A stretch of 64,000 bases of DNA from Actinomycetota bacterium. Lineage in GTDB: Bacteria > Actinomycetota > Actinomycetes > Mycobacteriales > Mycobacteriaceae. Positions 1 through 64,000 of the stretch are shown here, in pieces (positions within the stretch are counted from its first letter, which is position 1; each line of letters opens with the position of its first letter). Location: NCBI GenBank assembly GCA_018268465.1, contig JAFDWN010000016.1, forward strand, positions 86,354-150,353, in the 5' to 3' direction. Under the pieces are notes generated by a model that was not told the origin of the DNA, searched no databases, and worked only from the letters and a program-made list of their open reading frames with translations. The translations under genes were made by a program, and so were the position numbers.

Positions 1-67
1 CTGCGACACCCGGCGGCCCATTGGCGTAACCGGGCCGTACGCAGCGCCCGCGGCGGGCGTTTGCCGG

Positions 68-763
68 TCAGCGGGCCGCGCCGACTCCGATCTGGGGATT
101 CAGTTCGGCGTGGATATGCCGCAGCGCGGGCACGTCGAGTCCGGCGAGCGTGGGGACATGCCTGCGGCGCGGGCCACCGGGCACGACGACGTCGTTGGGC
201 ACCACCACCACCGGGCATCCGGCGCTCTCGGCGGCGGCGGTGCCGGTGATCGAATCCTCGACCGCCAGGCAGGCGTGCGTGGACATCCCCAACAGCGCCG
301 CCGCCCGCTGGTAGATATCGGGGGCCGGTTTGCCCTGCGGCACCTCGTCCCCGCAGACGGTCACCGAGAAGTACCGGCGGCCAATGCTGTTCAACGCTTT
401 CTCGGCGAGTCCGCGCCGGGTGTTGGTGACCAGCGCCATCGGCACCTCAGCCGCCAGCAGCGCGTCGAGCAGTTCTTGTGCGCCGTCGCACCAGGGCAGT
501 CCGCCTTCGAACAGCTCACCGGTGTAGTCGTGCAGCCAGTCCGAGGTCTCCGCCATCGCCGCCGGATCGGGCTCGAGGCCAAGGTCGTCGAAGACGATCC
601 GCATGACGTCCTCGCTCGAACCACCGATTGTCGCCTCGCGCACCGGCGCGGTGAGTACCCCGCCGAACCGCGCGTAGAGGGCGTGCATGGACACGTCCCA
701 CAGCTTTTCGGAGTCGACGAGGGTGCCGTCCATATCCCAGAGCACCGCATGCATGCCTGCCAT
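68..763 (-). CDS. HAD-family phosphatase (beta-phosphoglucomutase-like)
   Basis: A haloacid dehalogenase superfamily hydrolase of about 231 residues, probably acting on a small phosphorylated metabolite in the cytoplasm. Motif I is visible near the N-terminus as LWDMDGTLVDS, supplying the nucleophile and acid/base aspartates. Motif II is in LVTNTRRG, and motifs III/IV are in GDEVPQGKPAPDIY followed by an acidic EDS. An alpha-helical cap lies between motifs I and II, as in the PGM-like subfamily. The reading frame is open upstream to 901, but that extension is Arg/Ala-rich, so I chose the ATG at 763, six residues before the catalytic block. It lies about 150 bases downstream of metH in the same direction and may share its transcript. 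The substrate cannot be told from sequence. Confidence 0.85.
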   Translation of the reverse strand: MAGMHAVLWDMDGTLVDSEKLWDVSMHALYARFGGVLTAPVREATIGGSSEDVMRIVFDDLGLEPDPAAMAETSDWLHDYTGELFEGGLPWCDGAQELLDALLAAEVPMALVTNTRRGLAEKALNSIGRRYFSVTVCGDEVPQGKPAPDIYQRAAALLGMSTHACLAVEDSITGTAAAESAGCPVVVVPNDVVVPGGPRRRHVPTLAGLDVPALRHIHAELNPQIGVGAAR

Positions 764-911
764 TGTTTCATCCACGCCGCGGTCCCCGGCGGCGGCGGCC
801 GCGGCACGGAGGCGGGCGTCAGCCCGAGAAAAGCGGCTCTGCCTGCGCATTCGCCGCGCCGCCAGGCGTCGCGGGTGTGAGCAGTACCACGCCCGCCGCA
901 CGTGGGAGCGC

Positions 912-4490
<3,579 letters not shown>

Positions 4491-4606
4491 ACAGCAAGGG
4501 TAGTTGGTGTGTGCAAACCGCTGTTCACGCGACGACGGCCGATACGGACCCGTGAGCGGCGTGCCGATGGGGCTCATGGCCGTCCCCAAGGCCTTACGCT
4601 GGCGTA

Positions 4607-5500
4607 GTGACCCCGTCGTACCCGAGCGGGCCTGAACCCGCCGCTCACCTGCCCGAACTGCACGACGCCGTCGTCGTTGCGGCCTTCGAAGGCTGGAACG
4701 ACGCCGGTGACGCGGCCAGCGACGCGCTGGAGCATCTCGACGCGATCTGGGAGGCCGAGCAGATCGTCGAGATCGACGACGAGGCGTATTACGACTACCA
4801 GGTGAACCGGCCGGTGATCCGGCAGATCGACGGGGTGACCCGCGAGTTGGTGTGGCCGTCGATGCGGATCTCGCACTGCCGGCCGCCTGGCAGCAGCCGC
4901 GACGTGGTGTTGATGCACGGGGTGGAACCCAATATGCGCTGGCGGACCTTCTGCGCCGAACTGCTGGCGATCGCCGACAAACTCAACGTCCGTACCGTTG
5001 TCATCCTGGGTGCGCTGCTGGCCGACACCCCGCACACCCGCCCGGTGCCCGTGTCGGGCGCCGCCTACTCCCCCGAGTCGGCGAAGCTCTTCGGCCTGGA
5101 ACAGACCCGCTACGAGGGGCCGACGGGCATTGCCGGTGTGTTCCAGGATGCCTGTGTGCAGGCGGGGATCCCGGCGGTGACGTTCTGGGCGGCGGTGCCG
5201 CATTATGTGTCGCAGCCGCCGAATCCCAAGGCGACGGTGGCGCTGCTGCATCGCGTCGAGGATGTGCTCGACCTCGAGGTGCCGCTCGCCGACCTGCCCA
5301 CCCAGGCCGAGGAGTGGGAGGAGGCCGTCACCGAGATGACCGCCGAGGACGACGAGATCGCCGAGTACGTCACCTCGCTGGAGCAGCGGGGGGACGCCGA
5401 GGTGGACATGTCCGAGGCACTGGGCAAGATCGACGGCGACGCCCTGGCCGCGGAGTTCGAACGCTATCTGCGCCGCCGCGGGCCGGGCTTCGGGCGCTAG
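4607..5500 (+). CDS. PAC2-family protein (proteasome-assembly-chaperone-like)
   Basis: A 297-residue PAC2/DUF75 protein, the counterpart by sequence and position of M. tuberculosis Rv2125. The N-terminal FEGWNDAGDAAS block and the MHGVEPNMRW segment are typical of actinobacterial members. Eukaryotic and archaeal relatives assist proteasome assembly. Mycobacteria have a proteasome, but a link to it here is inference only. The C-terminal 60 residues are highly acidic, then end in a basic RYLRRRGPGFGR tail. The start is a GTG at 4607, close to the divergent metH start. Its stop codon falls inside the hairpin at 5488-5507. No catalytic residues can be proposed. Confidence 0.88.
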   Translation: MTPSYPSGPEPAAHLPELHDAVVVAAFEGWNDAGDAASDALEHLDAIWEAEQIVEIDDEAYYDYQVNRPVIRQIDGVTRELVWPSMRISHCRPPGSSRDVVLMHGVEPNMRWRTFCAELLAIADKLNVRTVVILGALLADTPHTRPVPVSGAAYSPESAKLFGLEQTRYEGPTGIAGVFQDACVQAGIPAVTFWAAVPHYVSQPPNPKATVALLHRVEDVLDLEVPLADLPTQAEEWEEAVTEMTAEDDEIAEYVTSLEQRGDAEVDMSEALGKIDGDALAAEFERYLRRRGPGFGR

Positions 5501-5507
5501 CCCGAAG
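5488..5507. terminator. hairpin overlapping the PAC2 stop codon
   Basis: A perfect 8-bp stem (CTTCGGGC / GCCCGAAG) closes a GCTA loop. The TAG stop of the PAC2 gene is inside it. It lies between two convergent genes and has no U-tract, as is common for mycobacterial terminators. The symmetry means it could serve both strands. Confidence 0.55.
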
Positions 5508-5563
5508 AACAGCAGCGCGGGCGCTAGCCCGAAGAACAGCAGCGCGGGCGCTAGCCCGGCGGG
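5491..5563. repeat. 27-bp tandem repeat with hairpin core, 2.6 copies
   Basis: A 27-base unit starting CGGGCGCTAGCCCG occurs at 5491-5517 and 5518-5544, with a partial third copy from 5545. The two full copies are identical. Each copy carries a CGGGC/GCCCG stem with a GCTA loop. The array fills the whole gap between the convergent PAC2 and patatin genes, so it looks like a terminator multiplied by tandem duplication. The first copy includes the last codons of the PAC2 gene. Confidence 0.8.
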
Positions 5564-6565
5564 TCAGCGGAACCGGGCCACGTAGGCCGCGAAGTCCCAG
5601 GTCGCCAGGAATTCCCGCGCCGCGGCGAAGCCCTTGTCGTAGAGCGCCAACATCTGCCGCTGCGACAGGTTGAAATCCAGGACACCGACGTCGCTGGTGT
5701 CCACCCGAATGGTGCGGGCGCTGACCCACGGCCGGCTCAGGTAGGCCTGGTCGTGCCCGACGAGAATGGTCGTGACCACCTGTTCGAGGAGGGTCGGCGG
5801 TCCGAACAGCCGCAACGGCCGCAATGCCGGAATCACCTGGGTGTTGTCGGCGGGCAGTTCGGGCAGCAGGGTGATCCCGAAGGTCGGCCAGCGCGGCGGT
5901 TTGCCGTCCGTGCGGTCCAGTGAATCGATCGGGAAATTGGACAGCAACCCGCCGTCGACCAGCCGCGACGCGCGGCCGCCGGGTCCGGTCAGGGTGGCCG
6001 GGTGGTAGAAGAACGGGATCGCGGTGGACGCCCGAACCGCATCGGCCACCAATTGCGTGTCGGGATCCAGGCCGTACACCCGGCGGTAGTCCCAGGGCAG
6101 CCGGATCAACTGCCCCAAGGTGACGTCGGCGACGGTCAGCACCAGCCGGTAGCGCTGTTCGGGTGGCAGTGCCGGGTTGTCGATCGCCAGGTCGGCGAAG
6201 GTCGAGACGCCGTATTCGTCGAGCCGTTCGGCCACCCAGTCGCGCAGGGCGTCCCCGCGGTACACGCCGTCGCCGGTTGCCACCCCCAGGGCGGGACCGA
6301 GCACCGGGATCCGCTGGATGGGGCCGGGGTCGAGAAATGCGCGGTAGTCGATCTCCAGCGCGAGGTCCTTGAGTTCGTCGGCGCCGACCCGCCCGCTCTG
6401 CGCGGCGGCCGCCAGCACCGCCCCCACCAGCGCGCCCGCGGATGTGCCGGAGATCCGCTGCAGCCGATACCCGGCGTCCACCACGGCAGCGACAGCGCCG
6501 ACCAGGCCGATGCCCTTGACCCCGCCGCCGGACAGCACGAGATCGGCCCGCTTGACCGCAGGCAC
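5564..6565 (-). CDS. patatin-like phospholipase / acyl hydrolase
   Basis: A 333-residue patatin-family lipid hydrolase. Visible motifs are the oxyanion-hole glycine run LSGGGVKGIG at residues 11-20, the nucleophile elbow GTSAG at about residues 40-44, and the dyad aspartate in LVDGGLLSNFPI. The full Ser/Asp dyad is therefore present and the enzyme should be active. It probably releases fatty acid from a membrane or storage lipid, but the substrate is unknown. No signal peptide is seen. The start is a GTG at 6565, two bases after the stop of the upstream DUF1254 lipoprotein gene, so the two are almost certainly one operon. It ends against the tandem hairpin array shared with the PAC2 gene. Confidence 0.9.
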   Translation of the reverse strand: MPAVKRADLVLSGGGVKGIGLVGAVAAVVDAGYRLQRISGTSAGALVGAVLAAAAQSGRVGADELKDLALEIDYRAFLDPGPIQRIPVLGPALGVATGDGVYRGDALRDWVAERLDEYGVSTFADLAIDNPALPPEQRYRLVLTVADVTLGQLIRLPWDYRRVYGLDPDTQLVADAVRASTAIPFFYHPATLTGPGGRASRLVDGGLLSNFPIDSLDRTDGKPPRWPTFGITLLPELPADNTQVIPALRPLRLFGPPTLLEQVVTTILVGHDQAYLSRPWVSARTIRVDTSDVGVLDFNLSQRQMLALYDKGFAAAREFLATWDFAAYVARFR

Positions 6566-6567
6566 GG

Positions 6568-8004
6568 CTATACCTTCGCCGGTGGGGAAGCCTTCCAGGC
6601 ACCGTTGAGCGCGTCGGGCTTCGGCCAGTACAGCCGCAACACCAGCGCGAACGGGCCGGTCGGGGCGGGCAGCCAGTTGGATTCCTCGTCCCGGCCCGGT
6701 GAGGCGTTCTGGATGGAGAACGTGTACCCCCCGTCCGGGTCGGCGACGAGACTGGGCAACATCTCGGAGTTGATCAGGTAGCGGTTGATGGGGTTGGGGA
6801 CCAGCAGGCTGGCGGGCAGCTCGTACATGGTCAACGACCAGAACGCGTTCACCGGCGGCAATTGGCCCGGGGCGAACCGGAATGTGTAGTTGTTGGCTCC
6901 GGTCAACGGGTCACCGGCGGCGTCGGCGGAGAAGCTGGGATAGATCGCCTCCGCGGCGGTGTTGCCGTAGATACCCAACACCGCGCCGGCCATCCGGTAC
7001 AGGTAGTTGCCCTTGAGGTCCTCGGGCGTGCCGAAGAACTGCGCAGACCCGACCTTGCCGGTGTCGACCTCGTTCTTCTTGAGGGCGTCGAACTCGGCCC
7101 AGGCATCGGCCATCCCGCCCTCGATCGCGTCCCGCATCTCCGGCGAGAGCTTGTCGGCGTCGAAATCGCCGTCCGGTCCGATGCCGATCGTCGCGAACCG
7201 GGCGCGCAGTTCGCGTTCGGCAGGCAGCTCCGGGGCGAATCGCAGCGCGAAGTTGAGGATTTCGAAGAACTGCGGTGACGTCCGCTGCTGGTCGGCGGTC
7301 AGCGGTGGGACGAAGTCGATGGGCGCGGCCGCCGGGGGCGGCGGTGAGTTGAGAAACACCGACAGTGGCCGCACCTGGTAGCCGGCTTGGATCCGTTTGA
7401 CGTTCTCCAGGTCGGACGGCCCGAACAGCTGGGTGCGATAGAGGACGAACGCCAGGTCGGTGTCGGTGCGGATGACCTCGTCGACCCCCTCCGGCGTGTC
7501 GCCCGTCCAACCCGGCCCCGCGAGCAGGTAGGTGCCGCCGCCGTTGCCGGCGGTGCGGCTGCCCACGTAGGCGGTGTTGTAGGTGTACGCGTCGACGAAT
7601 TGCAACGAGTAGTAGCGATCCTGCTCGATCGGCGGCACCGTCAGCACCAGCGGCTCGGCCCGCAGGTCGGCGCCCACCGCGGAGTAGGGCGTGTCCGAAT
7701 TGGGTGTCTGGATGGCCTTGTCGTCCGGGGTGTACACCCGCGCGGTGTTGTGGATCTCGTTCCAGCCGCCCTTGTACTCGGGATCGTCCTTGTCGACGAA
7801 GTAGGCGTACTGGACCCGGTAGTTGTCGACGAGGGGAAACCCGTAGATATAGGCCTCCTTGGCGATCGCGCGCGCCTGGTCCGGGGACACCTCCGCCGTC
7901 GCGGGCGGCGGCGCGGCGGCCGTGGTGGTGTCCTGGTCGGCGGTGTTCTGCGCGCATCCGGCCAGCAGAAGCACCGCGCCGGCCAGGCAGATCAGACGCC
8001 TCAT
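6568..8004 (-). CDS. DUF1254/DUF1214 lipoprotein
   Basis: A 478-residue exported lipoprotein. The N-terminus has a basic start, a hydrophobic core and the lipobox LLAGC (Cys at residue 16). The Ala/Pro/Thr-rich linker to about residue 40 is typical of envelope anchors. The body carries DUF1254 (PNSDTPYS, YYSLQFVDAYTYN) and then DUF1214 (NAFWSLTMYE, NRYLI, NWLPAP near the C-terminus). These paired domains are widespread in actinobacteria and their biochemical role is not established. The gene is directly upstream of the patatin gene with a 2-base gap, so a shared job at the envelope lipid layer is a reasonable inference. The start is the ATG at 8004. Confidence 0.9.
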   Translation of the reverse strand: MRRLICLAGAVLLLAGCAQNTADQDTTTAAAPPPATAEVSPDQARAIAKEAYIYGFPLVDNYRVQYAYFVDKDDPEYKGGWNEIHNTARVYTPDDKAIQTPNSDTPYSAVGADLRAEPLVLTVPPIEQDRYYSLQFVDAYTYNTAYVGSRTAGNGGGTYLLAGPGWTGDTPEGVDEVIRTDTDLAFVLYRTQLFGPSDLENVKRIQAGYQVRPLSVFLNSPPPPAAAPIDFVPPLTADQQRTSPQFFEILNFALRFAPELPAERELRARFATIGIGPDGDFDADKLSPEMRDAIEGGMADAWAEFDALKKNEVDTGKVGSAQFFGTPEDLKGNYLYRMAGAVLGIYGNTAAEAIYPSFSADAAGDPLTGANNYTFRFAPGQLPPVNAFWSLTMYELPASLLVPNPINRYLINSEMLPSLVADPDGGYTFSIQNASPGRDEESNWLPAPTGPFALVLRLYWPKPDALNGAWKASPPAKV

Positions 8005-8181
8005 CGGGCGTCCGGGGATACGGTGTGGGCGCTCGTCACCGGCGTCGCCGGCGGGCGCAGCCTGCGTGTCAGACCCGCCCTGGGGACCTCGGCGCCGACG
8101 CCGTCGGCGATCACTACGAATTTTCCGGTGACAGCACCCATGGCCGAAACGTACCGTCCCGGAGCGGGCAGTCGACCGCGA

Positions 8182-9420
8182 TTACAGGGACACGCCGAGC
8201 AGCGTGTCGACGGCGGTGGCCACCGTCTGCGGGGCCTGCGGGTCACGCCCGCCGTACTCCAGTGCGTCGGTGGCCCAACCGTCCAGTGCGGCAAGTGCTT
8301 TCGGCGTATCAAGATCGTCGGCGAGGTAGGTGCGCAGCCGCGCCACCACGTCGGTCGCGTCGGGCGCCGCGGGCAGTGCGGCCGCCGTGCGCCAACGGTG
8401 TAACCGCGCGGTGGCCGCGTCGAGCACGTCGTCGCTCCAGAACCGGTCGGCGCGGTAGTGCCCGGCGAACAGTCCGAGCCGGATGGCGGCGGGATCGACG
8501 CCGTCGGCGCGCAGCCGCGAGACCAGCACCAGGTTGCCCCGGCTCTTCGACATCTTGTGCCCGTCCCAGCCGATCATCCCGGCGTGCACGTAGTGGCGGG
8601 CGAAACGGCGTTCCCCCGTGACCGATTCGGCGTGAGCCGCCGAAAACTCGTGGTGCGGGAAGATCAGGTCGCTGCCACCGCCCTGGATGTCCAACCCGGT
8701 CCCGACCCGGCTCAGCGCGATCGCGGTGCATTCGACGTGCCAGCCGGGTCGCCCCGGCCCGAACGGGGACGGCCAGCTGGGCTCCCCCGGCCGTTCGGCG
8801 CGCCACAGCAGCGCGTCCAGCTCGTCCCCCTTGCCCGGCCGGTCGGGGTCGCCGCCGCGCTCGGCGAACAGCCGCAGCATGGTCTCGCGGTCGTAACCCG
8901 ACTCGTAACCGAACTGCACGGTGGCCCCGGCCCGGTAGTAGACATCCGGATACTGCGCGTCGTCGACGACGTAGGCGGCGCCGGAGGCGAGCATCTTCTC
9001 GACGAGCTCCACCACCTCGGCGACGGCCTCGGTGGCCGCGATGTAGTCGTGCGGGGGCAGCACCCGCAGTGCCGACATGTCGGTGCGGAACAACTCGGTC
9101 TCCCGGTCGGCCAGCGTCCGCCAGTCGATGCCGTCGCGGGCAGCGCGTTCGAAGAGCGGATCGTCGACGTCGGTGACGTTCTGCACGTAGTGCACCCGGT
9201 GACCGCCATCCAGCCACAACCGATGCACCAGGTCGAAGACGAGGTAGGTGGCGGCGTGCCCGAGATGGGTGGCGTCATAAGGCGTGATACCGCAGACGTA
9301 CATGGTCGCCGTCTCGCCGGCCGACACCGGCCGGACCTGCCGGTCGGCGCTGTCGTAGAGACGCAACTGGGGGCCACGCCCCGGCAACACCGGAACGTTG
9401 GGCGCCGGCCACGATCGCAT
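8182..9420 (-). CDS. mshC: L-cysteine:GlcN-Ins ligase of mycothiol biosynthesis
   Basis: Joins cysteine to glucosaminyl-inositol using ATP, the penultimate step of mycothiol synthesis. At 412 residues it matches M. tuberculosis MshC closely. It is a class I cysteinyl-tRNA-synthetase-like enzyme. The HIGH-type motif is THLGH at residues 51-55, the zinc cysteine is in [10 protein letters not shown] (Cys43), and the second half-motif is KMSKS inside [10 protein letters not shown] near residue 288. It lacks the anticodon-binding C-terminal part of true CysS, which separates the two. The start is the ATG at 9420. It follows cysQ by about 43 bases on the same strand, linking thiol and sulfur metabolism as in other mycobacteria. 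Confidence 0.97.
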
Positions 9421-9463
9421 AACGTCGACTCTAGGGGGTGGGCTTCGATGTGACCGGATCGGC

Positions 9464-10255
9464 TCAGCCCGCTGCCCGGATCGCGTCGAGCAGCACGCCG
9501 GCCAGTTCCGGGCGGCACATCAGCAGATCGGGCAGGTACGGGTCGCGCCGGTTGTAGATCAGCGGTGAACCGTCCAACCGCGTGGCGTGCAGTCCGGCGG
9601 CCAGCACCACACCCGCCGGCGCGGCCGAATCCCACTCCCACTGCCCGCCGGCGTGCATGTACGCGTCGACTTCGCCGCGGACCACGGCCATCGCCTTGGC
9701 GCCGGCCGACCCGATCCGCACCGTCTCGATGTCGAGGTGGTCGCGCAGCCGCCACAGCACCGCGGGCGGCCGGTTGGCGCTGGCGGTGACGCGGATCGGG
9801 CCGTCGCGGCGCGGCGGGGGCGGCGTCACGGTGTCGGAGCGGTACACCTCACCGCGAGCCGGCAGCGCGACGACCGCGTCGGTCAGTCCGCCGTAGGGGC
9901 CGGCGGTGCCCAGGATCTGCGGGCCGCCGGGCGCCGACCGCTGCCACAGCGCGATGTGCACCGCCCAGTCGTCGTGGCCGGCCATGGAGTACTCCCAGGT
10001 GCCGTCGACGGGGTCGACAATCCACACCCGGTCGGCGTGCACCCGGGACGGGTCGTCGACCGCCTCCTCGGAGAGCACCGCGTCACCGGGGCGGTGGCGG
10101 CGCAACAGGTCAAGTATCAGCTCGTTGGAGCGCTTGTCGCCGGCGTCGCCGAGGTCGTAGCGATCGTAGAAACCGACCTCCTTGCGCACCGCCAGCAGCA
10201 GCTCTCCGGCTTCCTCGGCCACTTCGGCCGCCAACGCCGCATCGGACAGGCTCAC
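9464..10255 (-). CDS. cysQ: 3'-phosphoadenosine 5'-phosphate phosphatase (CysQ type)
   Basis: An inositol-monophosphatase-superfamily enzyme that removes the 3' phosphate of PAP/PAPS in the sulfate assimilation pathway. Metal-binding signatures are present: the acidic pair in LSEEAVDD, the core motif [12 protein letters not shown], and the C-terminal [17 protein letters not shown]. It is about 263 residues long, the family size. Arg/Thr-rich sequence precedes the conserved [11 protein letters not shown] block in the open frame, so I use the GTG at 10255 rather than the GTG at 10399. It lies directly upstream of mshC and divergent from the META lipoprotein gene across about 65 bases. Confidence 0.93.
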
Positions 10256-10320
10256 GGGTTCAGTATCGGGGTCGGCCCCGGCGGACACTCGCCCCGCCCC
10301 GGTACGGGTAGATTCGCAGC

Positions 10321-10785
10321 GTGCACGCCCCCGGATGGTCAACAGTCCTGCCGATCGCCTGCGTGGCGTTGTTGGTGCCGGCGTGCTCGTCGTCGTCACC
10401 GGCGCCGGCGCCCGAACCGGTGTCGCTGGCCGGTACCGCCTGGCAGCTCGTCGAGATGCAGTCCATGGACGACGCCCAGGGCACCACCCCGGTGCCCGAA
10501 CCGGCCAACTACACGGTCACCTTCGGCGAGGACGGCACCGCGGCGTTCCAGATCGACTGCAACCGCGGGAGCGGCTCCTGGGAGGCCACGCCGAGCTCCG
10601 ACGGCACGTCGGGCGATCTGAAATTCGGCCCGATCGCAACCACTCTGATGGCGTGCCCGCCGCCGACCATCGACCAGCAGGTGTCGGTGGCGTTGTCGCA
10701 TGTACGTGGATACGTGGTGCAGGACAACCGGTTACACATGTCCCAGTTTGCCGACGGCGGCATCCTGACCTGGCAGCCCGCCTGA
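10321..10785 (+). CDS. META/HslJ-domain lipoprotein
   Basis: A 154-residue exported protein. A hydrophobic signal ends in a lipobox (LVPAC, Cys at about residue 21), followed by a Ser/Pro linker. The rest is one META domain: [11 protein letters not shown] at the front, then [22 protein letters not shown] and the [14 protein letters not shown] turn that are hallmarks of HslJ-like proteins. META domains bind or protect envelope components, but the ligand is unknown. Two conserved cysteines (in IDCNRG and MACPP) could form a disulfide outside the membrane. The start is a GTG at 10321. It sits alone on the plus strand between genes running the other way. Confidence 0.85.
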
Positions 10786-10826
10786 CCTGAGTGATGTCGG
10801 CGCTCTCGTGTGCGCCACGCGTCCGA

Positions 10827-11654
10827 TCAGAACGCCGGCCACGGGATGGGGCGGCGGCGGTCCGGACTGGGCATCACCGGATTATTCAGCAGCGCAACGA
10901 TTCTGGTGTCCAACGCGTCCAGCTCACGGTCGGTGACGTGAGCGCAGATGCTGTCGGCGAGCTCGCCGTGCAACGCCTCGCGCAGCGCCGAGACGGCCTG
11001 CAGTGTCTCGTCGTCGACGGGTTTGCCCGCCCACCCCCACAGCACGGTACGCAATTTGTCCTCGACGTGCAGGCTCACGCCGTGGTCCACGCCGTACACT
11101 CCGCCGTCGACACCGGTCAGGATGTGTCCACCCTTGCGGTCGGCGTTGTTGATCAGCACGTCGAACACCGCCATGCGGCGCAGCCGCACGTCGTCGGCAT
11201 GCACCAGGATGACTTCCTCACCGGAGTAGTCGTAGGCCCGCAGGACGGGCAGATAACCCGGCGGAATGTGGCCCGCGGGAAACAGATCGACGAGGTCCGG
11301 CCCGTCCTGGGGTTCGTCCCGATCGTCGTCGCCGGGCTGATCCACCCAGCGCTGCACCATCCCCGCGCCGGCGGGGCCGTCGCGAATAATGGTGTACGGC
11401 ACGATGTTCCAGCCGAGTGCGGCCGAGACCAGGTAGGCCGCCATCTCCCGGCCCGCCAGGGTGCCGTCGGGGAAGTCCCACAGCGGCGCCTCCCCGGCGA
11501 CCGGCTTGTACACGCAGTGCACGGCGCGGCCGTCGAGATGGGCTTCGCATAGGAAGGTGCCGTTGCTCGCGGAGCGGATTCGTCCGATGACGGTCAGCTC
11601 GCCCCGCCGCAGGGCCTCGCAGTCGCCGGATTCGCCGTCAGCTGTCGGTGTCAT
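10827..11654 (-). CDS. SCO1664-family kinase-like protein
   Basis: A 275-residue protein matching the actinobacterial SCO1664 family (position of M. tuberculosis Rv2133c). It has features of a HipA/PI3K-like kinase fold. A candidate ATP lysine is in HCVYKPVAGE (Lys50). A catalytic-loop-like FDVLINNADRKGGH follows, then a metal-binding YGVDHG. The N-terminal LWDFPDGTLAGREMAAYLVS is strongly family-like. Function is not established; small-molecule or protein phosphorylation is plausible. I chose the ATG at 11654, which overlaps the upstream DUF3090 gene by 17 bases and implies coupled translation. The histidine phosphatase two genes upstream could reverse its product; that is inference. Confidence 0.82.
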   Translation of the reverse strand: MTPTADGESGDCEALRRGELTVIGRIRSASNGTFLCEAHLDGRAVHCVYKPVAGEAPLWDFPDGTLAGREMAAYLVSAALGWNIVPYTIIRDGPAGAGMVQRWVDQPGDDDRDEPQDGPDLVDLFPAGHIPPGYLPVLRAYDYSGEEVILVHADDVRLRRMAVFDVLINNADRKGGHILTGVDGGVYGVDHGVSLHVEDKLRTVLWGWAGKPVDDETLQAVSALREALHGELADSICAHVTDRELDALDTRIVALLNNPVMPSPDRRRPIPWPAF

Positions 11655-12225
11655 CGCCGGATCCGGCAATGGCCCCGCGCCGGTAACCGTTGGTGCGCAC
11701 ACAGATGTGGCCCTCGGGATCCAGGGGTTCCTCGCACAGCGGGCAGGGCGGGCGGCCCGCCGAGATGACCCGATTGGACCGCGTCGCGAACTGGCGGGCC
11801 GATTCGGGGGTCAGGAACACCCGCACCGCGTCCGGTCCCTCTTCGGCGTCGTCGAGCACCACCGACGCATCGAACTCCGTGTCGGACACGGCAAGCAGTT
11901 CCACCACGATGGTCTGCGCCTCCGAATCCCACCCCAGCCCCATGGTGCCCACCCGGAACTCGGCGTCCACGGGTGTCACGAGCGGACTCAGATCGTCGAC
12001 CTCGCCGGTGTCGGGCGGGATCGGGGTGCCGAACCTGCGGTTGATCTCCAACAGCAGCGCGGCGATACGCTCCGCCAGCACGGCGACCTGCTGCTTCTCC
12101 AGCACCACCGACACCACCCGCTTGTCGTGTACGGCCTGCAGGTAGAAGGTCCGATTGCCGGGTTGCCCAACGGTCCCGGCCACAAAGCGGTCGGGCATGC
12201 GGAAGACGTGGATTGCGCGGGACAT
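11638..12225 (-). CDS. DUF3090 family protein with zinc-ribbon-like tail
   Basis: A 195-residue actinobacterial DUF3090 protein (position of M. tuberculosis Rv2134c). The body is mixed alpha/beta with conserved PDRFVAGTVGQPGNRTFYLQ near the N-terminus. The C-terminus holds a CPLCEEPLDPEGHIC cluster that could bind zinc, followed by the conserved TNGYRR. The role is unknown. It sits between the histidine phosphatase and the kinase-like SCO1664 gene. It overlaps the latter by 17 bases, an arrangement retained across mycobacteria as far as I recall. The start is the ATG at 12225 with a GGAGGTTGCC ribosome site directly upstream; an in-frame ATG four codons earlier would overlap that site. Confidence 0.88.
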   Translation of the reverse strand: MSRAIHVFRMPDRFVAGTVGQPGNRTFYLQAVHDKRVVSVVLEKQQVAVLAERIAALLLEINRRFGTPIPPDTGEVDDLSPLVTPVDAEFRVGTMGLGWDSEAQTIVVELLAVSDTEFDASVVLDDAEEGPDAVRVFLTPESARQFATRSNRVISAGRPPCPLCEEPLDPEGHICVRTNGYRRGAIAGSGDDTDS

Positions 12226-12302
12226 GGCAACCTCCAAAATACCGGTACGGGCTCCGCCGCCGTAATCGTCCGGTCACCCGGCCCGGCGGCGCGTCCGCGC
12301 TG

Positions 12303-13013
12303 TCAATCGGTGGAGCCGCCCACGACCGCGTCCTCGGCCGGCACGCCCGCGTCGGCGCCGTCCTCCGCGGCCTTGGGGGCGGGGGCGAGCAGGCCCGATG
12401 TGAGCTGTGCCCCAGTGTGGTTGACGTGCATCACGAATGGACGCAGCGGGGTGTAACGGATCACACTCAGCGACGCCGGATCAGCGGTGATCCGCTGGAA
12501 ACTGTCCAGGTGGGTGCCGAGCGCATCGGCAACCACCGCCTTGATGACGTCCCCGTGGGTGCAGGCCACCCACAGCACGTCGGCGTCGTACCGGGCACGC
12601 AGGGCCCGGTCGTGCTCACGCACCGCGGCCACGGCGCGGGCCTGCACCTGCGCCAGACCCTCGCCGTCGGGGAACACCGCCGCGCTTGGCTGCTGTTGCA
12701 CCACCGCCCACAGCGGTTCCTTCACCAGCTCACCGAGTTTGCGACCCGTCCAGCTGCCGTAGTCGACCTCCGAGAGCCCGTCCTCGATGACCGGTTCCAG
12801 GCCCAGCGCGGACGCCAGCGGCTCCACGGTGCGCCGGCAGCGGAGCAGCGGGGAACACACGATCGCGCGGATGGGCAGCGCGCCGATCCGCTCCACGACG
12901 GCCGCGGCCTGTTCGCGCCCCTTGTCGTCGAGATCGACGCCGTCGGCGCGCCCGGCCAGGGTATGGGCGGTGTTCGACGTCGAACGACCATGCCGCAATA
13001 GGATGACGGTCAC
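12303..13013 (-). CDS. histidine phosphatase, MSMEG_4193 family
   Basis: A 236-residue histidine-phosphatase (phosphoglycerate-mutase-like) enzyme, positional match to M. tuberculosis Rv2135c. The phospho-histidine motif LLRHGRSTSN is at residues 5-14. The second arginine is in CSPLLRCRRT, the acid in SEVDYGSW, and the second histidine in ACTHGD. All catalytic residues are therefore present. It belongs to the actinobacterial family named after MSMEG_4193 and its substrate is unknown. A C-terminal Ala/Gly-rich tail of about 25 residues looks disordered. The start is the GTG at 13013. It is upstream of the DUF3090 and SCO1664 genes and downstream of uppP, all on the minus strand. Confidence 0.92.
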   Translation of the reverse strand: MTVILLRHGRSTSNTAHTLAGRADGVDLDDKGREQAAAVVERIGALPIRAIVCSPLLRCRRTVEPLASALGLEPVIEDGLSEVDYGSWTGRKLGELVKEPLWAVVQQQPSAAVFPDGEGLAQVQARAVAAVREHDRALRARYDADVLWVACTHGDVIKAVVADALGTHLDSFQRITADPASLSVIRYTPLRPFVMHVNHTGAQLTSGLLAPAPKAAEDGADAGVPAEDAVVGGSTD

Positions 13014-13041
13014 ATCGGCTCCTCGAAGGGACATTCGCGGG

Positions 13042-13872
13042 TCAACTTGCGGCCACCACTCCGGTACCCAGCAGGATGAGCACCGTCACACCGGCCACCA
13101 CGCGGTAGCCGACGAACCAGTACATGCTGTGACGCACCAGGAACCGCAGGAACCAGGCCACCGCGGCGAACCCGACGACGAACGCGATCAGTGTGGCGAC
13201 CAGCAGCTGGGCACCGGTGGCGCGCATCCCCTCCCCGACCGGGTTGAACGCGTCGGGCAGCGAGAACAGACCCGACGCGAACACCGCGGGGATGGCGAGG
13301 AGAAATCCGAACCGGGCGGCCAGCTCCCGATCCAGGCCGAGGAAGAGACCGGCGCTGATGGTGGCACCGGAACGCGACACCCCGGGAATCAGCGCCAGGC
13401 ACTGCGACAGCCCGACGATCACGCTGTCGCGCCAGGTGAGACGGTCGACATTGCGGGTCTGCCTGCCGAAGTATTCGGCCGCGGCGATGACGGCCGAGAA
13501 CAGCACCAGCGCGGATGCGACCAGCCACAGATTGCGTGCCCCGGTGCGGATCTCGTCCTTGAACAGCAGGCCGACGACGCCGATCGGGATGGTGCCGATG
13601 ATCACATACCAACCCAGCCGGTAGTCCGTGTCGCGGTGCCCGGGCGTGAACAGACCGCGCACCCATGCGGTGACGATGCGGCCGATGTCGCGGGCGAAGT
13701 ACAGCAGGACGGCCAGTTCCGTGCCGAGCTGGGTGACCGCGGTGAACGACGCACCCGCGTCACCGGCGAAGAACAGCCGGGAAGCGATCGCGAGGTGACC
13801 GGACGACGAGATGGGCAGGAATTCGGTGAGACCCTGCAGCACCGCAAGTACCACCACCTGCAGCCACGACAT
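13042..13872 (-). CDS. uppP: undecaprenyl-diphosphatase
   Basis: Dephosphorylates undecaprenyl (here probably decaprenyl) diphosphate so that the lipid carrier can be reused for peptidoglycan and arabinogalactan synthesis. It is a polytopic membrane protein of 276 residues with about eight hydrophobic segments. Diagnostic motifs are [10 protein letters not shown] near the N-terminus and the PGVSRSG active-site motif near residue 160. The start chosen is the ATG at 13872, matching the MSW start of mycobacterial homologues. A GTG at 13890 would add six residues. It leads the minus-strand run uppP, histidine phosphatase, DUF3090, SCO1664. Confidence 0.96.
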
Positions 13873-13926
13873 CGCCGGTACGTCCGTCACGACGACTGAC
13901 CGTACCCGCGCGCCGGGCCCGGTGCG

Positions 13927-14250
13927 TCAGCGCGCGGCGCGTCCGACGGGTTGAGCGGCCGCGACGGCGTCGCGAACGGCCGCGGCGAGGCTGCGCTCGT
14001 CGGTCAGGTCGATGTCGGTCAGCTTGCGGGTGCATACCGCGACCACGTCCTCGGCCTGCGGCACCGGACCCGCCACCCGCGGCCGGTACACCTCGACCAC
14101 GAGTACGTGGCGCTCGACCGGGAACTCGACGTGGAAGGAGAAGGTGCGGCCATCCCCTACCTGGCCAAATCCACTGGCGTGTACACCAGTGGAGATATCC
14201 TCGATAGCAAACTCCTGATTCTCCAGATCCCGGTCCGCTGCGAGGGTCAT
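13927..14250 (-). CDS. conserved hypothetical protein (Rv2137c position)
   Basis: A 107-residue protein I cannot place in a named family. It sits where M. tuberculosis has Rv2137c. It has no signal peptide or membrane segment. The middle (FSFHVEFPVERHVLVVEVYRPR) looks like beta strands and the C-terminus is an Ala-rich helix. It lies just upstream of uppP on the same strand and divergent from lppL. The ATG at 14250 is the only reasonable start. Confidence 0.65.
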   Translation of the reverse strand: MTLAADRDLENQEFAIEDISTGVHASGFGQVGDGRTFSFHVEFPVERHVLVVEVYRPRVAGPVPQAEDVVAVCTRKLTDIDLTDERSLAAAVRDAVAAAQPVGRAAR

Positions 14251-14373
14251 GGCCGAACAATACCGCCGGGTTTCATGTCAGGTGGGCAAGACATGACGAA
14301 ATGGTCCGGACGGTCTTGCTTAGACTTGCTGGTCGACCTCCCACCCGCGCCAGGACGAAACCGAGAGAGCCTC

Positions 14374-15408
14374 TTGCCGAACCGCTGCACCGTCGCTGGT
14401 CGACGATTCCGCGTCGGTGTCGCCGTCCTGGGGATCGTCGCCGCGGCGGGATGCTCCTCCGACGCGCTCGACGCGCCGCCGCCGACGATCGTGCCGGCCG
14501 AGGCGGCGGTGTCACCGCCGGTCACCGGGACGCCCGCCGGTGCGGTCCGGCCCCTCGACGGCCACGCCCAGGCCGCGGTGTTCGATGCCGCGACCCGGTC
14601 GCTGGTGGTGCTGAGCCCGGCACCGGCCGGTCAGTCGACGGTGACGGTGCTGACCGGAACGGCCACACCGCGACCGGTGCCCCTGCCCTCGGCGGCGACG
14701 GCGATCGCCGGTGATGGCGAGGGCGCGGTCTACCTGTCGACCCGCGGCGGCTACTTCCGGGTGGACATCGCCGACGGCAGCACCACCCGGATGGACGTCG
14801 AAGGCCGCCAGGACACGGATTTCACCGCCATCGCCCGCCGCTCCGACGGCAGGCTCGTCCTGGGCAGCGTTGACGGCACGGTCTACACGCTGGACTCCGA
14901 CACCACCGTGGGCGCCGAGGTCAAGGCCTTCGCCAGAGTGGATTCGATTGTCACCCAAGGCGATGTCGCAGTGGTGCTGGACCGCGCGCAGACGTCGGTG
15001 ACGGCGCTGGATCCCAGCGGGACGAAGGTCGGGCAGGCGCTGCGGGCCGGCGAAGGTGCGACGACGATCGCCGCGGATCCGCAGGGCCGGGTGCTGGCCA
15101 CCGACACCCGCGGCGGGGCGTTGCTGGTGTTCAGCATCGACCCGCTGATCCTGCGCCAGCGCTATCCGGTCCCCGACGCCCCGTACGGGGTCACCGGCTC
15201 GCCACAGTGGACGTGGGTGTCACAGACCGCGGCCAACACGGTGATTGGTTACGATCTGGCCACCGGCATCCCCGTCGAGAAGGTGCGATATCGAACCGTG
15301 CGACAACCCGATTCCCTCGCGTTCGACGATCGCACCGGCACGCTGTACGTGGTGTCGGGCTCGGGAGCGGGTGTGCAGGTCATCGCGGACGCGACGGTCG
15401 GACCGTGA
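14374..15408 (+). CDS. lppL: LppL-like lipoprotein with beta-propeller-type repeats
   Basis: An exported lipoprotein of about 344 residues. The signal GVAVLGIVAAAGC ends in a lipobox Cys. The mature part has repeated strand-turn units (STRGGYFRVDIADGS, GSVDGTVYTLDSD, ATDTRGGALLVFSID, YVVSGSGAGVQV) like an NHL/YncE beta-propeller. Position next to pyrD matches M. tuberculosis lppL. I chose the TTG at 14374 because a purine-rich GAGAGAG lies 4-10 bases upstream and a normal-length signal peptide results. An ATG at 14293 is in frame but would put 27 extra residues before the signal. The ligand or partner is unknown. Confidence 0.8.
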   Translation: MPNRCTVAGRRFRVGVAVLGIVAAAGCSSDALDAPPPTIVPAEAAVSPPVTGTPAGAVRPLDGHAQAAVFDAATRSLVVLSPAPAGQSTVTVLTGTATPRPVPLPSAATAIAGDGEGAVYLSTRGGYFRVDIADGSTTRMDVEGRQDTDFTAIARRSDGRLVLGSVDGTVYTLDSDTTVGAEVKAFARVDSIVTQGDVAVVLDRAQTSVTALDPSGTKVGQALRAGEGATTIAADPQGRVLATDTRGGALLVFSIDPLILRQRYPVPDAPYGVTGSPQWTWVSQTAANTVIGYDLATGIPVEKVRYRTVRQPDSLAFDDRTGTLYVVSGSGAGVQVIADATVGP

Positions 15409-15677
15409 TGCGCGGCGGTGAGGAGCAGAAGCTGCCCCGCGGACGCATGCCGGCTGCCTGGGAGAGCGAACTGTCCGACGACTACGAGTGGATTCCCCTG
15501 CGGCTGCCGCCCGATGTGACGAGGATCAGCGCGTCGACGCGGCTGTCCATCGAGGCCGAGTATCGGGGTTGGGAACTCACCCGGGTGCGGGCCTACACCG
15601 ACGGCAGTCGCCGGGTTCTGCTGCGCAGGAAGAAGACCGCGGGTTCGCCGGGCACCCCCGACCAGCCGGCCATGTAG
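15408..15677 (+). CDS. DUF5703 family protein
   Basis: An 89-residue protein conserved between lppL and pyrD in mycobacteria. The core (SDDYEWIPLRLPPDVTR, SIEAEYRGWELTRVRAYTDGSR) matches the DUF5703 family, and a basic LLRRKK follows. No membrane segment is present. The ATG at 15408 overlaps the lppL stop (TGATG), and the next gene, pyrD, starts immediately after its stop, so the three are coupled. Its function is unknown. Confidence 0.78.
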   Translation: MRGGEEQKLPRGRMPAAWESELSDDYEWIPLRLPPDVTRISASTRLSIEAEYRGWELTRVRAYTDGSRRVLLRRKKTAGSPGTPDQPAM

Positions 15678-16745
15678 ATGATGTACGCACTCGTCCGCCG
15701 GGCCCTGTTCCTGGCCCCGCCGGAGCGGATCCACACCTGGGTGTTCGCGCTGCTGCGGTTGGCGGCGTTGCCCGCCCCGCTGCGCCGGGCGCTGGCACGC
15801 AGCCTCGCCCCGCGCGACCCGACGCTGGCCAGCACCGTGTTCGGGGTGCGGTTTCCCGGGCCGCTCGGCCTGGCGGCCGGATTCGACAAGGACGGCCTCG
15901 GCCTCGACGTGTGGGGCGCGCTGGGTTTCGGATTCGCCGAGATCGGGACGGTGACCGCCCAGCCGCAGCCGGGCAATCCCGAGCCGCGGCTGTTCCGGCT
16001 GCCCGGCGATCGTGGGCTGCTCAATCGGATGGGGTTCAACAACCACGGCGCGGGTGAACTGGCGGCGCGCCTGGCCCGGCACACCCCCACCGTGCCGATC
16101 GGGGTCAACATCGGCAAGACCAAGATCACCCCCGCCGGCGAGGCTGTCGACGACTACCGGGCCAGTGCGCGGCTGGTCGGTCCGCTGGCGGCGTTCGTCG
16201 TGGTCAACGTCAGCTCACCGAACACCCCGGGCCTGCGCGATCTGCAGGCCGTCGAGTCGTTGCGGCCGATCCTGGCTGCCGTGCAGGCCGAGACCACCGC
16301 GCCGGTGCTGGTGAAGATCGCACCCGACCTGTCCGACGCCGACGTCGACGCGATCGCCGACCTGGCTCTCGAACTCGGCCTGGCCGGCATCGTCGCCACC
16401 AACACCACGGTGTCGCGCGAGGGCCTCGTCACACCCGGCGTCGGGGAACTCGGGACGGGCGGCGTTTCCGGCCCGCCCGTCGCGCACCGGTCGCTGGAGG
16501 TGCTGCGCCGGCTGTACCACCGCGTCGGCGACCGCCTCGTGCTGATCAGTGTCGGTGGCATCGAGACGGCCGACGACGCGTGGCAGCGCATCGTGGCGGG
16601 GGCCGCGCTGCTGGAGGGCTACACGGGGTTCGTCTACGGCGGCGGGCTGTGGGCCAAACACATCCACGACGGCATCGCACGGCGCCTGCGCGAAGGCGGG
16701 TTCGCCTCGCTGAGCGACGCCGTCGGCTCGGGTGCGCGGCGCTGA
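15678..16745 (+). CDS. pyrD: dihydroorotate dehydrogenase (quinone), class 2
   Basis: Oxidises dihydroorotate to orotate in pyrimidine synthesis, passing electrons to quinone at the membrane. It is 355 residues with the N-terminal amphipathic helix region ([15 protein letters not shown]) that marks class 2 enzymes. FMN- and substrate-site motifs are visible: [44 protein letters not shown] and the C-terminal GGIETADD with YTGFVYGG. The catalytic serine is in NVSSPN. It starts at the ATG directly abutting the DUF5703 stop codon, and its end is 7 bases from the convergent PEBP gene. Confidence 0.97.
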
Positions 16746-16752
16746 CGCGCTC

Positions 16753-17283
16753 CTAATTCTGTTCGTAGGTGCCGTGGATGACGGCGCGCGCAATGGCATG
16801 GCCGAACAGGTTGAAGCCGAGGCAGGCCGGGGTGGCAGCCTCGGGCAGGTCGAGCTTCTCCACGCCGACGGCGTGGACGGCGATGTAGTAGCGGTGCGGT
16901 CCGTGTCCCGCCGGGGGCGCCGCGCCGACGAATCGGCGCAGGCCGGCATCGTTGGCCAAGGTGAGTGCGTCACCGGGCAATTCGCTTCCGTCGCCGACAC
17001 CCTCCGGCAGATCGGTCACCGTCGCGGGCAGGTTGGCGACGGCCCAGTGCCAGAATCCCGACCCGGTGGGCGCGTCGGGGTCATACATCGTCACCGCGAA
17101 GCTGCGGGTCTCCTCGGGGAAGCCCGACCAGCTCAGCTGAGGTGAGGCATCTTCGCCCCCGGCGCCCATCAATCCACTCACCTGCGGGTTCGACAGCGGC
17201 TGACCGTCGCGTACGGACTCCGAGGTGAGTGTGAAGGTGGGCAGCTGGGGCAGGAAGTCGTAGGGGTTGAACGGGACGGCCAT
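16753..17283 (-). CDS. YbhB/YbcL (PEBP, Raf kinase inhibitor-like) protein
   Basis: A 176-residue phosphatidylethanolamine-binding-protein-family member, match to M. tuberculosis Rv2140c. The ligand-pocket motifs are [28 protein letters not shown] and HWAVANLPA, then [14 protein letters not shown]. Relatives bind small anionic ligands; the natural partner in mycobacteria is unsettled. The ATG at 17283 has a good AAAGGA ribosome site. The gene follows the M20 peptidase by 24 bases on the same strand, so they are probably one operon. Confidence 0.94.
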
Positions 17284-17307
17284 GGTGTCCTTTCGCGGTT
17301 GGGTGAT

Positions 17308-18633
17308 TCAGCAGTCGGTCAGGAAGCGTTGCAGGACATCGGTGCCGAATGTCAGCGAGTCCACCGGCACCCGCTCGTCGACGCCGTGGAACAGGGCGGC
17401 GAAATCCAGCTCGGGCGGCAGCCGCAGCGGGATGAACCCGAAACAGCGAATTCCTAAGCGCGCGAAGTGCTTTGCATCGGTACCGCCGGAGAGCATGTAC
17501 GGTACCGCACGGGCGTCGGGATCGGCGGCCAGCAACGCCGCGTTCATCGCCTCGACGAGATCGCCGTCGAAAGTCGTCTCGTAGGACGGCAGCTCGGTGA
17601 CCCATTCCCTGGCCACGTCGGGACCGATCAGTTCGTCCACTTCGGCCTCGAAGGCACGCTGGCGCCCCGGCACCACCCGGCAGTCCACCACCGCCTGCGC
17701 GGTCGCCGGGATCACGTTGGCCTTGTACCCCGCCGAGAGCATGGTGGGGTTGGCGGTGTCGCGCAGTGTGGCACCGATGATGCGGGCGATCGGACCGAGT
17801 TTGGCGATCGCGCCGTCCAGGTCCGGCGAGGCGGGATCGAAGGTGTAACCGGTCTCCTCGGCCACCGCGGCCAGGAACTGAGCGACCGCGTCATGCAGCA
17901 CGATCGGGAACTGGTGACGGCCCAGTTTCGCCACGGCCTCCGCGACGGTCGTGACGGCGTTCTCGCCGTGGACGAACGAGCCGTGCCCGGCGCGCCCGCG
18001 CGCGGTCAGCCGCATCCACAGCATGCCCTTCTCGGCGGTTTCGATGAGGTAGAGGCGGCGTTCACCGCCGTCGCGGCGCGGCACTGTCAGTGAATAGCCG
18101 CCGACCTCGCCGACCGCCTCGGTAATGCCGTCGAACAGGTCGGGCCGGTTCTCCACCAGCCACTTGGCGCCGTATTTGCCGCCGGCCTCTTCGTCGGCGA
18201 CGAATGCGAACACCAGGTCGCGCGGCGGCACGATGCCCGCGCGTTTGAAGTGCCGCGCGACGGCGATCATCATGCCGATCATGTTCTTCATGTCGACTGC
18301 GCCGCGACCCCAGACGTAGCCGTCCTCGACCGCGCCGGAGAACGGGTGCACGCTCCAGTCGGCGGCCTCGGCCGGCACCACGTCCAGATGCCCGTGCACC
18401 AGCAGCGCGCCCCGGGTGCGATCGGCACCGGCCAACCGCACGAAGACGTTGCCCCGGCCCGGTGCGCCCGACTCGACGTATTCGGTCTGGTAGCCGACTT
18501 CCTCGAGCTGTGCGGCCACCCACTGCGCGCAGGCCGCCTCCCCCTTGGTGGTGGACAACTCGCCCGTGTTGGACGTGTCGAATCGGATCAACGCACTGAC
18601 AAGATCGACCACTTCATCCTCGGGACCAGTCAC
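17308..18633 (-). CDS. M20/M25/M40-family metallopeptidase
   Basis: A 441-residue zinc peptidase or deacylase, positional match to M. tuberculosis Rv2141c (sometimes called dapE2). Metal and catalytic residues are visible: HGHLDVVPA (first His and Asp), GRGAVDMKNM (bridging Asp), VADEEAGGKYGA (catalytic Glu pair), and a late His in SGGTDAKHFA. A dimerisation lid lies between residues of about 200 and 310. The annotation as DapE is doubtful because succinyl-diaminopimelate specificity is not evident; a carboxypeptidase or aminoacylase is equally likely. The start is a GTG at 18633 with a strong AGGAAAGG site just upstream. Confidence 0.92.
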   Translation of the reverse strand: MTGPEDEVVDLVSALIRFDTSNTGELSTTKGEAACAQWVAAQLEEVGYQTEYVESGAPGRGNVFVRLAGADRTRGALLVHGHLDVVPAEAADWSVHPFSGAVEDGYVWGRGAVDMKNMIGMMIAVARHFKRAGIVPPRDLVFAFVADEEAGGKYGAKWLVENRPDLFDGITEAVGEVGGYSLTVPRRDGGERRLYLIETAEKGMLWMRLTARGRAGHGSFVHGENAVTTVAEAVAKLGRHQFPIVLHDAVAQFLAAVAEETGYTFDPASPDLDGAIAKLGPIARIIGATLRDTANPTMLSAGYKANVIPATAQAVVDCRVVPGRQRAFEAEVDELIGPDVAREWVTELPSYETTFDGDLVEAMNAALLAADPDARAVPYMLSGGTDAKHFARLGIRCFGFIPLRLPPELDFAALFHGVDERVPVDSLTFGTDVLQRFLTDC

Positions 18634-18722
18634 GTCACCTTTCCTACACCGTCGCGGTCTTCGGTGCGGACACCGGGTTTTGGTCCCGGCGGTTCCATCC
18701 GATAGCCTTAGCTGCCCAGCGA

Positions 18723-18808
18723 GTCCGAGTGGCGGAATGGCAGACGCGCTAGCTTGAGGTGCTAGTGCCCTATTAACGGGCGTGGGGGTTCAAGTCCCCC
18801 CTCGGACA
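18723..18808 (+). tRNA. tRNA-Leu (GAG)
   Basis: An 86-base class II tRNA. The acceptor stem is GTCCGAG at 18723-18729 pairing with CTCGGAC at 18801-18807, with discriminator A at 18808. The anticodon stem CTAGC/GCTAG encloses a loop with GAG, reading CUC leucine codons. The long variable arm (TGCCCTATTAACGGGCG) is normal for tRNA-Leu. The T-arm has the GTTCAAGTC consensus, and CCA is not encoded. It stands at the left edge of the accessory region, a common position for insertions. Confidence 0.97.
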
Positions 18809-19198
18809 CAACCGGCGACACGACCCAGGTCGGCCGTCGCCTCAACCCCTCGCAGGTGGGGATCGCAGTCAAGCCGCAGCCCCAGGCTGATGTACTCGCG
18901 TCTCGTACCCAGCGGCGAGGTTGGGTCAACGCGAACGGTTCGGCGAGCACATCCCACGCATCACGGTGATCGTCAGTTCGCCCGGTGCGGTGGCGGCGAT
19001 CGTCAGCCGATCGGCGCGCCGCGCCGCGGCCGGCGCATCGGACCGTTTGTGCCAATCGGCCAAGGATTGGCCGGTGACGATCCGCACCGCCAGAACATCG
19101 GTGGACCTGCCGATGCGAGCGGAGCGCACCGTCGGGATGAGGGTTCGCTCGGCGAGAGTGGCGGTCGCTGACTCCGCCAACATCGCTGCCCTCAGCGT
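18809..19198. other. gene-poor stretch after tRNA-Leu
   Basis: About 390 bases hold no convincing gene. Short open frames on both strands lack ribosome sites and recognisable motifs. No copy of the tRNA 3' end was seen here or near the right end of the accessory DNA. The neighbouring transposase fragment suggests this is a scar left by insertion and deletion. Confidence 0.5.
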
Positions 19199-19651
19199 CT
19201 ATCGCAATCGAATTAGCTTGCCCCGCCGCCCGTTCGAATGACGGGATCTGCTTGCTAGGTGAAGTTCAGGGTGCTCGTAGGTAGTGGGTGAGCGCATTCC
19301 GATTGCTGAATGCCCACGTTGATGACTATGGAATCCCATCCATTTGTCAACTGCTGCAACCAATCCAGACTTCGTTACGAAGGTGTGCCGGTAGTGGAAC
19401 TCGTGTTTGAACGTCGGCCACGACGATTCGGCGCCGGCGTTGTCCCAGATGCCGGTGGCCCCCATGGGCGGCGCAGACCGTGCCGTGAACACGCCGCAGC
19501 CCTGTCGTGGGAGGTTGCGCCCCACCATCGCCGACGCCACCAAGCCGGCTTCGGCCGGTTGACCACCGAGCCACCACTCGGCCCCGGCCCGGTCGGGCTG
19601 CAGGCGTTGGCCGGTCACCTCCAACCCGGGGCTCGTCGAGGCGACAGCCAC
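19199..19651 (-). pseudogene. IS3-family transposase C-terminal remnant
   Basis: The C-terminal half of the translated product resembles the end of an IS3/IS150-type DDE transposase. It shows WDNAGAESSWPTFKHEF, which aligns with the usual DNA-x-ES-F-T-LK-E signature carrying the catalytic glutamate. HYRHTF and WMGFHSHQRGHSAIGMRSPTTYE follow, matching the typical W-x-x-YN-x-x-R-x-HSALG-x-x-SP-x-x-YE ending. Residues 1-65 do not keep a clean transposase pattern and parts of it seem to lie in another frame, so it is decayed. No orfA, no first catalytic aspartates and no clear terminal inverted repeats were found. It lies about 170 bases upstream of the cyanophycin genes and may mark how they arrived. 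Confidence 0.75.
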
Positions 19652-19820
19652 CCCTACACCCTCATCTGCCGCACCCTCATCTGCAAAGAGCCAGATTCGT
19701 CGTGATGCTCCAGTTCAGCCGATGATCGTCCCGCATGTGGGGATACGCTCTGTTGCGTTGCGCGACTCTGTCCGACCGCGTTCTCGTGTGTAGATGCCCG
19801 ACGCTTGATGAGGATGCCCC

Positions 19821-22556
19821 ATGAACATCGATTCCATTCAGGTTTATGTCGGTCCGAACGTTCATGCGCGCGAGCCGGTGATCCGGCTCAAGCTGGACGT
19901 CAAGCCGAGCTATGCCGAAACCCTCAAGGGCCTGGGGGCGGGCGTGATCGACACATTGGCAGCGGTGCTGCCGGGCCTTGCGCTGGAACAGGCCGAGTGG
20001 CTTGCCGCATTACACGCCGGCGAGGGGCTTTCCATCGGCGATCTGGTCGCAAGGCTGGCTTTGGCACTTCAGCATGCCGCCGGCGTTGACGGCACACTAG
20101 CGTGGTCGGGATCGACGGGCGATCCAGATATTGTCGAGGTGTTCTACAGCTACGGCAATGAGGACATCGGTATCGAGGCCGGCGAGGTTGCCTGCGACAT
20201 GCTCGCGACCATCTCCCGTGCTGACTCCGATAATGAAGAGGCTCCCGACCTCGGCAAGAACGTCGAGGATTTCCTGGCCTATGCCGACAGGCATTCTCTG
20301 GGGCCCTCGGCCATGGAATTGGTACGTGCAGCGCAGGCCCGCGACATTCCGGTCTACCGGCTGAACGACGCCAGCCTGATCCAGGTCGGCGAGGGCAAGT
20401 ATCAGCAGCGGATCGAGGCGGCACTGACGTCGAAAACCTCACATATCGCTGTCGAAATCGCCTCGGACAAGAACCTCTGCAACACGATCCTTGCCGATCT
20501 CGGTCTGCCCGTGCCGAGGCAGAAGCTGGTCTACAGCGTGGACGAGGCGATGAGGGCGGCCGACCGCATCGGTTATCCCGTGGTCGTCAAGCCGCTCGAC
20601 GGCAACCATGGCCGGGGCGTCACCGCCAATATCACAGCCGAGGACGGCATCGCCGCCGCTTTCGAGACCGCCGATGCCGAAGGATCGGCCGTGTTGGTGG
20701 AGACCATGCTGCGCGGCGACGACCACCGGCTGCTGGTGGTCGATGGCCGGCTCGCCGCGGCGGCACGCCGGGTGCCGGGTCACGTGAAGGGCGACGGGCA
20801 CCACACCATTGCCGAGCTGGTGGATATCGTCAATCAGGACCCGCGCCGAGGCGTCGGGCACGAAAACGTGCTGACGCGGCTCGAACTCGACAATCAGGCG
20901 AAGCGCTTGCTTGAGGAAAAGGGCTACACCGAAAAGACGGTCCCCGCCGAGGGCGAGGAGGTGTATCTGCGCAAGACCGCGAATATCTCCACCGGCGGCA
21001 CGGCGGTGGATGTCACCGACACGATCCATCCCGACAACAAATTGATGGCCGAGCGGGCGATCCGGGCGATCGGGCTCGATATCGGCGCCGTGGATTTCCT
21101 GACCACCGATATCACCAGGAGCTATCGCGAGACCGGCGGCGGCATTTGCGAGATCAACGCGGGACCCGGCCTACGCATGCATATCGCGCCTTCCGAGGGC
21201 ACGCCGCGCGACGTGGGCGGAGCGATCATGGACATGCTCTTTCCGCCGGGCACCCAGATGCACGTTCCCATCGCCGCCGTGACCGGAACGAACGGCAAGA
21301 CCACGTGCTCACGCATGCTGGCGCACATCCTGAAAATGGCGGGCCATGTCGTGGGGCAGACCTCCACCGACGCCGTGGTGATCGACGGCAACGTGACTGT
21401 CAAGGGCGACATGACCGGGCCGGTCTCCGCCAAGATGGTGCTGCGCGATCCTTCGGTCGACATCGCGGTCCTGGAGACGGCGCGCGGCGGCATCGTCCGC
21501 TCCGGCCTGGGCTATAACTTTTGCGATGTCGGCGCGGTGCTGAACGTCGCGTCCGACCATCTCGGGCTCGGCGGCGTCGACACGCTGGACGGCCTTGCCC
21601 GGGTGAAACGCGTTGTCGCGGAAGTCACGCGTGGCACGGTGGTGCTGAACGCCGATGACGAGCAGACGCTGAAAATGGCGGCCTTCTCGCCCGCCAGGCA
21701 TGTCATGTATGTGACGCGCAACCCGGAGCATGAGCTGGTGCGCGAACATATCCGGCTCGGCAAACTTGCGGTCGTTCTGGAGCAGGGGGTGAACGGCGAC
21801 CAGATCGTGATATACGACAATGGCACACAGATGCCGCTGATGTGGACCCAGCTCATCCCGGCGACACTGGAAGGCAAAGCGCTGCACAACGTCGAAAACG
21901 CCATGTTCGCCGCCGGCATGGCCTATGCGCTTGGCAAGACACTGGATCAGGTCCGCACCGGACTGCGCACGTTCGATAACAGCTTCTTCCAGAGCCCCGG
22001 CCGGATGAATGTCTTCGACGAACACGGATTCCGCGTGATCCTCGACTATGGGCACAACGAGGCGGCGGTGGGGGCCATGGTCGACTTGGTCGACAGGCTC
22101 AAGCAGCGCGGGCGCCGGATCGTCTGCGTCACCTGCCCGGGTGACCGGCGCGACGAGGACGTGGCGGCTATTGCGGCTAAGGTTGCCGGCCATTTCGACG
22201 CCTACATCTGCCACCGCGACGACGATCCGCGCGATCGCAGGCCCGACGAGATGCCGAAGCTGATGCGGGCCGCCCTGATTGCCGAGGGTGTCGCGCCCGA
22301 CGCGATCACCATCATCGAGGAGGAGGAAAAGGCCCTCGATGCGGCGCTTTCGCAGGCGCAACCCGACGATCTGGTGTTGTTCTTCTGCGAGGCGATTACG
22401 CGCTGCTGGAAGCAGATCATCCACTTCACCCCGAAATTCACCGCGCCCGGACCGGAGCCCGTCTCAAAGCGTCTGGCAGCATCCACCTTCGACGTTCCCG
22501 ATGGCTTCGTTCTCACGTCGGATGATCGAGGTGTGCTGATCGTTCCGGCGAAATGA
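19821..22556 (+). CDS. cphA: cyanophycin synthetase
   Basis: Builds cyanophycin, a nitrogen-storage polymer of an aspartate backbone with arginine side chains, using ATP. It is 911 residues, the normal CphA1 length. The order is an N-terminal domain (about 1-160), then an ATP-grasp domain (about 210-480; YPVVVKPLDGNHGRGV, GGGICEINAGPGLRMH) that adds aspartate. A Mur-ligase-like domain follows (from about 485; P-loop GTNGKTTCSRM, ETARGGIVRSG, LDYGHNEAA) and adds arginine. The ATG at 19821 has TGAGGA eight bases upstream. It overlaps the next gene by ATGA. Tyrosine codons are often TAT and the style resembles alphaproteobacteria, unlike flanking genes, so recent transfer is likely. The enzyme looks intact. 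Confidence 0.96.
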   Translation: MNIDSIQVYVGPNVHAREPVIRLKLDVKPSYAETLKGLGAGVIDTLAAVLPGLALEQAEWLAALHAGEGLSIGDLVARLALALQHAAGVDGTLAWSGSTGDPDIVEVFYSYGNEDIGIEAGEVACDMLATISRADSDNEEAPDLGKNVEDFLAYADRHSLGPSAMELVRAAQARDIPVYRLNDASLIQVGEGKYQQRIEAALTSKTSHIAVEIASDKNLCNTILADLGLPVPRQKLVYSVDEAMRAADRIGYPVVVKPLDGNHGRGVTANITAEDGIAAAFETADAEGSAVLVETMLRGDDHRLLVVDGRLAAAARRVPGHVKGDGHHTIAELVDIVNQDPRRGVGHENVLTRLELDNQAKRLLEEKGYTEKTVPAEGEEVYLRKTANISTGGTAVDVTDTIHPDNKLMAERAIRAIGLDIGAVDFLTTDITRSYRETGGGICEINAGPGLRMHIAPSEGTPRDVGGAIMDMLFPPGTQMHVPIAAVTGTNGKTTCSRMLAHILKMAGHVVGQTSTDAVVIDGNVTVKGDMTGPVSAKMVLRDPSVDIAVLETARGGIVRSGLGYNFCDVGAVLNVASDHLGLGGVDTLDGLARVKRVVAEVTRGTVVLNADDEQTLKMAAFSPARHVMYVTRNPEHELVREHIRLGKLAVVLEQGVNGDQIVIYDNGTQMPLMWTQLIPATLEGKALHNVENAMFAAGMAYALGKTLDQVRTGLRTFDNSFFQSPGRMNVFDEHGFRVILDYGHNEAAVGAMVDLVDRLKQRGRRIVCVTCPGDRRDEDVAAIAAKVAGHFDAYICHRDDDPRDRRPDEMPKLMRAALIAEGVAPDAITIIEEEEKALDAALSQAQPDDLVLFFCEAITRCWKQIIHFTPKFTAPGPEPVSKRLAASTFDVPDGFVLTSDDRGVLIVPAK

Positions 22557-24757
22557 CAGGGAGACGTGGCAGAGTCTCATTCGCTCATCGTGGGGAGTTC
22601 CACCCGAAACTCGCGATCGTCGGCGGCCGGCTGGAAGATGACAATGCCGCCGTCTATGACGAGATGCGACGTCTGGCGGGCGGAAGGATCGTCGTCTTCG
22701 CGACGGCGTCGTCGGTGCCTGACGAAGTCGGCGCCGAAACCGTCGGCGTGTTTTGCGCCCATGGCTTCGATGCCGTCCTGGCGGGGGTTCACGGCGCCGG
22801 GGCGGTCCAGGCCGCCCAAGACAAGGCGATCGCCGATCTCGTCGAAGACTATGGCAACGTCTATTTCACCGGCGGCGACCAGGCCCTGATCACCGGGGCG
22901 CTGGCGCCGAAGGGCAGGGAAAGCCGAGTGCTGAAGGCGATCCGCCAAGCGCAGCGCAACGGTGCGATGGTCGCCGGGTCGAGTGCTGGGGCCGCCATCA
23001 TGTCCGATGTGATGATTTCCGGTGGCACGTCGCTGGAAGCTGCGACCTACGGTGTGGTCGATGACCCGGACCAGCCCGGAATGCTGCTGGAGCCGGGGCT
23101 CGGCTTCTTCCCATGGGGCATGATCGACCAGCATTTCATCAAGCGCGGCCGGTTCGGCCGGCTGGTCGTCGGCATGCAGGCGTCCGGCGCGAAGCGCGGC
23201 TTCGGCATAGACGAAAACACCGCCTTGTTCGTCGAGGGCAAGATTGCGCGGGTGATCGGCGAATATGGCGCCTTCGTGCTCCATCTCGAGGAGGCGAAAG
23301 TCGATCGCCGCCGCAAGCTGATCGAAAACATCGGTTTCAGCTATGCCGACAACGGTGACAGCTATGACCTGGAAACAGGTGAGGTCCTCCCCGGTCCGGG
23401 CAAGCGGCCGGTGACCCGGCGCGACATCATCTACGAGGCCCCCGCCCGCTCGCTCCGCAACGTCTTCGGCGCCTATACGCTCTACGATCTCGTGGCGCGG
23501 CTGGTGCTTGGGGACCCCGAGGCCTATCCGACGGATCGCGCCCGCGCGATAGAGCCCAGGGCGGGTTGCGCCACCAGCGTCGAGATATCCCGCCAGGGCG
23601 ACCATGCGGCCGCCTACATTCCTCGAGGCGGGCGTGGCTTCCGCATGACGGCAGTGGATTTTCGGGCCAGCATGCAGACGCGTCGGCTCAATGCGGCGCA
23701 ACTGGCGGCGAACCGGCGGGCGGCGCTGTCCCGCGACTACGGTGAGAAACCGGGAAAGCATGCGCGCGTGATGATGCTGGGCTCGGCGCCGCTCGACCAC
23801 GGCAGCCCGCTGCTTGCGGAATTGGCGTCGCATTGCGAGGGGCCGGTGGGTGTGCTTGCCGCCGCTTCCGCCGAGCCCCGCGCGACCGCGCGCGAATATG
23901 TCGGCGCCTTGCGCGGCCACGGCGTCGAGGCCACCGATCTGCGCGTCACCATCGACAATGTTGATCGCCGGATGCGCGAGGAAGCGCTGGTCGAGCAGAT
24001 CGCCGCCCTGCGCACCATCATCCTGACCGGCGGTAACCAGATCAGGCTGGTGGAATCCTTGCTCTACCGTGGCGATGTCACGCCGCTGCTGACCGCCATT
24101 GCGCGAGCGCGGGCGGCCGGCGCGATGATCGTCGGGGTCAGCGGCGCGGCCTCGGCGCTGTCCGGTTTCATGATCGGCGGCGGCACGTCCTACGAAGCGC
24201 TGCGCTTCGGCATTGCCTCGGATATGGGACGACACGGATTGGTGATCCAGGAAGGGTTGGGATTTTTTGGCGCCGCCATCGTCGACCAGAAACTGTCGTC
24301 CTCACGCCGTCTCGGCCGCCTTGCCGTCGCCTGCGCCGAGGAAGGCGCACGCTTCGGGCTCGGTCTTCTGGAAGAAAGCGGCGTCATCGCAAACCACGAC
24401 AACAGCCGCCTCACCGCGATCGGCGCGCGCGGCGCCGTCCTGGTCGAGATCGATCCGCTCAAGACCGAGCTTGCGGGTGACGAATTCATCGCGCCCGACA
24501 CGAGGCTGTGTTTCGCAGGCCCGGGGGACGTCATCGACATGGCGGCCGGGACCGTCACCCGGCTGGCACCGGCTGCCGCTTCCGCCGCCGTGCTGGATAC
24601 GCTCGTTGCCGAACTGATCGAGGAATGCGTCGGCAATGCCGGCCCGGTGACCACGCCTGGTGTCACACAGGAAGCGCATATTGCCTTGCGCTACCGCTCA
24701 CATGAGGATGGCACCGGCCATCTCGATATTGAGAGCATCCGTGATCGGCACGGATGA
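22553..24757 (+). CDS. tandem two-domain cyanophycinase (second domain probably inactive)
   Basis: A 734-residue fusion of two cyanophycinase-like (serine peptidase S51) domains. The family normally has one domain of about 270-300 residues that cuts cyanophycin to beta-Asp-Arg dipeptides. Domain 1 (about 18-270) has the nucleophile in AGSSAGAA (Ser144) and the active-site histidine in IDQHF (His194). Domain 2 (about 405-660) keeps a serine in GVSGAAS (Ser530), but the matching histidine is lysine in VDQKL (Lys580) and the residues after the serine are reordered. I infer domain 1 is catalytic and domain 2 structural or substrate-binding. The linker (about 280-400) matches nothing I know. The start overlaps the cphA stop (ATGA), so translation is coupled. 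Confidence 0.88.
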   Translation: MTGRRGRVSFAHRGEFHPKLAIVGGRLEDDNAAVYDEMRRLAGGRIVVFATASSVPDEVGAETVGVFCAHGFDAVLAGVHGAGAVQAAQDKAIADLVEDYGNVYFTGGDQALITGALAPKGRESRVLKAIRQAQRNGAMVAGSSAGAAIMSDVMISGGTSLEAATYGVVDDPDQPGMLLEPGLGFFPWGMIDQHFIKRGRFGRLVVGMQASGAKRGFGIDENTALFVEGKIARVIGEYGAFVLHLEEAKVDRRRKLIENIGFSYADNGDSYDLETGEVLPGPGKRPVTRRDIIYEAPARSLRNVFGAYTLYDLVARLVLGDPEAYPTDRARAIEPRAGCATSVEISRQGDHAAAYIPRGGRGFRMTAVDFRASMQTRRLNAAQLAANRRAALSRDYGEKPGKHARVMMLGSAPLDHGSPLLAELASHCEGPVGVLAAASAEPRATAREYVGALRGHGVEATDLRVTIDNVDRRMREEALVEQIAALRTIILTGGNQIRLVESLLYRGDVTPLLTAIARARAAGAMIVGVSGAASALSGFMIGGGTSYEALRFGIASDMGRHGLVIQEGLGFFGAAIVDQKLSSSRRLGRLAVACAEEGARFGLGLLEESGVIANHDNSRLTAIGARGAVLVEIDPLKTELAGDEFIAPDTRLCFAGPGDVIDMAAGTVTRLAPAAASAAVLDTLVAELIEECVGNAGPVTTPGVTQEAHIALRYRSHEDGTGHLDIESIRDRHG

Positions 24758-24778
24758 AACTACAAAGATCGGACAGTC

Positions 24779-25123
24779 ATGTATTTCGATGGGACCACCC
24801 TGACCACGCTGCTTTCCGATGCGGATAAAGCGGCTGCAAACGCCCCTGCCATTGCCGCCGCAGGGCCGCGGTACACCTCACCGCTCGCCGTCATCGAGGC
24901 CGCCATGGAGCTGCCCGAACTGGACGAGGCCGCCGTGACGGCCTTTCTCGATGCGCAGGGGATCGAACTGCGCGACATGCCCCCCGGTCATCGTTTGATC
25001 GCAGGGGCGCTGGCGACGGAAGGCAAGCTGAACGATCGCCTGCATGCCGCCTGTGCGGCCTATTACGAGACGGACGTGTTCGCGCTTCCCGCCGGCGAGC
25101 CGGAAGCTCCGCCGACGGAATGA
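24779..25123 (+). CDS. small PIN/VapC-like protein in cyanophycin cluster
   Basis: A 114-residue protein between the cyanophycinase and the zinc peptidase, 21 bases after the former. It reads like a shortened VapC-type PIN domain. The early acid is in MYFDGT (Asp4), and RYTSPLAVIEAAM is close to the helix with the second acid (Glu40). FLDAQGIELRDM and LNDRLHAACAAYY resemble the C-terminal half with a third acid (Asp86). The usual segment around the third acid is compressed and no VapB-like antitoxin gene is next to it. It may be a repurposed or inactive PIN fold serving the cyanophycin pathway; an unrelated small protein cannot be excluded. It shares the foreign codon habit of the cluster. 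Confidence 0.6.
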   Translation: MYFDGTTLTTLLSDADKAAANAPAIAAAGPRYTSPLAVIEAAMELPELDEAAVTAFLDAQGIELRDMPPGHRLIAGALATEGKLNDRLHAACAAYYETDVFALPAGEPEAPPTE

Positions 25124-25145
25124 GACAGGTGGAGTGAAAACCGCG

Positions 25146-26240
25146 ATGCGCCAGACCTACGATCTGCCGGGCTCGCCACATCGCCTGACCGTGCTGCGCT
25201 TCGGCGCGGCGGGGACGGGCGGGAAAGCCTATTTGCAGGCCGGACTGCATGCCGACGAGTTCCCCGGCATGCTGGTCTTACGCATTCTGGCCGGGCACCT
25301 GGCCGAAGCGGAAGCTCGCGGCGCGGTCCACGGTGAAATCCTGCTGGTGCCGCAGGCAAACCCGATCGGCCTGACGCAGACCGGCACCAGCTTCCTGTCC
25401 GGTCGGATCGAGAATGGCACGGGAGAGAATTTCAACCGGAACTATCCCGATCTGTCCGACCTCGGTGGCTTGTCGCTGGGGCCGGACGCGGCGTCGAATG
25501 TCCAAACGATCCGGGCCGCGATGGCGGCGAAACTTGCGGCGACGGCGCCGACGCCGGATGGGGCACTGGCACATCTGCGTCACAGATTGCTGACGCTCGC
25601 TCATGACGCCGACCTCGTGCTCGATCTTCACGCCGACAACGAGGCTGAGCCGCACATGTATGTCGGCCCGGCGCTGTGGCCGGCAGCCGAGGATATTGCC
25701 GCGGCGATCGATGCGCGAGCGGTGCTTCTGTCTGAGGTGTCGGGCGGTCACCCCTTCGATGAGGCCTGCGCCGGTCCATGGTGGGTGCTGGCCGCGAACT
25801 ATCCAGATCTGCCCATTCCGCCGGCCTGCCTCGCCGCCACGCTGGAGATGGGCAGCAATGATGATGTCGATCCCGAACGCGCCGCCGATCAAGCCACGGC
25901 GCTACTGCGGATGTTGCAGGCACGCGGTTTTGTCGATGGGTCGGGCGGACACCCGCGTTTGTCCTGCCGCGCCACGGCGCTGACGGCGATGGCGCAAGTG
26001 CGCTCGCCGGTCACGGGCCTCGTCGTCTATCGCCGTCGGCTGGGCGATCTGGTCCGCAAGGGCGATCTCGTCGCCACCGTGATCGATCCGCTCGGCGAGG
26101 AGACGGAATTGCTGGCCGAGACCGACGGGCGGCTCTTTGCCCGCCATAGCCAGCCCTATGCCTGGCCGGGACGGGTGATCGGCAAGATCGCCGGCGAAAT
26201 TCCGCTGGAGGGCAGAAAGGGCAATTTGCTTTCGGATTGA
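25146..26240 (+). CDS. M14-type zinc peptidase/deacylase (AstE/AspA-like) of the cyanophycin cluster
   Basis: A 364-residue member of the succinylglutamate desuccinylase/aspartoacylase branch of the M14 zinc carboxypeptidases. Zinc ligands are His35 and Glu38 in GLHADEFPG and His162 in LDLHADNE. Substrate-site motifs include NPIGL and NFNRNYPDL. A C-terminal beta-barrel of about 70 residues (from QVRSPVTGLVVYRR) is typical of AstE-like proteins. In this context the likely substrate is cyanophycin ends or the beta-Asp-Arg dipeptide. No isoaspartyl dipeptidase gene is nearby, so it could supply the last step. The ATG at 25146 is preceded by AGGTGGAG at a workable spacing; a GTG at 25134 is too close to that site. 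Confidence 0.82.
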   Translation: MRQTYDLPGSPHRLTVLRFGAAGTGGKAYLQAGLHADEFPGMLVLRILAGHLAEAEARGAVHGEILLVPQANPIGLTQTGTSFLSGRIENGTGENFNRNYPDLSDLGGLSLGPDAASNVQTIRAAMAAKLAATAPTPDGALAHLRHRLLTLAHDADLVLDLHADNEAEPHMYVGPALWPAAEDIAAAIDARAVLLSEVSGGHPFDEACAGPWWVLAANYPDLPIPPACLAATLEMGSNDDVDPERAADQATALLRMLQARGFVDGSGGHPRLSCRATALTAMAQVRSPVTGLVVYRRRLGDLVRKGDLVATVIDPLGEETELLAETDGRLFARHSQPYAWPGRVIGKIAGEIPLEGRKGNLLSD

Positions 26241-26331
26241 TGGGCTTCGCCGATCGCGTAAGGCCGTCGCGCAAAACGGCGGCTCGGGTCCTGGGCGGAT
26301 GCGCTGACGGAGACCAGGCAGCGGGTGGGAG

Positions 26332-26351
26332 CCGAGGTCACACGACCTCGG
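26332..26351. terminator. hairpin overlapping the AraC gene stop
   Basis: A perfect 8-bp stem (CCGAGGTC / GACCTCGG) with an ACAC loop contains the stop codon of the minus-strand AraC gene. It lies 92 bases past the end of the convergent cyanophycin operon, so it could end transcription from both sides. There is no U-tract. Confidence 0.45.
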
Positions 26352-27342
26352 GGGTGCGGCGGTAGGTGCTCGGAGCGCACCCGAACCAGCGTCGGCACGA
26401 CCGGGTGAGCACGCTCTGTTCGGAATACCCCAACAGCCGGGTGAGGTGGTCGAGGCTGATGTCGGTGTCGCGCAGGTATCTTTCGGCGGATTGGCGGCGG
26501 ACCTTGTCGACCAGCGCCCCGAAGCTGGTCCCTTCGGCACTGAGTCGGCGCTGTAGTGCTCGGGGATGCATCTGCAGATGCGCGGCGACGAGTTCGATCC
26601 GCAACGAACCCGTCGGCAGCAGCATGCCGGTCAACTCCGCGATAGTCTGGGCCACCGTCGGAGCCGGCCGCGCGGCCATCTCGGAAAGGACCATGACCGC
26701 GGCGTCGTGCGCCGGACCGTCGTGGTGCAGCCGTCGCCGGAGGTCGGCGCGGCGTAGCACGAATCCGGCTGCCGGTGCGGCGAAATGCGGTGTGCATCGG
26801 AAGTCGCGGACGTAGTCCGACGCCGGCGCCAACGCCGAATGCGGCAGATGAACCGCGATGGGCGTGTAGTCGGCGCCCAGGATCGCGCGCAGGATCTGCA
26901 GTGCGGCACCCAACGACAGCTCGGTAGCCTGGCGCTGGCAGGGCGGCGGATCGAGCAGGATGCCGAATTCGAAGAACGCCGTGCCGTCGTCGGCGGAGGG
27001 ATTCAGGCGCACCCGCAGGCCGGGGCTGTGCGCGCTGATGTATGTGGCGAAGACCGCGAAGGCGTCGGCCAGTGTCGACGCCGTTTGCGCAGCAATACCC
27101 ACCGGGCCGATCGTTTCGATCCCGCGCCGGGCGGCCAACCTCCGTCCGAAGTCTCGTGCCCTGGTGACGTCGGCGGCGAGTTCGAGCGCCTCGACGGCGC
27201 CGCGCAGCGGGATGACGCGGTCGTATCGACCGGCATCCTGCGGCGAGACCCCTGCGGCCACCAAGATCGGGTCGCCGTCCGCACCGAGTTCGGCCACCAG
27301 ATCCCGGAACCCCAGCAGGCAGGTCGCGCGGATAGCGTGCAC
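26338..27342 (-). CDS. AraC-family transcriptional regulator
   Basis: A transcription factor of about 334 residues with an arabinose-binding-like N-terminal half (from RATCLLGFRDLVAELG) and a C-terminal AraC helix-turn-helix. The DNA-binding part shows LQMHPRALQRRLSAEGTSF and then SLDHLTRLLGYSEQSVLTRSCRRWFG, the two half-helix motifs. I chose the GTG at 27342, where the family homology begins; GTG at 27381 or TTG at 27417 would extend it. It faces away from a truncated beta-keto acid cleavage gene, which was probably its target, and is convergent with the cyanophycin genes. Its codon use is mycobacterial (Tyr mostly TAC). Confidence 0.88.
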   Translation of the reverse strand: MHAIRATCLLGFRDLVAELGADGDPILVAAGVSPQDAGRYDRVIPLRGAVEALELAADVTRARDFGRRLAARRGIETIGPVGIAAQTASTLADAFAVFATYISAHSPGLRVRLNPSADDGTAFFEFGILLDPPPCQRQATELSLGAALQILRAILGADYTPIAVHLPHSALAPASDYVRDFRCTPHFAAPAAGFVLRRADLRRRLHHDGPAHDAAVMVLSEMAARPAPTVAQTIAELTGMLLPTGSLRIELVAAHLQMHPRALQRRLSAEGTSFGALVDKVRRQSAERYLRDTDISLDHLTRLLGYSEQSVLTRSCRRWFGCAPSTYRRTPEVV

Positions 27343-27530
27343 GGCTGGAATCTCGATCAGATGTCGCGAAATGTCAAGCACCCAGCTCGGCGGACTCGCA
27401 CAATCGCCACCGTGCAATCACCTGAGGCGGGGCCGGCCCATCGCCCGGGCTTGTGGGGTCCTGCCCTGCCGGTCATGACGGAATGGGATCCGTCATGGAC
27501 GCCGGCGTGCCGGGCGGTGAGCGCCTATCC

Positions 27531-27887
27531 ATGGCGCGCGAACGTGCTCCCATCTCGACCATATGCATCGCGCTGGGCCAGCATGTGCGGGCGGGCATCG
27601 AAGACAACCTCTGGGGACCGATGAAGGGGCAGCGGTTCACCACTGTGGAGATGGTCCGCAAGATGGTAAGTATCGCAAGCGAATTGGGTCGTCCGATCGC
27701 GACCGCCGAAGAGACCAAGCGGATTCTCAAACTCGGTGAGTGGTACGACACCGCGGAGGAGACGCTGTTCAAGCTCGGCTTGCCGCCCAACCCGCAAGAC
27801 GGTGAACGCGGATTCCTGACCTACGACACCGACGGACGGATTCCCGCACTCGCGGAAACGCCATCGGATCCCAGATACGTGCTGTGA
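27531..27887 (+). pseudogene. C-terminal remnant of a beta-keto acid cleavage enzyme (BKACE)
   Basis: About 118 residues match only the C-terminal third of the BKACE family (3-keto-5-aminohexanoate cleavage enzyme type, normally about 280-310 residues). Recognisable blocks are ALGQHVRAGIEDNLWGP and MVRKMVSIASELGRPIATAEET followed by RILKLG. The TIM-barrel N-terminal portion and its metal-binding residues are absent, and the DNA upstream runs directly into the divergent AraC gene. I read it as a deletion relic. The frame is still open from 27453, so a short product could be made, but it could not be catalytic. It suggests the ancestor had an AraC-regulated BKACE operon here. Confidence 0.72.
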
Positions 27888-27943
27888 CCCCACTGCACGT
27901 CAGCACCCGACAGCAAGGAAGTGACCGAGTGACAGGAATTCCG

Positions 27944-28216
27944 ATGAGAACAATCGCGGCGACGCTGTTCGCGGCGCTGACCGCAACCGTCGTCCCCCTC
28001 GTCATCGCCCCGGCTGCGCAGGCCGACGTGTGCGGCGATGTCGGCGGCCGGCATGTCGAGGTCGGCGGGTGTACCGACATTGCCGGCGACGTCGTGGCCG
28101 GCGCTACGGTCGCCACCGACGACGACGCCGCCGCCCAGGCCGCCGCGGGGCTGCCACCCTGTTACACCCCGGCGGGGGTTCCCTACTACACCCCGGCCGG
28201 ATACCCCTGTAACTGA
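27944..28216 (+). CDS. small secreted protein with YTPAG repeats
   Basis: A 90-residue precursor with a clear signal peptide (MRTIAATLFAALTATVVPLV, cleavage likely after AQA). The mature part of about 60 residues has four cysteines (VCGD, GGCTD, PPCYT, PCN). It ends in a short tandem of the YTPAG motif, twice within CYTPAGVPYYTPAGYPC. No family is recognised. Small Cys-containing secreted proteins of this kind are common in mycobacteria. An AGGAAT site sits in front of the ATG at 27944; a GTG at 27929 with AAGGAAG upstream is a good alternative. It follows the BKACE fragment on the same strand. Confidence 0.7.
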   Translation: MRTIAATLFAALTATVVPLVIAPAAQADVCGDVGGRHVEVGGCTDIAGDVVAGATVATDDDAAAQAAAGLPPCYTPAGVPYYTPAGYPCN

Positions 28217-28289
28217 CAGGATGCCCGCCGCTTGGCTGCCTGGCCGATCCCGTTCTGACAACCGGATCGCCCCGCCGCCGGCGGCGCGG

Positions 28290-28997
28290 TCACAGCCAGC
28301 GCGGCGGCGCGATACCGGGATCGGCGTGCAGGCCGGCGGCTCCCCGCCCCGCCATCCAGCGCACCACCGCGGGCAACGGCCCCGCCACAGTGGGACCACC
28401 CGAGCCCAGAGTGACCGGCGCCCTGCCGTCGGCGAGTAGCACGATGCCGGGTGTCGGGTCGGCGTTTCGCCACCCGCCGGCGATATCTGCCATCAGCCCG
28501 TCGAGGACGGATTCGGGAAAATCGGCGAACCCAGCGCCGTTGTCGAGGTCCACGGCGTGGATCCACACCTCCCGCGCGCGCATCCACACCGTTTCCGTCG
28601 CGGGCACCGACCGGCCCTGCGCAGTGCGCACGGTCGCCCCCCAGGCCGCATCGGGCAGACTGCGCCATTTCTCGTCAAGCCGCGCCACGGTGTCGTCGAA
28701 CAGGTTCCGCAGGACTCCCGGGCTCAGCGTGGCGCCCGCGCCGATCTCCTCGGCCCGGTGCTGTGCCGACGGGTACATCGGCGTCTCCACGCCAGTAGCT
28801 GCCCAGTCCAGCAGTCGGCAGATCGCCGCGGCGTTGTAGCCGACATGGGCCACCAGGTGACGGCGGCTCCAGCCCGTCAGGAGCGTCGGCGCGTCCAACT
28901 GCTCGTCGGTCAGCGTCGCCAGCCCCTGCGCGAACAGCGCGGTGCCGCGGCGGGTGATGGCCAGTCGCTCGGGCAGTTCGAGGTCATCGAAAGCCAC
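28290..28997 (-). CDS. maleylpyruvate isomerase / mycothiol-dependent family protein
   Basis: A protein of about 235 residues in the DinB-like mycothiol-dependent (MDMPI) family. Metal-ligand positions are visible: a histidine in SRRHLVAHVGYNA and a Glu-x-x-x-His in REVWIHAVDL. The C-terminal domain (GGWRNADPTPGIVLLADG onward) is also characteristic. True maleylpyruvate isomerase works in gentisate breakdown, but no such genes are nearby, so the substrate is unknown; thiol transfer using mycothiol is the general theme. The start is the GTG at 28997. An ATG at 29021 would add eight residues. It stands downstream of the nitrate reductase gene on the same strand, separated by about 107 bases. 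Confidence 0.82.
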   Translation of the reverse strand: MAFDDLELPERLAITRRGTALFAQGLATLTDEQLDAPTLLTGWSRRHLVAHVGYNAAAICRLLDWAATGVETPMYPSAQHRAEEIGAGATLSPGVLRNLFDDTVARLDEKWRSLPDAAWGATVRTAQGRSVPATETVWMRAREVWIHAVDLDNGAGFADFPESVLDGLMADIAGGWRNADPTPGIVLLADGRAPVTLGSGGPTVAGPLPAVVRWMAGRGAAGLHADPGIAPPRWL

Positions 28998-29104
28998 GGG
29001 GCCACAGCCTACGTGGCGCATTTGATCCGGGTGGTGTTCTTGGCCGATCCCAAACCCTCGACCCGTGACCCCGGCCTTACCCGCGGGTGGGGTGGGGCCG
29101 GAGG

Positions 29105-32100
29105 TCAGTACACGTCGCGCACGTAACGCTTGTCCGCCACCAACTCGCGCTTGTACTCGTGGGTCTGTTCGTCGGACAACCCGCCGTGCTCCTTGATGAT
29201 GGCGCTCAGCGCGGTGTCGACGTCCTTGGCCATTCGGGTGGCGTCACCACACACGTAGAAGTGCGCTCCATCCTCCAGCCAGCGCCAGACGTCGGCACCG
29301 TAGTCGAGCATCTTGTGCTGCACGTACACCCGTTTGGCCTGATCACGGGAGAAGGCCAGGTCGAGCCGGTTCAGGAAGCCGTCGGCGACCATATCCTCAA
29401 GATCGGTGCGGTAGTAGAAGTTCTCGCTGCGATGCTGGTCGCCGAAGAACAGCCAGTTGCGTCCGGTGTGCCCGAGCGCGCGCCGTTCCTGCAGGAAGCC
29501 GCGGAACGGGGCGATACCGGTGCCCGGCCCCACCATGATCATCGGTGTCGAGGATTCCTCGGGCGGGCGGAAATGGGGTGAGCGCTGCAGGAACACCGGC
29601 ACCGGCGCATCGGCGCGGTCGGCGAGGAACGTCGAGCAGACCCCGCCGCGGGCACCGCCGTCGGCGCCGTGGTAACGCACCACCGACACCGTCAGCTGCA
29701 CCTCGTGCGGGCTGACGAGCGGGCTGGAGGAGATCGAGTAGTTCCGCGGGGTCAGCCGCACGAGTACGTCGCGCCACAGCTCGGGCTCGGCGTCCACCCC
29801 GAACTCGGCGACGATGTCCAGCCCGTTGCGGTTGACCAGCCACTTCTGTAGCCGGTCGCGTGGCGCGGCGAGCGTCTCCGCCGCCGACCGGTTGCGGCTG
29901 TGTTCCGCGACGAACCGCAGCAAGTCGGGGGTTACCCGGCAGATGTCGTAGCGCCGGGTCAGCGCGTCGCGCAGGGTCTCCTCCGCACCGTCAATCTCGA
30001 CGACGTGCTCACCGTCCAGGCCGGTGGCTGCCAACCATGCGGCCACCACGGCCGGATCGTTGGGGGCGAGCACGCCCAGCGAGTCGCCCACCGAGTAAGC
30101 CACGTCGTATTCGGAGATGTCGAAACCGAACTGCCGCACCTCTTTCGCTGACCCGGGGGCGGTGAGCACGGTGTTGCGGCACAGCGGGGCCAGGACCGGA
30201 TTGCCGCGGGTGAACGGATCAGCCCCGGCAGGTTTACGCCGGGCCGTGGCGGGGCTGGGCGCCGACGCGGGGGTACCGACCATCTCGGCCACCCGATCGG
30301 CCCAGCGGGTCATCGGCTCGTCGTCGTAGGCCTCGCATTCGGTGCGCGCGACCAGGGAGGTCGCGCCGAGCGCGGTCAGCCGGCCGTCGAGGGATTTCGC
30401 GTGCCCGCAGAAGTTCTCGTAGGACCGGTCGCCGATGCCCAGGACGGCGTAGCGCACCCCGTCGAGGCTGGGCGCGTCCGGAGACTCCAGCCGGCTCCAG
30501 AAGTCCGCGCCGTTGTCCGGCGGCCCGCCGTCGCCGAAGGTGCTCGTCACCACCAGCACCTCACGCGCCGCGGCCAGGTCGGACAACGCCAGATCGTCCA
30601 TGTTCACCAGCCGCGCGCCGGGCAGCCGTTCGGCGAGCTGGCCCGCGAAATCCTCGGCGGTTCCGGTCTGCGACGCCCACAGCACCAGCGGCCCGTCGGC
30701 GGGCTCCTCGGGACCCGCGGTGTTCCGCGAGTAACGGCCCGCCAGCAGACCGTTCACCCACAGCCGGAGCGGCGCGCTCACCGGCGCGGAGTCCGGCAGC
30801 ACCGGAACACCCGCCACATCGTCGGTCAGAGCGCTGAAAAACGCTGCAAGGTAGATCTTCTCGTCTTCGCCGGGAACGGGTTCGGGTTGCCCGACCAGGC
30901 CGAGTCGCACCGCGATCGGGTGGGCGCCCGCCGGTGTCGTGACCGGCGCCAGCGGGCGCAGCCCGACCGCACACACCTTGAATTCGGGCTGCAACGAGTC
31001 CGGGTCGACCGCGTCGTTGGTCAACGCGTTGACGGTCAGGTACTCGCCGTGTTCGTCGTTCCAGTGGAACGGGACGAAGCAACTGCCGGGCCGGATCCGG
31101 TCGGTGAGGACCGCGGGCAGCACGGCACGGCCCCGGCGCGAGGTCAGCTCGACGGACTGTCCGGGGGCGATGTCCAGGTCGGCGGCGTCCGCCGGGTTCA
31201 CCTCGACGAACGGGCCGCGGTTGAGTTTGTTGAGTTTGTCGACCTTGCCGGTCTTGGTCATGGTGTGCCACTGATGCTGCAGACGGCCGGTGTTGAGGAC
31301 ATACGGGAAGTCGGTGACGGCCGGATCGGGCAGCTCCGCGGCCTCCACATGCGGGCGAGGGTGGAACACGGCGCGCCGCGACGGCGTCGGGAACGCCAGC
31401 CTGGGGCGGTGGCCGTGCTCGTCGACGAACAACGTCTGACTCACACCGTCGTTGAGGTAGCGGATGGGGTGGCGGTCCCGGTCTCCCCCGGGCAGGTCCT
31501 GCGGGGGCACCGGCCACTGCAACGGTGTGCGGCGCAGCCGCTCGTAGGTGGCCCCCCGCAGGTCGTAGCCGGTCTTCGGGTTGGAGAACCGCCGGATCTC
31601 GTCGAAGATCTGTTCGCTGGACTTGAAGGCGAACGCCTCGCCGAACCCCAGATGTTCGGCGACGGCGCAGATCAGCTCCCAGTCGGGGCGGGCATCGCCG
31701 ACGGGCGGGATGGACTGCGTCAACAGGGTCAGGTTGCGTTCGGAATTGACCATCACCGCATCGGATTCGGCCCACAGCGTCGCGGGCAGCACGATATCGG
31801 CGTACCGGTTGGTGGCGGTGCCGTGATACACGTCCTGGGTGATGACGAGTTCCGCGGTCTCCAGACCATTGATCACGGTCCTGCGGTTCGCCATGCTGGC
31901 CACCGGATTGGTGCAGATGATCCAGCAGGCCTTGATCTCGCCGTCGGCCATTCTGCGGAACATCTCGACGGTGCCCGGCCCGACCTCGGAGCGGATTGCG
32001 CCCGGTTCCAGATCCCACTGGGTTTCCACGAACTCCCGGTCGTCGGCGGCGAGCACCGCGCGCTGTCCCGGCAGACCGGGGCCCATGTACCCCATTTCGC

Positions 32101-33148
32101 GTCCGCCCATGGCGTTGGGCTGACCGGTCAGCGACATCGGCCCGCTGCCCGGACGGCAGATCGCGCCGGTCGCCAGATGCAGATTGCAGATCGCGTTGGT
32201 GTTCCAGGTGCCGTGGGTGCTCTGGTTGAGGCCCATGGTCCAGCAGCTCATCCAGTCGCCGGCCTCGGCGATCATGCGCGCCGCGCCGCGGATGTCGGCT
32301 TCGTCCAGCCCGGTGATCTCGGCGACGCGCGCCGGCGGGTAGTCGGCGAGGAACGCGGGCATCGCTTCCCACCCCGTGGTGTGCTCGGCGATGAATTCCT
32401 GCTCGATGTCACCGTTTTCGACCAGCAGATGCAGCAGGCCGTTGAGCAGCGCCAGGTCGGTGCCGGGCCGGATGGGCAGGTAGAGATCGGCGTGCTCGGC
32501 GGTGGTGGTGCGGCGGGGGTCGACGACGATCAGCTTGGCGCCCGCCTTGAGACGCTCGGCCATCCGCAGGTACAGGATGGGATGACAGTCGGCCATATTC
32601 GAGCCGATGACGAAAAACAGGTCCGTGCAGTCGAAGTCGGTGTACGACCCGGGCGGCCCGTCGGCACCGAGGGACTGTTTGAAACCTGTTCCCGCGCTGG
32701 CCATGCACAATCGGGAATTCGACTCGATGTGCACGGTGCGCAGATAACCCTTGGCCAGCTTGGTGGCCAGATACTGCGCCTCGATCGACATCTGACCCGA
32801 GACGTACAACGCGACCGCATCGGGCCCGTGCTCGTCGACGATGGTGCGCAGCCGCCTGGCCGCCTCGGCGACGGCGTCGTCCACCGGGGTGGGGGTGAGA
32901 ACGTCGTCCCGGCTACCCCGCACCAGCGCCGTCGTGAGGCGATCGTCGTCGGCCCGCATCATCTCGGCATGCGTGGCCCCTTTTGTGCACAGCCGGCCGA
33001 AGTTGGTCGGGTGCAGCTTGTCACCGCTGACCCGGGCGATGACCGGTCGCCCGGTCGCCGGATCGGCGGTCGTCTGCACGGAGATACCACAGCCCACACC
33101 GCAGTACGAACATGCGGTGCGGGCTGTGGTGCTGTCGGGAACCGTCAT
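29105..33148 (-). CDS. nasN: assimilatory nitrate reductase fused to a flavodoxin/FAD/NAD(P)H reductase
   Basis: A 1347-residue fusion that should reduce nitrate to nitrite with electrons taken directly from NAD(P)H. The N-terminal molybdopterin enzyme has the 4Fe-4S cysteines Cys13, Cys16, Cys20 and Cys54. The likely Mo-ligand cysteine is in NSRLCMASAG near residue 149, and GADGPPGSYTDFDC follows. A flavodoxin domain begins near 817 (ASQTGTAEDFAGQLAERLPG). The FAD site is RNYSISSSPL near 1138. The nucleotide site is VGPGTGIAPFRGFLQERRALG near 1207, with YVCGDA later. The layout is that of the M. smegmatis assimilatory enzyme, which I recall being called NasN. It lies 9 bases after narK, in one operon. 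Confidence 0.93.
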   Translation of the reverse strand: MTVPDSTTARTACSYCGVGCGISVQTTADPATGRPVIARVSGDKLHPTNFGRLCTKGATHAEMMRADDDRLTTALVRGSRDDVLTPTPVDDAVAEAARRLRTIVDEHGPDAVALYVSGQMSIEAQYLATKLAKGYLRTVHIESNSRLCMASAGTGFKQSLGADGPPGSYTDFDCTDLFFVIGSNMADCHPILYLRMAERLKAGAKLIVVDPRRTTTAEHADLYLPIRPGTDLALLNGLLHLLVENGDIEQEFIAEHTTGWEAMPAFLADYPPARVAEITGLDEADIRGAARMIAEAGDWMSCWTMGLNQSTHGTWNTNAICNLHLATGAICRPGSGPMSLTGQPNAMGGREMGYMGPGLPGQRAVLAADDREFVETQWDLEPGAIRSEVGPGTVEMFRRMADGEIKACWIICTNPVASMANRRTVINGLETAELVITQDVYHGTATNRYADIVLPATLWAESDAVMVNSERNLTLLTQSIPPVGDARPDWELICAVAEHLGFGEAFAFKSSEQIFDEIRRFSNPKTGYDLRGATYERLRRTPLQWPVPPQDLPGGDRDRHPIRYLNDGVSQTLFVDEHGHRPRLAFPTPSRRAVFHPRPHVEAAELPDPAVTDFPYVLNTGRLQHQWHTMTKTGKVDKLNKLNRGPFVEVNPADAADLDIAPGQSVELTSRRGRAVLPAVLTDRIRPGSCFVPFHWNDEHGEYLTVNALTNDAVDPDSLQPEFKVCAVGLRPLAPVTTPAGAHPIAVRLGLVGQPEPVPGEDEKIYLAAFFSALTDDVAGVPVLPDSAPVSAPLRLWVNGLLAGRYSRNTAGPEEPADGPLVLWASQTGTAEDFAGQLAERLPGARLVNMDDLALSDLAAAREVLVVTSTFGDGGPPDNGADFWSRLESPDAPSLDGVRYAVLGIGDRSYENFCGHAKSLDGRLTALGATSLVARTECEAYDDEPMTRWADRVAEMVGTPASAPSPATARRKPAGADPFTRGNPVLAPLCRNTVLTAPGSAKEVRQFGFDISEYDVAYSVGDSLGVLAPNDPAVVAAWLAATGLDGEHVVEIDGAEETLRDALTRRYDICRVTPDLLRFVAEHSRNRSAAETLAAPRDRLQKWLVNRNGLDIVAEFGVDAEPELWRDVLVRLTPRNYSISSSPLVSPHEVQLTVSVVRYHGADGGARGGVCSTFLADRADAPVPVFLQRSPHFRPPEESSTPMIMVGPGTGIAPFRGFLQERRALGHTGRNWLFFGDQHRSENFYYRTDLEDMVADGFLNRLDLAFSRDQAKRVYVQHKMLDYGADVWRWLEDGAHFYVCGDATRMAKDVDTALSAIIKEHGGLSDEQTHEYKRELVADKRYVRDVY

Positions 33149-33157
33149 CGATGTGTG

Positions 33158-34600
33158 TCAGCCGGCCCCGACTGTCGCGGGCATCCGGCCGATGTGCTCG
33201 CCGGTGTGTGCCCGGTGCTCCTGCAGTCGCAGGAACACGAACCACGTCACGAACGCGCACACCACGTAGAAGCCGAGGAACACCCAGAACGCCATCGTGG
33301 CCGACTTGGCGTCACTGACGTAGGACGCGCGCAGCACGATGTTGATGAACACCCCGCCCAGAGCCCCGACCGCACCGGCGAAGCCGATCAGCGCACCGGA
33401 CATACTGCGCGACCATTGCGCCTTCTCCTCGCGGCTGAGATCGTCGCGGGACTGCGCCTTGGCCTCGAAGATCGACGGGATCATCTTGTAGGTCGAGCCG
33501 TTGCCGATACCCGAGAGGATGAACAGCAGGATGAAACCGGCGACGTAGGCGACCATCTGACCGCCGGTGGGCGCACCGGCCGACATGTCGTCGATCACCC
33601 CGGCGGTCACCAGGATTCCCGCGGCGAAGATCATCGCCACGAACGTGTACAGGGTGATCTTGCCGCCGCCGATGCGGTCGGCCAGCTTGCCACCGACCGG
33701 GCGGGCGAGCGACCCCAGCAGCGGGCCGAGGAATGCGATCTGTGCGGCGTGCAACGAAGCCTGCGCGGGTGTGTCGCCGCCGGCGAGGTAATTGATCTGC
33801 AGCACCTGGCCGAACGCGAACGAGAACCCGATGAACGATCCGAAGGTCCCGATGTAGAGGAAGCTCATCACCCAGGAGTGCTTGTACCGCAACGCTTCAC
33901 CGAGCGCACCCAGATTGGACTTCTGATTGCGCAGGTTGTCCATGAACAGTGCGGCGCCCACCGCCGCCACGCTGATGGCGACGAGGTAGATGGCACAGAC
34001 GATTTCGGGGCGGGTGTTACCGACAGTGGCGATCACCAGCAGGCCGATGAGCTGGATGACCGGGACGCCGATGTTTCCGCCGCCGGCGTTGAGGCCGAGC
34101 GCCCAGCCCTTCAGGCGCTGCGGATAGAAAGCGTTGATGTTGGTCATCGACGAGGCGAAGTTGCCCCCGCCGAGCCCAGCGAACGCCGCGACGAGCATGA
34201 ACGTCGTGTAGGACGTGCCCGGCTGATTCATGAAGTACAGCGTCAGCAGGGTCGGGATCAGCAGTAGCAGCGCGCTGACGATCGTCCAGTTCCGTCCGCC
34301 GAAACGAGCGGGTGCGACGGTGTAGGGGATGCGCATGAACGCGCCGACCAAGGTCGGCACCGCCACCAGGAAGAACTTGCCGGCTGCGTCGATGCCGTAC
34401 ACGTCCTGCGGCATGAACAGCACCATCACCGACCAGATCGACCAGACCGAGAATCCGACGTGCTCGGCCACGATCGACCAGATCAGGTTGCGTTTGGCGA
34501 TGTCTTTGCCACCCGCCTCCCACGCGGCGACGTCCTCGGCGTCCCAGTGCTCGATATCCCTGCTTCGAGACCTCGAAACAGGGGTTGTCTGTGCGGACAT
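33158..34600 (-). CDS. nitrate/nitrite MFS transporter (NarK family)
   Basis: A 480-residue major-facilitator protein with about twelve membrane segments. The two nitrate signature regions are present as GLGGGNFASSMTNINAFYP in the first half and GNGSTYKMIPSIF in the second. Signature arginines are in FMRIPY and LARPVGG. It should bring nitrate into the cell for the reductase encoded next to it. The open frame extends to 34711, but the ATG at 34600 has GGAGG eight bases upstream and follows no homologous sequence, so I use that. It is the first gene of the narK-nitrate reductase operon and diverges from the nirB operon across about 276 bases. Confidence 0.93.
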   Translation of the reverse strand: MSAQTTPVSRSRSRDIEHWDAEDVAAWEAGGKDIAKRNLIWSIVAEHVGFSVWSIWSVMVLFMPQDVYGIDAAGKFFLVAVPTLVGAFMRIPYTVAPARFGGRNWTIVSALLLLIPTLLTLYFMNQPGTSYTTFMLVAAFAGLGGGNFASSMTNINAFYPQRLKGWALGLNAGGGNIGVPVIQLIGLLVIATVGNTRPEIVCAIYLVAISVAAVGAALFMDNLRNQKSNLGALGEALRYKHSWVMSFLYIGTFGSFIGFSFAFGQVLQINYLAGGDTPAQASLHAAQIAFLGPLLGSLARPVGGKLADRIGGGKITLYTFVAMIFAAGILVTAGVIDDMSAGAPTGGQMVAYVAGFILLFILSGIGNGSTYKMIPSIFEAKAQSRDDLSREEKAQWSRSMSGALIGFAGAVGALGGVFINIVLRASYVSDAKSATMAFWVFLGFYVVCAFVTWFVFLRLQEHRAHTGEHIGRMPATVGAG

Positions 34601-34794
34601 GGTGCTGGCCTCCGGTATCGGTCGACGGGTGGCAATTCGGGCTTGCCCATAGATGTACGGGCAGGGGATTCCACGTCCGTTGCACGTTCGTATCCGCAGT
34701 GTCAAAACCACCTCACATTGATGTTCGGGGGTCCGTGAGGACTTCGCGGGCGGTTCCGGGCCGGTTCAGCGGGATTCACGGGCGAATCGCGGTC

Positions 34795-34810
34795 GAAACA
34801 GGGCCGAAAC
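34795..34810. promoter_or_regulatory. GlnR-like direct repeat in the nitrate promoter region
   Basis: GAAAC at 34795-34799 and again at 34806-34810 are separated by six bases. This matches the spacing and half-site style of actinobacterial GlnR boxes. It is 67 bases before the first gene of the nirB operon and about 195 bases from narK, so it could switch both under nitrogen limitation. It is a pattern match only. The remaining 34601-34876 region also has a TTGACA (minus strand, 34705-34700) but no convincing -10 partner. Confidence 0.4.
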
Positions 34811-34876
34811 AAAAGGCTTCTAGCTTCGAGCGATCAGCCCCCGCTCATCCAGCCCACCGGAAGGCGAGCACAGCGC

Positions 34877-35233
34877 ATGACTGACGGTAGCAATCCCCAA
34901 TTCCTGCAGGGCGCATTCGAATTCGAAGGCAGCGGCTATGAAAAGCCGACGCTTCTCGACGACGCGCTGCGTTACGTCGTGCCGGCCGGGTCGGTGACCC
35001 AGCCGGTGTACTTCCGCGGCGGCAACTCGACGAAACAAATGGTCACCGTCGTGCTGTTCCGCGACGGCAAGCCGATGCGTTACTTCCCCATCGCCGCCAA
35101 GGGCGCCACGCACGTCTCGCTGCGTGTGGTCGAGGACCTGCTCGCCGACACCGTGCTCGAGTTGTTCATCGCGGCGCCCGACGGTGCGCGGGGCACCGTG
35201 ATCGTCGACCTGGGGCTGGTGGAGATCGCATGA
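34877..35233 (+). CDS. conserved small protein of the nirBD operon
   Basis: A 118-residue soluble protein with no family I can name. The sequence looks like alternating beta strands (YFRGGNSTKQMVTVVLF, YFPIAAKGATHVSLRVV, TVIVDLGLVEIA), perhaps a beta-sandwich. There are no cysteines, so it is not a redox carrier. The ATG at 34877 follows a GGAAGGCGAG site. Its last codons overlap the nirB start (ATGA), which argues for a job tied to nitrite reductase such as assembly, cofactor delivery or regulation. Confidence 0.7.
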   Translation: MTDGSNPQFLQGAFEFEGSGYEKPTLLDDALRYVVPAGSVTQPVYFRGGNSTKQMVTVVLFRDGKPMRYFPIAAKGATHVSLRVVEDLLADTVLELFIAAPDGARGTVIVDLGLVEIA

Positions 35234-37764
35234 CCCGATCTCGGCTCGTGGTCATCGGCAACGGGATGGCCGGTATGCGCGCCGTGGAGGAGATCCTGGC
35301 CCGCGGCGGGTCGGATGCATTCGACATCACCGTGTTCGGCGACGAGCCCTACGGCAACTACAACCGCATCATGCTTTCCAATGTCCTTGCCGGGATTGAC
35401 GATACGACCGAGATCTACCTCAACGAGCTGGACTGGTACGCCGACAACGGCGTGGACCTGCGCGCCGGGGTGCGGGTGGTGCGCCTCGACCGTTTCGCGC
35501 GTCTGGTGTACGCCGACGACGGGACGACGCTGCGCTACGACCAGCTGATCATCGCCACCGGCAGCCGCGCGTTCTTCCCGCCGATGGCAGGGTTGTGGTC
35601 CGACGACAAGACCCTGGCCGACGGCGTATTCGGCTTCCGCACGCTCGATGACACCTCGTCGATGATCGACGAAGCCGCCAACCGCACCAAGGCCGTCGTC
35701 ATCGGCGGCGGGCTGCTCGGGTTGGAGGCCGCCCGCGGCCTGCAAAACCGCGGACTGGCCGTCGCAGTGGTGCATTCGGGGCCGACGCTGATGAACGCTC
35801 AACTCGACGACGCCGCCGGGGCGATCCTGCGCCGGTCGGTCGAGGAGCTCGGCATCGAGGTGCTCACGTCGAAACGCACCACCGAGGTGCTTACCGCCGA
35901 CGACGGCCGGCTGCGCGGGGTGGCTTTCGCCGACGGCAACACCGTCGACTGCGACATGCTGGTGATCGCCACCGGCATCCGGCCCAACGTCGGCCTGGCC
36001 CAGCGGGCCGGGCTGACCGTCGAGCGCGCGATCGTGACCGACGACCACATGCGCTCGATCGACGACGACCGCATCTATGTCGTCGGCGAATGCGCCCAGC
36101 ACCGCGGACAGGTGTACGGGCTGGTAGCGCCGTTGTGGGAGCAGGCCACGGTGCTGGCCGACCACCTCACCGGCACCGACAGGTCGGCGGCGTACCACGG
36201 CTCGCGCACCGCGACGAAACTCAAGGTCGCCGGGGTGGACGTCGCGGCCATGGGGGTCAAGGCACCCGAACACGACGACGACGAGTTCGTCCAGTACAGC
36301 GAACCCAAACACGGGGTCTACAAGACGGTGGTGATCCGCGACGGCAAACTTGTCGGCGCGACACTGGTGGGCGACGTGTCGAAGGTGTCGTTCCTCACCC
36401 AGGCCTTCGACAGTGGGCTGCCGCTGCCCGACGAGCGGGTCTCGCTGATGTTCGATATCGGCACCCCCGATGTCGGGGTCGGTGTCGCCGAACTGGCCGA
36501 CGACGCGCAGGTGTGCAACTGCAACGGCGTCACCAAGGGCGCGTTGGTGGCGTGCGTCGGCGGCGGGGAGACGTCGGTGACGGGAGTGATGGCGAAGACC
36601 AAGGCCGGCAAGGGGTGCGGCTCGTGCAAGCAGCTGGTGGCCCAGATCGTGGAGTGGGCCGCCGGCGGCACGGTGACCGAGGATCCGTCGGCGTCCTGGT
36701 ATGTGCCGGGCATCCCCTACGACAAGCAGACGTTGATGCGCCATATCCGTGAGCTGGAATTGCATTCGGTGTCTTCGGTGTTCGCCGCGCTGGCCCCCGA
36801 GGGAAAGCCGGACGCGAGCTCGAAGATGGGCCTGGCCTCGCTTCTGGAGACGATGTGGGCCGACGAGTTCGTCGACGAACGGGACGCCAGGTTCATCAAC
36901 GACCGCGTGCACGCCAACATCCAGCGCGACGGCACATTCTCGGTGGTGCCGCAGATGAAGGGCGGCGTGACGAGCGTGGCGCAGTTGCGCAAGATCGCCG
37001 ACGTCGCCGAGAAGTACGAGATCCCGATGATCAAATGCACCGGCGGACAGCGCATCGACCTGCTCGGCATTCGCAAGGAAGACCTCCCCGCGGTGTGGGC
37101 CGACCTGGACATGCCGTCCGGCTACGCCTACGGCAAGAGCTTCCGGACGGTGAAAACCTGTGTGGGAAGCGACTTCTGCCGCTTCGGTGTCGGCGACTCG
37201 ACCGCGCTGGGTATCGCGCTGGAAGAACGCTATCAGGGGCTGGCCAGCCCGGCGAAGATGAAACTGGCGGTCACCGGCTGCCCGCGCAACTGCGCCGAGG
37301 CGCTGTGCAAGGACCTCGGTGTAGTAGCCGTCGACGGCGGACGCTGGGAGATCTACGTCGGCGGCGCGGCGGGGGCGCACATCCGCAAGGGCGACCTGTT
37401 GGCCACGGTCGACGATCCGCAGACCGTGATCACGCTGGCCGGCCGGTTCCTGCAGTACTACCGGGAGAGCGCGAACTGGCTGGAACGCACCTACGCGTGG
37501 GTGCCCCGGGTGGGGATCGACAAGATCCGCGCGGTGCTGATAGAGGAGGCCGACGACGCCTTCCTGGCGGGGCTGGACGAGCGGATGCAGAAATCCGTCG
37601 ACGCATATCGCGATCCGTGGCAGGACGGGCGAGAGCCGGCGACGGAGGGCCAGTTCAGGACGTCGCTGCCGTTGCTGCCGCTCCCCCAGGTCCCCGGGGC
37701 ACTCGCACGTACGGCCACCGCCGATGAGCGGTCCGTAACCGCAGGAGAAGGGGCGATGTCGTGA
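35230..37764 (+). CDS. nirB: assimilatory nitrite reductase large subunit
   Basis: Reduces nitrite to ammonium with NAD(P)H. It is 844 residues. The first part is a FAD/NAD oxidoreductase (VIGNGMAGM at about residue 10; VVIGGGLLGLEA near 157). A BFD-type 2Fe-2S segment follows (CNCNGVTKGAL near 428 and GKGCGSCKQL near 460). The siroheme/4Fe-4S domain has CVGSDFC near 642 and TGCPRNCAEALC near 681. All four siroheme-cluster cysteines are present, so the enzyme looks complete. The start overlaps the preceding small gene (ATGA) and the end overlaps nirD (GTGA). Confidence 0.97.
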   Translation: MTRSRLVVIGNGMAGMRAVEEILARGGSDAFDITVFGDEPYGNYNRIMLSNVLAGIDDTTEIYLNELDWYADNGVDLRAGVRVVRLDRFARLVYADDGTTLRYDQLIIATGSRAFFPPMAGLWSDDKTLADGVFGFRTLDDTSSMIDEAANRTKAVVIGGGLLGLEAARGLQNRGLAVAVVHSGPTLMNAQLDDAAGAILRRSVEELGIEVLTSKRTTEVLTADDGRLRGVAFADGNTVDCDMLVIATGIRPNVGLAQRAGLTVERAIVTDDHMRSIDDDRIYVVGECAQHRGQVYGLVAPLWEQATVLADHLTGTDRSAAYHGSRTATKLKVAGVDVAAMGVKAPEHDDDEFVQYSEPKHGVYKTVVIRDGKLVGATLVGDVSKVSFLTQAFDSGLPLPDERVSLMFDIGTPDVGVGVAELADDAQVCNCNGVTKGALVACVGGGETSVTGVMAKTKAGKGCGSCKQLVAQIVEWAAGGTVTEDPSASWYVPGIPYDKQTLMRHIRELELHSVSSVFAALAPEGKPDASSKMGLASLLETMWADEFVDERDARFINDRVHANIQRDGTFSVVPQMKGGVTSVAQLRKIADVAEKYEIPMIKCTGGQRIDLLGIRKEDLPAVWADLDMPSGYAYGKSFRTVKTCVGSDFCRFGVGDSTALGIALEERYQGLASPAKMKLAVTGCPRNCAEALCKDLGVVAVDGGRWEIYVGGAAGAHIRKGDLLATVDDPQTVITLAGRFLQYYRESANWLERTYAWVPRVGIDKIRAVLIEEADDAFLAGLDERMQKSVDAYRDPWQDGREPATEGQFRTSLPLLPLPQVPGALARTATADERSVTAGEGAMS

Positions 37765-38072
37765 GCGTCGAACTCGGCCGGGTCGACGAGATTCCCGTCG
37801 GCGAGGGGCGCACCTTCGCCGTCGACGGTGAGCAGATCGCGGTGTACCGGATGCGCGACGGTTCGCTGCGGGCACTCGATGCGATCTGCCCGCACAAGGG
37901 CGGACCGCTCGCCGACGGGCTGACCGACGATGCGGTGGTGGTATGCCCACTGCACAGCTACGCGTTCGACATGTGCACGGGGGCAGAGGTTTCCGGTACC
38001 GGGATGAGTGTGCGCAGCTATCCGGTGGACGTGGTGGACGGCGTCATCCGGATGGACACGGGCGCCGCTTAG
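37761..38072 (+). CDS. nirD: nitrite reductase small subunit (Rieske-type)
   Basis: A 103-residue partner of NirB. It has the Rieske fold with all four cluster ligands: Cys43 and His45 in CPHKGG, and Cys62 and His65 in CPLHSYAFD. It should therefore carry a 2Fe-2S centre, unlike enterobacterial NirD, which lacks these residues. The GTG start at 37761 overlaps the nirB stop. Its last 29 bases overlap, tail to tail, the end of the gene on the opposite strand. Confidence 0.95.
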   Translation: MSVELGRVDEIPVGEGRTFAVDGEQIAVYRMRDGSLRALDAICPHKGGPLADGLTDDAVVVCPLHSYAFDMCTGAEVSGTGMSVRSYPVDVVDGVIRMDTGAA

Positions 38073-38535
38073 CCAGTGCACGGACCGTGGCCGCCCAGCG
38101 GTCGGCTTCTGGCGACTCATCCAGCCCTGCTGGCGACCCGAACACCGTAGCGGTCCAGTTCTGGCGCGCAAATATGCCCTCGGACACCCCGCGCTCGGGT
38201 AGCACGAGCACCGGCTTACCCAGTGCGATCGCCATCCCCGCCTCGATCTGCATCCACGGCGACGTCCACACGGTATCCACCGTGGCCTGCTCAGCCGTAT
38301 CGTCGCGCCACACGCCGTGGCGGATGGACATCTGCCGAAACCCCGCTACGACCACCCCGTCGGCACGATTCATCAGACGCACCAGCTCCTCCCATGGGTC
38401 GGCGACGTAGGCCGGCCGCGTCAAGACGGTCACGGAGAAGCCGCGGGACTCCAGCGACGACAGCAGCTGCTCATAGGTGGCTTGCTGTGACCGCGTGCGC
38501 ACCGCTGGAGCGCACACCAAGACGGTGGCGCTCAA
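38044..38535 (-). CDS. TIR/nucleoside-deoxyribosyltransferase-like protein
   Basis: A 163-residue Rossmann-like protein. Strand 1 is ATVLVCAP. A turn with ADGVVVAGF follows, then SPWMQIEAGMAIALGKPVLV. This last block is the hallmark of TIR and nucleoside 2-deoxyribosyltransferase-like enzymes, with the presumed catalytic Glu98 in QIEAG. Such proteins hydrolyse NAD or modified nucleosides and often act as effectors in bacterial defence. The start is an unusual TTG at 38535 that overlaps the TGA of the upstream pentapeptide-repeat gene, so the two are translated together. The 3' end overlaps nirD on the other strand. The fold assignment is from pattern only. Confidence 0.65.
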   Translation of the reverse strand: MSATVLVCAPAVRTRSQQATYEQLLSSLESRGFSVTVLTRPAYVADPWEELVRLMNRADGVVVAGFRQMSIRHGVWRDDTAEQATVDTVWTSPWMQIEAGMAIALGKPVLVLPERGVSEGIFARQNWTATVFGSPAGLDESPEADRWAATVRALAKRRPCPSG

Positions 38536-39416
38536 TTCGCTTCGCTCGCAGCCTCACCTGCGACAGCGCCGGAGAGCGCGACACCGTCAACGACGTGGCG
38601 GCGAACCTCCTCGGGAATGCTCAGCGCCCCGACGAAACGTGCACCGCCGAGTCTCGCGCCCGTGAAGACAACACCGTCCAGGTCGACGCCATCGAACGTG
38701 GCGCCCTGGACATTTGCGTCGCTGAAGTCGGCGCCCTTCAAACTCACGTCGTCAGATTCCGAACGCGCAAGTGTGGCCCCGGCGAAATCCGCGCTTCCCA
38801 GATCGGCGTTCCTGAACTTCGCACCCCGGCAGTCCGCCTCACGAAAGTTGGCTCGCAGGCAATTCGCCCCGATGAACACGGCCTTCCGCAGATCCGCGGC
38901 CTGAAACACGGTTTCCACTGCCGTGACCTTTCTGAAGGAGGTACCCACGCAGGTGGCGCCCCACAAATCCGCGTTGGACAGGTCGGCACTGCGCGGATCT
39001 CCACCCTTCTGGCCCAAATAGCTCCCACTCAGGTCGCACTCCGCAAGGTCGGACGCGCGAAGGTCCACGGCGTACCGCAGGCCGTTGGCCAGGGCTTTTC
39101 GTATTTCCGCGGGCTGCTCCTTACGCAACATGCTCGCGATGACTTCGATGGTTTCCTTGCGGTAGGGCGTTCTCCGGCGAAGGCCGACACCCTGCTCGCT
39201 CATCGGATCGAAGAACCGCCGGAGGAGCACCGCGTTCGCCATACACTTGACTTCGCTGTCGCTCGACAACGCGTCCACGGTCTCCTTGAACGAAGCGCCG
39301 ATGGCCGCCAGACGGTCTCGCCTGGACTTGTAGTTGAAGATCCCCAGCACCGTGACGATCACACCGACGACCGCAGCGAAGACGCCGATCCAACCTTGAA
39401 CAACGCTCGCATACAA
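38532..39416 (-). CDS. membrane-anchored pentapeptide-repeat protein
   Basis: A 294-residue protein. Residues of about 7-27 form one membrane helix (WIGVFAAVVGVIVTVLGIF). A charged, helical region (30-110) with RRFFDP and EVIASMLRKEQ follows. From about 113 to 270 there are pentapeptide repeats of the A(D/N)LXX type (VDLRASDLAECDLSGSYLG, ADLSNADLWGA, ADLRKAVFIGANCLRANF, ADFSDANVQGATFDGVDLDG). These form a right-handed quadrilateral helix used as a rigid platform. The start is a TTG at 39416 with GGGAGGG eight bases upstream. It is coupled to the TIR-like gene by a TTGA overlap. It probably presents the partner at the membrane; the function is unknown. Confidence 0.8.
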   Translation of the reverse strand: MYASVVQGWIGVFAAVVGVIVTVLGIFNYKSRRDRLAAIGASFKETVDALSSDSEVKCMANAVLLRRFFDPMSEQGVGLRRRTPYRKETIEVIASMLRKEQPAEIRKALANGLRYAVDLRASDLAECDLSGSYLGQKGGDPRSADLSNADLWGATCVGTSFRKVTAVETVFQAADLRKAVFIGANCLRANFREADCRGAKFRNADLGSADFAGATLARSESDDVSLKGADFSDANVQGATFDGVDLDGVVFTGARLGGARFVGALSIPEEVRRHVVDGVALSGAVAGEAASEAN

Positions 39417-39536
39417 GGTCTTCGCCCTCCCTGACCGTGCTTACTCGCTCCAGGAGTGTAGCCGCCACCCGCGCGTGCGAAGTCGACATCGTCGAACGAG
39501 TTCGGTTGTCCTCACCCACGCCGGTCAGACCGATTG

Positions 39537-39598
39537 CGCCGAATGTGAAGCCACCGCCAAGATTTCGCGGAAATCTCGCAGAGGATTCACATTCGGCG
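39537..39598. repeat. nested palindrome, 62 bases
   Basis: Outer arms of 13 bp (CGCCGAATGTGAA at 39537-39549 and its exact complement at 39586-39598) enclose a second stem (AGATTT at 39560-39565 with AAATCT at 39571-39576, loop CGCGG). It lies just downstream of the universal stress protein gene and upstream of the pentapeptide gene, both on the minus strand. It could terminate the transporter transcript or be a dispersed palindromic repeat. Confidence 0.7.
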
Positions 39599-39618
39599 AC
39601 CGATGGAGGGACGAAAAC

Positions 39619-40011
39619 CTAGTCGTCAGCGGGTTTGACCGCCAGCACCGGCTTCGGACATTCCAGGATGAGCTGCTGGGCGACGCTGCCGAGTAACAGT
39701 TTGCCCACCGGGTTGCGGTGCCGGATGCCGATCACCAACAGCTCGGCCTCGGGGCGGTCCATCGCCGCGAGCAGTTCGTCGGCGGCGTCGACACCGACCG
39801 GCTGGATCACCTCGAACGTCAGACCGGTTTCGGCCAGCCGGGTTTCGAGATCGGCCACCTGGCCCGCACCGGCGAACCGGCGGTCCACGTAGGCGTCGCC
39901 GGCCGTGGAGTTGATGACCAGCAGCGTGGTGCCGCGCAACCCAGCTTCGGCGATGCCGTGCTCGAGCGCGGTGTGCCCGTAGCGGTCGGCGGTGTATCCG
40001 ACGACGATCAT
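39619..40011 (-). CDS. universal stress protein (UspA family)
   Basis: A 130-residue single-domain Usp. The N-terminal strand [12 protein letters not shown] and the ATP-binding signature [21 protein letters not shown] (G-2X-G-9X-G-S/A type) are present, so it probably binds ATP. The start overlaps the tctA stop (ATGA), tying its synthesis to the transporter. Usp genes accompany tripartite tricarboxylate transporters in several bacteria, where a regulatory role is suspected. It is the last gene of tctC-tctB-tctA-usp. Confidence 0.9.
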
Positions 40012-41627
40012 GGTTTGCTCGTCTCCTCCGGCGTGCTGGCGGTGCTGGTGTCACCCGGCGCGTTGGCCGACCCTACTCCGGCGATGACATGACCCTCGTG
40101 GTCCAGGGGCGGGAAGTCCTCGGGCGTGGCGTGGATGATATCGGGCTCCGACCGGTGGAAGAACCTGAGGATCAGCGGTACCGCGATCAACAGCACCATG
40201 GCGACATAGGTGACGATCGCCACCGGTTCGGTGAACAGGCTTCCCCAGTCACCGCCGCCGAGTTGCAGGCTCTGGCGCAGCTGACGCTCGATGCGCGGAC
40301 CGAGGATCACCCCGATGATCAGCGGCAGGATCGGCAGCCCGAAGCGGCGCATCATCAACCCGAGCAGACCGAACACCAGCAGCAACACCAGATCCATCGC
40401 GGAGATGTTCACCGCGAGCGCACCCAGCGTGGCGAAGAACAGGATGCCGGCATACAGGTACGGCCGGGGGGTGCGCAGCAGCTTGGCCCACAGCGGCGCC
40501 AGCGGCAGATTGAGCACCAGCAGCAGGAAGTTCCCGATGAACAGGCTGGCGATCAACGTCCAGATCAGCAGCGGTTCCTTGTCGAACAGCGTGGGCCCCG
40601 GCTGGATGCCGTAGGACACGAACGCCGTCAGCATCACCGCCGCAGTGGCGTTGGTGGGCAGGCCCAGCGACAGCATCGGTACGAGAGTGCCCGCCGCCGA
40701 GGCGTTGTTGGCGGCCTCCGGTCCGGCCACCCCCTCGATGGCGCCCTTGCCGAACTCCTCGGGGTGTTTGGACAGTTTGCGTTCGGTGACATAGGACAGG
40801 AACGTCGGCAGCTCCGCGCCGCCGGCGGGCAGCGCCCCGAACGGGAACCCGAATGCGGTGCCCCGCAACCACGGCTTCCACGAACGGCGCCAGTCCGATT
40901 TACTCATCCACGGCCGTCCCACCGGGATGACGTCGGCCGGGCGGCGGCGCAGATGGGCCGCGACCCACAGCGCCTCACCGAGGGCGAAGATCGCCACCGC
41001 GATGACCACGATGTCGATGCCGTCGGAGAGCTGCGGCAGGCCGAATGTGGCGCGCGGCTGGCCCGTCAGCGAGTCGATGCCGACCAGCCCGATCGACAGC
41101 CCGAGGAGCAGCGAAATCAGCCCCCGCATCTTCGAGGCGCCGAGCACGGCGGTGACCGCAACCAGCGCGAACAGCATGATCGCCAGGTAGGACGGCGCGC
41201 CGAGCGTGACGGCGAACCGCGACACCGCCGGGGCGAACGCCGCGAGCAGCGTGGTGCCGATCGCGCCCGCCACGAACGACCCGATCGCCGCCGTGGCCAG
41301 CGCCTGCGCGGCACGGCCGGCCTTGGCCATCTTGTTGCCCTCGATCGCGGTGATCACCGACGACGATTCACCCGGTGTGTTGAGCAGGATCGACGTGGTC
41401 GACCCGCCGTACATACCCCCGTAGAAGATGCCGGCGAACATGATGAACGCCGCGCTGGGACTGACGTTGTAGGTGATCGGCAGCAGCAGCGCCACCGTCA
41501 TCGCCGGGCCGATACCCGGCAGCACCCCGACTGCGGTGCCCAACAGCACGCCGATCGCCGCGTACAGCAGATTCATCGGGGTCGCGGCCTCGGCGAACCC
41601 CTGCAACAGCCACTCGAAGTTACCCAT
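40008..41627 (-). CDS. tctA: tripartite tricarboxylate transporter, large membrane subunit
   Basis: A 539-residue polytopic protein, the main channel subunit of a TctABC secondary transporter for citrate-like acids. Two diagnostic glycine-rich regions are seen: [21 protein letters not shown] near the N-terminus and [17 protein letters not shown] around residue 255. [25 protein letters not shown] is also typical. About twelve membrane segments can be picked out. The ATG abuts the tctB stop (TAGATG), and the stop overlaps the Usp gene. The C-terminal 35 residues are hydrophilic. Confidence 0.95.
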
Positions 41628-42143
41628 CTACAGAATCCCGTCCAGAATGCCTGCGGGCAGCGGGATTCCGAGCCCGGAATAGAACGCATAGAAGCTGCCC
41701 ACCGACAGCACCGTTCCGATCACGATGTTCCGGACGTAGTGCTTGCTACCCAGAATCGTTGCGGCGCCGGCGAACAGCACCGCGCCCATGATCGCCCAGC
41801 CGAGTGGCTGTACGCCCACGATGACCGCCACGAACAACCCGACGAGCAGTGCGACGGTGCGCCAGTCGCTGGGTTCGTCCAGGTCGATGTCCTCGCCGCC
41901 GTCGGGCTCCCCCTGCGACCCGCGCAGGATCGCCACCGCCAGCACCACCGCCATGACCAGCAGGCCAATGCCGATGACGATCGGAAACATCCGCGGTCCA
42001 ACAGGATCCACCTTCGCGTAGCCGCCGGGTAGCGCCACCGCGTCGTAGATCACGAACACACCGACGCACACCATCACCACACAGACGATGAACTGTGCGA
42101 AATCCGGCCGTGCCTTCTTCACGATCGTGTCCGGGGTGCTCAT
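41628..42143 (-). CDS. tctB: tripartite tricarboxylate transporter, small membrane subunit
   Basis: A 171-residue four-helix membrane protein of the TctB family. Features are the first helix (FIVCVVMVCVGVFVIYDAVAL), GPRMFPIVIGIGL, and the pair of helices near the C-terminus around GWAIMGAVLF. It assists TctA. The start is the ATG at 42143, which overlaps the tctC stop (ATGA); the open frame extends further but without homology. Confidence 0.92.
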   Translation of the reverse strand: MSTPDTIVKKARPDFAQFIVCVVMVCVGVFVIYDAVALPGGYAKVDPVGPRMFPIVIGIGLLVMAVVLAVAILRGSQGEPDGGEDIDLDEPSDWRTVALLVGLFVAVIVGVQPLGWAIMGAVLFAGAATILGSKHYVRNIVIGTVLSVGSFYAFYSGLGIPLPAGILDGIL

Positions 42144-43186
42144 ACCAGGCCCAGCTCGGTCAGCGTCGATTCGACGCGCTTGTCCTGCTCGGCCAGGAAC
42201 TCTTCGAACTGCGGTCCGGTCAAGAACGCGTCGCTCCAGCCGTTCTTCACCAGTGCCTCCTTCCATGCGTCGGTGCCGTGAAGTTTCTCCAGGATCTGGA
42301 CCATCGCCGCGCGGTCCTCGTCGGAGATTCCCGGCGGGGCGAGGATGCCGCGCCAGTTGGTGAATGTGAGGTCGATACCGGCCTCGGTGAGGGTGGGCGC
42401 GTCGATACCCTCGACTCGCTCATTGCCCGACACCGCAAGCACCCGCACCTCGCCGGCCTCGATCTGGTCGACGTACTCGCCCAGACCCGAGGTCCCCGCG
42501 GCGATCTTCTTGCCGAGCAGCGCAGTGAGCAGATCCCCGCCTCCGTCGTAGGAGACGTAGTTGACCTGGGCCGGGTCCACACCCACCGCGCGGGCGGTCT
42601 CCATCGGGAACAGATGGTCGGGCCCGCCGGGTGAGGATCCACCGCCGACGGTCACTTTCGACGGGTCGGCCTTCCACGCCGCAACGAAGTCGTTGACGGT
42701 CTTGAATGGGGAATCGCCGGGGACGAGGATGCCTTCCTGTTCCTCGACCATGCGCGCCAGCGCGGTGGCGTCGGACGCCCGGGCTTTCGACCCGTTGGTG
42801 TAGGTGGCGCCGACGACACCCAGCCCCATCATCATCATGAGGTCGCCGTTGCCTTTTTCGTTCATCAGTCGGGCCATGGCCACTGTGCCGCCGGCACCGA
42901 TGACGTTGAAGACCTCCACCCGGCCGGTGATGTCCTCGTCCTCCATGATCTTGACCGCCGTGCGCGCGGTGAGGTCGTAACCGCCGCCGGGGCTGTTGGG
43001 CACCATCATCCGCAGCCGGTGCAGTCCCGCCGCGTCGTCCCCACGCGTCACACCGCACGCGGACAGCGCGAGCGCTGCGATGGCGGCGATGACCACCCCG
43101 ACAAACAGATGTTGCGCCGCCCGCCCTCGGCGGTGTTCGAATTGAGGTCCCGTCGGTTTTGCTGTCACCGTCACACTCCCAGTCAC
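42140..43186 (-). CDS. tctC: tripartite tricarboxylate transporter, substrate-binding lipoprotein
   Basis: A 348-residue extracellular binding protein of the Bug/TctC family. After a basic N-terminus, the signal ends in the lipobox ALSAC (Cys at about residue 44), so it is membrane-tethered. The mature domain shows MVPNSPGGGYDLTAR, VGGGSSPGGPDHLF and YDGGGDLLTALLGKKIAAGTS, which form the carboxylate pocket. It feeds TctA/TctB, and the substrate is probably a di- or tricarboxylate. The start is a GTG at 43186. The promoter region is shared with the divergent sensor kinase. Confidence 0.93.
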   Translation of the reverse strand: MTGSVTVTAKPTGPQFEHRRGRAAQHLFVGVVIAAIAALALSACGVTRGDDAAGLHRLRMMVPNSPGGGYDLTARTAVKIMEDEDITGRVEVFNVIGAGGTVAMARLMNEKGNGDLMMMMGLGVVGATYTNGSKARASDATALARMVEEQEGILVPGDSPFKTVNDFVAAWKADPSKVTVGGGSSPGGPDHLFPMETARAVGVDPAQVNYVSYDGGGDLLTALLGKKIAAGTSGLGEYVDQIEAGEVRVLAVSGNERVEGIDAPTLTEAGIDLTFTNWRGILAPPGISDEDRAAMVQILEKLHGTDAWKEALVKNGWSDAFLTGPQFEEFLAEQDKRVESTLTELGLV

Positions 43187-43221
43187 TAAGTTGTGATGCT
43201 CAGCAATACTGGACTTCGACA

Positions 43222-44922
43222 GTGAGCCACGTCACTGATGAGTACGAAAAGGACGTATTGGTCATTCTGAACATCGCCGAGTCGACGACATCCCCGTGGC
43301 CGTCGTTCCTGCGAGGCTTCCGCAGCCTCGCGGGCCAGTTCCTGGCGTTCCAGCTGGTCGTGGTGCTGGTGGTGCTGTTCGCCGTCGCCGCGGTGTCGGT
43401 CGCCCAGTCCACCAGGGAGTTCCGTGAGGTCCGGGGCCAGCGGATGATCGCGGTCGCCGAGAACATGGCTTCCACGCCCATCGTGCGGGACCGCTACGCC
43501 GACCCGTTCGCGGCGCGAGTCCTCGCACCCGAGGTCGACAGGGCGGTCGCGCTCTCGGGTGCCGCCCTCGCCGAGATCATCGATCCCGCCGGGGTGGTGC
43601 AGGTGTCCTCGGACCCGAGCCGCATCGGGCAGCGCACCGACCTGGACGTCACGCACGCCGACGAGGGCAGGGCGTGGTTCGGTGACATGGACATCGACGG
43701 CGTGCACAGCCTGGTGGGGCAGGTCCCGATCCTGTCGGCGACGGGACAGGTGCTCGCGATCGCATCGGTCAGCGAGCGTTACCCCTCGGTGTGGGATCTG
43801 CTCGGCGGCGCGGGCGAACGGCTGCTGTTCTATCTCAGTCTCGGGGCGGCACTGGGGCTGGTGGCGTCGTGGTTGCTCTCGCGGCGGATCAAACGGCACA
43901 CCCGGGGCCTGGAGATCGCCGAGATCGCCAACCTGGCCGATCATCGAGAAGCGTTGCTGCACAGCATTCGCGAGGGTGTGGTCGCGGTGAACCCCGAAGG
44001 CGACATCACGCTGCTCAACGACAGCGCCCAGGACCTGCTGGGCATCACCGGCGAGAGTGTGGGGCGCCGGGTCGACGGAGTCGGGCTCGATCCCGCGGTG
44101 GTCGATTTCCTGCTTTCCGGGGAGGACGGCCAAGACGTGGTGATCGCCACCCCCACAAGGATTCTCGCGCTGAACCGGCGGGCGGCCACCAGCCAGGGAC
44201 AGCGGATCGGTACCGTCACGACCATGCGCGACAGCACCGAACTGGCCGCGCTGCAAGGTCAGCTGTCCTCACACAAGAGCGTCACCGACACGTTGCGCGC
44301 CCAGACCCACGAATTCGCCAACCAGCTGCACACCATCTCCGGTCTGGTCCAGCTGGGTGAATTCGACGCCGTGCGTGACCTGGTGGGAACGCTGACCCGG
44401 CGGCGCGCCGAGATCAGCGACGCCGTGACACAACACATCTCCGATCCCGCCGTCGCGGCGCTGCTCATCGCCAAGACCACGCTGGCGGCCGAGGGCGGTG
44501 TCCGGCTCACCATCGCACCCGAATCGCACCTCACCGCACTGGAGCCGGCACTGGCCACCGACGTGATCACGCTGCTGGGCAACCTCGTCGACAATGCCGT
44601 GGACGTCTCGGTGGGTGCCGCCGACCCGCGGGTGACGGTGTGTATCGCCGACCACGACGGCCTGGTCATCTCGGTGGCCGACGCCGGTCCCGGCGTTCCA
44701 GAACACCTGCGGGAAGAGATCTTCGCCCGGGGAGTCACCTCCAAACCGGACGTGCCCGGCGGCCGCGGCATCGGGCTGGCGCTGGTACGCCTGGTCACCA
44801 GTCAGCACGGCGGCACCGTGGAGGTCGCAGACGGACCCTGCGGCGGAGCGCTTTTCGTGGTGCGGCTGCCGCCCATCACGGCGGTCGGCGCCGCAGCCCG
44901 CGAAACGGCCGCCCGTGCGTGA
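43222..44922 (+). CDS. CitA/DcuS-type sensor histidine kinase
   Basis: A membrane sensor of about 566 residues. The order is membrane helix 1 (QFLAFQLVVVLVVLFAVAAV), an extracellular Cache-like domain (about 80-190) that should bind a carboxylate, membrane helix 2 (LLFYLSLGAALGLVASWLL), a PAS domain, the H-box and an ATPase. The phospho-histidine is in AQTHEFANQLHTISGL. The N-box is NLVDNAVDV and the G-boxes are DAGPGVPE and GGRGIGLALV. It likely senses the substrate of the adjacent TctABC. I used the GTG at 43222; a TTG at 43258 with AAAAGGA just upstream is possible and would leave more room for the divergent promoter. Confidence 0.9.
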   Translation: MSHVTDEYEKDVLVILNIAESTTSPWPSFLRGFRSLAGQFLAFQLVVVLVVLFAVAAVSVAQSTREFREVRGQRMIAVAENMASTPIVRDRYADPFAARVLAPEVDRAVALSGAALAEIIDPAGVVQVSSDPSRIGQRTDLDVTHADEGRAWFGDMDIDGVHSLVGQVPILSATGQVLAIASVSERYPSVWDLLGGAGERLLFYLSLGAALGLVASWLLSRRIKRHTRGLEIAEIANLADHREALLHSIREGVVAVNPEGDITLLNDSAQDLLGITGESVGRRVDGVGLDPAVVDFLLSGEDGQDVVIATPTRILALNRRAATSQGQRIGTVTTMRDSTELAALQGQLSSHKSVTDTLRAQTHEFANQLHTISGLVQLGEFDAVRDLVGTLTRRRAEISDAVTQHISDPAVAALLIAKTTLAAEGGVRLTIAPESHLTALEPALATDVITLLGNLVDNAVDVSVGAADPRVTVCIADHDGLVISVADAGPGVPEHLREEIFARGVTSKPDVPGGRGIGLALVRLVTSQHGGTVEVADGPCGGALFVVRLPPITAVGAAARETAARA

Positions 44923-45586
44923 CGTCCTCGTCGTCGACGACGACTTCATGGTCGCCGAGATCCACCGGCGCTTCGTCGAACAGGTCGACGGGTTCCGCGC
45001 GGTCGCGGTCGTACGCACCGGCGGCGAGGCGTTGACCGCCGCCGCCGACCTGCACCCGGATCTGATCCTGCTCGACGTCTACCTGCCCGATATGACCGGC
45101 TTGGAGGTGCTGCGGCGGCTGCGTTCCTCGGGTGACGGGGTCGGGGTCATCATGATCACGGCCGCGCGGGAACTGGACACGGTCAGCGGTGCGCTGGACG
45201 GCGGTGCCGCCGACTACCTCATCAAACCGTTCGAGTTCCCGCAGCTGCGGGCCAAACTCGAGGCGTTCGCGGCCCGCGCCGACGCGCTGGAATCCGACCG
45301 CGGCGCCGACCAGTCACTCATCGATTCGTTGTTCGGCGCGCCGGCGGCCGCCCACGCCCAGCAGGATGTCCTGCCGAAAGGCCTCGGCGCGGAGACCGGC
45401 AGGTTGGTCCTGGATGCAGTGCGCGCCGCCGGCGAGGTGTCGGCGGCCGAATGCGCCGACCTCGTCGGTATCTCGCGGGTCAGCGCCCGCCGCTACCTCG
45501 AACACTATCTGCGGACCGGGGCGGTGGAGCTGCGGCTGCAATACGGGGTGGGCAGGCCGGAGCGGCGTTACCGCGCCGCGCAGTGA
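44915..45586 (+). CDS. CitB/DpiA-type response regulator
   Basis: A 223-residue regulator. The receiver domain has the acidic pocket VVDDD (Asp8-10), the phospho-acceptor Asp54 in ILLDVYLPDM and Lys104 in YLIKPFEF. The C-terminal helix-turn-helix (VSAAECADLVGISRVSARRYLEHYL) is typical of the citrate/malate group. It overlaps the kinase gene by 8 bases. It probably activates tctCBA. The last 107 bases overlap the end of the DUF2784 gene on the other strand. Confidence 0.93.
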   Translation: MRDVLVVDDDFMVAEIHRRFVEQVDGFRAVAVVRTGGEALTAAADLHPDLILLDVYLPDMTGLEVLRRLRSSGDGVGVIMITAARELDTVSGALDGGAADYLIKPFEFPQLRAKLEAFAARADALESDRGADQSLIDSLFGAPAAAHAQQDVLPKGLGAETGRLVLDAVRAAGEVSAAECADLVGISRVSARRYLEHYLRTGAVELRLQYGVGRPERRYRAAQ

Positions 45587-45947
45587 GACGGCGGACCGCC
45601 CCCAGCCAGGACACCACGACCACCGCGAACACCGCGAGCTGCACCACGCTCTGCTGGCCCGCCGGATACACCACACCGGTGAGGTAGTGCGCGATGAACC
45701 CGTCGGGACGGATCGGGGCCATACCCGCGCCGGCGCGTGCCCAACGTTCCAGCGAGGTCAGCGGGCACGGCAGCACCCACACCACACTGCTGACCGCCCA
45801 CGTCACCGTGGCAGCGTGCAGCCACAGGGTGCGCGGCCACCACCACGCGAGGAAGCCACCCACCGCCAGGTATCCGAGGAACGCGAAATGCGCGGCGACG
45901 GCGAGGACCGCGACGAACGCGAACGCGAGGACTGCCGGATCGTTCAT
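45480..45947 (-). CDS. DUF2784 membrane protein
   Basis: A 155-residue protein with four hydrophobic segments. The DUF2784 blocks are GYLAVGGFLAWWWPRTLWLH, WVLPCPLTSLERWAR and GFIAHYLTGVVYPAG. Its function is unknown. The Pro/Ala-rich tail from about residue 130 is encoded opposite the response-regulator gene and may be dispensable. The ATG at 45947 precedes the first helix. It is divergent from the serine-hydrolase-like lipoprotein gene. Confidence 0.82.
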   Translation of the reverse strand: MNDPAVLAFAFVAVLAVAAHFAFLGYLAVGGFLAWWWPRTLWLHAATVTWAVSSVVWVLPCPLTSLERWARAGAGMAPIRPDGFIAHYLTGVVYPAGQQSVVQLAVFAVVVVSWLGAVRRLTARRGNAAPACPPRIAAAAPPPRSADSVRGSGGR

Positions 45948-46011
45948 GCCTGCGCCCCATCGTAGTCCGCAGGCCCGGCCCCACGCGGGCCCGATTCTGC
46001 CAAGATCAATC

Positions 46012-47268
46012 ATGGTCTGGACCCGGCCGTCGCGACGGACGGCTCGCACGCGCCTGACAGCGGTGCTGACGTGCCTCCTCGTCACCACCATCGGCTGTGT
46101 TCCCATGGCGCCGACGTCGCCGTCACAGCCGCCGCGCCCCGATCCGCGCGCCGAGGCGGTGCTTCGCATCGTCGAGGACGCGATGGCGCGGGACCACCTC
46201 AACGCCGCCGTGGTGCGAGTCACCGAGGACGGCGACGAGATCGTCACCAAGGCCCTCGGCGAATCGATGACCGGGGTGCCCGCCACCACCGCCATGCACT
46301 TCCGCAACGGCGCCGTGGCGATCTCGTACGTATCGACACTGCTGCTGCTCCTCGCCGAGGACGGCACCCTTCGCCTCGACGACAAACTCTCCAGATGGCT
46401 GCCCGACGTACCCAACGCCGACCGGGTGACCCTGGGTCAGCTGGCTCAGATGACCTCGGGGTACCGCGACTACGTGATCGGCAACACCGCATTCGCCGAC
46501 GCCATCTACGCCGACCCGTTCCGGGCCTGGACCACCGACGACCTGCTGGGCTTCGCCCATCTGCAGGAGTTGCTCTACGAGCCGGGCACCAACTGGAACT
46601 ACGCCCACACCAACTATGTGCTGCTGGGTCTGGCCATCGAGAAGGCGACCGGCCAGGACATGTCGAAACTGTTGTCGGACAAGGTTCTTCGCCCCCTGGG
46701 CCTGACCGGCACGACGGCGTCGCTGACCGCCGACATTCCCTCGCCGGTGCTGCATGCATTCACCTCCGAACGCCGCCAAGCACTCGGCATCCCCGGCGGC
46801 ACACCGTTTTACGAGGAGTCGACGTTCTGGAATCCGTCGTGGACCATCACCCACGGCGCCATCCAGACCTCCACCATCTACGACCTGGAAGCCACCGCGG
46901 TGGGTATCGGTTCGGGCAGGCTGCTCTCCAAGGAGAGCTATGAGCGGATGGTCTCCACCGAGTTGCGCGGCAAGACGCGCGCCCAGCCCGGCTGCCCCAC
47001 CTGCGCCCCGCAGGAGGAGGGCTACACCTACGGTCTGGGGATCGTGATCTCGGGAAACTGGCTGCTGCAGAACCCGATGTTCGCCGGCTACGCGGCGACC
47101 GAGGCGTATCTGCCGTCGAAGAAGATCGCGATCGCCGTCGCGGTGACGTTCGCACCGGCGGCGTTCGACGACACCGGCGCAAACAGCAACGCGGCCGAGG
47201 CACTGTTCCGCAGGATCGGCCGCGAACTGGCGCCCGATGATGCCCCGCCGACGCCGCCGACCCGGTGA
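46012..47268 (+). CDS. serine-hydrolase-like (beta-lactamase fold) lipoprotein lacking catalytic residues
   Basis: A 418-residue exported protein. The signal peptide ends in TTIGC (Cys29). The rest follows the class C beta-lactamase/penicillin-binding-protein layout: a conserved LLLLLAEDGTLRLDDKLSRWLP helix, LGQLAQMTSGY, and LYEPGTNWNYAHTNYVLLGLA. However, the SxxK motif is lost. Where relatives have FR-x-GSVTK this has FRNGAVAI, with Ala101 for the serine and Ile104 for the lysine. The YxN motif is YAH (197-199). It should not act as a serine hydrolase and may bind a ligand instead. The ATG at 46012 gives a good signal peptide. Confidence 0.85.
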   Translation: MVWTRPSRRTARTRLTAVLTCLLVTTIGCVPMAPTSPSQPPRPDPRAEAVLRIVEDAMARDHLNAAVVRVTEDGDEIVTKALGESMTGVPATTAMHFRNGAVAISYVSTLLLLLAEDGTLRLDDKLSRWLPDVPNADRVTLGQLAQMTSGYRDYVIGNTAFADAIYADPFRAWTTDDLLGFAHLQELLYEPGTNWNYAHTNYVLLGLAIEKATGQDMSKLLSDKVLRPLGLTGTTASLTADIPSPVLHAFTSERRQALGIPGGTPFYEESTFWNPSWTITHGAIQTSTIYDLEATAVGIGSGRLLSKESYERMVSTELRGKTRAQPGCPTCAPQEEGYTYGLGIVISGNWLLQNPMFAGYAATEAYLPSKKIAIAVAVTFAPAAFDDTGANSNAAEALFRRIGRELAPDDAPPTPPTR

Positions 47269-47324
47269 GCCGCCCGTCGAGTACCCTCGTCTGCGGTCGG
47301 TAGGCATGCGGTGGAGGGAGTTCG

Positions 47325-48047
47325 GTGGCGCCCAGGGTGCTGTTCATCTATAACGAGCCCCAGGCGACGGAGGCATTGCTCGGGGAGGCGTTCGCCGAAT
47401 GCGGCTTCGACATCGACACGTTCGAGGTGGTGCCCGCCGATCGGATCGACAGTCCCGCCGGGGACGTGACCTTTCCCGATCCGTCCGGCTATGACGTGAT
47501 CGTGCCGCTGGGCGCGCGGTGGGCCGTCTACGACGAATCCCTGTGCGATTCGTGGGTGGGCGCGGAGATGCAGCTCATGCGCGATGCCGCCGACGCGGGT
47601 GTGGCACTGCTGGGTGTGTGCTTCGGCGGCCAGCTACTGGCCCAGACGTTCGGCGGTTCGGTCGCGCGCTCGGCCCGGCCCGAGATCGGTTGGTACGACG
47701 TGCAGTCCGACGACGCCACCCTGGTACCGGGCGGCCGGTGGTTCCAGTGGCATTTCGACCGGTGGACGCTGCCGCCGGGGGCCACCGAGATCGCCAGGAC
47801 CGCCAACGCGTCGCAGGCCTTCGTCCTGGGCCGCACGCTGGCACTGCAGTTCCATCCCGAACTCGACCGCGCCCTGCTGGAGCTGTGGCTGGCCGACGAC
47901 CGGCACGGCGAGGCCGCCGGTGTCGGCGTGACCCACGACGAATTGCGTTCGCAGACAACTGAACTGGAAGAGAGTGCGGCCAAGCGGATCCGCGAGCTGG
48001 TCCAGGGCTTTCTGTCCTACGTGCAGGCTCAGCCCCGACCGAGTTGA
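47325..48047 (+). CDS. type 1 glutamine amidotransferase
   Basis: A 240-residue class I amidotransferase-like protein. The nucleophile elbow is GVCFGGQ (Cys near residue 98), the histidine/glutamate pair is in LQFHPE, and an oxyanion region lies at VPLGARW. The full Cys-His-Glu triad is therefore present. It stands alone without a synthase domain, so its partner and product are unknown. The GTG at 47325 follows GGAGGGAG. Its end overlaps the convergent epimerase gene by 19 bases. Confidence 0.9.
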   Translation: MAPRVLFIYNEPQATEALLGEAFAECGFDIDTFEVVPADRIDSPAGDVTFPDPSGYDVIVPLGARWAVYDESLCDSWVGAEMQLMRDAADAGVALLGVCFGGQLLAQTFGGSVARSARPEIGWYDVQSDDATLVPGGRWFQWHFDRWTLPPGATEIARTANASQAFVLGRTLALQFHPELDRALLELWLADDRHGEAAGVGVTHDELRSQTTELEESAAKRIRELVQGFLSYVQAQPRPS

Positions 48048-49375
48048 TGCGCCAGCGCATCGGCGACAGCCGGGTGGCGGAAACGGTGACCCACCGCCAC
48101 CAGTTTGGCGGGTATCACCCGCTGGTCGGCCTCGGCGAGTTCACGCGCACCCTGGTCTCCCAGTAGCAGCCGGGGACCCAGCGAGGGCACCGGCAGGACG
48201 GCCGGCCGTCTCAGCACCCCGGCGAGGGTGCTGGTGTAGTCGGCGTTGCGGACCGGGTGCGGCGCGACGGCGTTGACCGGCCCGCTGAGCCGGGCGTCGT
48301 AGAGCGCACGGTAGTACACGTCGAGGAGGTCGTCGAGCCCGATCCAGGACAACCACTGCGCCCCGCTGCCCAGTCGGCCGCCCAGTCCGGCGCCGAACAG
48401 CGGACGCATCAGCCGCAGCGTGCCGCCCGCCGCCGCCTGGACGACACCGGTGCGCACCGTGACGATACGCAGCCCGGCCTCGGCGGCCGGCGCAGCGGCG
48501 GCCTCCCAGTCCGAGACGACATCGGCCAGGAACCCGGCTCCGCGCTCGCTGTCCTCGCCGAGTTCGGCATCACCGCGGTCGAATCCGTAGTACCCGATCG
48601 CCGACGCGCTGACGAAGGTGCGCGGACCGCCGACGGTGGCGCCGGCGGCCTCGGCGAGCCGCCGCGTCGGTCCGACCCTGCTGTCGCGGATCGCCGCCTT
48701 GTGCCCCGGCGTGAACCGCCCCGCGATCGACGCGCCGGCCAAGTGGACGACCGCGTCGACCCCGGTGAGCAGATCGGGGGCCGGGTCGCCGGGGTCCCAT
48801 TCGCGTTCGTCGGGCCCCGGCTGCGCGCGACGCACCAACCGGATGACGCGGTGACCACCGGCACTGAGCATCGCCGTCAGCGCCGCCCCAACCAGGCCCG
48901 ATGCCCCGGTGACGGCGACGACGAGCGGGCGCGCGGTGGCCTCGGCGTCACGGTGGGCGGCGAGGTCGTCGGCGAGCTGCCGGTGCCGGTAGACGAACGT
49001 CGAGCGCAGCACCGCCGCGGGCACGGCCGTGTCGACACGATCTCGGACCCGGGTACGCGATCCCTGCGCCTCGAATTCGTGGACGTGGCGCCATCCCCCG
49101 ATTGCCCTGCCCGCCCAGCCCAGCGGCCCCTGCGGCGCCAGCGCGTCGACGAACCGGTGCGGCGGGTCGTAGCCGTCCCGATCGTGCCGCGCCACCCAGC
49201 GCAGCCCGCCGGGCAACCCGATCACCGCGCTGCCGTCGGCCAGCGAGGCGGTCTCGGACACCGCGGTCATCGGCTGCCAGGGCGGCAACAACCGCCTCAT
49301 CGCGCCGGGGCGGGTGTGCCACGCCCAGACGTCGACCAACGGATGATCGACGGTGGTTTCGTATTCGATACCCAT
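48029..49375 (-). CDS. SRPBCC domain plus TIGR01777-family epimerase
   Basis: A 448-residue fusion. The N-terminal 150 residues are an SRPBCC ligand-binding domain (EYETTVDHPLVDVWAWHTRPG, FEAQGSRTRVRDRVD). The rest is an NAD(P)-dependent epimerase of the TIGR01777/YfcH family. The Rossmann motif is VTGASGLVGAALT, followed by VHLAGASIAGRFT, SASAIGYYGFD and the C-terminal DUF1731 part (VLPVPSLGPRLLLGDQGAREL). The substrate is unknown. Actinobacterial members often have this fusion. The start is the ATG at 49375. It diverges from the phosphoribosyltransferase gene across 178 bases in which I see nothing definite. Confidence 0.9.
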   Translation of the reverse strand: MGIEYETTVDHPLVDVWAWHTRPGAMRRLLPPWQPMTAVSETASLADGSAVIGLPGGLRWVARHDRDGYDPPHRFVDALAPQGPLGWAGRAIGGWRHVHEFEAQGSRTRVRDRVDTAVPAAVLRSTFVYRHRQLADDLAAHRDAEATARPLVVAVTGASGLVGAALTAMLSAGGHRVIRLVRRAQPGPDEREWDPGDPAPDLLTGVDAVVHLAGASIAGRFTPGHKAAIRDSRVGPTRRLAEAAGATVGGPRTFVSASAIGYYGFDRGDAELGEDSERGAGFLADVVSDWEAAAAPAAEAGLRIVTVRTGVVQAAAGGTLRLMRPLFGAGLGGRLGSGAQWLSWIGLDDLLDVYYRALYDARLSGPVNAVAPHPVRNADYTSTLAGVLRRPAVLPVPSLGPRLLLGDQGARELAEADQRVIPAKLVAVGHRFRHPAVADALAHQLGRG

Positions 49376-49553
49376 GGTCCTCGTCTCAGGTTCCGCGCGG
49401 CCGTTCCACGGGGACTATTCGTCGCCCCCGCCGGGGTGGATTGGCCGCGACTTCCGGGTACCCACTGTCGGGTCTGCCCGCCCGTTCTCGACGATCGGGT
49501 GAGGTCCGGGACACACGGTCGTAGGCTGGGAGGCCCACGGGGAGATCGATGCG

Positions 49554-50243
49554 ATGAGTGGATGGAGCTACCTGGCCCGGCCCAGTGCACATCGCACATT
49601 CCGGGACCGTCGCCACGCCGGCCGGGTGCTGGCGGAACTGCTCGCGCCCTATGCGGGCACCGACCGTCTGCTCGTGCTCGGGCTGGCCCGGGGCGGGGTG
49701 CCGGTCGGCTGGGAGGTCGCGGCTTTCCTGCACGCACCGCTGGACGTATTCCTGGTCCGCAAACTCGGTGTGCCGCAGTGGGAGGAGCTGGCGATGGGCG
49801 CGCTGGCCACCGGGGGCCGGGTGGTGATCAACGACCGGCTGCTGCACAACCTCGGTATCGACGACGCCGACCTGCAGGCCACCATCGACCGGGAATCCGT
49901 CGAATTGGCCCGGCGGGAAGGCCTGTATCGCGGCGACCGCGGACCTCTCGACCTGGCCGGCCGGACCGTCATCCTCGTCGACGACGGGATCGCCACGGGT
50001 GCCAGCATGCTCGTCGCGGTGCGCACCGTCCGTGCAGCTGATCCACGACGGATCGTCGTGGCGGTGCCGGTGGGGCCGGAGTCGGCGTGCCGGCAACTCG
50101 CCGAGGAGGCCGACGACGTGGTCTGCGCGACGATGCCTGCCGATTTCGAATCCGTCGGTCAGGTGTTCGCCGACTTCCACCAGGTGCCCGACGAGGAGGT
50201 GTCCGCGCTACTGGCCGCCCCGACCGCGCCCGACGCCGACTGA
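49554..50243 (+). CDS. phosphoribosyltransferase family protein
   Basis: A 229-residue type I phosphoribosyltransferase-like protein, positional match to M. tuberculosis Rv2143 (which I recall as longer). The PRPP-binding motif is VILVDDGIATGASM. FRDRRHAGRVLAELL and LGLARGGVPVGWEVA fit the family of standalone PRT proteins found beside stress genes. The base or other acceptor is unknown. The ATG at 49554 has GGGGAGATC upstream. This gene marks the return to the conserved M. tuberculosis gene order. Confidence 0.9.
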   Translation: MSGWSYLARPSAHRTFRDRRHAGRVLAELLAPYAGTDRLLVLGLARGGVPVGWEVAAFLHAPLDVFLVRKLGVPQWEELAMGALATGGRVVINDRLLHNLGIDDADLQATIDRESVELARREGLYRGDRGPLDLAGRTVILVDDGIATGASMLVAVRTVRAADPRRIVVAVPVGPESACRQLAEEADDVVCATMPADFESVGQVFADFHQVPDEEVSALLAAPTAPDAD

Positions 50244-50270
50244 GGTCAATCCGACTGGCGCACAAGTGCT

Positions 50271-50696
50271 TCAGCGGTTGTTGTGCTCCTCGGCGACGAC
50301 CTCGTCCTCACCGTTGTCCGACGTCGCCGACACCGTGTCGGCGGGCGCGTCGGGACCCTCGTCGTGCTCTTCGTCAGGGTATTCGGCGTCGAAGCCCGCT
50401 TCGTCCTCGGCCGTTGGCCCGGCCTCGGCATCGGGCTCCGGCCCGGCCTCGATATCGTCGGCGGTCCCGGCGTCCTGGGTGTCCTGCTCCTCGCGGGTGT
50501 CGCCGCTCGCCGCGAGCGCATCCTGGGCGGGCGCCTCACGCCGGGAGCGTTCCCGCAGGGCGTCGACGATGAGCAACAACACGCCCACCACACTCGCGGC
50601 GATACACACCCAAGCGATGAGCTCGTTGCTGGTCACGACCGCGGTCACCAGGGCCGCCAGTCCGATGACGGCCAGTACGAGCGCGACGATCAGCAT
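50271..50696 (-). CDS. membrane protein with acidic tail (Rv2144c position)
   Basis: A 141-residue protein with two membrane helices (LIVALVLAVIGLAALVTAVVT and LIAWVCIAASVVGVLLLIV), a short basic patch (RERSRRE), then an acidic, disordered tail of about 90 residues rich in Asp/Glu/Ala. It lies next to wag31 as Rv2144c does. A link with polar growth is inferred from position only. Function unknown. The ATG at 50696 places the first helix at the very N-terminus. Confidence 0.8.
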   Translation of the reverse strand: MLIVALVLAVIGLAALVTAVVTSNELIAWVCIAASVVGVLLLIVDALRERSRREAPAQDALAASGDTREEQDTQDAGTADDIEAGPEPDAEAGPTAEDEAGFDAEYPDEEHDEGPDAPADTVSATSDNGEDEVVAEEHNNR

Positions 50697-50734
50697 CGAT
50701 CAGGTATCCCGGCCGGATCCGCCCGCCGCGCGGG

Positions 50735-51547
50735 TCAGTTGTTCCCCCGGTTGAACTGGTTGAATCCCCCGCCGTCGTTGTTGGCGCTGGAATCCACCGG
50801 TGCGGCCGAACCGCGCTGGCCCAGTTCCTCGAGCTGAGACTCCAGATAAGTCTTCAGACGGGTGCGGTACTCGCGTTCGAAGGTGCGCAGTTGTTCCAGG
50901 CGGCCTTCCAGCACCGTGCGCTGCTGGTTGATGGTGCCCATGATCTCGGAGTGCTTGCGCTCCGCATCGGCCTGCAGGGCGTCGGCCTTCTCCTGCGCCT
51001 GGCGCAACTGCGCCTCGGAACGCGACTGTGCGTCGGAGAGCATCGCGTCGGCGCGCTGACGGGCGTCGGCCACGGTGGTCTCGGCGGTCTTGCGCGCCTC
51101 GCCGACCAGTGCGTCGGCCTGCGCCCGCGCGTCGGCGAGAAGTTTGTCCGATTCCGCCTTGGCCGTGCTGGTCAGGCGGTCGGCGGTGTCCTGGGCCAGG
51201 CTGAGGACCTTGGCCGCCCGCATGGCCTGGTCCTCGCTGGGCGGTGCCACCGGAGCGGGGGGTGCCTCGTACACCGGCTGCGGCGCCGGCTGGGGCTCCG
51301 GCTCGGGCTCGTAGACCGGGAGGGTCTGGGTGGGCTGGGCCACACCGCCACCGGAACCGCCGGCGGCGAGTTCCTGATCGAGCTCCGCAACCCGCTGACG
51401 CAGGTCGGTGTTCTCTTCGATGAGCCGGGTCAGCTCGTTCTCAACCAGGTCGAGAAATGCGTCGACCTCGTCCTCGTTGTAGCCCCGCTTGCCGATGGGC
51501 GGTTTGCTGAACGCGACATTGTGGACGTCGGCTGGTGTGAGCGGCAT
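50735..51547 (-). CDS. wag31: polar growth and division scaffold DivIVA
   Basis: A 270-residue coiled-coil protein that marks the cell poles and directs mycobacterial tip growth. The N-terminal lipid-binding domain is recognisable ([40 protein letters not shown]). A Gly/Pro-rich linker (about 70-115) follows, then a long coiled coil of Ala/Glu/Arg heptads, ending in an Asn/Gly tail. The frame is open to 51577, but the ATG at 51547 matches homologues and has AGGGGG upstream. A TACACT on the minus strand at 51593-51588 could be a -10 element. The 230 bases upstream to yggT hold no gene, so wag31 likely has its own promoter. Confidence 0.96.
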
Positions 51548-51777
51548 CGTCTGCCCCCTTGGAGTCTGGACCGTCAACCGATCTCAAAGTGTAGAGCCTT
51601 GTAGGAACGCAACTGGCGTCCATCCTGTCACACCAGACCCGGCGGTTGCAGTCGAGGTCAATAATTAAGAACGAATTTCAATGATCCCACGCCGTACCTG
51701 CGCGAATTGCGTTGCCCGGCAAACCCGCTGCGGCACCCCCGGGGGCGGCGGATCTCCGTCGGCCCGCCGGTGCCCCG

Positions 51778-52068
51778 TCAGGCGGCGGCGCTGAACGCCA
51801 GCTGCATCCCGATGAACGCGACCAGAAGAAGGACCATGATCGACAGATCGAATCGCACCGCACCGATGGTGAGCTGCGGAATGAGTCGGCGCAGCAGCTT
51901 CACCGGCGGGTCGGTCACCGTCATGATGATCTCCAGGATCACCACGGTCGCACCCCTGGGCCGCCATTCCCGGCTGAACGACCGGATGAACTCGACCACG
52001 ACGCGGGCGATGAGCAGTAACCAGAAAATGAACAGCGCAAAACCGAGGATCTCGAAGAACAGCGCCAA
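51778..52068 (-). CDS. YggT family membrane protein
   Basis: A 96-residue protein with two hydrophobic regions (FFEILGFALFIFWLLLIARVV and LSIMVLLLVAFIGMQLAF) joined by the YggT motif around TDPPVKLLRRLIP. It matches M. tuberculosis Rv2146c. It is conserved between sepF and wag31 and is probably a division or envelope accessory. The only sensible start is a TTG at 52068. Confidence 0.9.
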   Translation of the reverse strand: MALFFEILGFALFIFWLLLIARVVVEFIRSFSREWRPRGATVVILEIIMTVTDPPVKLLRRLIPQLTIGAVRFDLSIMVLLLVAFIGMQLAFSAAA

Positions 52069-52199
52069 CGGAAGCCGACCTCACTACGGGCAGATGTGTG
52101 ACATTCAATACAGGTAGACGTCGAACGCCGCTGGAGAGCCTGCGCCGGCCCGCAACGTGACGCCGTCAGCCTACCTGGCCGGTGTGAGTGCGGCCCCGC

Positions 52200-52847
52200 C
52201 TACTGGTAGGCGTGGAAGCCGACCTCGGCGATGCGCCTGCGCTCCTCGGCGGTCACGTCGACATCGGCGGGAGAAAGCAGGAACACCTTCGTCGCGACCT
52301 TGTCGAACGAACCGCGCAGCGCGAATGCCAGCCCTGCGGCGAAGTCGACGAGACGTTTGGCGTCGGCGTTGTCCATCGACACCAGATCCATGATCACCGG
52401 GGTGCCGTCGCGGAACCGCTCGCCGATCGTGCGCGCCTCGCTGTAGTCCTTCGGGCGCAGGGTGGTGATCTTCGACAACGGACTGCCCTCCTCGAACAAC
52501 ATCGCCATCCGCCGCGGATCCATCGCCAGCGCGCCGCGGGTCGACCCGCGCATCGCGCCCAGGCGCGAGGCCGCCCGGTCGAAGTCGCGCGGCTGCGGCC
52601 TCATCCGGTCGAAGCGCGGCTCTTCGTGGTAGCTCGCCGGGCGGTAGGCGGGCGGCTCGTCGTATTCGCGGCCGGCCATCCGGTCGTCATACCCGCGGCT
52701 GTATCCGTCGTCTTCGAAGCGCTCCTCGCGCGGGCGGCGCGCATAACCGCGCTCGGGCGCGCGGTTGTCGTCCTCGTAGTACTCGTCGTCGTAGTCCTCC
52801 ATCGGCGCCATACCGAAGTAGGCCTTGACCTTGTGCAATGTGCTCAT
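52200..52847 (-). CDS. sepF: cell division protein SepF
   Basis: A 215-residue FtsZ-membrane linker, the only known essential early FtsZ partner in mycobacteria. The N-terminal amphipathic helix ([14 protein letters not shown]) is for membrane binding. A disordered Tyr/Asp/Arg-rich stretch follows (about 15-110). The C-terminal SepF domain (about 120-205) has [40 protein letters not shown] and LAFALRGSF. The ATG at 52847 is clear. Confidence 0.95.
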
Positions 52848-52913
52848 CGCGCGACCCTTCTGGTGAACAAAAAGCTGTGGTGTCTGTGATGAAGATGTGA
52901 CTGGAGTGACTAC

Positions 52914-53657
52914 TCAGGGTGACGTTAGCGGCCGCGGTCCCAATAGCGCGGTACCGACACGCACACACGTGGAACCGTGTTTCACCGCCGCCTCCAGGTC
53001 ACCCGACATCCCCGCCGACAACCCGAGTCGCTGCTGATAGTTCTGCTGTACCCGGTGCAGCTCGGACTGTAAACGCGCGAACGCCGCGTCGGGGTCGGCG
53101 CCCAGTGGCGGGATGCCCATCAATCCCGCCAGCCGCAACCCCTTGGCACCGGCGACGACCGCACAGAGCTCGTCGACCAGATCGGGGCGGTCGATGTGCA
53201 CACCGCCGCGCTGCGCGTCTCCGTCGAGGCTGATCTGGACATACACCCGCAGCTGCTCGGCACGCAATCCGTCGGCAAGGGCCCGCACCGCCCCCCGGTC
53301 CAGCGCCTCGACCACCCGTGCGTCATCGACCGAATGCGCGGCGTACGCCCAGCTGGCCACCGCGCGGGCCTTGTTGCGCTGGATCCGGCCGACCATATGC
53401 CAGCGAATGGTCGCGGCCGGCAAAGCCGCAGCCACCCGGCGCGACTTATTCGACGCTTCCTGTTCGCGCGATTCACCGAAATCCCGGCAACCCAAACGAT
53501 GCAATATCAATACGTCTTCGGCCGGAAAGAATTTGGTGATCGGCAGTAATTCGATATCGCCGGCCTCGCGACCCACGGCCTCGGCGGCGCGAGCCAACCG
53601 GCACCGCACGGCGGCCAGCGATTGCAGTAGTTCGGTTTCCCTGACCGCCGCACCCAT
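52914..53657 (-). CDS. YggS family pyridoxal-phosphate-binding protein
   Basis: A 247-residue PLP-homeostasis protein of the YggS/PLPBP family. The PLP lysine is in LLPITKFFPAEDV, and further blocks are FGESREQEA, WHMVGRIQRNKA, GLMGIPPLG and LSAGMSGDLEAAVKHGSTCVRVG. It buffers PLP in the cytoplasm. The ATG at 53657 is preceded by GGAG eight bases upstream, located inside the last codons of pgeF. Earlier ATG (53675) or GTG (53666) starts are in frame. Confidence 0.93.
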   Translation of the reverse strand: MGAAVRETELLQSLAAVRCRLARAAEAVGREAGDIELLPITKFFPAEDVLILHRLGCRDFGESREQEASNKSRRVAAALPAATIRWHMVGRIQRNKARAVASWAYAAHSVDDARVVEALDRGAVRALADGLRAEQLRVYVQISLDGDAQRGGVHIDRPDLVDELCAVVAGAKGLRLAGLMGIPPLGADPDAAFARLQSELHRVQQNYQQRLGLSAGMSGDLEAAVKHGSTCVRVGTALLGPRPLTSP

Positions 53658-53662
53658 CGCTT

Positions 53663-54370
53663 TCACTCCATCCACACCAGCGAGGCCAGCCGGCCGGTCG
53701 GGGCGTCACGGCGGTGGCTGAACAACGTACGGTCATCGACAGTGCAGCGGGGATCGACATCGATCGCCGAAATCCCGAGATCGCCGAGCTGCCTGGCGAT
53801 TCCGGCCCGCAGGTCCAACCCCGGCGTGCCGCGGCCGGTGGTCGTGCGGCTGCCGGGCAGCGCCGCCTCGACCTCGGCGGCCATGGCCTCGGGCACCTCG
53901 TAATTACGCCCGCTCACCGCAGGCCCGAGCAGCACCGAGATATCCCCGGCGTGCGCACCCGCCGCGAGCATCGCCTCGACGGCGCGCACCACCACCCCGT
54001 TCTGGGCGCCGACCCGTCCGGCATGCACTGCGGCGACGACGCCGGCACGCGGGTCGGACAACAACACCGGAACACAGTCGGCAGTCACCACGGCAAGCGC
54101 CAATCCCCTTGTCGCGGTGACCAATCCGTCGGTGTCGGCCAGGGGGTCGGTGCCACCTTCCGTCACCACGGCAATCCGGTCCCCGTGCACCTGGTTCATC
54201 CAGACCACATCGTCGCGCGCCAGTCCGACCGCGGCGGCCAGCCGTTCCCGGTTGGCCGCCACCGCGGCGGGGTCGTCGCCGACGTGGTCGCCGAGGTTGA
54301 AGGTGTCGAACGGCGGCGCCGAGACACCGCCGGCACGGGTGGTGGTCACGCGCCGCACACGTACGTTCAC
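53663..54370 (-). CDS. pgeF: YfiH/LACC1-type purine nucleoside phosphorylase / peptidoglycan editing factor
   Basis: A 235-residue member of the YfiH (DUF152) family. It shows FNLGDHVGDD, the metal-site histidine in NQVHGDR, the cysteine in VTADCVPVLL and the second histidine in VHAGRVG. Family members have been described as purine nucleoside phosphorylases and as factors that prevent errors in peptidoglycan stems. The GTG at 54370 begins at the conserved VRVRRVTTTRAGG segment. It lies between ftsZ and yggS. Confidence 0.9.
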   Translation of the reverse strand: MNVRVRRVTTTRAGGVSAPPFDTFNLGDHVGDDPAAVAANRERLAAAVGLARDDVVWMNQVHGDRIAVVTEGGTDPLADTDGLVTATRGLALAVVTADCVPVLLSDPRAGVVAAVHAGRVGAQNGVVVRAVEAMLAAGAHAGDISVLLGPAVSGRNYEVPEAMAAEVEAALPGSRTTTGRGTPGLDLRAGIARQLGDLGISAIDVDPRCTVDDRTLFSHRRDAPTGRLASLVWME

Positions 54371-54413
54371 GGTCCCCAGTATCCGAGCCGGTGTCGCCGC
54401 GCCGGGGCGGCGT

Positions 54414-55571
54414 TCAGTGCCGCATGAACGGCGGGACGTCGACGTCGTCATCGGCGATACCGCCGTCGTCACCGCCGATGCTGACCGTCGCCCCGTTGGT
54501 GTGCACCGGCACGCTGGCCGCACCCGCCGGGTCGAACAACGACGTCGAGACCTTGCCCGCCCGGGCCGGGGCGATGGGCTGGGCGTGGGCGCCGCCGGGG
54601 GTCGTCACCGGCTTTCGGTTCGGCCCCGCCGAGTCGAAGCCCGCGGCGATCACCGTGACCCGCACCTCGTCGCCCAGCGAGTCGTCGATCACCGTGCCGA
54701 AGATGATGTTGGCTTCCGGGTGCGCCGAATCCTGAACCAGCGACGCGGCCTCGTTGATCTCGAACAGACCCAGGTCGCTGCCGCCCGCCACCGACAGCAG
54801 CACCCCCTGGGCGCCCTCCATGGAGGCCTCCAGCAGCGGTGAGTTGATCGCGATCTCGGCGGCCTTGAGCGCACGGCCGTCGCCGCGCGCCGACCCGATG
54901 CCCATCAGCGCCGTGCCCGCACCGCTCATGACGCCCTTGACGTCGGCGAAGTCGACGTTGATCAGGCCGGGTGTGGTGATGAGGTCGGTGATGCCCTGCA
55001 CGCCGTTGAGCAGCACCTCGTCCGCGCTGCGGAAGGCGTCCATCAGCGACACCGCGGCATCGCCCATCTGCAGCAGCCGGTCGTTGGGGATGACGATGAG
55101 GGTGTCGCAGCTCTCGCGCAGCGCCTGGATACCGGCCTCGGCCTGATTGCTGCGCCGCTTGCCTTCGAACGAGAAGGGCCGGGTGACCACGCCGACGGTC
55201 AACGCACCGAGCTTGCGCGCGATGGTGGCGACCACCGGCGCGCCACCGGTGCCGGTACCGCCGCCCTCGCCGGCGGTGACGAACACCATGTCGGCGCCGC
55301 GCAGCAGCTCCTCGATGTCGTCCTTGGCGTCCTCGGCGGCCTTGCGCCCGACCTCGGGATCGGCGCCCGCACCGAGGCCGCGGGTGGAATCTCTGCCGAC
55401 GTCGAGTTTGACGTCGGCGTCGCTCATCAGCAGCGCCTGCGCATCGGTGTTGATCGCGATGAACTCCACGCCCTTGAGGCCCTGTTCGATCATCCGGTTG
55501 ACGGCGTTGACGCCGCCGCCGCCGATGCCGACCACCTTGATGACGGCGAGGTAGTTGTGCGGGGGGGTCAT
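54414..55571 (-). CDS. ftsZ: cell division protein FtsZ
   Basis: The tubulin-like GTPase that forms the division ring. It is 385 residues. The nucleotide signatures are [28 protein letters not shown] and [11 protein letters not shown] (T7 catalytic loop region). The C-terminal peptide [10 protein letters not shown] is the docking site for SepF and FtsW in mycobacteria. The ATG at 55571 has GAAGGGAC upstream. The 213 bases between ftsZ and ftsQ hold no gene and should carry ftsZ promoters. Confidence 0.98.
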
Positions 55572-55784
55572 GATCGTCCCTTCTTCACGCAAGCGCTCAT
55601 CAGCGGTCGCCTTCTGCCCTGGTTGCCAGTCGTGGCGCGGATCCGGCCCTGACCCCTGCAAACCCTCAACCTCAACCATAGGCTTAGAGTTATGTCAAGT
55701 AGTTCCGCGCAACCAGAACGGTAGGGGCAGGGTGCGCGGTATCCGGGCAGGCGCGCCGAAGCAACGCCGCGAATTCTGCGTGGA

Positions 55785-56822
55785 TCACTTGACCGTCGGC
55801 AGATCCGGGCTCGACACGTCGTAGGTGTGGCCCGGCTGGGTGAGCAGCGCGGCCAGCTTCTGGGCCTTCTCGTCGGTGCGTTCGGTGGTTCCCCACACCA
55901 CCACCCGCCCGTCGGCCAGTGTCAGTGTGATCGCCGCCACCGACGGCGCCGCGACCCTGCCGATCTGCGCGGCCACATCCGGCGGCAGCGCGGTCATCAC
56001 CTGCAGCGCGGCTTTCGTCGCCGGATCGTTGGGACCTGGATTGTCGGCGTCCAGGTACGGCAGCGTCGGCGGCGGTGGAGCCGTCGCGAAGTCGACACCG
56101 TCGCGGTCGAACAGATGCGGGCCGTCGGGATAATCCTTGACCACCACCGGCACCCGCTCCACGACGGTGATGCGCAGCGACGACGGATATTCGCGCTGGA
56201 CCCGGGCGCTGGCGACCCGCCGGATGGTCGCCACGCGTTCGGCCACCGAATCGGTGTTGACCTGCAGCAGCGGTGTGCCCGGAGCGACGGCCGCGGCCGC
56301 GAGCACCTCTTCCTGCGGTACCGCCGCCAATCCGGTGACGACGACGGTGCGGGCGGACATGATCGGCGTGAAATACAGCACCAGCCCCAGCGCGACGGCC
56401 AGCACCGACAGCAGCGCCGACCACATGAGCACCTTCAGGCCCCGGACGGCCCGGCGGGCAAGCGCCGTCGACTCCCGGGCCGGCGCGGCCGCGGCGCGCC
56501 GTTTGGCGTCCCTGCGCGCCTCTTCGATCGCCATCGCCCTGGCCTTGGCCGCCCGGCGCTCCTCACGCTCGCGGCGGGCCCGGCGGCGCGGACCCTCGAA
56601 GTCGGCGTCCTCGGCCTGCGATTCCGTCCCGGATCCCGCCTCCGCGCCCGACGCGGGATCGGTCCCCTCCGATTCGCCCGCGCCGGCCGTCACCGCGTCC
56701 TCGGCGGCCACCGGGTCGTCGGCTGCGCCGGGCCCCTCGACGTCTGCCGCGACGGCCCCGCCCGATTCGGACCCGGCTGCCGCCTCCGCGCCGGCACCGT
56801 CGGCAGAAGACGGCCCGCTCAC
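55785..56822 (-). CDS. ftsQ: cell division protein FtsQ
   Basis: A bitopic divisome protein of 345 residues. A long cytoplasmic N-terminus (about 1-125) is first very acidic and Ala/Gly/Ser-rich (to about 70), then basic ([18 protein letters not shown]). One membrane helix follows ([20 protein letters not shown]). Outside lies the POTRA domain ([21 protein letters not shown]) and the beta domain with LPYLD. The GTG at 56822 overlaps the murC stop (GTGA). Confidence 0.95.
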
Positions 56823-58279
56823 CTCGGCACCTTCCCCGACCGGCCGGGCGCACTGCGATTGGCCTTGACCCGCAACGACTCCAGGATCTCCGGGCCGAGC
56901 ATGGTCACATCGCCCGCACCCATCGTGACGATCACGTCGCCGGGTTCGGCGACCCCGGCCACCCGCGCGGCCACCGCCGAGAAGTCCGGCACGTAGGTGA
57001 CCTGCGCCGAGACCGCCTCCGCGATCGTGGCACCGCTCACCCCGGCGATCGGCTGCTCCCGGGCCGCGTACACATCCAGCACGAAGACCAGGTCGGCGAT
57101 GTCCAGCGCCGCTCCGAACTGTGCGGCGAAAGTCTGTGTCCGCGAATACAGATGGGGCTGGAACACCACGATGGCGCGGCCACCCGATTCCTTGGCGATC
57201 GCACGCAGAGCCATGAGCGCGGCCGCGACCTTCGTCGGGTGATGGGCGTAGTCATCGAAGACACGGACACCCGCGGCGGTGCCGACCAACTCGAACCGGC
57301 GGCGCACACCGTCGAACCCGGCCAACGCCTCGAGCACGACATCCGGTTCTGCGCCGGCCTCGATGGCGGCCAGGAGCGCCGCCAGCGCGTTGAGGGCCAT
57401 ATGTCGGCCGGGCACCGAAAGTCGCATGGTCCGCGGGACACTCTCCCCCGCCAACTGCACCGTGGCTACGGCACTGGTGCCGTGCTGTTCCCAGTCCAGC
57501 AGCGCACCCGCCAGGTCGCCCCGTGGCGCGCTGCCGTAGCGGAGCACCCGGATCCCCAGTGCGGCTGTGCGTTCGGCGAAGGCGGCGGCGCCCGGATCGT
57601 CGACGCAGACCACCGCCGCGCCACCGGGTTGCAGACGTTCGATGAACGCGTCGAACACCTCGACGTATGCCTGCTCGGTACCGAAGAAGTCGAGATGGTC
57701 GGCCTCGATGTTGGTCACCACGGCGATATCGGGCCGGTACTGCACCAGCGAGCCGTCACTCTCGTCCGCCTCGGCGACGAAGCAATGTCCGCTGCCGTGA
57801 TGAGCATTGGTGCCCGCCTCGCCGAGGTCGCCGCCCACGGCGAAGGACGGATCGAAGCCGCCATGCTGCAACGCCACGATCACCATCGAGGTCGTGGTGG
57901 TCTTGCCGGCTGTCCCGGTCACCATCACCGTGGTGTACCCGGCCATCAACTTCGCCAGTACCGCGGGGCGCAACAGCACCGGGATGCCCCGCTTGCGGGC
58001 CTCCACGAGTTCGGGATTGGTCTTCGGAATCGCCGCGTGGGTGGTGACGACCGCCGTCGGCCCGCCCGGCAGCAGATCCAGCGACGACGCGTCGTGGCCG
58101 ATGCAGATCTGGGCTCCGCGCGCCCGCAGCGCCGCCACCCCGCGTGACTCCTTGGCATCCGACCCCGACACCTGTGCCCCGCGGTCGAGCAGGATGCGGG
58201 CCACACCCGACATGCCCGCTCCCCCGATCCCGACCATATGCACCCGCGACAGCTCGGGGGGCAGGGCGCGTTCGCTCAC
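56819..58279 (-). CDS. murC: UDP-N-acetylmuramate-L-alanine ligase
   Basis: Adds L-alanine to UDP-MurNAc, the first amino acid of the peptidoglycan stem. It is 486 residues. The N-terminal Rossmann region is [19 protein letters not shown], the ATP P-loop is [13 protein letters not shown], and the Mur signature includes [10 protein letters not shown] and [10 protein letters not shown]. The GTG at 58279 overlaps the murG stop (GTGA); the open frame continues upstream through murG but in the wrong frame for any product. Confidence 0.97.
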
Positions 58280-59436
58280 CGCCGGCCCCTCCGGGTCGCC
58301 CGCGCCTCGTGCGCCACGTCCAGCGCCACCTCGGCCACCCGGCGCGCGGCGTCCCGGTGGCCCGACAGCGCCGCCGCTTCGGTCATCGCCGCGAGCCGCG
58401 GCGCGTCGTTGAGCAGCCCGGTGACGGTCTGGGCGACGAAACCCGGCGTGAGGCGGGCGTCCTCGACGACGATGCCGCCACCCGCCTGCTCGACCGGCAG
58501 TGCATTGAGCCGCTGCTCGCCGTTGCCGATCGGCAGCGGCACGTACACCGCGGGCAGCCCGACCGCCGTCACCTCGGCGACCGTCATCGCCCCCGACCGG
58601 CAGATGGCCAGGTCGGCCGCCGCGTAGGCCAGATCCATCCGGTCGAGATAGGGCACGGCGACGTACGGCGGTCGCGACGGGCCGATGGCGGCGGGCAGCT
58701 CCAGAGTGTTCTTGGGGCCGTGCGCGTGCAGGACGGCGATTCCCGCCGCCGCCAGGTCCGCCGCGGCGGCCGAGACCGCGCGGTTGAGCGACTGCGCCCC
58801 CTGCGACCCGCCGAATACCAGCAGCACCCTGGCGTCGTCGGCGAAGCCGAACCGGGCGCGCGCCTCGGCACGCAGCGCCGCGCGGTCCAGGGTGGTGATC
58901 GTCTCGCGCACCGGCATCCCGACGACCTCGACGTGGCGCAATCCGGGGTCGGGTACCGCCGAGAGCACCCGCTGCGCCGACCGTGCCCCGACCCGGTTGG
59001 CCCATCCCGCGCTGGCATTGGCTTCGTGGACGACGACCGGCACCCGTCGCCTGCGCCGGGGCGCCAACCCGCCCCGGGCGGCCAGATACGCGGGCAGCGC
59101 CACATAGCCGCCGAACCCGACGACCACGTCGGCGTCGACCTCGTCGAGGACGCTGCGGGTCTGGCGGACGGCCCGGCGCACCCGGACCGGTAGACGCACC
59201 AGGTCGCCCGAGGGTTTACGAGGCAGCGGCACCGGGGTGATCAGTTCGAGGTGGTAACCCCGTTCGGGCACCAGCCGGGTTTCCAGCCCGCGATGCGTGC
59301 CCAGGGCGGTGATCCGCACCGCGGGGTCGATCGTTCTGAGGGCGTCGGCCACGGCCATCGCCGGTTCGACGTGCCCCGCGGTGCCACCACCTGCGAGGAC
59401 CACGGAGATGCCCCCGGCGACCCACGTGTCGTTCAC
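58276..59436 (-). CDS. murG: lipid II synthase (UDP-GlcNAc transferase)
   Basis: Transfers GlcNAc to lipid I on the inner face of the membrane, forming lipid II. It is 386 residues of GT-B fold. The first G-loop is [20 protein letters not shown], the second [13 protein letters not shown], and [11 protein letters not shown] and [22 protein letters not shown] form the donor site. The GTG at 59436 overlaps the ftsW stop (GTGA). Confidence 0.97.
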
Positions 59437-61061
59437 CCGTAACGCTGACCTTCCAGTGTGCGGGCCCGCTGGCCCTGTTGGCGTTGACCCGTCCGGTTCT
59501 GGCCGGTACGGCCGGCGGGTTCACCACGGCGCCCGCGGGCGGGCGGTGGCACCACCGCACCGGTGTTTCGGCCGCCTCCATGATGCCCTGTCTGCCGGCC
59601 CCTACCGTCAGCCGTGTGGGTTTTGCGGGACTTCTCACTGGCGGGCACGCGCGCCGCGGGTTTCTTGGCGGGTTTCTTCGCCGGTTTCTGGGGTTTGCGC
59701 TCGGGCCGCGTCCGCAGCCGGTCGCGCACCGCCTCCAGCCGGGTGGGCACATACGGCTCCGGGAGGGGCAACCGGAGCAGCCGGTTGACCTTGTCGTCGC
59801 GGCCGGCGCGGAGCGCTGCCACCGCCTCCGGCTCGTGACGCGCCGCGTTTGTGATGAGCCCCATCATGAAAAGCGTCGTCGCCGTTGATGTTCCACCTGC
59901 GGAAATCAACGGGAGCTGCAGCCCGGTGACGGGCAGAAGTCCGACGACGTAGCCGACGTTGATGAACACCTGACCGAGCACCCACATGGTGGCGGTCGCG
60001 GTGAGCAGGCGCAGGAACGGGTCGGCCGAACGGCGCGCGATCCGCATCCCGGTGTAGGCGAACAGCCCGAACAGGGCCAGCAGCCCCAGCGCGCCGACGA
60101 AGCCCAACTCCTCGCCGATGATGGCGAAGATGAAGTCGTTGTGCGCGTTGGGCAGATAGTTCCACTTCGCGGTGCCCTGCCCGAGCCCGTCACCGAAGAC
60201 GCCGCCGTTGGCCAAGGCGAACCTGGCCTGCCGCGCCTGATAGCCCGCCCCCTGCGAATCGGCCGCGGGGTCCAGCCAGGACCGCACCCGGTCGGAGCGG
60301 TACCCCTCGGCCATCGCCAGCACCCCCGCCGCCACCACCACGGCCAGCAACGAGCTCATGAAGACGCGCAGCGGCAGGCCCGCATACCACAGCAGGGCGA
60401 GCAGGATGATGCCCAGCGACACCGTCTGCCCGAGGTCGGGCTGCGCGACGATGAGCGCGAGCGCGATGACCGCGGCAGGCACCAGCGGAATCAGCATCTC
60501 CCGCAGCGACGCCCGCTCCATGCGCCGTGCCGCCAGCAGATGCGCACCCCAGATCGCGAATGCGATCTTGGCCAGCTCCGACGGCTGCATCGAGAACCCG
60601 GCGACCACGAACCAGCCCCGGGAACCGTTGGCCACCTTGCCGATTCCCGGAATCAGCACCAGGATCAGCATGACGACGGTGACGGCGTAGCCGGCGAACG
60701 CCAGCTTGCGCAGCAGCAGCACCGGTGTGCGCAGGGCGATGTAGAACGCGACCAGGCCGATAGCCGTCCACAGCACCTGCTTGGCGAACACCACCCACGG
60801 CGACCCGTCCTGGTCGTAGGAGTACACCCCCGACGCCGAGAGCACCATCGTCAGCCCCAACGTCACCAGCAGGGCGGCGACGGCGATGATGAGGTGAAAC
60901 GACGTCATGGGCCGGCCCAGCCAGGCGCCGAACCGTGTCCGCGGACCCGCCGGTGCGGGCGCCGTCGCGCCGGTGTCGGGCGCATCGCCGGGTGCGGCCG
61001 GCTCGGCGGCGCCGGCAGGGGCACCGCGCCGCAGCCGCAGGCGGGTCAGGATGGCGTCCAC
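59433..61061 (-). CDS. ftsW: SEDS peptidoglycan glycosyltransferase FtsW
   Basis: Polymerises septal glycan from lipid II. It is 542 residues with about ten membrane helices. SEDS marks are [25 protein letters not shown]-like [21 protein letters not shown], and [16 protein letters not shown]. Both ends are extended: an Ala/Pro-rich N-terminus (about 45 residues), and a long basic C-terminal tail with repeated KPAKK units and Arg/Gly-rich sequence. The tail in mycobacteria is thought to contact FtsZ and other divisome parts. The start is the GTG at 61061, five bases after murD. Confidence 0.96.
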
Positions 61062-61066
61062 GGCGG

Positions 61067-62530
61067 CTACCGTGCAGCGGTGCGCACTGCCGCGGCAAAC
61101 GCGTCGCCGCGCTGCCCGTAGCCGCCGAACTGGTCGAAGGACGCCCCGGCCGGGGCCAACAGGACGGTGTCCCCGGGCCTGGCGAGCATGCGGGCGGCGT
61201 CGACGGCCGCGGACATCACCGCATCCGACAGCGGCCGCCCCCCGACCTCGATCACACGAGTCACATGATTCACAACTGACTCAGGAGTCCCTTGCACCAC
61301 AGAATCCTCCCCCGTCACAAGCTCCACAACGGGGACATCCGGGGCGTGTCGCGCCAACGCGTCGGCGATCACCCGGCGATCGCGACCGATCAGCACCGCA
61401 CCGGCCAGCCGATCCGCCGTGGCGATCACCAGGTCATCCACCGACGCGCCCTTGAGCAAACCGCCGGCAACCCAGATCACCCGCGGGTAGGCGCCGATGG
61501 AAGCCCCCGCCGCATGCGGGTTCGTCGCCTTAGAGTCGTCGACGAAAGTGACCCCGTCCATCGAGGCCACGATCTCGGCCCGGTGCCGGCCCACCCGGAA
61601 CGACGCGAGCGCGGCGGCCACCGCCTCGCCCGGCACCCCCGCGGCCCGCGCCAGCGCCGCCGCACCCAGCGCGTCGAGCACGCCGACCGGTCCGGCCACC
61701 GGGATATCCGCCGCCGCGGCCAGCGTCAGTCCGTCGCCCGGCACCGCACCGAACGCCCGGTCCACCAGCATGCCGTCCCGTACTCCCAGCTCACCGGCAC
61801 CCGGCTCACCCAGACGAAACCCCACCCGCAGTGGCGCCGCCGCCCCTGCCATCAACCCGGCCGCCACCGGGTCGTCCAGCCCCACCACCGCCACCCGGCC
61901 GTCCAGCACCCGCGCCTTGTCGGCGGCGTACGCCCGCATCGAGCCGTGCCAGTCCAGGTGATCCTCGGCGACGTTGAGCACCGCACCCGCGTCGGGCTTC
62001 ACCGACGGCGCCCAGTGCAGCTGGAAACTCGACAGCTCCACGGCAAGGAACTCCGCCGGTTCGGCCAGCACGTCGAGGACGGGACTGCCGATATTTCCGC
62101 ACAACAGGCTGCGCAGACCCGCCTCGAGCAGCATCGCGTGCAGCATCGACGTGGTCGTGGTCTTCCCGTTCGTGCCCGTGACCACCAGCCAGCGCCGGGG
62201 CGGCCCATAGTGGCCCGCGGCGTCCAGGCGCCACGCCAGCTCGACATCGCCCCAGATGGGCACCCCCGCGGCCGCTGCGGCGGCGAGCACCGGCGCGGTC
62301 GGCGAATAGCCGGGGCTGGTGACCACCAGCTCATATCCCCCGACGGCACCGCATGCCCGGCCCGGGTCCGTGACCGGCACCCCGGCGTCGGCGTGGGGTT
62401 GCAGCGCCGCGGGATTGTCGTCGCAGAGTGTGACGTCGGCGCCCAGCGGAATCAGCGCCGCCAGCACCGCGCGTCCGGTCACGCCCGCACCGGTCACCAG
62501 GACCCTGGTCCCGGGCCGCAGCTCGGTCAC
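61067..62530 (-). CDS. murD: UDP-N-acetylmuramoylalanine-D-glutamate ligase
   Basis: Adds D-glutamate to the peptidoglycan precursor. It is 487 residues. The Rossmann start is [18 protein letters not shown], the ATP P-loop [43 protein letters not shown], and the C-terminal [13 protein letters not shown]. The GTG at 62530 is one base after the mraY stop. Confidence 0.97.
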
Positions 62531-62531
62531 C

Positions 62532-63611
62532 TCAGGCCCCGACGGTGGTCAGCCACTCGCTGTAGAACAGCGCCACCCCCAGCCCGCACGCGATGGCGGT
62601 GAGCAACCAGAACCGGATGATCACCTGCGTCTCGGCCCACCCGACCAACTCGAAGTGGTGGTGGAAGGGCGCCATCCGGAACACCCGCCGGCCCGTGGTG
62701 CGGAACGCCAGGATCTGCACCACGACCGAGGTCACCTCGGCGACGAACAACGCGCCGAGGACCACGGCGAGCATCTCGGTGCGGCTGGTCACCGAAATGC
62801 CGGCGATGATGCCGCCCAGCGCCAGCGAGCCGGTGTCACCCATGAAGATCTTCGCCGGGGCGGCATTCCACCACAGGAAGCCGACACAGGCCCCGGCCGT
62901 CGCCGCGGCGATCAACGCCAGATCCAGCGGATCACGCACGTTGTAGCAGCCCAGGCCCGGGCTGGTGGCGCACGCATTGCGGAACTGCCAGAACGTGATC
63001 AGCACGTATGCCGCACACACCATCGCCATGGCGCCCGCCGCCAACCCGTCCAAACCGTCGGTGAAGTTCACCGCGTTCGACCAGGCGCTGACGATGACCA
63101 CACAGAACAGCACGAACACCGCCGGAGCCAGCGTCACCGTCGCGATCTCGCGGACGTAGGACAGCTCCGGGCTGCCCGGCGTCAGGCCGTCGCCGTTGCG
63201 GAACTGCAGGACCAGCACACCGAAGAGCACCGCCGCGACCAGCTGGCCGACAGTCTTGGCGGTCTTGTTCAGCCCGAGATTGCGCGACCGCCGGATCTTG
63301 ATCAGATCGTCGATGAAGCCGACCGCCCCCAATGCGGTGGCCAGGCCGAGGACCAGCAAGCCCGATGCCGAGGGGCCCTTGCCGTCCATCGCGATGCCGA
63401 CCAGGTGGGTGCCCAGGTAGCCCGCCCAGATGCCGGCCAAGATGGCCACCCCGCCCATCGACGGCGTGCCGCGCTTCTTATGGTGGCTGGGCGGACCGTC
63501 CTCACGGATCTCATGCCCGAAGCCCTGCCGGGTGAACAGCCGGATGAGCACCGGCGTCAACAGGATCGACACCGTCAGCGCGATGCCGACGGCGATGAGG
63601 ATCTGCCTCAT
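62532..63611 (-). CDS. mraY: phospho-MurNAc-pentapeptide translocase
   Basis: Attaches phospho-MurNAc-pentapeptide to decaprenyl phosphate, producing lipid I. It is 359 residues with ten membrane helices. Motifs are [19 protein letters not shown] with the Asp pair, [27 protein letters not shown] and [12 protein letters not shown] with the histidine cluster. It is called murX in M. tuberculosis. The ATG at 63611 overlaps the murF stop (ATGA). Confidence 0.97.
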
Positions 63612-64000
63612 CGGGTGAAGTCCCCGTCCCCGCCGTCGGGAGCCGGACTGACGGCTCCGCCGTCGGAAACCAGCGCTTCGGCCACCACACCCAGCCCCGC
63701 CGAGTTCGAGGCCTTCACCAGCACCACGTCACCCGCACGCAGCTCAGACCGCAGCAATGCCAGCGCGGCATCACGGTCGGGGACGATGGTGGCCTCTGCA
63801 CCCCACGAACCCTCCATCACCGCCCCATGATGCATAGCGCTCAACGACCTCCCGGTTCCCACGACGACGAGTCGAGAGACATCTAATCGCACCGCCAGCC
63901 TGCCGACGCGGTCATGTTCGGATATCGCCTCGTCACCGAGCTCCGCCATCTCCCCCAGCACCGCCCAGCTGCGCCGCGCGTCGCTTCGCTCCCGCCCGCC
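63608..64000 (-). CDS. murF: MurF, C-terminal part (runs off the window)
   Basis: The last 130 codons of UDP-N-acetylmuramoyl-tripeptide-D-alanyl-D-alanine ligase. The segment [15 protein letters not shown] and [17 protein letters not shown] near the end are typical of the C-terminal domain. The rest of the gene, including the ATP site, lies beyond base 64000, so completeness cannot be judged. Its stop overlaps the mraY start. Confidence 0.93.

Follow-up and report, generated by a model that had tools for sequence, protein, structure and literature searches.

The window analysed here, a 64,000-nucleotide stretch of a genome assigned to the Mycobacteriaceae (GCA_018268465.1, contig JAFDWN010000016.1), carries four adjacent genes related to cyanophycin, raising the question of what they encode and how they came to stand in a mycobacterium. 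In our judgement they very probably form a complete, self-contained cyanophycin operon that was acquired from a Paracoccus/Sinirhodobacter-like donor and then moved among mycobacteria. The preliminary description of this DNA regarded cyanophycin storage as undescribed in mycobacteria, and no such paper was found in the openly licensed literature.

Genes of the operon

The genes and the two domains of the cyanophycinase were located as follows.

19821..22556, + strand: cphA1, cyanophycin synthetase, 911 aa (TIGR02068, 995 bits; PDB 7lgn/7lgm)
22553..24757, + strand: two-domain cyanophycinase, 734 aa (TIGR02069, two stretches; ATGA overlap with cphA)
22604..23422, + strand: cyanophycinase domain 1 (residues 18-290), catalytic residues retained (motifs; PDB 7uqv, 3en0)
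23750..24622, + strand: cyanophycinase domain 2 (residues 400-690), probable pseudo-enzyme (lost His; dN/dS 0.231)
24779..25123, + strand: small PIN-like protein, 114 aa (PF01850, 26.3 bits; 21-bp gap after the cyanophycinase)
25146..26240, + strand: cphZ-type beta-Asp-Arg dipeptidase (M14, AstE/AspA family), 364 aa (PDB 8ein/8eip; PF24827)

The ORF calls confirmed the four-gene cyanophycin operon first proposed, with an ATGA overlap followed by gaps of 21 bp and 22 bp, the latter presuming an ATG start at 25146 in a frame that is open from 25044. The same order was found in other mycobacteria and in Paracoccus/Sinirhodobacter, indicating that the arrangement is more than chance. The CphA of the window matched TIGR02068 at positions 2-860 of 862, above the cut-off of 850 bits, and has the full-length ATP-grasp and Mur-ligase architecture of a CphA1; it also matched PDB 7lgn (1473 bits) and 7lgm (1441 bits), both named cyanophycin synthase. 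The cyanophycinase scored 229 bits against TIGR02069 (cut-off 126.6), and Pfam S51 likewise matched it in two stretches. The M14-type protein matched PF24827 (AstE_AspA_cat) with 57 bits and, over residues 6-359, PDB 8ein and 8eip with 403 and 400 bits, respectively; its HADE, DLHAD, and LE.GSND motifs align with those of both entries, as expected of a CphZ. The PDB label of these entries is succinylglutamate desuccinylase, and we take them to be CphZ. These family and PDB matches support the earlier statement that both synthesis and breakdown are encoded, and on paper the gene set is complete for both.

The preliminary term "double cyanophycinase" is right as to the two domains, whereas the catalytic residues are retained in the first only. 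Domain 1, the part matched by 7uqv and 3en0, shows the motifs GSSAGA, DQHF..R.R..R, and IDE across the aligned rows. Catalytic positions were placed by alignment to the same two structures, with Ser-His-Glu assumed to be the catalytic set of cyanophycinase (S51). In domain 1 the His is present in 19/19 rows, and the Ser and Glu in 18/19 rows with data, the remaining row (L032) being truncated only before the Ser. In domain 2 the His is replaced in all 19 rows by Lys (12) or Asn (7), and Gly stands in place of the Ser in 6 of them. Despite the missing His this domain is constrained, with a dN/dS of 0.231, and, judged from sequence, it is probably a pseudo-enzyme.

The PIN fold assignment of the small protein, made from sequence, is weak: its 26.3 bits stand against a PF01850 cut-off of 23.6, a weak Pfam PIN match was obtained for 10/19 members (E up to 0.1), and a match to VapC30 had an E of 0.037. 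Of the four acidic residues expected of a PIN fold, D4 and E40 are present in 18/19 members, E97 is invariant, and D86 is variable. No antitoxin gene adjoins the PIN-like gene in the window, where its neighbours are just 21 and 22 bp away. A literature search in broad terms for a fused cyanophycinase, or for PIN proteins with cyanophycin, gave nothing relevant among the 15 titles listed.

The insertion site and the nitrate genes

The operon of the window lies within an insertion that has the following parts and borders.

18723..18809, + strand: tRNA-Leu(gag), ancestral left edge of the insertion (ARAGORN; M20-peptidase/tRNA-Leu synteny in relatives of the genus)
18810..29104, no strand: 10.3-kb insertion, from tRNA-Leu to the nitrate reductase gene (empty site in the relative G028)
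19199..19651, - strand: integrase-core-like fragment (rve_3), probably an insertion-sequence remnant (Pfam PF13683, 31.2 bits)
29105..33148, - strand: nitrate-reductase-like gene, ancestral right edge (molybdopterin and flavodoxin/FAD/NAD domains; synteny)

In G028 (locus L062), only 8 bp lie between tRNA-Leu and the nitrate reductase gene. A nitrate-reductase match lies downstream of the same tRNA-Leu in 7 of the 8 relatives examined, and other relatives have 1.1-13 kb of different DNA at this site. The empty site indicates that the nitrate genes are old residents and not partners of the operon. Accordingly, the nitrate reductase gene does lie near the operon as described, starting at 29105, but the functional link proposed from this nearness is not sustained; the nearness reflects positional history, the gene and tRNA-Leu being ancestral neighbours, and cassettes elsewhere have other neighbours.

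The marks of a tRNA-integrated element were not found at the insertion. The tRNA 3' end does not recur there as a direct repeat (the longest word common to both ends is 8 bp and lies off the tRNA), and the scanned ORFs of 18810-29104 yielded no intact site-specific integrase, the rve_3 fragment aside; nor was a recombinase found at the insertion.

Distribution, probable donor, and probable movement of the cassette

The cassette CphA was found in 11/297 sampled genomes of the genus, in the others 86-94% identical to that of the window, and the PIN-like gene was found in exactly those 11; the operon is hence no assembly artefact. A twelfth matching genome (G119) has a CphA only 31% identical, which is not the cassette. 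The cassettes lie at different loci, not at one locus common to most mycobacteria. In a tree of 30 CphA sequences, the 10 mycobacterial-type rows formed one clade (SH-aLRT 100) that joined Sinirhodobacter and P. limosus at 99, inside the Paracoccus/Sinirhodobacter rows, and three CphA from other genera of the order fell away from it. The operon thus appears, from its CphA, to have been acquired by mycobacteria from Paracoccus-type bacteria, in support of the foreign origin implied at the outset; the preliminary interpretation as a whole is partly supported. In P. amoyensis (L030), cphZ was not found within the examined stretch. Carriage by plasmids was rejected: 17 PLSDB records matched cassette DNA, none covering >80% of it and none mycobacterial by the first word of the organism name. 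The viral contigs searched gave two pattern matches and no relative of the cassette.

DNA similarity between the mycobacterial loci starts 89-149 bp before cphA and ends 0-12 bp past cphZ, and the neighbours differ in most loci. The upstream part is a block of its own, which was aligned across 15 loci and is absent from Rhodobacteraceae loci.

19672..19820, + strand: upstream block common to mycobacterial-type cassettes, probable promoter and leader (similarity start 19672-19732)

Downstream of cphZ no common motif was seen, pairwise local scores having a median of 8 against 8 in shuffled DNA; the top score, 51, belongs to a pair from a set of loci in which L020 and L033 have common flanks.

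The single CphA clade and the upstream block in common would also fit an ancient, one-time acquisition with later vertical descent, many losses and chromosomal rearrangement, and no transfer among mycobacteria. Common flanks were indeed seen on both sides in L020/L027/L033, as arginine genes in L025/L026, and over 509 bp in L016/L024, suggesting that part of the spread was vertical. As the whole account, however, we regard vertical descent as unlikely. The cphA/rpoB divergence ratio varies fourfold (0.61-2.47 over 28 pairs), with rpoB and cphA diverging by 10.7% and 6.5% between G147 and G261, and by 5.9% and 14.5% between G308 and G009. The rpoB data rejected the cassette tree (p-AU 1e-12); the cassette data rejected the rpoB tree only at the borderline and not at 0.05 (p-AU 0.053), and none of three AU tests of single clades reached significance (0.27, 0.19, 0.065). 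Besides the clean empty site in G028, the sites in G000, G009, and G261 differ: G009 has its tRNA-Leu block near 2.44 Mb and its cassette near 5.25 Mb, and the core DNA adjoining that cassette is near 5.91 Mb in G261, the cassette of which is near 2.73 Mb. The rpoB test, the divergence ratios, and the differing positions suggest that the unit was probably transferred between mycobacteria.

We give little credence to a decaying operon, in which cyanophycin is no longer made or a different Asp-based polymer is made. In the relative M. litorale F4 (L017/G009) a frameshift splits cphA, and in L032 the gene is broken, so that it may be lost in places. Against this, the window has no cphA frameshift, all four genes are open there and in the 9 mycobacterial-type loci (36 pairs) used for dN/dS, and the median dN/dS of 0.15-0.32 (cphA 0.146, cyanophycinase 0.233, PIN-like 0.316, cphZ 0.146) indicates purifying selection; the CphA of Tatumella morbirosei also shares 73% identity with the cassette CphA. 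Contamination by a mis-joined piece of an alphaproteobacterial contig, for which the 5.86% contamination score of the assembly and a GC3 of 0.75-0.81 in the cassette against 0.86-0.90 in flanking core genes might speak, is hardly credible and was rejected for the cassette as such, given its presence in 10 further genomes (two of them, G009 and G261, single-contig), the purely mycobacterial occurrence of the upstream block, the mycobacterial flanks, and an identity of just 83% to the nearest alphaproteobacterial CphA.

Predicted function and relation to known systems

In the operon, CphA1 would, by its family, link Asp and Arg into a storage polymer, which cyanophycinase domain 1 would cleave to beta-Asp-Arg dipeptides, and the CphZ-type enzyme would split these into Asp and Arg. 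Domain 2, its catalysis lost, probably serves as an integral partner in assembly, in binding the polymer, or in control, and the PIN-like protein may be a dedicated accessory. Mycobacteria probably acquired the operon a single time, from the Paracoccus/Sinirhodobacter-like donor, and it would have gained or brought along the short upstream block. It would then have passed among mycobacteria and been re-inserted at varied sites, often near genes for arginine permease or catabolism, the window copy presumably arriving within the 10.3-kb insertion at tRNA-Leu.

A bolder reading, which we offer tentatively, is that of a portable module that inserts repeatedly at unrelated sites without a recombinase of its own and is retained via arginine uptake and catabolism. 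The dead S51 domain and the PIN-fold protein might here be a new control unit that keeps the active hydrolase on the polymer or regulates it there, thereby preventing storage and breakdown, both encoded on one transcript, from cancelling each other.

CphA1-cyanophycinase-CphZ clusters occur in alpha- and gammaproteobacteria (PMC10206079). Those clusters share with the window the same three enzyme steps in adjacent genes, with an M14/AstE-AspA-type dipeptidase in place of IadA/IaaA. The window differs in its mycobacterial host, in the fusion of its cyanophycinase to a dead second domain, and in the PIN-like gene between cyanophycinase and cphZ. Four Paracoccus/Sinirhodobacter operons (L028, L029, L031, L037) have the same order of cphA, two-domain cyanophycinase, PIN-like gene, and cphZ, and add an upstream divergent Lrp/AsnC-type gene, an APC permease gene, and a Usp gene; the mycobacterial unit is without these and carries its own upstream block. 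Cyanophycin genes of 35 Actinomycetota genomes are all accompanied by IadA and/or IaaA (PMC10206079); these native genes have the same host phylum as the window and a different dipeptidase. Three genomes of the order have a CphA that is 43-44% identical to the cassette CphA and forms a separate branch. Movement of cyanophycin genes between lineages is likewise apparent from two reports, on horizontally acquired clusters in Octadecabacter (PMC3646047) and on cphA flanked by IS in activated sludge (PMC10687191); these concern other hosts and gene sets, and the window has no visible flanking IS pair.

With a set for making and breaking cyanophycin, these mycobacteria may store arginine nitrogen. 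Should the polymer be formed, a store of nitrogen and arginine that is undescribed for the genus in the literature searched would exist in some environmental mycobacteria. The operon also offers a tractable case of one metabolic unit switching phylum and then, repeatedly, host and site, and two of its parts lend themselves to testing, namely the conserved, catalytically dead domain and the PIN-like protein, which among the 297 sampled genomes occurs only alongside the operon.

Arginine permease and arginine-catabolism genes appear to be better functional neighbours than the nitrate genes. A cationic-type amino-acid permease lies ≤6 kb from the cassette in 8/10 cassette genomes, and the M26 cassette sits within the arginine locus. 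Furthermore, two stretches downstream of cphZ in the window resemble DNA beside the arginine locus of the window's own genome.

26338..27417, - strand: AraC-type regulator (DNA 68% identical to one beside that arginine locus)
27548..27826, + strand: 279 bp, 77% similar to a segment of a BKACE gene next to the same locus

The cyanophycin operon and its products

ORF analysis placed the four genes in a single operon (hereafter, the cassette):

19821-26240, + strand: four-gene cyanophycin operon (cphA, two-domain cyanophycinase, PIN-like gene, and cphZ-type (M14) dipeptidase gene)

The spacing given in the preliminary description, an ATGA overlap followed by gaps of 21 and 22 bases, was confirmed by the ORF coordinates. 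CphA scored 995 bits against a cut-off of 850 for the NCBI cyanophycin synthetase family, with PDB matches 7lgn and 7lgm. The second protein exceeded the NCBI cyanophycinase cut-off with two matching stretches, and its PDB matches (7uqv, 3en0, and 7uqw) were to domain 1 only. The PIN match of the third protein was weak (26.3 bits against a cut-off of 23.6), and the fourth contained an AstE/AspA catalytic domain and matched 8ein and 8eip. PMC10206079 identifies the M14- or succinylglutamate desuccinylase-annotated proteins adjoining CphA1-cyanophycinase clusters as beta-Asp-Arg/Lys dipeptidases; since such neighbors are assigned this role there, the fourth gene is predicted to encode a beta-Asp-Arg/Lys dipeptidase. 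The operon is a real and complete predicted cyanophycin set in mycobacteria. In the open-licence literature, we found no report of cyanophycin in mycobacteria among the titles listed, and no paper pairing cyanophycin with Mycolicibacterium; this kind of operon is already known, and the mycobacterial host and this variant are new.

The cyanophycinase was aligned in 19 rows (the window and 18 loci), and the positions of what we take to be its catalytic residues were set by alignments to the PDB matches of domain 1. In domain 1, the DQH..R.R..R motif was retained in all 19 rows. The Ser and Glu motifs were retained as well, with the row of locus L032 beginning only past the first motif. In domain 2, the catalytic-His position was occupied by Lys in 12 rows and Asn in 7, and Gly replaced Ser in 6 of the 19. 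The dN/dS values of domains 1 and 2 (0.210 and 0.231, respectively; nine mycobacterial-type loci) indicated equal constraint. The His loss predates the transfer, because domain 2 of the Tatumella morbirosei cyanophycinase already has Asn at this position. Judging from these residues, domain 2 would be a non-catalytic partner domain.

Distribution and relatives of the cassette

A scan with the double cyanophycinase as the query found 27 loci. Nineteen showed 83-92% identity, 17 of which were titled mycobacteria, actinobacteria, or bins thereof. The other two, the short contigs L018 and L035, titled Acidobacteria and Gammaproteobacteria, carried the mycobacterial-type cassette at 88-90% and are probably mis-binned. 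The cyanophycinase was 66-75% identical in five Paracoccus/Sinirhodobacter loci, 51% in Amaricoccus, 58% in Tatumella, and 64% (best part) in Burkholderia. By coordinates, L016, L017, and L026 corresponded to G147, G009, and G308, all genomes of the window's own genus; therefore, the host of the window is a mycobacterium of Mycolicibacterium type.

When CphA was searched at 1e-100 in 297 genomes of the genus, 12 matches were obtained, 11 of which were the cassette (the window itself and others at 86-94%). CphA-like genes outside the cassette, 31-39% identical to that of the window, were observed in three genomes of the genus, at G032:C347:1669-3882, G312:C629:6-1634, and G119:C12:367256-369385 (31% for G119, the twelfth match). 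In the complete chromosome of M. litorale F4 (L017:7267-10004), cphA lay in two frames with a break near residue 441, which may be a genuine loss or a sequencing error.

The position of the PIN-like gene was constant across the mycobacterial-type and the five Paracoccus/Sinirhodobacter loci (L028-L031 and L037); a search of the genomes of Tatumella and Burkholderia did not find it. Within the genus, it occurred in 11 of 297 genomes, the identical set to the cassette-CphA carriers. Among 295 Rhodobacteraceae-type genomes, 19 of which had cphA, the single strong match was in a cphA-bearing genome (G321), and three weak matches (41, 22, and 22 bits) were all in genomes without a cphA match. From this distribution, the PIN-like gene tags a single subgroup among cyanophycin operons. 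In its product, D4 and E40 were present in 18 of 19 rows, E97 was invariant, and D86 was not conserved. Variable APQTD-like repeat-rich tails past residue 100 were seen in the PIN-like proteins at L033:8610-9074 and L020:12232-12687.

In a CphA tree of 30 proteins (quick method, SH-aLRT support only, with a long-branch warning from the program at the outgroup), ten mycobacterial-type rows formed a single clade (SH-aLRT 100), whose union with Sinirhodobacter and Paracoccus limosus, within Proteobacteria, had a support of 99. Three CphA from other families of the same order fell apart from this clade. In Table 2 of PMC10206079, all 35 CphA1-bearing Actinomycetota genomes counted have IadA and/or IaaA, an arrangement unlike that of the mycobacterial cassette. 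Acquisition of cyanophycin genes by horizontal transfer has been described before (PMC3646047 and PMC10687191).

Chromosomal sites and probable movement within the genus

Between the window and the other mycobacterial-type cassettes, DNA similarity started at 19672-19732 and stopped at 26240-26252. The block upstream of cphA was alignable in 15 loci; beyond it, the flanks of the window had no match in the 17 mycobacterial-type loci compared. Both flanks were common to L020, L027, and L033 (L020 and L027 were identical across the flanks compared), arginine genes to L025 and L026, 509 bp to L016 and L024, and 223 bp to L022 and L039, and a permease gene was common to many cassette loci. The namable genes to the right varied by locus.

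Right neighbors of the cassette
Window: AraC
L016: Mu-type transposase
L017: NAD-binding oxidoreductase
L021: uracil-type permease
L023: DUF808
L025: aminotransferase
L026: amino-acid permease
L032: FMN oxidoreductase
L033: glycosyltransferase
L038: NucS
L039: MFS
L041: M1 peptidase
G261: histidine genes

The cassette sites differ among the chromosomes of the window's genome (G000), M. litorale F4, and two other carriers (G261 and M26), and the neighbor genes point to different sites in the remaining cassette genomes.

The cphA/rpoB divergence ratio ranged from 0.61 to 2.47 (28 pairs, eight genomes); two of the 11 carriers had no rpoB match, and G236, whose cphA was not full, was excluded. In topology tests with the rpoB data (2319 columns), the cassette tree was rejected at p-AU 1e-12; the whole-cassette data (6364 columns) were borderline, short of rejection, against the rpoB tree (p-AU 0.053). 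All three single-clade tests were non-significant. We read this as transfer inside the genus together with some vertical descent; the mycobacterial cyanophycin operon is probably mobile.

In the window, the distance from tRNA-Leu(gag) to the nitrate reductase gene was 10,295 bp, as against 8 bp in the relative G028. A nitrate-reductase match lay downstream of the tRNA in seven of eight fetched relatives and was not found within the 20 kb of L065. Besides the cassette, the insertion contained an integrase-core fragment, an AraC gene, and a 279-bp piece; because the latter two resemble genes located next to the host genome's own arginine locus, the insertion is suggested to include part of an arginine-type neighborhood. 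The 3′ side of this tRNA was variable (window 18810-29104, L059-L066): in seven relatives, the tRNA is separated from the nitrate reductase gene by differing DNA 8 bp to approximately 13 kb long. A 235-bp block (window 18931-19166) also occurred 1.7-4 kb past the same tRNA-Leu in the cassette-free L064 and L065, and is an older occupant of the site.

Arginine genes near the cassette

The native arginine locus (L111) contained genes for DDAH, a class-III aminotransferase (rocD-like), an amino-acid permease, Usp, and arginine deiminase. In M26, the cassette lay inside the arginine locus, and in L025 it was flanked by a proline/P5C dehydrogenase gene and a rocD-like gene. A permease copy was located within 6 kb of the cassette in eight of ten cassette genomes tested and elsewhere in G000; none was found at 1e-60 in G147. 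The Paracoccus/Sinirhodobacter operons likewise start with an amino-acid permease and a Usp gene. Arginine for storage would thus be drawn from uptake as well as synthesis. The permease-Usp pair was present in both the Paracoccus-type cyanophycin operon (L028:4099-7225) and the native mycobacterial arginine locus (L111:7188-9520).
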